This document shows, piece by piece, positions 1-14,161 of a stretch of 14,161 nt of DNA (positions within the stretch are counted from its first letter, which is position 1; every line of letters begins with the position of its first letter). The notes under the pieces are model-generated. The model saw only the letters and a program-made list of their open reading frames with translations, was not told the origin of the DNA and ran no database searches. The stretch covers positions 1 to 14,161 of the forward strand of contig JAFAQO010000662.1 in NCBI GenBank assembly GCA_019246375.1, written 5' to 3'. The DNA is from Mycobacterium sp. GTDB lineage: Bacteria; Actinomycetota; Actinomycetes; Mycobacteriales; Mycobacteriaceae. The position numbers and the translations under genes are program-made.

Positions 1-654
1 GCACCCGCGGCCGTACCTACGCCGGCTGCCGCACCCGCGGCCGTAACCGCAGCGCCGAGCGCGGCACCCGCGGCCGTAACCGCAGCGCCGAGCGCGGCAC
101 CCGCACCGGCTCCGCCGAGTGCTGCACCCGCGTCCCCGGCTGCCGCACCCGCACCCCCGGCTGCCGCACCCGGAGCGCCAAGCTCCGCACCGGCACCGCC
201 GACTGGCGGACCCGCGCCCGCGGCCGCCCCTGGCTTCGGCCCGGACACCCCGCCAACGCAGGACTTCATGTACCCCTCAATCGGCAACGGCTGCCTGGCA
301 GACGGCGGTAACTCAATCGCGCCGGTGTTGTCGGTAGCGGGCCCGGCGAAGATCCCCGCACCCGGACCCGGACCCGGCCAGACAGCCTATGTGTTCACCG
401 CCGTCGGCACGTCCGGGCCGGCCGAGGTGCAGAAGCTGCCATTGAACGTCACCTGGGTGAACCTGACCACCGGCAAATCGGGCAGCGCCACCTTGAAACC
501 GCGCCCCGACATCAACCCCGACGGGCCGACCACGTTGACGGCCATCGCCGACACGGGATCAGGCAGCATCATGTCGACGATCTTCGGGCAGGTCACGACC
601 AAAGACAAGCAGTGCCAGTTCATGCCCACCATCGGTTCGACGGTGGTGCCCTAA
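1..654 (+). CDS. Ala/Pro-rich secreted-type protein, 3' part (Rv1157c-like), 5' end outside window
   Basis: The frame is open from base 1 to the TAA at 652-654, so the start lies upstream of the window. The first 80 or so residues are almost only Ala, Pro, Ser, Gly and Val, a low-complexity linker that includes an exact duplication of the 11-residue unit APAAVTAAPSA. About 135 residues of normal composition follow, beginning near PTQDFMYPSIGNGC. This C-terminal part has only two cysteines, one in NGCLAD and one in KQCQF near the end, which could form a disulfide if the protein is exported. The arrangement (long Ala/Pro linker, small C-terminal domain, position beside an Rv1156-like gene) matches the Rv1157c/Rv1158c family of conserved Ala/Pro-rich mycobacterial proteins. 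Their function is unknown. The signal peptide, if any, is outside the window. A strong hairpin follows 12 bases after the stop. Confidence 0.8.
   Translation, partial: APAAVPTPAAAPAAVTAAPSAAPAAVTAAPSAAPAPAPPSAAPASPAAAPAPPAAAPGAPSSAPAPPTGGPAPAAAPGFGPDTPPTQDFMYPSIGNGCLADGGNSIAPVLSVAGPAKIPAPGPGPGQTAYVFTAVGTSGPAEVQKLPLNVTWVNLTTGKSGSATLKPRPDINPDGPTTLTAIADTGSGSIMSTIFGQVTTKDKQCQFMPTIGSTVVP
31..96 (+). repeat. Exact 33-bp tandem duplication inside the Ala/Pro linker
   Basis: Bases 31-63 and 64-96 are identical 33-mers, and a partial copy of 15 bases begins at base 1. Each copy encodes the 11 residues APAAVTAAPSA. The repeat length is a multiple of three, so a gain or loss of copies changes only linker length. 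Identity at third codon positions indicates a recent duplication. Confidence 0.9.
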
Positions 655-666
655 CCGCAAATCGCT

Positions 667-708
667 ACCCGCCAACGCGCACACAAAGCCGTGTGCGCGT
701 TGGCGGGT
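667..708. terminator. Strong hairpin between convergent genes, likely bidirectional terminator
   Basis: The arms at 667-684 (ACCCGCCAACGCGCACAC) and 691-708 are perfect reverse complements: an 18-bp stem with a 6-base loop AAAGCC. The hairpin sits between the stop of the plus-strand Ala/Pro gene (654) and the stop of the minus-strand DUF1059 gene (715). There is no clear U-tract, which is common for mycobacterial terminators. The tail-to-tail position suggests it ends transcripts from both sides. Confidence 0.85.
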
Positions 709-714
709 CAGTCG

Positions 715-861
715 TTAATAGGCCATGAAAAGGATTGCGTCGCGGTCGTATTCCAGCCCCGGATGAATGTCGGCGAGGTGCTTCTGGGTCAGTTCGACCA
801 ATTCGTCCTCATCCTTGCCGACGATGGCCTCGCCACACGGACACGTCAGGTGTGTCTTCAC
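715..861 (-). CDS. DUF1059 family small protein
   Basis: This is a 48-aa ORF with a GTG start at 861-859 and TAA at 717-715. The sequence begins MKTHLTCPCGEAIVGKDEDE, continues with a helix containing ELTQKHLADIHPG, and ends AILFMAY. That is the usual length and layout of DUF1059 proteins: an N-terminal CPCG pair, a DEDEL segment and a conserved HxxxxHP-type histidine region. The Cys pair and histidines suggest metal binding, but no function is established. A GGAAGG Shine-Dalgarno element lies 7 bases before the GTG and supports this start. The ATG two bases upstream is out of frame and followed at once by a stop. The gene begins 16 bases after the HhH-GPD stop on the same strand, so the two are probably cotranscribed. 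Confidence 0.85.
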   Translation of the reverse strand: MKTHLTCPCGEAIVGKDEDELVELTQKHLADIHPGLEYDRDAILFMAY

Positions 862-877
862 ATTGCCGCCTTCCGCT

Positions 878-1459
878 TCACTTCTGAGCCGCCGTTTTGG
901 CCGCCTTCATCTGCTTCTTATGGGATCGGACCTGCGCGAGGGAACGAGCGTCAACGATATCGGCGACCGATATGCGGGTACCGGCCTTGCCGTACTCACC
1001 AGCGGCGGCTCGCCAGCCCGTCAGCGTCACGCCGTACTGCTTGCCGAGCAGCGCCAGGAAAATTCGCGCCTTCTGGTCGCCGAAACCGGGTAACTCCTTC
1101 AGCCTCCGCAGTAGCTCGGACCCATCTGGGTCACCAGCCGTCCATAAGGCGGAGGCATCGCCGTCGTAGCGGTCCACGATGGTTTGCGCCAGTGTCTGGA
1201 TCCGTTTGGCCATCGAGCCCGGGAAGCGGTGTATCGCGGGCCGTTCCGAGCACAACACGGCGAACTTGTCCGGGTCGTAGTCGGCGATCTCTTGGGCATC
1301 GAGGCCGTCCATCCGGTCGGCGATCTTCTTTGGTCCTGCGAAAGCGACTTCGAGAGGAATCTGCTGGTCCAATACCATCCCGACCAGCAATGCGAACGGA
1401 TTCTCGGACAGCAGTTTGTCCGCCTCGGGCTCCTGCGCCAAGCAGAGCTTCACGACCAA
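878..1459 (-). CDS. HhH-GPD family base-excision-repair-like protein (Rv1156-like)
   Basis: With the TTG start at 1459 the protein has 193 residues, close to Rv1156 as I recall it. The DNA-glycosylase superfamily signs are an N-terminal helix with VGMVLDQQIP (residues 26-35, resembling the L/S-QQ motif of EndoIII/MutY-type enzymes) and a helix-hairpin-helix with KELPGFGDQKA at 121-131. The segment where a catalytic Asp is usually found, after the hairpin, reads GVTLTGWRAAAGE and shows no obvious equivalent. Catalysis is therefore uncertain, and the family is described as uncharacterised. The TTG is preferred because AAAGGA (1471-1466) lies 6 bases before it. An ATG at 1492 would add 11 residues of unlikely composition, and a GTG at 1453 is also possible. 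The C-terminus is Lys/Ala-rich. It probably heads a two-gene operon with DUF1059. Confidence 0.85.
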   Translation of the reverse strand: MVVKLCLAQEPEADKLLSENPFALLVGMVLDQQIPLEVAFAGPKKIADRMDGLDAQEIADYDPDKFAVLCSERPAIHRFPGSMAKRIQTLAQTIVDRYDGDASALWTAGDPDGSELLRRLKELPGFGDQKARIFLALLGKQYGVTLTGWRAAAGEYGKAGTRISVADIVDARSLAQVRSHKKQMKAAKTAAQK

Positions 1460-1520
1460 CGACGTTCCTTTCGCTGAAACATCACTCCTCATTATTGGCG
1501 CATCTAGTGCGGGGTCGACA

Positions 1521-1526
1521 TAGATT
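1521..1526 (+). promoter_or_regulatory. -10 element TAGATT for a leaderless VOC transcript
   Basis: TAGATT fits the mycobacterial TANNNT -10 consensus and ends 6 bases before the GTG at 1533. The predicted transcription start therefore falls on the start codon. No Shine-Dalgarno element is present. Confidence 0.6.
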
Positions 1527-1532
1527 CGTGCT

Positions 1533-1901
1533 GTGTCGGGTTCGGTGGTGCATTTTGAGATCCTCGGCCCGGATGGGTCGGCGCTGATCGAGTTCTATCG
1601 GAATCTGTTCGGTTGGCAGCTCCAAGACCGCCCCTTGCCTGGGTGGCCACATTACGCACAGCTCCGTGCCGAAGCAGGGATTGGTGGCGCAGTCGGAACG
1701 GCCGACGCGGCCGGCGGACCTGCGGTTGTGGTCTACGTGGAGGTCGATCATCCAGGCGAATACGTCCGCAAAGCCGAACAGCTCGGCGCAACGGTTGCGA
1801 TGCCGCCGACCCATGTTGCGGCCGCTGAGGTCACGGTCGCCTGGCTGCGCGACCCAGCGGGCAACCTGGTTGGCGTTGTACAGAACCACGAAACGAACTG
1901 A
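1533..1901 (+). CDS. VOC (glyoxalase/bleomycin-resistance) family protein
   Basis: This is a 122-aa single-domain protein of the vicinal oxygen chelate fold. It shows the N-terminal half-module pattern VVHFEILGPDGSALIEFYRNLFGW (strand, helix, FY..LFGW; residues 5-28), then a VYVEV strand, the helix EYVRKAEQLGA, and the C-terminal DPAGNLVGVVQ that closes VOC modules. Such proteins bind a divalent metal through paired modules, usually as dimers, and include lyases, dioxygenases and antibiotic-binding proteins. The substrate cannot be read from the sequence. The GTG start is chosen because the fold begins immediately after it and a -10 box is placed for leaderless initiation. It is divergent from the HhH-GPD gene. 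Confidence 0.88.
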   Translation: MSGSVVHFEILGPDGSALIEFYRNLFGWQLQDRPLPGWPHYAQLRAEAGIGGAVGTADAAGGPAVVVYVEVDHPGEYVRKAEQLGATVAMPPTHVAAAEVTVAWLRDPAGNLVGVVQNHETN

Positions 1902-2033
1902 ACGCCAGAGCACTCGCCTGTGTCACTGTCGCCGATCCGCAGCGGACGGTCACCCTGGTGTGAAGAAGCCCTTATGGAAATCGAATGCCCCTTCGCCGCA
2001 CCCTTGTGCTGTTGAGCGTCGTCCGGCTGGTGT

Positions 2034-2330
2034 ATGGCCGGTCTGGTGGGTGCATTGTTCGTGACCCTGCGGCCGCTGGAGAACTCCCCGCTGCCGGGTT
2101 GGGACGGGTCGTCGCTGCCGGCACCCGAGTCATCGTGCAGCGCGGCCGTGGGAACCCTGCTGTGTGTCGCGTCCGCGGCAACGCTGACGTCGGTGCGATG
2201 GGGCGTCAAAGACGACCGGCTCTACTGCGTGGCGATCATGCTGGCGGCATTAGTGGGGCTCGGGTGCTGGCGTTCGCCAACCGCGGGCTGCGAATGGCCT
2301 TGTCCCGCAGTGAATGAAGAAGGCGGCTAG
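2034..2330 (+). CDS. Possible small membrane protein, perhaps frameshifted at its 5' end
   Basis: This 98-codon ORF encodes two hydrophobic stretches, AGLVGALFVTL near the N-terminus and YCVAIMLAALVGLGCW at about residues 64-79, with a Cys-containing loop between them. No family is recognised. Its TAG overlaps the TAG of the opposing DUF5302 gene by four bases (CTAG, 2327-2330), a tail-to-tail arrangement also seen elsewhere in the window. There is no good ribosome site before ATG 2034. An overlapping frame starting at ATG 1985 supplies a Met-Pro-Arg-Arg hydrophobic start (MPLRRTLVLLSVVRLVYG) that would fit directly ahead of residue 1. This may be a gene with a one-base frameshift near 2034, or a spurious ORF. 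Without it, 1902-2326 has no identified gene. Confidence 0.35.
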   Translation: MAGLVGALFVTLRPLENSPLPGWDGSSLPAPESSCSAAVGTLLCVASAATLTSVRWGVKDDRLYCVAIMLAALVGLGCWRSPTAGCEWPCPAVNEEGG

Positions 2331-2515
2331 CCACTCTTGCGGCGGAATTCTCGACGGTTCTCGACCGGTCCGTGTGCGCGGGGCTGTTTGGCGCCGCCGT
2401 CCTTATGGCTAGATGCACTCGACGACTTCGCTTTCTTGCGGTCCAGCGCTTCCCGGAATTTGCGCTTGGTCTCGTCTTCCGACATCGGATCCGGCCCGGA
2501 GCGTGATGCAGCCAT
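2327..2515 (-). CDS. DUF5302 family protein
   Basis: This is a 62-aa, highly charged protein without hydrophobic segments. The core DETKRKFREALDRKKAKSSS followed by HKDGG, KQ-RAHGP and the C-terminal RREFRRKSG matches what I recall of the actinobacterial DUF5302 family. Function is unknown; the composition suggests a disordered, possibly nucleic-acid-binding protein. The ATG at 2515 is favoured because TAGGCT (2527-2522) stands 6 bases upstream, suiting leaderless translation. The in-frame ATG at 2485 (Met11) would give a 52-aa protein starting MSEDETKRK, which is also family-like. Confidence 0.8.
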   Translation of the reverse strand: MAASRSGPDPMSEDETKRKFREALDRKKAKSSSASSHKDGGAKQPRAHGPVENRREFRRKSG

Positions 2516-2521
2516 AGCGGC

Positions 2522-2527
2522 AGCCTA
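2522..2527 (-). promoter_or_regulatory. -10 element TAGGCT for a leaderless DUF5302 transcript
   Basis: On the minus strand TAGGCT is followed by 6 bases (GCCGCT) and the ATG at 2515. The same hexamer at the same distance stands before the neighbouring F420-binding gene. Confidence 0.55.
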
Positions 2528-2584
2528 GCGCAGCGGCGAGGGGCCAGCCGCGCCGTCAGCCCAGCGGGTTGGCTGCTTTGGCGG

Positions 2585-3040
<456 letters not shown>

Positions 3041-3085
3041 CGTCGCGCATCCGAAAGACCGGTCCCGAATTCTCTAGGGCGCGGT

Positions 3086-3091
3086 TACCAT
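3086..3091 (+). promoter_or_regulatory. -10 element TACCAT for the leaderless leader ORF
   Basis: TACCAT is followed by CACGCC and then the ATG at 3098, again 6 bases. It is the only TANNNT element so placed ahead of the DUF1697 unit. Confidence 0.55.
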
Positions 3092-3097
3092 CACGCC

Positions 3098-3169
3098 ATG
3101 GCGACTATCGACGGCATCGGCTTTATCGAGCCGCATTGCTCCGCTGAGGTTTTCGAGGCCGCGACATGA
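3098..3169 (+). CDS. 23-aa leaderless leader ORF overlapping DUF1697
   Basis: The ORF starts ATG GCG ACT at 3098 and encodes 23 residues (MATIDGIGFIEPHC, then SAEVFEAAT). Its TGA at 3167-3169 overlaps the DUF1697 start as ATGA. A -10 box 6 bases ahead of the ATG fits leaderless initiation. By my count 17 of 23 codons end in G or C, compatible with coding. There is one cysteine, so it is not one of the polycysteine attenuator ORFs known in mycobacteria. It is probably a small leader peptide whose translation delivers ribosomes to the DUF1697 start. It could also be the remnant of a longer gene. No family is recognised. Confidence 0.5.
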   Translation: MATIDGIGFIEPHCSAEVFEAAT

Positions 3170-3687
3170 CCCGGTTTGCGGCGTTTCTGCGCGGTGTCAA
3201 CGTCGGTGGTGTCAACCTCAAGATGGTCGAGGTCGCCGCGGCACTGCGCGACGCCGGGTTCGCCAATGTCCGAACGATCCTGGCAAGCGGCAATGTCCTC
3301 CTCGAGTCGCGGTCTGCGGTGGAAGGGGTACGCAAGAAGGCCGAGGCCGCATTGCGCGACAGATTCGGCTACGACGCCTGGGTGCTGGCATATGACATCG
3401 ACACCGTGCGGTCCATCGTCGATGCTTACCCTTTCGAAGCCGAGGTCGACGGCTACCACTCCTACGTCACGTTCGTCGCGGATCCCGCCGTGCTCGACGA
3501 GCTGGCCGGGCTCAGCAGCGAAACCGGGGCCGATGAGAAGATCGCCCGCGGCGACGGTGTCATCTATTGGCAGGTGCCCAAGAACAGCACACTGGACAGC
3601 ACCATCGGTAAGACGATGGGCAAGAAGCGGTACAAGTCGTCGACGACCACCCGCAACCTGCGCACGTTGGCCAAAGTTTTGCGGTGA
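3166..3687 (+). CDS. DUF1697 family protein
   Basis: This is a 173-aa protein with the DUF1697 hallmarks. The N-terminus is TRFAAFLRGVNVGGVNLKMV, then comes the helix AAALRDAGFANVRTILASGNVLLES (residues about 24-48), with the conserved RGxNVGG and SGNV motifs. The C-terminus has IYWQVPKNSTLDSTIGKTMG followed by TTRNLRTLAKVL. The family is widespread in bacteria, of about this length, and has no established biochemical role. GAGG at 3155-3158, 7 bases before the ATG, is a good ribosome site. In addition the start codon overlaps the stop of the 23-codon leader ORF, so translation is probably coupled. The 3' end is 10 bases from the convergent GntR gene, with no hairpin noticed between them. Confidence 0.9.
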   Translation: MTRFAAFLRGVNVGGVNLKMVEVAAALRDAGFANVRTILASGNVLLESRSAVEGVRKKAEAALRDRFGYDAWVLAYDIDTVRSIVDAYPFEAEVDGYHSYVTFVADPAVLDELAGLSSETGADEKIARGDGVIYWQVPKNSTLDSTIGKTMGKKRYKSSTTTRNLRTLAKVLR

Positions 3688-3697
3688 TGCAAGCCCG

Positions 3698-4063
3698 TCA
3701 GTCTTCGGGCGCGGCATCGAGATAACGCATCGCCTCAGGTTTGCCGAGCCCCAATGCGCGCGCTGTGTCGAGGTAAGCGTGCGCCGCTGCGGCCATCGCC
3801 GCGTCGGTCGGGTCGACCCGGGCGACGAAAGTGCCGAATCGGCCACGGGTTTCGACGATTCCGGCCGACTCGAGCTCGCGGTATGTGCGGGCCACGGTGT
3901 TGACCGCCAGGCCGAGCCGACCCGCCAGCTCCCGTACCGTCGGCAGCCGGGTGCCGGGTTCCAGCGTGCCCGCTCTGATTCCGTCGATGAGCTGAATCCT
4001 GAGCTGGTCGAATAGTGGCCGGCCGGCGCGCGCGTCCACCTGCAGCCATTGCCCCAGCTCCAC
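3698..4063 (-). CDS. GntR family regulator, YtrA-type (Rv1152-like)
   Basis: The protein has 121 residues, the same as Rv1152 as I recall it. The winged helix-turn-helix spans residues 13-80: [15 protein letters not shown], then [44 protein letters not shown], the typical GntR LPxxRxLAxxLxVxxxTVxRAYxxLExxG pattern. Only about 40 residues follow, too few for a FadR, HutC or MocR effector domain, which places it in the short YtrA subfamily. Such regulators usually control nearby transporter or stress genes and often themselves. The GTG at 4063 is preceded on its strand by GATACT with 7 bases between, so it may be leaderless. It is divergent from the sirtuin gene, 37 bases away, so the two promoters overlap and this regulator may control the sirtuin (inference). 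Confidence 0.9.
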
Positions 4064-4070
4064 AGTGCTC

Positions 4071-4076
4071 AGTATC
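4071..4076 (-). promoter_or_regulatory. Possible -10 element GATACT for the GntR gene
   Basis: Minus-strand GATACT keeps the conserved A2 and T6 of the -10 box and lies 7 bases before the GTG at 4063. The first base is not consensus, so this is weaker than the other -10 calls. Confidence 0.35.
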
Positions 4077-4088
4077 GCGCAGTCCCGC

Positions 4089-4094
4089 TATGTT
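4089..4094 (+). promoter_or_regulatory. -10 element TATGTT for the leaderless sirtuin transcript
   Basis: TATGTT is followed by GGTGGG and the ATG at 4101. The 6-base spacing predicts a transcript starting at the ATG, although GGTGGG could also serve as a weak ribosome site. Confidence 0.6.
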
Positions 4095-4100
4095 GGTGGG

Positions 4101-4814
4101 ATGCGACTAACGGTACTCAGCGGCGCGGGGATCTCCGCGGAAAGTGGCGTGCCGACGTTTCGCGACGACAAGAACGGCCTGTGGGCGAAATTCGACCCCT
4201 ACGAACTGTCCAGCCCACAAGGATGGCTGCAAAACCCCGAACGGGTCTGGGGATGGTATCTGTGGCGCCACTACCTGGTGAGCCGCGTCGAACCCAATGC
4301 CGGGCATCGCGCCGTCGCCGCTTGGCAGGACCACGCTGAGGTCAGCGTCGTTACCCAGAACGTCGATGATCTGCATGAGCGTGCCGGTAGCGCGCCGGTG
4401 CACCACCTGCACGGCACCCTGTCCCAATTTCGTTGCGCTACTTGCGATTCGCCTTACACCGACCAACTGCCAGAGATGGGCGAGCCGACGATCGAAGTGG
4501 AGCCGCCAACCTGCCGCTGCGGCGGCCTGATCCGGCCCGACATCGTCTGGTTCGGCGAGCCGCTGCCCGAGGAGCCCTGGCAGCGCGCCGTGGAGGCGAC
4601 CGTGGCCGCGGACGTGCTCGTTGTGGTGGGAACCTCCGGCATTGTCTACCCCGCTGCCGGGCTTCCGGATCTGGCGCTGGCGCGCGGCGCGGTCGTCATC
4701 GAGGTCAATCCTGAGCCGACGCCGCTATCGGACAATGCCACCATCACCGTGCGCGAAACAGCCAGCCAGGCGTTGCCCACGCTGCTGCAGCTGCTGCCCG
4801 CTCTGCTCGGTTAG
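4101..4814 (+). CDS. cobB: NAD-dependent protein deacylase, sirtuin class III-like (Rv1151c-like, CobB)
   Basis: The protein has 237 residues, the length of Rv1151c as I recall it. It carries the NAD-binding motif [14 protein letters not shown] (residues 8-21), [12 protein letters not shown] (85-96), the catalytic His104 in HLHG, and [11 protein letters not shown] (178-188). A zinc site is formed by Cys112, Cys115, Cys138 and Cys140. Tyr53 and Arg56 (YLWR) give the Tyr-x-x-Arg pair that binds acidic acyl groups in SIRT5/CobB-type enzymes, so desuccinylase as well as deacetylase activity is expected. The enzyme uses NAD and releases nicotinamide and O-acyl-ADP-ribose in the cytoplasm. The ATG at 4101 is preferred over an upstream in-frame start at 4065 because homology begins there and a -10 box lies 6 bases ahead. 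It is divergent from the GntR gene and ends 14 bases from the convergent methyltransferase gene. Confidence 0.94.
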
Positions 4815-4828
4815 TCAACTGCGCCGAG

Positions 4829-5473
4829 TCAGGCCGGCCGGCGGGCCCGGCCCTGCGCGAATTCGACTACCGGCACGGGCGCCCAGGCCGGCAACGTCCG
4901 CTCCAGTCGTGCACGGTCCACTTCGAATCCGGCGTCGACGATCGACCGCGCAGTATCACGATGCGTATGACAGTTACCCAGCAATCTCGGATAGAACGAC
5001 GAGTCGACTAGCTGCTGGAACCGCCCACGGATCCCGTCGCTGGCCACATGCTCGAGATAGCGCAGCTGCCCGCCCGGCTGAAGCAGTGAATAAAGTTGCC
5101 GCAAAACCGATTCCGGGTCAGCTATCGAGCACAGCACCAACGAGCACACCACCGCGTCGAATGGCTCATCGGAGGTGAACTCCTCCACCGTCTTCCCCGT
5201 CACCAGGACCGGAACGGGTGCATTGGCGGCCGCCTCGCGCGCCCGCGCGGCCAGTCGTCGCTCTGGCTCGACCGCGACCACTTGGTCGACCGTGTCCGGG
5301 TAGAAGGGGAAGTTGGTCCCCACGCCGGCGCCAACTTCCAGGACCCGGCCGGATAATCCGGCCAGATTCTCCCGACGCAGCGCACGAAGCGCTTGGGTTT
5401 CGTGCGCGGCGATCGTGGGCCATATCCAGGCGAAAAACCGGTTGTCGATTGATGCTGACGGCGCTGATGTCAT
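4829..5473 (-). CDS. Class I SAM-dependent methyltransferase (Rv1147-like)
   Basis: This is a 214-aa protein of the Methyltransf_11 type. Motif I is VLEVGAGVGTNFPFYPD (residues 44-60). The acidic end of strand 2 is VVAVEP (65-70), followed by FDAVVCSLVLCSIADPESVL (105-124) and the post-motif LQPGGQLRYLEHV (131-143). The GxNFPFYP form of motif I and the CxxVLC stretch resemble the UbiE/METTL7-like small-molecule methyltransferases. The substrate is unknown. No membrane segment is evident. The ATG at 5473 overlaps the TGA of the TetR gene as ATGA, and GGAGG lies 10 bases before it, so it is the third, translationally coupled gene of the mmpL13 operon. It may methylate a lipid or compound exported by MmpL13 or a ligand of the TetR protein (inference). 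Upstream in-frame starts lie inside the TetR gene and are unlikely. Confidence 0.88.
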   Translation of the reverse strand: MTSAPSASIDNRFFAWIWPTIAAHETQALRALRRENLAGLSGRVLEVGAGVGTNFPFYPDTVDQVVAVEPERRLAARAREAAANAPVPVLVTGKTVEEFTSDEPFDAVVCSLVLCSIADPESVLRQLYSLLQPGGQLRYLEHVASDGIRGRFQQLVDSSFYPRLLGNCHTHRDTARSIVDAGFEVDRARLERTLPAWAPVPVVEFAQGRARRPA

Positions 5474-6168
5474 ACGCGCGTGCCCTCCTCGGACGGGTGC
5501 CCCATCAGCCAGTCCACCAGTTGCTGCGGGGTTGCGTCCGTGCCGACTCTTCCCACCACCATATGGCCGCAAAAGACGGCTCCCAGCACCTGGTCAGCGA
5601 ACGCCTCGGGATCGCCGAACGGCAGATGTGGCTTGGCGATCAACAGGGCCGCCACCCCGTGCGCGGCGCTCCACAGCTCCAGAGCGGCTCTGGTGGAATC
5701 GCCAGCCGGGTAGATGCCCTCATTCATCAGCGCCTGCACGGTGGAGCGCATGTGCTCGAATGCTGAGCTGGCCAGGCTGGCGTCGACATCGCTGCCGGAC
5801 CGCCACTCACCCATGGTGGCGATCCGGTACAACTCCGGCGTTTCGGTGGCGAACCGGACATAGGCCAGCCCCTGCGCCCGCAACACCTCAATGGTGGACG
5901 GCTGCCCCGCCGCCGCGCGCTGCATTTCCTGGTCGAGTTTGGCGAAATACCTTGCGCATACCGCATCCAGCAGCGCGTCCTTGTCTTCGAAATGCAGATA
6001 GATCGACGGCGGCGTTACGCCGACGCGTTGGGCTACCGATCGGATCGACACTGCCTTTGCATGTCCGGTTCCCAGCAGCAGTTCGGTTGCAGCGTCGAGG
6101 ATCTCGTCCCGGAGCCGATCACCGAAGCCGCGGGGTGCACGGGTGCGACGAAGGCTTTCCGTCGACAT
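5470..6168 (-). CDS. TetR/AcrR family regulator with WHG-type C-terminal domain
   Basis: This is a 232-aa regulator. The N-terminal DNA-binding domain spans about residues 18-70: RLRDEILDAATELLLGTG, then SIRSVAQRVGVTPPSIYLHFEDKDALL, with the classic TetR recognition helix ending in YLHF. In the ligand-binding part, ELWSAAHGVAALL (164-176) contains the W-x-x-x-HG signature of the WHG C-terminal domain family. The gene begins one base after the mmpL13 stop (TGACATG). AGGGA about 8 bases ahead of the ATG lies inside the end of mmpL13. It ends in a 4-base overlap with the methyltransferase. A regulator inside the operon, plus a perfect palindrome overlapping the operon promoter, points to autorepression relieved by a lipid-like or hydrophobic ligand (inference). 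I do not recall an equivalent in H37Rv, where 13E12 and transposase genes lie near this position. Confidence 0.93.
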   Translation of the reverse strand: MSTESLRRTRAPRGFGDRLRDEILDAATELLLGTGHAKAVSIRSVAQRVGVTPPSIYLHFEDKDALLDAVCARYFAKLDQEMQRAAAGQPSTIEVLRAQGLAYVRFATETPELYRIATMGEWRSGSDVDASLASSAFEHMRSTVQALMNEGIYPAGDSTRAALELWSAAHGVAALLIAKPHLPFGDPEAFADQVLGAVFCGHMVVGRVGTDATPQQLVDWLMGHPSEEGTRV

Positions 6169-6169
6169 G

Positions 6170-8506
6170 TCAACCGTCCCTTACCGACGCGGCAGTCCGT
6201 TGATCGTCCCGGTATGCCGTGGCCGCGGGGCTTGCCGCGGTTGGGATGGCTGCGTGCGCCGCCGGCGCACCGGACTCGCTAATTCCGACCCGATCATGCA
6301 GCCACACCAGGGGTTTGGGCGCCCACCAATTCCACCGGCCCAGCACATGCATGAACGCGGGAACCAGCACCATCCGCACCAAGGTGGCGTCCGCCAGCAC
6401 GGCAAGTGTCAGGCCGACACCGAACATCCGCATGAACGACACCTGAGCGGCGATCAGCGCCGCGAACGAAATCGACATAACCAGGGCAGCGGCGGTGATC
6501 ACCCGGCCGGTGCGGGCTACTCCGAGTGCCACACACTCGTCGTTGGTAGCGCGCCCGTCGGTCGCGGTCATCGACCGGGCGGCTCCCTCTTCCAGCCAGT
6601 ATTCGCGAATTCTCGAGACCAAAAACACCTCGTAATCCATCGACATCCCAAAGGCGACGCAGAACAACAACACCGGGATGTTCGCCACCAAAGTCCCGCT
6701 AGGAGTTGTCCCCAAAGCGCGGAGATGGCCGTCCTGGAAGATCCACACCAGCGCGCCGAACGCCGCCGTCAGCGACAGCACGTTACATACCAGCGCCTTG
6801 AGCGGCAGCACCACGCTGCCGGTCAGCAGGAACAGCAGCACGAAAGTGATCACGGCGATCAGGCCCAGTACGAGCGGCAGTCGCGTCGTGATGGCCGCGA
6901 CGCTGTCGCGGTTGATCTGTGCCAGACCGGCCATCTGAACGGATCGGCCCGCCGGACCGGACACTTCGTGCAAACGGTCGAGCTGGGTGCCGGACGCTCG
7001 CGAGAACAGCGGCGCTGTGCTGGCGACAGTGAGAAATGCGCTGCCGTCGGCCAGACCGGTCGGGGCGGCGGGCGGCGCAACCCGGTTTCCGGCGACGAAC
7101 GTCCCCGTCGGGGCGCTTACCGACGACACGTCGGGCACCCGCGACAGTTCGGCGGCGTAGCGCTCGATGTCCGCGGGGCTCAGGCCACGGGCATCAGGGA
7201 TGACGATGCGCACCGCCGTCGACGAGTTGTCGGTGAAATCGTTGCGTAACTGGTCACCAACCAGGTGGGCAGACGCTGAACTCGGCAGCACACGGTCGTC
7301 GGGGAAGCCCCACTTCACGCCTAGGAAGGGGATCCCAAGGACCAGCAGTAGCGCAACGACAGCCAGACCGATGGGAACCGCACGGCGCATCACAAATTTG
7401 GTCGACCGGTACCAGAACTGCTGCTCGACCGCTTTGTGGGCCGGGTCGGGGCGACGCAATATGCGACGAGCCAGCCGGCGCATGTCCAGCGCATCCAGCC
7501 GTGACCCCAGCAGCGCGATCGCAGCCGGTGTCACCACAATCGCCGCCACCGCAACGAATGCCACGGTGGCAATACCGGCGTAGGCGAATGACTTCAGAAA
7601 GTACATCGGAAACAGCACCATCACGGACATCGACAGAGCAACGGTGGTCGCCGAGAACAGCACCGTGCGGCCCGCGGTAGCCATCGTGCGGATCAGCGCC
7701 TCGTCTCGGGCGGCGCCCTCGACCAGCTCGTCGCGGTAGCGACTGACGATCAGCAGCGTGTAGTCGATCGCCAAGGCCAGCCCCATCGCGCTGCTCAGGT
7801 TGAGCGCGTATGTCGACACATCGGTGGTGAAGGAGATCAGCCGCAGCACCGACATCGAGCCGACGATCGCCAAACCGCCCAGCGTCAACGGCAAGGCGGC
7901 CGCCAGAAGTCCACCGAACACCCAGACCAGCACCACGAAGCTCAGCGGTATCGCGATGGCCTCCATGAGCAGCAGGTCGCGTTCGTTCTGGTGATTGATC
8001 TGCGCGTAAATCATCGCCGCACCGCCCGCGCGGACGGTCACGCCGTCCCGGTCGTGCACCAGTTGATGAGACAGCGTTTGGGCGTGCTTTTGGGCGTTGT
8101 TTTCACCACCTTTGAGGTTCGCCACGATCAAGCCGGACTTGCCGTCCTTGCTGACCAGATCCGCGGCGGCCTGGGGCGGTGAAGTCCACGTCGAAGACAC
8201 GTTGAAAACCAGCGGTGACTGTTTCAGCTGCTCGACGATGTCCGTGCCGACCCGGCGGGCCTGCTCGCTGCGGGCGCCACCTGGCGCCGTCAGCACAAGC
8301 AGCATCTGCTGATCGCTCTGGCCGAATTTATCCGTCAACAGGTGGACGGCCTGCGCCGACTCCGACTTCGGGTCTTGGAAGCCGCCGGCGGCCAGGCTTT
8401 TGGCGACCGGTATGCCGAAGATCGCCGCTCCCAGCAGGACCAGGGTGGCTACCCCGATGATTCGTCGCGGCGCGGCGATGGCAAGTCGGGCGATTCCCTG
8501 CAGCAT
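6170..8506 (-). CDS. mmpL13: MmpL13, RND-superfamily lipid transporter, intact
   Basis: This is a 778-aa inner-membrane protein with the MmpL duplicated layout. An N-terminal transmembrane helix (about residues 15-35) is followed by a periplasmic domain and a block of helices, then a second copy of the same arrangement. The paired proton-relay Asp-Tyr dyads of MmpL transporters are both visible: LALAIDYTLLIVSRYRDEL in the first block and FGMSMDYEVFLVSRIREYW in the second. MmpL proteins export lipids or siderophores using the proton gradient; this one's substrate is unknown. The C-terminal tail is short and Ala/Asp-rich, without the long cytoplasmic domain of MmpL3. The start at ATG 8506 has AAGGA 6 bases upstream, which is better than an in-frame start at 8539. 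H37Rv carries this gene as mmpL13a plus mmpL13b (303 and 470 aa as recalled), so here it is full length. It is first in an operon with TetR and methyltransferase genes. Confidence 0.95.
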   Translation of the reverse strand: MLQGIARLAIAAPRRIIGVATLVLLGAAIFGIPVAKSLAAGGFQDPKSESAQAVHLLTDKFGQSDQQMLLVLTAPGGARSEQARRVGTDIVEQLKQSPLVFNVSSTWTSPPQAAADLVSKDGKSGLIVANLKGGENNAQKHAQTLSHQLVHDRDGVTVRAGGAAMIYAQINHQNERDLLLMEAIAIPLSFVVLVWVFGGLLAAALPLTLGGLAIVGSMSVLRLISFTTDVSTYALNLSSAMGLALAIDYTLLIVSRYRDELVEGAARDEALIRTMATAGRTVLFSATTVALSMSVMVLFPMYFLKSFAYAGIATVAFVAVAAIVVTPAAIALLGSRLDALDMRRLARRILRRPDPAHKAVEQQFWYRSTKFVMRRAVPIGLAVVALLLVLGIPFLGVKWGFPDDRVLPSSASAHLVGDQLRNDFTDNSSTAVRIVIPDARGLSPADIERYAAELSRVPDVSSVSAPTGTFVAGNRVAPPAAPTGLADGSAFLTVASTAPLFSRASGTQLDRLHEVSGPAGRSVQMAGLAQINRDSVAAITTRLPLVLGLIAVITFVLLFLLTGSVVLPLKALVCNVLSLTAAFGALVWIFQDGHLRALGTTPSGTLVANIPVLLFCVAFGMSMDYEVFLVSRIREYWLEEGAARSMTATDGRATNDECVALGVARTGRVITAAALVMSISFAALIAAQVSFMRMFGVGLTLAVLADATLVRMVLVPAFMHVLGRWNWWAPKPLVWLHDRVGISESGAPAAHAAIPTAASPAATAYRDDQRTAASVRDG

Positions 8507-8561
8507 GTCGGGTCCTTCCACTGCCGATACCGGTCGCATCCTGGACGCAGCTATCGACGGT

Positions 8562-8591
8562 AACTTATCAGTGATAAGTCAGAGGCGTCAA
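8562..8591 (-). promoter_or_regulatory. Sigma-A-type promoter of the mmpL13 operon
   Basis: On the minus strand TTGACG (8591-8586) and TAAGTT (8567-8562) are separated by 18 bases, giving good -35 and -10 elements. The 5' untranslated region would be about 50 bases before the ATG at 8506, which has its own AAGGA ribosome site. Confidence 0.7.
8563..8579. promoter_or_regulatory. Perfect 17-bp palindrome, likely TetR operator
   Basis: ACTTATCA (8563-8570), a central G, and TGATAAGT (8572-8579) form a perfect inverted repeat. It covers part of the promoter spacer and most of the -10 box of the mmpL13 operon, which encodes its own TetR protein. Size, symmetry and position are typical for a TetR-family operator, so binding should block RNA polymerase. 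No second copy was noticed in the window. Confidence 0.75.
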
Positions 8592-8615
8592 CCAACCGCA
8601 TCCATTCTGGGACAC

Positions 8616-8647
8616 TCCTGTCTGCGGTCACGATCCGCAAGACAGGA
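8616..8647. other. Imperfect hairpin of unknown role upstream of the mmpL13 promoter
   Basis: TCCTGTCT (8616-8623) pairs with AGACAGGA (8640-8647), and GCGG (8624-8627) pairs with CCGC (8635-8638). That makes a 12-bp stem with one bulged A and a 7-base loop. It lies outside both the mmpL13 transcript and the small-ORF transcript predicted from 8799. The rest of 8592-8785 shows no gene. Confidence 0.55.
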
Positions 8648-8785
8648 TGGTTCACGGCGTTGCCAGGGTTTCTCGATGGCGCGTCGCCCGTCAGCCGATT
8701 GGATTGGGGGACCGCAACCCTACCCGGCGGTAATATTGCCACGATTTTCCGAAACGTAACTCAATGATTCCTTAATAGTGACCCA

Positions 8786-8791
8786 TAGGCT
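8786..8791 (+). promoter_or_regulatory. -10 element TAGGCT for the 43-aa ORF
   Basis: TAGGCT is followed by 7 bases (CGGGTCC) and the ATG at 8799, suiting leaderless initiation. The same hexamer serves two other genes in the window. No clear -35 element was found. Confidence 0.6.
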
Positions 8792-8798
8792 CGGGTCC

Positions 8799-8930
8799 AT
8801 GTGGATCGACGACTCCAGTGCGGACGTCATCAAGGCTGATTTCGAGGCTCTCTACAACGGCGATGTGCTCGTGGAGGGAGAAACCTCGGAGCAGCTCGAC
8901 GACTGGCACCCACTGCCTACTGCGAGCTGA
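8799..8930 (+). CDS. Orphan small acidic protein, 43 aa
   Basis: The ORF starts ATG TGG ATC GAC at 8799 and ends TGA at 8928-8930. It encodes MWIDDSSADVIKADFEALYN, then GDVLVEGETSEQLDD and WHPLPTAS. It is acidic, with two tryptophans, no cysteine and no membrane segment. By my count 33 of 43 codons end in G or C, in line with neighbouring genes. A -10 box stands 7 bases before the ATG, and a 9-bp hairpin begins 4 bases after the stop, so it looks like a complete one-gene transcript. It is convergent with the SDR gene and on the strand opposite the mmpL13 operon. I do not recognise the family. The alternative is a chance ORF in a regulatory region. Confidence 0.65.
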   Translation: MWIDDSSADVIKADFEALYNGDVLVEGETSEQLDDWHPLPTAS

Positions 8931-8933
8931 GCT

Positions 8934-8965
8934 GTCGCGGTCGCCGCTAGCGCAGTGACCGCGAC
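8934..8965 (+). terminator. Hairpin after the 43-aa ORF, likely terminator
   Basis: GTCGCGGTC (8934-8942) and GACCGCGAC (8957-8965) pair over 9 bases around a 14-base loop. It begins 4 bases after the small ORF's stop and lies before the convergent SDR gene, which ends at 9049. There is no U-tract. Confidence 0.55.
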
Positions 8966-9048
8966 CGCAAGCGAGGTGCGTTAGCCCTCAGTCGTGGCTT
9001 TGTCGTTTTCCTTTTCCCAAATTCCGGCGTCTGGTCGGCAAGCAAGCG

Positions 9049-9801
9049 TTACCGCGGAGCCATCCGGATGGCGCCGTCTAAGCGGATGACCTCGCCGTTG
9101 AGCATTGGGTTTTCGATGATGTGCACGGCCAGCGCCCCGTATTCGTCCGGTTTGCCCAGCCGCGATGGGTGCGGCACTTGCTTGCCGAGCGACTCCTTGG
9201 CTGGCTCGGGCAGGCCGGCCAGCAGCGGAGTGTCGAACAGGCCCGGGGCAATGGTCACCACCCGAATGCCTCTGCCGGCCAGATCGCGCGCGATAGGCAG
9301 GGTCATGCCGACGACACCGCCCTTGGACGCCGAGTAGGCGGCTTGACCGATCTGGCCGTCGAATGCCGCCACCGAGGCGGTGTTGATGATGACGCCGCGC
9401 TCTTCTCCGATCAAGTCGGTCTTGGCGATCCGCTCGGCGCCCAGCCGCAGGACGTTGAAGGTGCCGACCAGGTTAATGTCGACGACCTTGCGGAACGCTT
9501 CCAGCGGGAAGACACCGTCCTTGCCGAGCACCCGGATCGCGTTGCCGGTGCCGGCGCAGTTGACGATGATGCGCAGTGGGCCTAGCGTCGCCGCGAGATC
9601 AAGAGCCTGGGACACGGCGGCTTCGTCGGTGACGTCGGCCGGCGCGAAACGCGCGCGATCGCCGAGCTCGCGGACCACCCCTTCACCTTTGAGGTCCAGC
9701 ACCACCACATTTGCGCCAGCGTCAAGAAGCCGCTTGGTGGTGGCCAGGCCCAGCCCGGACGCCCCGCCGGTGACGACTGCAGCGGCGTCGTTGATCTCCA
9801 C
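9049..9801 (-). CDS. SDR family 3-hydroxyacyl-CoA dehydrogenase-like enzyme (Rv1144-like)
   Basis: With GTG 9801 the protein has 250 residues, as I recall for Rv1144. It is a classical short-chain dehydrogenase/reductase. The cofactor motif TGGASGLG spans residues 11-18. Asp36 at the end of strand 2 (VVVLDLK) favours NAD over NADP. NCAG is at 81-84. The catalytic set is Asn110, Ser143, Tyr156 and Lys160 (YSASK). The overall pattern, including [23 protein letters not shown], resembles type-2 3-hydroxyacyl-CoA dehydrogenase (HSD17B10-like), which oxidises short or branched 3-hydroxyacyl-CoAs. AGGA lies 9 bases before the GTG; a longer in-frame start at 9843 is unlikely. It follows the racemase gene by 53 bases on the same strand, so the two probably work together in branched-chain acyl-CoA or sterol side-chain oxidation. 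Confidence 0.92.
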
Positions 9802-9854
9802 GCGAGTCTTTCCTTTCGTGCGGCCGATCCGGCCGTCAGCCAACTGGTCGTGGA

Positions 9855-10937
9855 CTATAGCCAGTCGTTGAGCACCGCTTCGGTGTCGGCTCCCGGCTGA
9901 CCCGGCGGCCGGGGTTCGTCAGCGACGGTGCGGGAAAACCGCGGCGCCGGCAACGGTTGCAGTCCGCCGTCGACGTTATGGAAGGTGTTTCGCTGCGTGA
10001 CGTGCGCCTCGGTCTCTACCTCACCGAATGCCAGCACCGGTGTCACACAGGCATCGGAATCAGCGAAGACCTTCGCCCAATGGTCGCGGTCGCGGCTGGC
10101 GAACACGTCGGTGAGCCGGGCCCGCAGCTCGGGCCAGCGGGTGCGGTCGTTCTGCTCGGGCAGGTCGGCCGCGTCCAGGCCCAGCCCGGCCAGCATGGCC
10201 GCATAGAACTGCGGCTCGATGGCACCGACCGCGACATAGCGACCGTCGGCGCATTCGTAGGTGTCGTAGTACGGCGCGCCGCCGTCGAGCATGTTGGTGC
10301 CGCGCTCGTCCGACCACATGCCCATGCCGCGCATTGCCCACATCATCTGCACCAGCACGGACGACCCGTCGATCATCGCGGCGTCGATCACTTGGCCTTT
10401 ACCGGAGGTCTGCCGCTCCCACAGGGCGGCCAGGATGCCGACCAGCAGGAACATCGAACCACCACCGAAGTCGCCGACCAGGTTCAGCGGCGGCACCGGC
10501 CGGTCGTTGACTCGGCCGATGGCGTGCAGGATGCCGTTGAGCGAGATGTAGTTAATGTCATGGCCGGCTTGCTGGCTGCGCGGACCGGTCTGACCCCAGC
10601 CGGTCATCCGGGCGTAGACCAGCCGCTCGTTGACCCGCCTACAGTCGTCGGGGCCCAAGCCCAGCCGCTCGGTGACGCCCGGGCGGTAACCCTCGATCAG
10701 CACGTCGGCCTTCGCGACGAGCTTCAGCACGAGGTCTCGTCCCTGCTCGGATTTCAGGTCCGCGACAAGGAAGCGCCGGTTGCGCAGCATGGCGTCGCGG
10801 ACCGGGCCGCTGGTGGCGGTGGGCCGCTCGATGCGCACGACCTCGGCGCCGAGGTCGCCGAGGATCATTGCGGCGTGCGGGCCCGGCCCGATTCCGGCGA
10901 GCTCGATGACTCGCAAGCCTGTCAACGGTCCCGCCAT
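9855..10937 (-). CDS. mcr: Alpha-methylacyl-CoA racemase (MCR, Rv1143-like)
   Basis: The protein has 360 residues, identical in length to M. tuberculosis MCR, and belongs to CoA-transferase family III. The three residues known to be catalytic in MCR fall at the same numbers here: His126 in AGHDINY, Asp156 in LVGDFGGG and Glu241 in GAIEPQF. The N-terminus [20 protein letters not shown] and [13 protein letters not shown] are typical of the family. The enzyme interconverts (2R)- and (2S)-methylacyl-CoA by deprotonation and reprotonation at C2, which allows beta-oxidation of methyl-branched fatty acids and the cholesterol side chain. It is cytoplasmic and dimeric with interlocked subunits in the known structure. 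A perfect AGGAGG lies 7 bases before the ATG at 10937. It is divergent from the crotonase gene and precedes the SDR gene. Confidence 0.96.
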
Positions 10938-11021
10938 CTACCGACCTCCTGTCGACCAATCCCCGCTGGCATCTTCGCAGCCTCCGTCGACGGCCCTGCA
11001 TCCCGGTGTCCGCAGGTGGCT

Positions 11022-11027
11022 TAAAGT
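11022..11027 (+). promoter_or_regulatory. -10 element TAAAGT for the leaderless crotonase transcript
   Basis: TAAAGT is followed by CGAGCCC (7 bases) and the ATG at 11035. No Shine-Dalgarno element is present. Confidence 0.6.
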
Positions 11028-11034
11028 CGAGCCC

Positions 11035-11856
11035 ATGACCGCCATCGATTCCGGAGTCGACAACCTCGTACCAGTCACCGGCCTCTCTATCGAACTCGCC
11101 GACGGTGTGCTGTCGGTGACGATCGACCGCCCGGAAAGCCTGAATTCGCTGACCACGCCGGTGCTGGCCGGCATCGCTGACGCGATGGAGCGGGGGGCCA
11201 CCGATCCGCGGGTCAAGGTGGTGCGCCTCGGTGGTACGGGCCGCGGATTCAGCTCCGGCGCGGGGATGAGCGCCGACGACGTGTCCGGCAGTGGCGGCCC
11301 GGGAATCGACATCATCGTTGAGGCCAACCGCGCGATACGGGCGATCACCGCGTTGCCGCACCCCGTGGTTGCCGTTGTGCATGGACCGGCCGCGGGCGTC
11401 GGTGTATCGCTGGCCTTAGCGTGTGACGTCGTACTGGTTTCGGACAAAGCGTTTTTCATGCTCGCCTTCACCAAGGTGGGGCTAATGCCCGACGGCGGTG
11501 CGTCGGCGCTGGTCGCCGCCGCCGTCGGCCGCATCCGGACGATGCGAATGGCGTTGCTGGCCGAGCGCCTACCGGCCGCCGAAGCGCTGTCCTGCGGCTT
11601 GATCAGCGCGGTTTATCCCGCCGACGACTTCGAAACCGAGGTCGACAAGGTCGTTGCGGCGTTGCTGTCGGGACCGGCGGTGGCGTTCGCCAAGACCAAA
11701 AACGCCATTAACGCGGCCACGCTTACTGAGCTGGATGCCGCCCTCGAACGCGAATTGCAAGGCCAGTCTGTCTTGCTGCGATCACACGACTTCGTCGAGG
11801 GCGCAACAGCATTTCAACAGCGGCGAACGCCGAAATTCACCGATACGGGAACCTAA
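11035..11856 (+). CDS. Enoyl-CoA hydratase/isomerase (crotonase) family protein (EchA10/EchA11-like)
   Basis: This is a 273-aa crotonase-fold protein. The two oxyanion-hole segments are visible as GTGRGFSSGAGM (residues 67-78) and HGPAAGVGVSLALACD (116-131). The two glutamates that act in classical hydratases are both missing: Ser125 stands in the place of Glu144 and Phe145 in the place of Glu164 (rat mitochondrial numbering). FTKVGLMPDGGAS (145-157) instead places an Asp at 153, as in PaaG-type enoyl-CoA isomerases. An isomerase or another CoA-thioester reaction is therefore more likely than hydration. Position and divergence from mcr match echA10/echA11 of H37Rv, of which only one copy is present here. 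The stop overlaps the stop of the convergent CPBP gene by four bases. The ATG at 11035 is supported by homology and a -10 box. Confidence 0.92.
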   Translation: MTAIDSGVDNLVPVTGLSIELADGVLSVTIDRPESLNSLTTPVLAGIADAMERGATDPRVKVVRLGGTGRGFSSGAGMSADDVSGSGGPGIDIIVEANRAIRAITALPHPVVAVVHGPAAGVGVSLALACDVVLVSDKAFFMLAFTKVGLMPDGGASALVAAAVGRIRTMRMALLAERLPAAEALSCGLISAVYPADDFETEVDKVVAALLSGPAVAFAKTKNAINAATLTELDAALERELQGQSVLLRSHDFVEGATAFQQRRTPKFTDTGT

Positions 11857-12575
11857 AGACCGAACAACGGCGGCAACCCCAGCAGCACAACCAGGCTCCA
11901 CACGAAGTGCGTCAGTATCGGCGCCAAGACTCCCCCGGTCGCGCGGCGCTCTAACGCGCATACCGTGCCGAGGATGATTGCTGCGAATCCAAGCATCACG
12001 TTCTGACTGGCCAAGGTGGCCACGACGTACAAGACGGTGGAGATGAGCACTGGATGGTGCCGGCCCAACGCGGTGTAGAGCGCCCCCCGATAGAACAACT
12101 CTTCGGCGATGGCGCCCAGCAATGCGATTGCGAGCGTGAGCCGCCAGGGACCCTGGTTGGTGAACTGCAACACGTGGGTGATCAACTGGGCGACCGGCGG
12201 AATCTTTCGTGCAACCAGCCCGCCGAGGATGAAGACGCCGCCCAGCAGCAGGCCAATGCCGCTGCCGCTGATGACTGGGCGCTGGTTGCGGCCGCGCCAA
12301 CAGATGCCGCCCAGATATAGTGGCCCTGACGCGAGTGCTCCGATCAGCCACACCGCGGTGAGCGCCAGTATGAGCCAGTAGAAGCTCGGCTCGCCGGGCT
12401 GCCGTGTCAGCGACAGTCCCAGCACCACACCACCTGCTACCAGCACGATGGCGACGACAATCCGTCGGCGTCGCACCACCGAAGGCGGTTCATGGTGCGG
12501 CACAGCCACATTGGTGATAGCGCGGCGAATCTCATCCAAGGCGCTGGTGCCGCGGCCGGTACTGAGATCGGTCAT
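11853..12575 (-). CDS. CPBP (CAAX/Abi-type) intramembrane protease-like membrane protein (Rv1140-like)
   Basis: This is a 240-aa polytopic membrane protein with about six to eight hydrophobic segments beginning near residue 38, after a charged cytoplasmic start. Motif 1 of the CPBP family is present as AIAEELFYRGAL, giving Glu158, Glu159 and Arg163 (EExxxR). A late helix contains His223 in LTHFVWS, where family members usually have HxxxN or HxxxD; here the fourth position is Ser. The FxxxH motif expected after motif 1 reads LYVVATLASQN and lacks the His. It may therefore be a divergent or inactive protease. Its ATG overlaps the TGA of the upstream SDR gene as ATGA, so the pair is translationally coupled. 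The 3' end overlaps the convergent crotonase gene by four bases. H37Rv has a membrane protein (Rv1140) at the matching place. Confidence 0.85.
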   Translation of the reverse strand: MTDLSTGRGTSALDEIRRAITNVAVPHHEPPSVVRRRRIVVAIVLVAGGVVLGLSLTRQPGEPSFYWLILALTAVWLIGALASGPLYLGGICWRGRNQRPVISGSGIGLLLGGVFILGGLVARKIPPVAQLITHVLQFTNQGPWRLTLAIALLGAIAEELFYRGALYTALGRHHPVLISTVLYVVATLASQNVMLGFAAIILGTVCALERRATGGVLAPILTHFVWSLVVLLGLPPLFGL

Positions 12576-13711
12576 GCAGAACGCACCTTCGGGGTCAGAG
12601 TGATCAGCATATCGAGGCCGGTTCGCAGCACACCGGCAAGCGGGCCTGGGAAGACGTTTACCAGCCCGAGGGTGGGTCGCGCGATAGGTGGTGTCACGAC
12701 CCCAACGAGCTGCTGGATGCGCAGCGCATCGCCGCCCGCCCACGCAGGGTCGGTGTCGGCAAGGTGATGAGGATCAGCGAGCGCGTTGACGGGCCGCGGT
12801 CGGTGACTCGAGAGCGACAGAGCGATCGCGTCGTCAATAGCGAGCAGACCGCCGGGCGGGTCGGGCACCAGGTCACGCAGCAGATGGCCGGAGGCGACCA
12901 TCGGGTGGTCCAGCGACTCCACCAGGTCGGCGGCCAGCCCATCGGGCACCGGCAGGGCAAGCCCGGTGACCAGCGATGCGGCCGCGGTGCCTATCCCGCG
13001 CACCGGCAGACCCGTGTGCCACTTGCCGGAAATGCGCGCATAGCGTTTCAGCAGCACACGATACGACATGGTTTCGGGACCACTGATGTCGTAGGCACCC
13101 GCCGGCACCAGCGCCGGATCGGCCGCGGCGACCAAGTAGTACAGCACATCGCGGATGGAGATCGGTTCAATCAGGTTCGCCATCCAGGGCGGAATCGGCA
13201 TGAGGGGGAACCGGTCTGCGACATAGCGCAGCATCTCGAACGACGTCGACCCCGCCCCGAGGATGATCGCCGCGCCCAGCCATACCACTTCCGGGCCGCC
13301 CTCGACGGTCAGAGCGTCGGCTACCTCCGCCCGGCTGGCCAGGTGGTCCGACAGCGTGTCGTCATCGGGCACGAAGCCACCCAGGTAGACGATGCGCTTT
13401 ACGCCAGCGTCTTTGGCCGCGGCCACTACATTTGCGGCCGCCGCTCTGTCGGCATCACGGAAGTCTGGTTGGCCGATCGCGTGCACCAGGTAATACACGA
13501 CATCGACCGGGCCGGCGACGGCGAACGCCGTGTCAGCAGTTGCGCGGTCAGACGCGTCGAGAACGACCACGCTGACGTCGTCTAACCAGCCGAAGCGGCC
13601 AAGACGCTCCGGGTCACGGGTGGCGGCGACTACCTGATGACGATCGGCGAGCAAAGCCGTTACCAGTCGCGATCCCACGTAGCCGGACGCGCCAGTCACC
13701 AAAATCCGCAC
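12572..13711 (-). CDS. Atypical SDR / NAD(P)H-binding epimerase-like protein
   Basis: From GTG 13711 the protein has 379 residues. The N-terminus RILVTGASGYVGSRLV carries the GxxGxxG nucleotide-binding motif of atypical (NmrA-like) short-chain dehydrogenases. Then come VVVLDASD, VVYYLVHAIG, RIVYLGGFVPDD and WLGAAIILGAGSTSFEMLRY. YYLVHAIG and LGGFVPDD resemble the group with DUF2867-type extensions. No YxxxK dyad is obvious, so oxidoreductase activity is uncertain. The last 150 residues are a less conserved extension. GTG is preferred because TACGTT (13724-13719) stands 7 bases ahead for leaderless initiation and homology starts there; TTG 13720 would add three residues. It ends in a 4-base overlap with the CPBP gene. 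Confidence 0.85.
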   Translation of the reverse strand: MRILVTGASGYVGSRLVTALLADRHQVVAATRDPERLGRFGWLDDVSVVVLDASDRATADTAFAVAGPVDVVYYLVHAIGQPDFRDADRAAAANVVAAAKDAGVKRIVYLGGFVPDDDTLSDHLASRAEVADALTVEGGPEVVWLGAAIILGAGSTSFEMLRYVADRFPLMPIPPWMANLIEPISIRDVLYYLVAAADPALVPAGAYDISGPETMSYRVLLKRYARISGKWHTGLPVRGIGTAAASLVTGLALPVPDGLAADLVESLDHPMVASGHLLRDLVPDPPGGLLAIDDAIALSLSSHRPRPVNALADPHHLADTDPAWAGGDALRIQQLVGVVTPPIARPTLGLVNVFPGPLAGVLRTGLDMLITLTPKVRSA

Positions 13712-13718
13712 GCCCTCC

Positions 13719-13724
13719 AACGTA
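13719..13724 (-). promoter_or_regulatory. -10 element TACGTT for the leaderless SDR transcript
   Basis: On the minus strand TACGTT is followed by GGAGGGC (7 bases) and the GTG at 13711. GGAGG ends only 2 bases before the GTG, too near to be a normal ribosome site, so leaderless initiation is the better reading. Confidence 0.55.
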
Positions 13725-13748
13725 CCGGCGACGGTGTCAGTCGTGCGG

Positions 13749-13761
13749 CTTCCCCGGGAAG
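13749..13761. other. Small palindrome CTTCCCCGGGAAG
   Basis: Six-base arms CTTCCC and GGGAAG surround one C. The site lies just upstream of the expected -35 position of the SDR promoter and 12 bases beyond the end of the carbonic anhydrase remnant. It could be an operator or a minor hairpin; one short palindrome is weak evidence. Confidence 0.3.
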
Positions 13762-13772
13762 GAGCAGGGCAA

Positions 13773-14161
13773 TCAGCTCTCGTCCACTGCTGCGCGATGC
13801 AGTTCCATCATCCGGCGATATACCTCGGCGTTGTGCCGATTGTCGACGGCCTCGGCCTCACTGAGATCGCGCCGCACCCGCCCGGGTACTCAGGAGCCGT
13901 CTTCGACGGTGCAGCCGTGCAGCACGGCGTTGTGTCCGACGCTTACGTACGAGCCGATCCGCACCGGATACTCCCGGTCGACATGGATGGTCACCGCGTC
14001 CTGAACGTTGGTGCCAAAACCGACTTCCATCGGCTCAGCCTCCGCGCGCAGCGTCGCGGAGTACCAGACGCTCGCCCTGGCCGCCAGCCTGACCCGGCCG
14101 ATCAGCGCGGCGTTGGGAGCGACCCACGAGTCGACATGCAACTCAGGTGTGTGGCCGCGAA
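13773..14161 (-). pseudogene. Gamma-carbonic anhydrase-like gene with internal deletion and stop, 5' end outside window
   Basis: The frame is open at the right edge and reads GHTPELHVDSWVAPNAALIG, then SVWYSATLRAE, NVQDAVTIHVD and SYVSVGHNAVLHGCTVEDGS. This is the left-handed beta-helix of gamma-class carbonic anhydrases, with the three candidate zinc histidines in TIHVD and VGHNAVLH. It stops at a TGA (13892-13890) right after EDGS, where homologues continue with further hexapeptide coils. The same frame resumes past the stop as VPGRVRRDLSEAEAVDNRHN, then AEVYRRMMELHRAAVDES and TGA at 13775-13773, which is the normal C-terminal tail. About 40 residues are missing between the halves (estimated from memory of the family). 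An in-frame internal deletion plus a stop codon has probably inactivated the gene. A truncated product or an assembly fault is possible. Confidence 0.75.

What the first reader, a model, noticed from the sequence alone, without database searches (positions are those of the whole stretch)
8786..8965. Complete orphan 43-aa gene between the mmpL13 operon and the lipid-oxidation block
Seen: a -10 box 7 bases before an ATG, a 43-codon ORF with 33 of 43 codons ending in G or C, and a 9-bp hairpin 4 bases after the stop. Inference: it is an independently transcribed small protein gene, missed by standard gene finding because of its size. The protein is acidic, has two Trp, and matches no family I know. 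It starts about 230 bases from the mmpL13 promoter on the opposite strand, so it might act on that operon or on the membrane.
Basis: partly seen in the sequence, partly recalled or inferred. Interest (0 to 1): 0.7.

Follow-up and report, generated by a model that had tools for sequence, protein, structure and literature searches.

The report
Conserved 43-residue leaderless mycobacterial gene
A tiny protein gene that looks like an orphan in this stretch of DNA is kept in nearly all mycobacteria examined, including the shrunken leprosy bacillus, and matches a spot where an abundant tuberculosis transcript was listed as non-coding RNA.

Summary
The 43-codon ORF at 8799-8930 (+) is a real protein gene. 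A relative was found in 388 of 396 genus genomes (359 of 361 good ones) and none convincing elsewhere in the family. Its frame is under purifying selection: median pN/pS 0.105, against 0.25-0.29 for four neighbouring genes. A TANNNT box lies 7 nt before the ATG in 109 of 112 distinct loci and 6 nt before it in the other three, so a leaderless mRNA is predicted. A conserved 40-bp element lies upstream; a 30-base pattern from it matched once per genome, only here, in 10 of 10 genomes. The gene does not depend on mmpL13: in M. leprae the neighbours are degraded and this gene is intact. It is not wholly new: a 2016 paper places the M. tuberculosis homologue RVBD_1144Ac at "non-coding RNA" MTS0900 and reports a ribosome-protected M. 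abscessus homologue. Added here: genus-wide proof of coding, promoter architecture, the element, independence from neighbours, and a second 20-residue micro-ORF (pN/pS 0.25) gained once in a slow-grower clade, absent from this window. Function is unproven; I favour a soluble, partner-dependent regulatory microprotein.

The parts
8735..8774 (+). Conserved upstream element, consensus ATTGCCAnnaTTTTCCGAAtCGtGACTCAanGAtTCCTTA (positions -64 to -25 from the ATG); putative regulator-binding region
   Evidence: Mean 1.6 bits per column over -66 to -25, 0.52 over -90 to -67, in 109 loci. A 30-base pattern from it, up to 3 mismatches, occurs once per genome in 10 of 10 genomes and 0 times in the control
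8786..8791 (+). -10 box TAGGCT (TANNNT class), 7 nt before the ATG
   Evidence: TANNNT at exactly this spacing in 109 of 112 distinct loci, 6 nt in L031, L105 and L185. Position agrees with the mapped M. smegmatis -10 motif (PMC6448022)
8799..8930 (+). 43-aa protein gene MWIDDSSADVIKADFEALYNGDVLVEGETSEQLDDWHPLPTAS; the predicted mRNA start is the A of the ATG
   Evidence: 388 of 396 genus genomes; pN/pS 0.182 and 0.105 against the window
8934..8965 (+). GC-rich hairpin just after the stop; possible 3' end of the transcript
   Evidence: 9-bp arms 8934-8942 / 8957-8965, stem in the predicted fold; no T-run, terminator scan negative
6170..8539 (-). mmpL13-like transporter gene, 789 aa (MMPL domain); neighbour, not part of the unit
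9049..9843 (-). SDR family oxidoreductase; convergent neighbour, not part of the unit
9855..10937 (-). CoA-transferase family III gene (mcr-like); neighbour

Best explanation
A separately expressed gene for a 43-residue acidic cytoplasmic microprotein. Shown by comparison: coding frame, start codon, genus-wide conservation, promoter box and dedicated upstream element. Inferred: a SigA-type polymerase, helped by a regulator on the 40-bp element, starts transcription at the A of the ATG, and ribosomes load directly on that leaderless end. Inferred and least certain: the nearly invariant first 32 residues (MWIDD..ADVIK.DFEALYHGD.LVEG..SEQ) form a short amphipathic helix and strand only on binding a conserved mycobacterial partner, and tune that partner during growth, while the tail is free to vary. 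My odds: real gene 0.97, leaderless 0.9, soluble partner-binding regulator 0.45. In one slow-grower clade the same transcript also carries a 20-residue cationic microprotein.
For: Conservation in 388 of 396 genus genomes. pN/pS 0.182 and 0.105 against the window, neighbours 0.25-0.29. TANNNT-N7-ATG in 109 of 112 loci, with C at -1, as in mapped M. smegmatis starts (PMC6448022). ATG or GTG at the 5' end suffices for translation in mycobacteria (PMC4633059 abstract passage). The homologue MAB_4988c is ribosome-protected (PMC4974804). MTS0900 is abundant in exponential phase, RPKM 312, and lower in stationary phase, 49 (PMC3207917). In M. leprae the gene and element are intact amid degraded neighbours. 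The model has one helix (5-19) and low confidence, pLDDT 62.8, pTM 0.18, which fits a protein without a stable fold of its own.
Against: Partner and phenotype are unknown. The low-confidence model may only reflect a shallow, uniform alignment. G031, a single-contig genome rated 100% complete, lacks both gene and element, so it is dispensable at least once. Several codons (1-5, 10-11, 18-21, 31-32) are also nearly fixed at third positions, which could mean an RNA-level constraint or codon preference.
Confidence: 0.6

Rival explanations
1. Dual-function RNA: the transcript encodes the protein and also base-pairs as a regulatory sRNA.
For: Listed as sRNA MTS0900. Some codons are nearly fixed at third positions. 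The fold of 8799-9010 is more stable than shuffles, z -2.25.
Against: Over the whole ORF, synonymous divergence is not lowered: median pS 0.488-0.496 against 0.426-0.498 in neighbours, and lower than mcr in only 20 of 70 loci. Sequence after the stop differs between clades.
Confidence: 0.13
2. Purely non-coding sRNA; the ORF is incidental, as the 2011 listing assumed.
For: PMC3207917 describes its sRNA candidates as lacking an obvious ORF.
Against: pN/pS 0.182, alternative frames above 1.5 or full of stops; changes concentrated at codon position 3 (entropy 0.79 against 0.21 and 0.14).
Confidence: 0.02
3. Local regulator of mmpL13 or a membrane accessory.
For: It lies 260 bp from the mmpL13 start on the opposite strand; mmpL13 is found next to it in 71 of 76 named loci with enough flank.
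Against: Present without mmpL13 in 5 of those 76 and at a different locus in G088; intact beside degraded mmpL13 in M. leprae; soluble, acidic sequence.
Confidence: 0.05
4. Leader peptide or attenuator for a downstream gene.
For: Many leaderless small mycobacterial ORFs sit at the 5' ends of operons (PMC4633059 passages).
Against: The next gene downstream in the window is convergent (9049-9843, minus strand). Where ORF2 exists it is 20 codons, then a terminator-like hairpin.
Confidence: 0.03
5. Toxin-antitoxin-like pair: the acidic 43-aa protein neutralises the cationic 20-aa ORF2 peptide.
For: ORF2 follows directly in 63 of 112 distinct loci, is under selection (pN/pS 0.253) and is basic (pI 12) and amphipathic. 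In M. uberis ORF2 is lost and ORF1 kept, the expected order.
Against: ORF1 is older and wider than ORF2, so neutralising ORF2 cannot be its original role; no toxicity data; no match to a known toxin was sought beyond PHROGs.
Confidence: 0.08

Closest known systems
RVBD_1144Ac / MAB_4988c, small ORF reported in PMC4974804 (2016), at ncRNA MTS0900 of PMC3207917 (2011)
   Same: Same interval between the SDR (Rv1144) and mmpL13 (Rv1145) genes, opposite strand, conserved in mycobacteria, ribosome-protected in M. abscessus
   Different: The paper calls the translation evidence conflicting and, in the section read, gives no start, promoter, element, codon statistics or second ORF; here these are supplied. 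No function in either place
Leaderless small-protein genes of mycobacteria (PMC4633059)
   Same: ATG placed where the TANNNT box predicts the RNA 5' end; under 50 codons; conserved
   Different: The examples in the passages seen sit upstream of operon genes; this one stands alone or with ORF2 and has its own 40-bp conserved element
Dual-function sRNAs such as SgrS/SgrT (described in PMC11133741)
   Same: A short transcript first listed as sRNA that encodes a small protein
   Different: No base-pairing target and no lowered synonymous divergence

Membership tests
RVBD_1144Ac / MAB_4988c sORF | Lies between the Rv1144 and Rv1145 orthologues, antisense to both | tested here: met
   SDR 9049-9843(-), mmpL13 6170-8539(-), ORF (+); orthology to Rv1144/Rv1145 by recalled gene names and order, matching
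RVBD_1144Ac / MAB_4988c sORF | Sequence homology to the M. tuberculosis and M. abscessus ORFs themselves | tested here: inconclusive
   Divergent homologues found in G088, G147 and G220 (51-54% identity), probably the M. abscessus group but unnamed; no M. tuberculosis sequence obtained
Leaderless small-protein gene | TANNNT -10 box 6-7 nt upstream of the start codon | tested here: met
   109 of 112 at 7 nt, other three at 6 nt
Leaderless small-protein gene | RNA 5' end maps to the start codon | not testable with these tools
Leaderless small-protein gene | Frame conserved as protein | tested here: met
   pN/pS 0.182, 0.105
Dual-function sRNA | Nucleotide-level constraint beyond coding, or a base-pairing target | tested here: inconclusive
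   pS not lowered overall, some codons nearly fixed; no target search done
Toxin-antitoxin pair | Two adjacent co-conserved genes | tested here: not met
   ORF2 absent in 49 of 112 distinct loci, ORF1 present in all by selection of the set; one-clade gain
Any curated protein family | Significant profile match | tested here: not met
   Pfam (best E 0.13, DUF5809, 2 of 20 members), NCBIfam, PHROGs, PDB sequences: none significant

The most novel reading that the evidence does not exclude
One of the most abundant 'non-coding' RNAs of growing M. tuberculosis is really the leaderless mRNA of a genus-defining microprotein under its own dedicated regulatory element, kept by M. leprae when its neighbours decayed; and in a slow-grower clade this mRNA gave birth de novo to a second, 20-residue cationic microprotein that works with the acidic one.
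Probability: 0.3. Interest if true: 0.8.

Novelty: new member of a known kind. Interest (0 to 1): 0.52.

Why it matters
It turns an orphan ORF into a testable core gene of mycobacteria. It suggests that a transcript listed among the top sRNA candidates of M. tuberculosis should be treated as an mRNA, explains why database entries usually carry a wrong start (103 of 120), and offers a case of a short gene apparently born next to an older one, with a dated clade. Retention in M. leprae points to a function that matters even in a reduced, host-bound genome.

Tried and rejected
Rejected: the longer GTG start at 8778 (7 extra codons with pN/pS 1.30; in-frame TGA there in G005 and G014). Rejected: phage origin (no DNA match in 50,697 phage records) and a known RNA family (Rfam gathering threshold, 0 hits). 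Rejected: a regulon of the upstream element at up to 3 mismatches (one site per genome in 10 of 10; 0 of 23 in two ORF-less genus genomes and 21 genomes outside the genus). Weaker or half sites were not searched, so a wider regulon is not excluded. Rejected: ORF2 copies elsewhere (8 of 16 genomes have it, single-copy; two further hits at E 0.46 and 0.95 looked like chance by eye). Rejected: weak matches outside the genus (4 genomes, E 0.019-0.093, partial, inside frames of 205-373 aa). Dropped rows: two regex hits (L034, L125) lack the WFR ending and were not counted as ORF2; one search used only the 85 distinct 43-aa sequences out of 99; one search used the first 33 codons of the ORF and all 43 codons of 72 loci; the tree used loci with at least 300 aligned mcr residues. 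One search's table was cut in the middle; one search recounted mmpL13 and SDR over all 80 named loci. The gene that lies between the ORF and the SDR in some loci was not identified.

Full report
What was checked. The window is a mycobacterial contig (G000:C62, draft 81% complete). At 8799-8930 on the + strand lies a 43-codon ORF, with TAGGCT 7 nt before the ATG and a 9-bp hairpin 3 bases after the stop. All large neighbours near it are on the minus strand: mmpL13-like 6170-8539, SDR 9049-9843, CoA-transferase III 9855-10937.

Is it a gene? Yes. A tblastn with 50 aa matched 291 of 297 genus genomes (273 of 274 good ones); a profile matched 388 of 396 (359 of 361 good). The eight misses are G008, G031, G070, G126, G260, G268, G489 and G551; six are 55-73% complete, G551 is 98% complete in 640 contigs, and G031 is one contig at 100%. 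In the family search, 15 genus genomes matched strongly and the other 186 gave only four weak partial matches. Over 85 distinct 43-aa orthologues pN/pS is 0.182 (1,500 sampled pairs); four of the other five frames exceed 1.5 and the fifth, at 0.23, has stops in 84 of 85. Against the window the median is 0.105 over 72 loci with all 43 codons, or 0.09 over 80 loci with the first 33 codons, while SDR, mcr, mmpL13 and cobB give 0.28, 0.26, 0.291 and 0.253 over 69-71 loci. The protein is thus held more tightly than its neighbours.

Where does it start? The seven in-frame codons upstream of the ATG evolve without protein constraint (pN/pS 1.30), and in G005 and G014 they hold an in-frame TGA while the 43-aa frame is intact. 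A TANNNT box sits exactly 7 nt before the ATG in 109 of 112 distinct loci, and 6 nt before it in L031, L105 and L185; position -1 is nearly always C (1.82 bits). In M. smegmatis the mapped -10 motif ANNNT or TANNNT lies at -6 to -13 and C is common at -1 (PMC6448022, section read). The predicted transcript start is therefore the A of the ATG, and leaderless translation needs only ATG or GTG at the 5' end (PMC4633059, abstract passage seen). Of the 120 listed database hits, 103 carry a longer N-terminus, which reads the promoter as protein.

A dedicated element. From -64 to -25 (8735-8774) lies a block more conserved than third codon positions: 1.6 bits per column over -66 to -25, against 0.52 over -90 to -67. 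A 30-base pattern from it, with up to 3 mismatches, matched exactly once per genome in 10 of 10 genomes, each time just before this ORF, including the divergent G088; the control gave none. It was absent from G031, G551 and 21 genomes outside the genus. The binding factor is unknown. Sites with more mismatches, or half sites, were not searched.

Not a servant of its neighbours. In 5 of 76 named loci with at least 3 kb on that side, all Mycolicibacter, mmpL13 is missing; in 5 of 75 with at least 2.6 kb on the other side the SDR gene is missing. In G088 none of the window's neighbours is found within 17.5 kb. There the 43-aa frame, the -10 box and the element (0 mismatches) are intact. Retention in a decaying region is strong evidence for a function of its own.

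A second micro-ORF. In 63 of 112 distinct loci a 20-22 codon ORF, M(S/G)xLARLLMAEPxxxRWFRR, starts 2-10 nt after the stop and is followed in most rows by a terminator-like hairpin (rows inspected by eye). Over 56 distinct sequences pN/pS is 0.253, with position 3 most variable. On an mcr tree of 72 loci, 46 have it and all lie in one clade of 47 (SH-aLRT 100, quick method); the only exception is M. uberis, where it is decayed. This fits one gain and one loss, though tree counts cannot prove direction. It is single-copy in 8 of 16 genomes searched and absent in the rest, the window's genome included. It is present, intact, in M. leprae. The loci sampled overlap and are not a random draw.

What is already in print. 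PMC3207917 (section 12, part 1 read) lists MTS0900, reverse strand, between Rv1144 and Rv1145, as the second of its intergenic sRNA candidates by exponential RPKM (312; stationary 49), not marked as verified, in a set described as lacking an obvious ORF. PMC4974804 (section 7 read) places RVBD_1144Ac there, says it was deleted from later annotation, names MAB_4988c as a ribosome-protected homologue, and calls the indications conflicting. Searches for these names found only those two papers, and a search for the letters MWIDD found none; most subscription papers are not held. PMC9094748 and PMC11133741 were seen in passages only; neither set of passages names this ORF, and their supplements could not be read. 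I did not obtain M. tuberculosis DNA, so that link is the paper's plus agreement in strand and neighbours.

How it may work. Shown: coding, start, promoter box, element, conservation, independence. Inferred: leaderless expression at high level in growth, under a regulator on the element. Inferred with less certainty: the invariant part (residues 1-32) binds a conserved partner. AlphaFold2 on 40 sequences gives one helix (5-19) at pLDDT 62.8 and pTM 0.18, so the model does not support a stable fold and was not used for fold search. An RNA role beside the protein is not excluded: overall synonymous divergence is not lowered, but some codons are nearly fixed and the RNA folds better than shuffles (z -2.25).

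Verdict. The gene belongs to a known kind (conserved leaderless small proteins) and has been glimpsed in print. What it does remains open.

Noticed in passing
L055:6139-6198 and the other ORF2 loci: A second conserved 20-22 codon micro-ORF (M(S/G)xLARLLMAEPxxxRWFRR) directly downstream in one slow-grower clade, decayed in M. uberis.
   Followed up: yes
G137:C3:91875-92330 (L183) and G152:C33:232447-232872 (L184): Two tandem copies of the 43-aa gene, each with its own element and TANNNT-N7-ATG. Nine of 396 genomes gave two matches; only these two were looked at.
   Followed up: partly
L056, L058, L104, L108, L115, L122-L129: An extra stretch of roughly 0.9-1.1 kb, by eye a minus-strand gene, lies between the ORF and the SDR gene in these loci. 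Not identified.
   Followed up: no
window 8778-8798: Database entries for this family mostly start upstream and translate the promoter (103 of 120 listed).
   Followed up: yes
window 6170-8539: mmpL13 is one uninterrupted 789-aa frame here; in M. tuberculosis it is recalled as split into mmpL13a and mmpL13b (Rv1145, Rv1146).
   Followed up: no
G031: A single-contig genome rated 100% complete without the ORF or the element; whether by loss or early branching was not tested.
   Followed up: partly
PMC11133741 passages: Another listed sRNA of the same 2011 table, MTS0903, has also been proposed to encode a small protein, so further entries of that table may be mRNAs.
   Followed up: no
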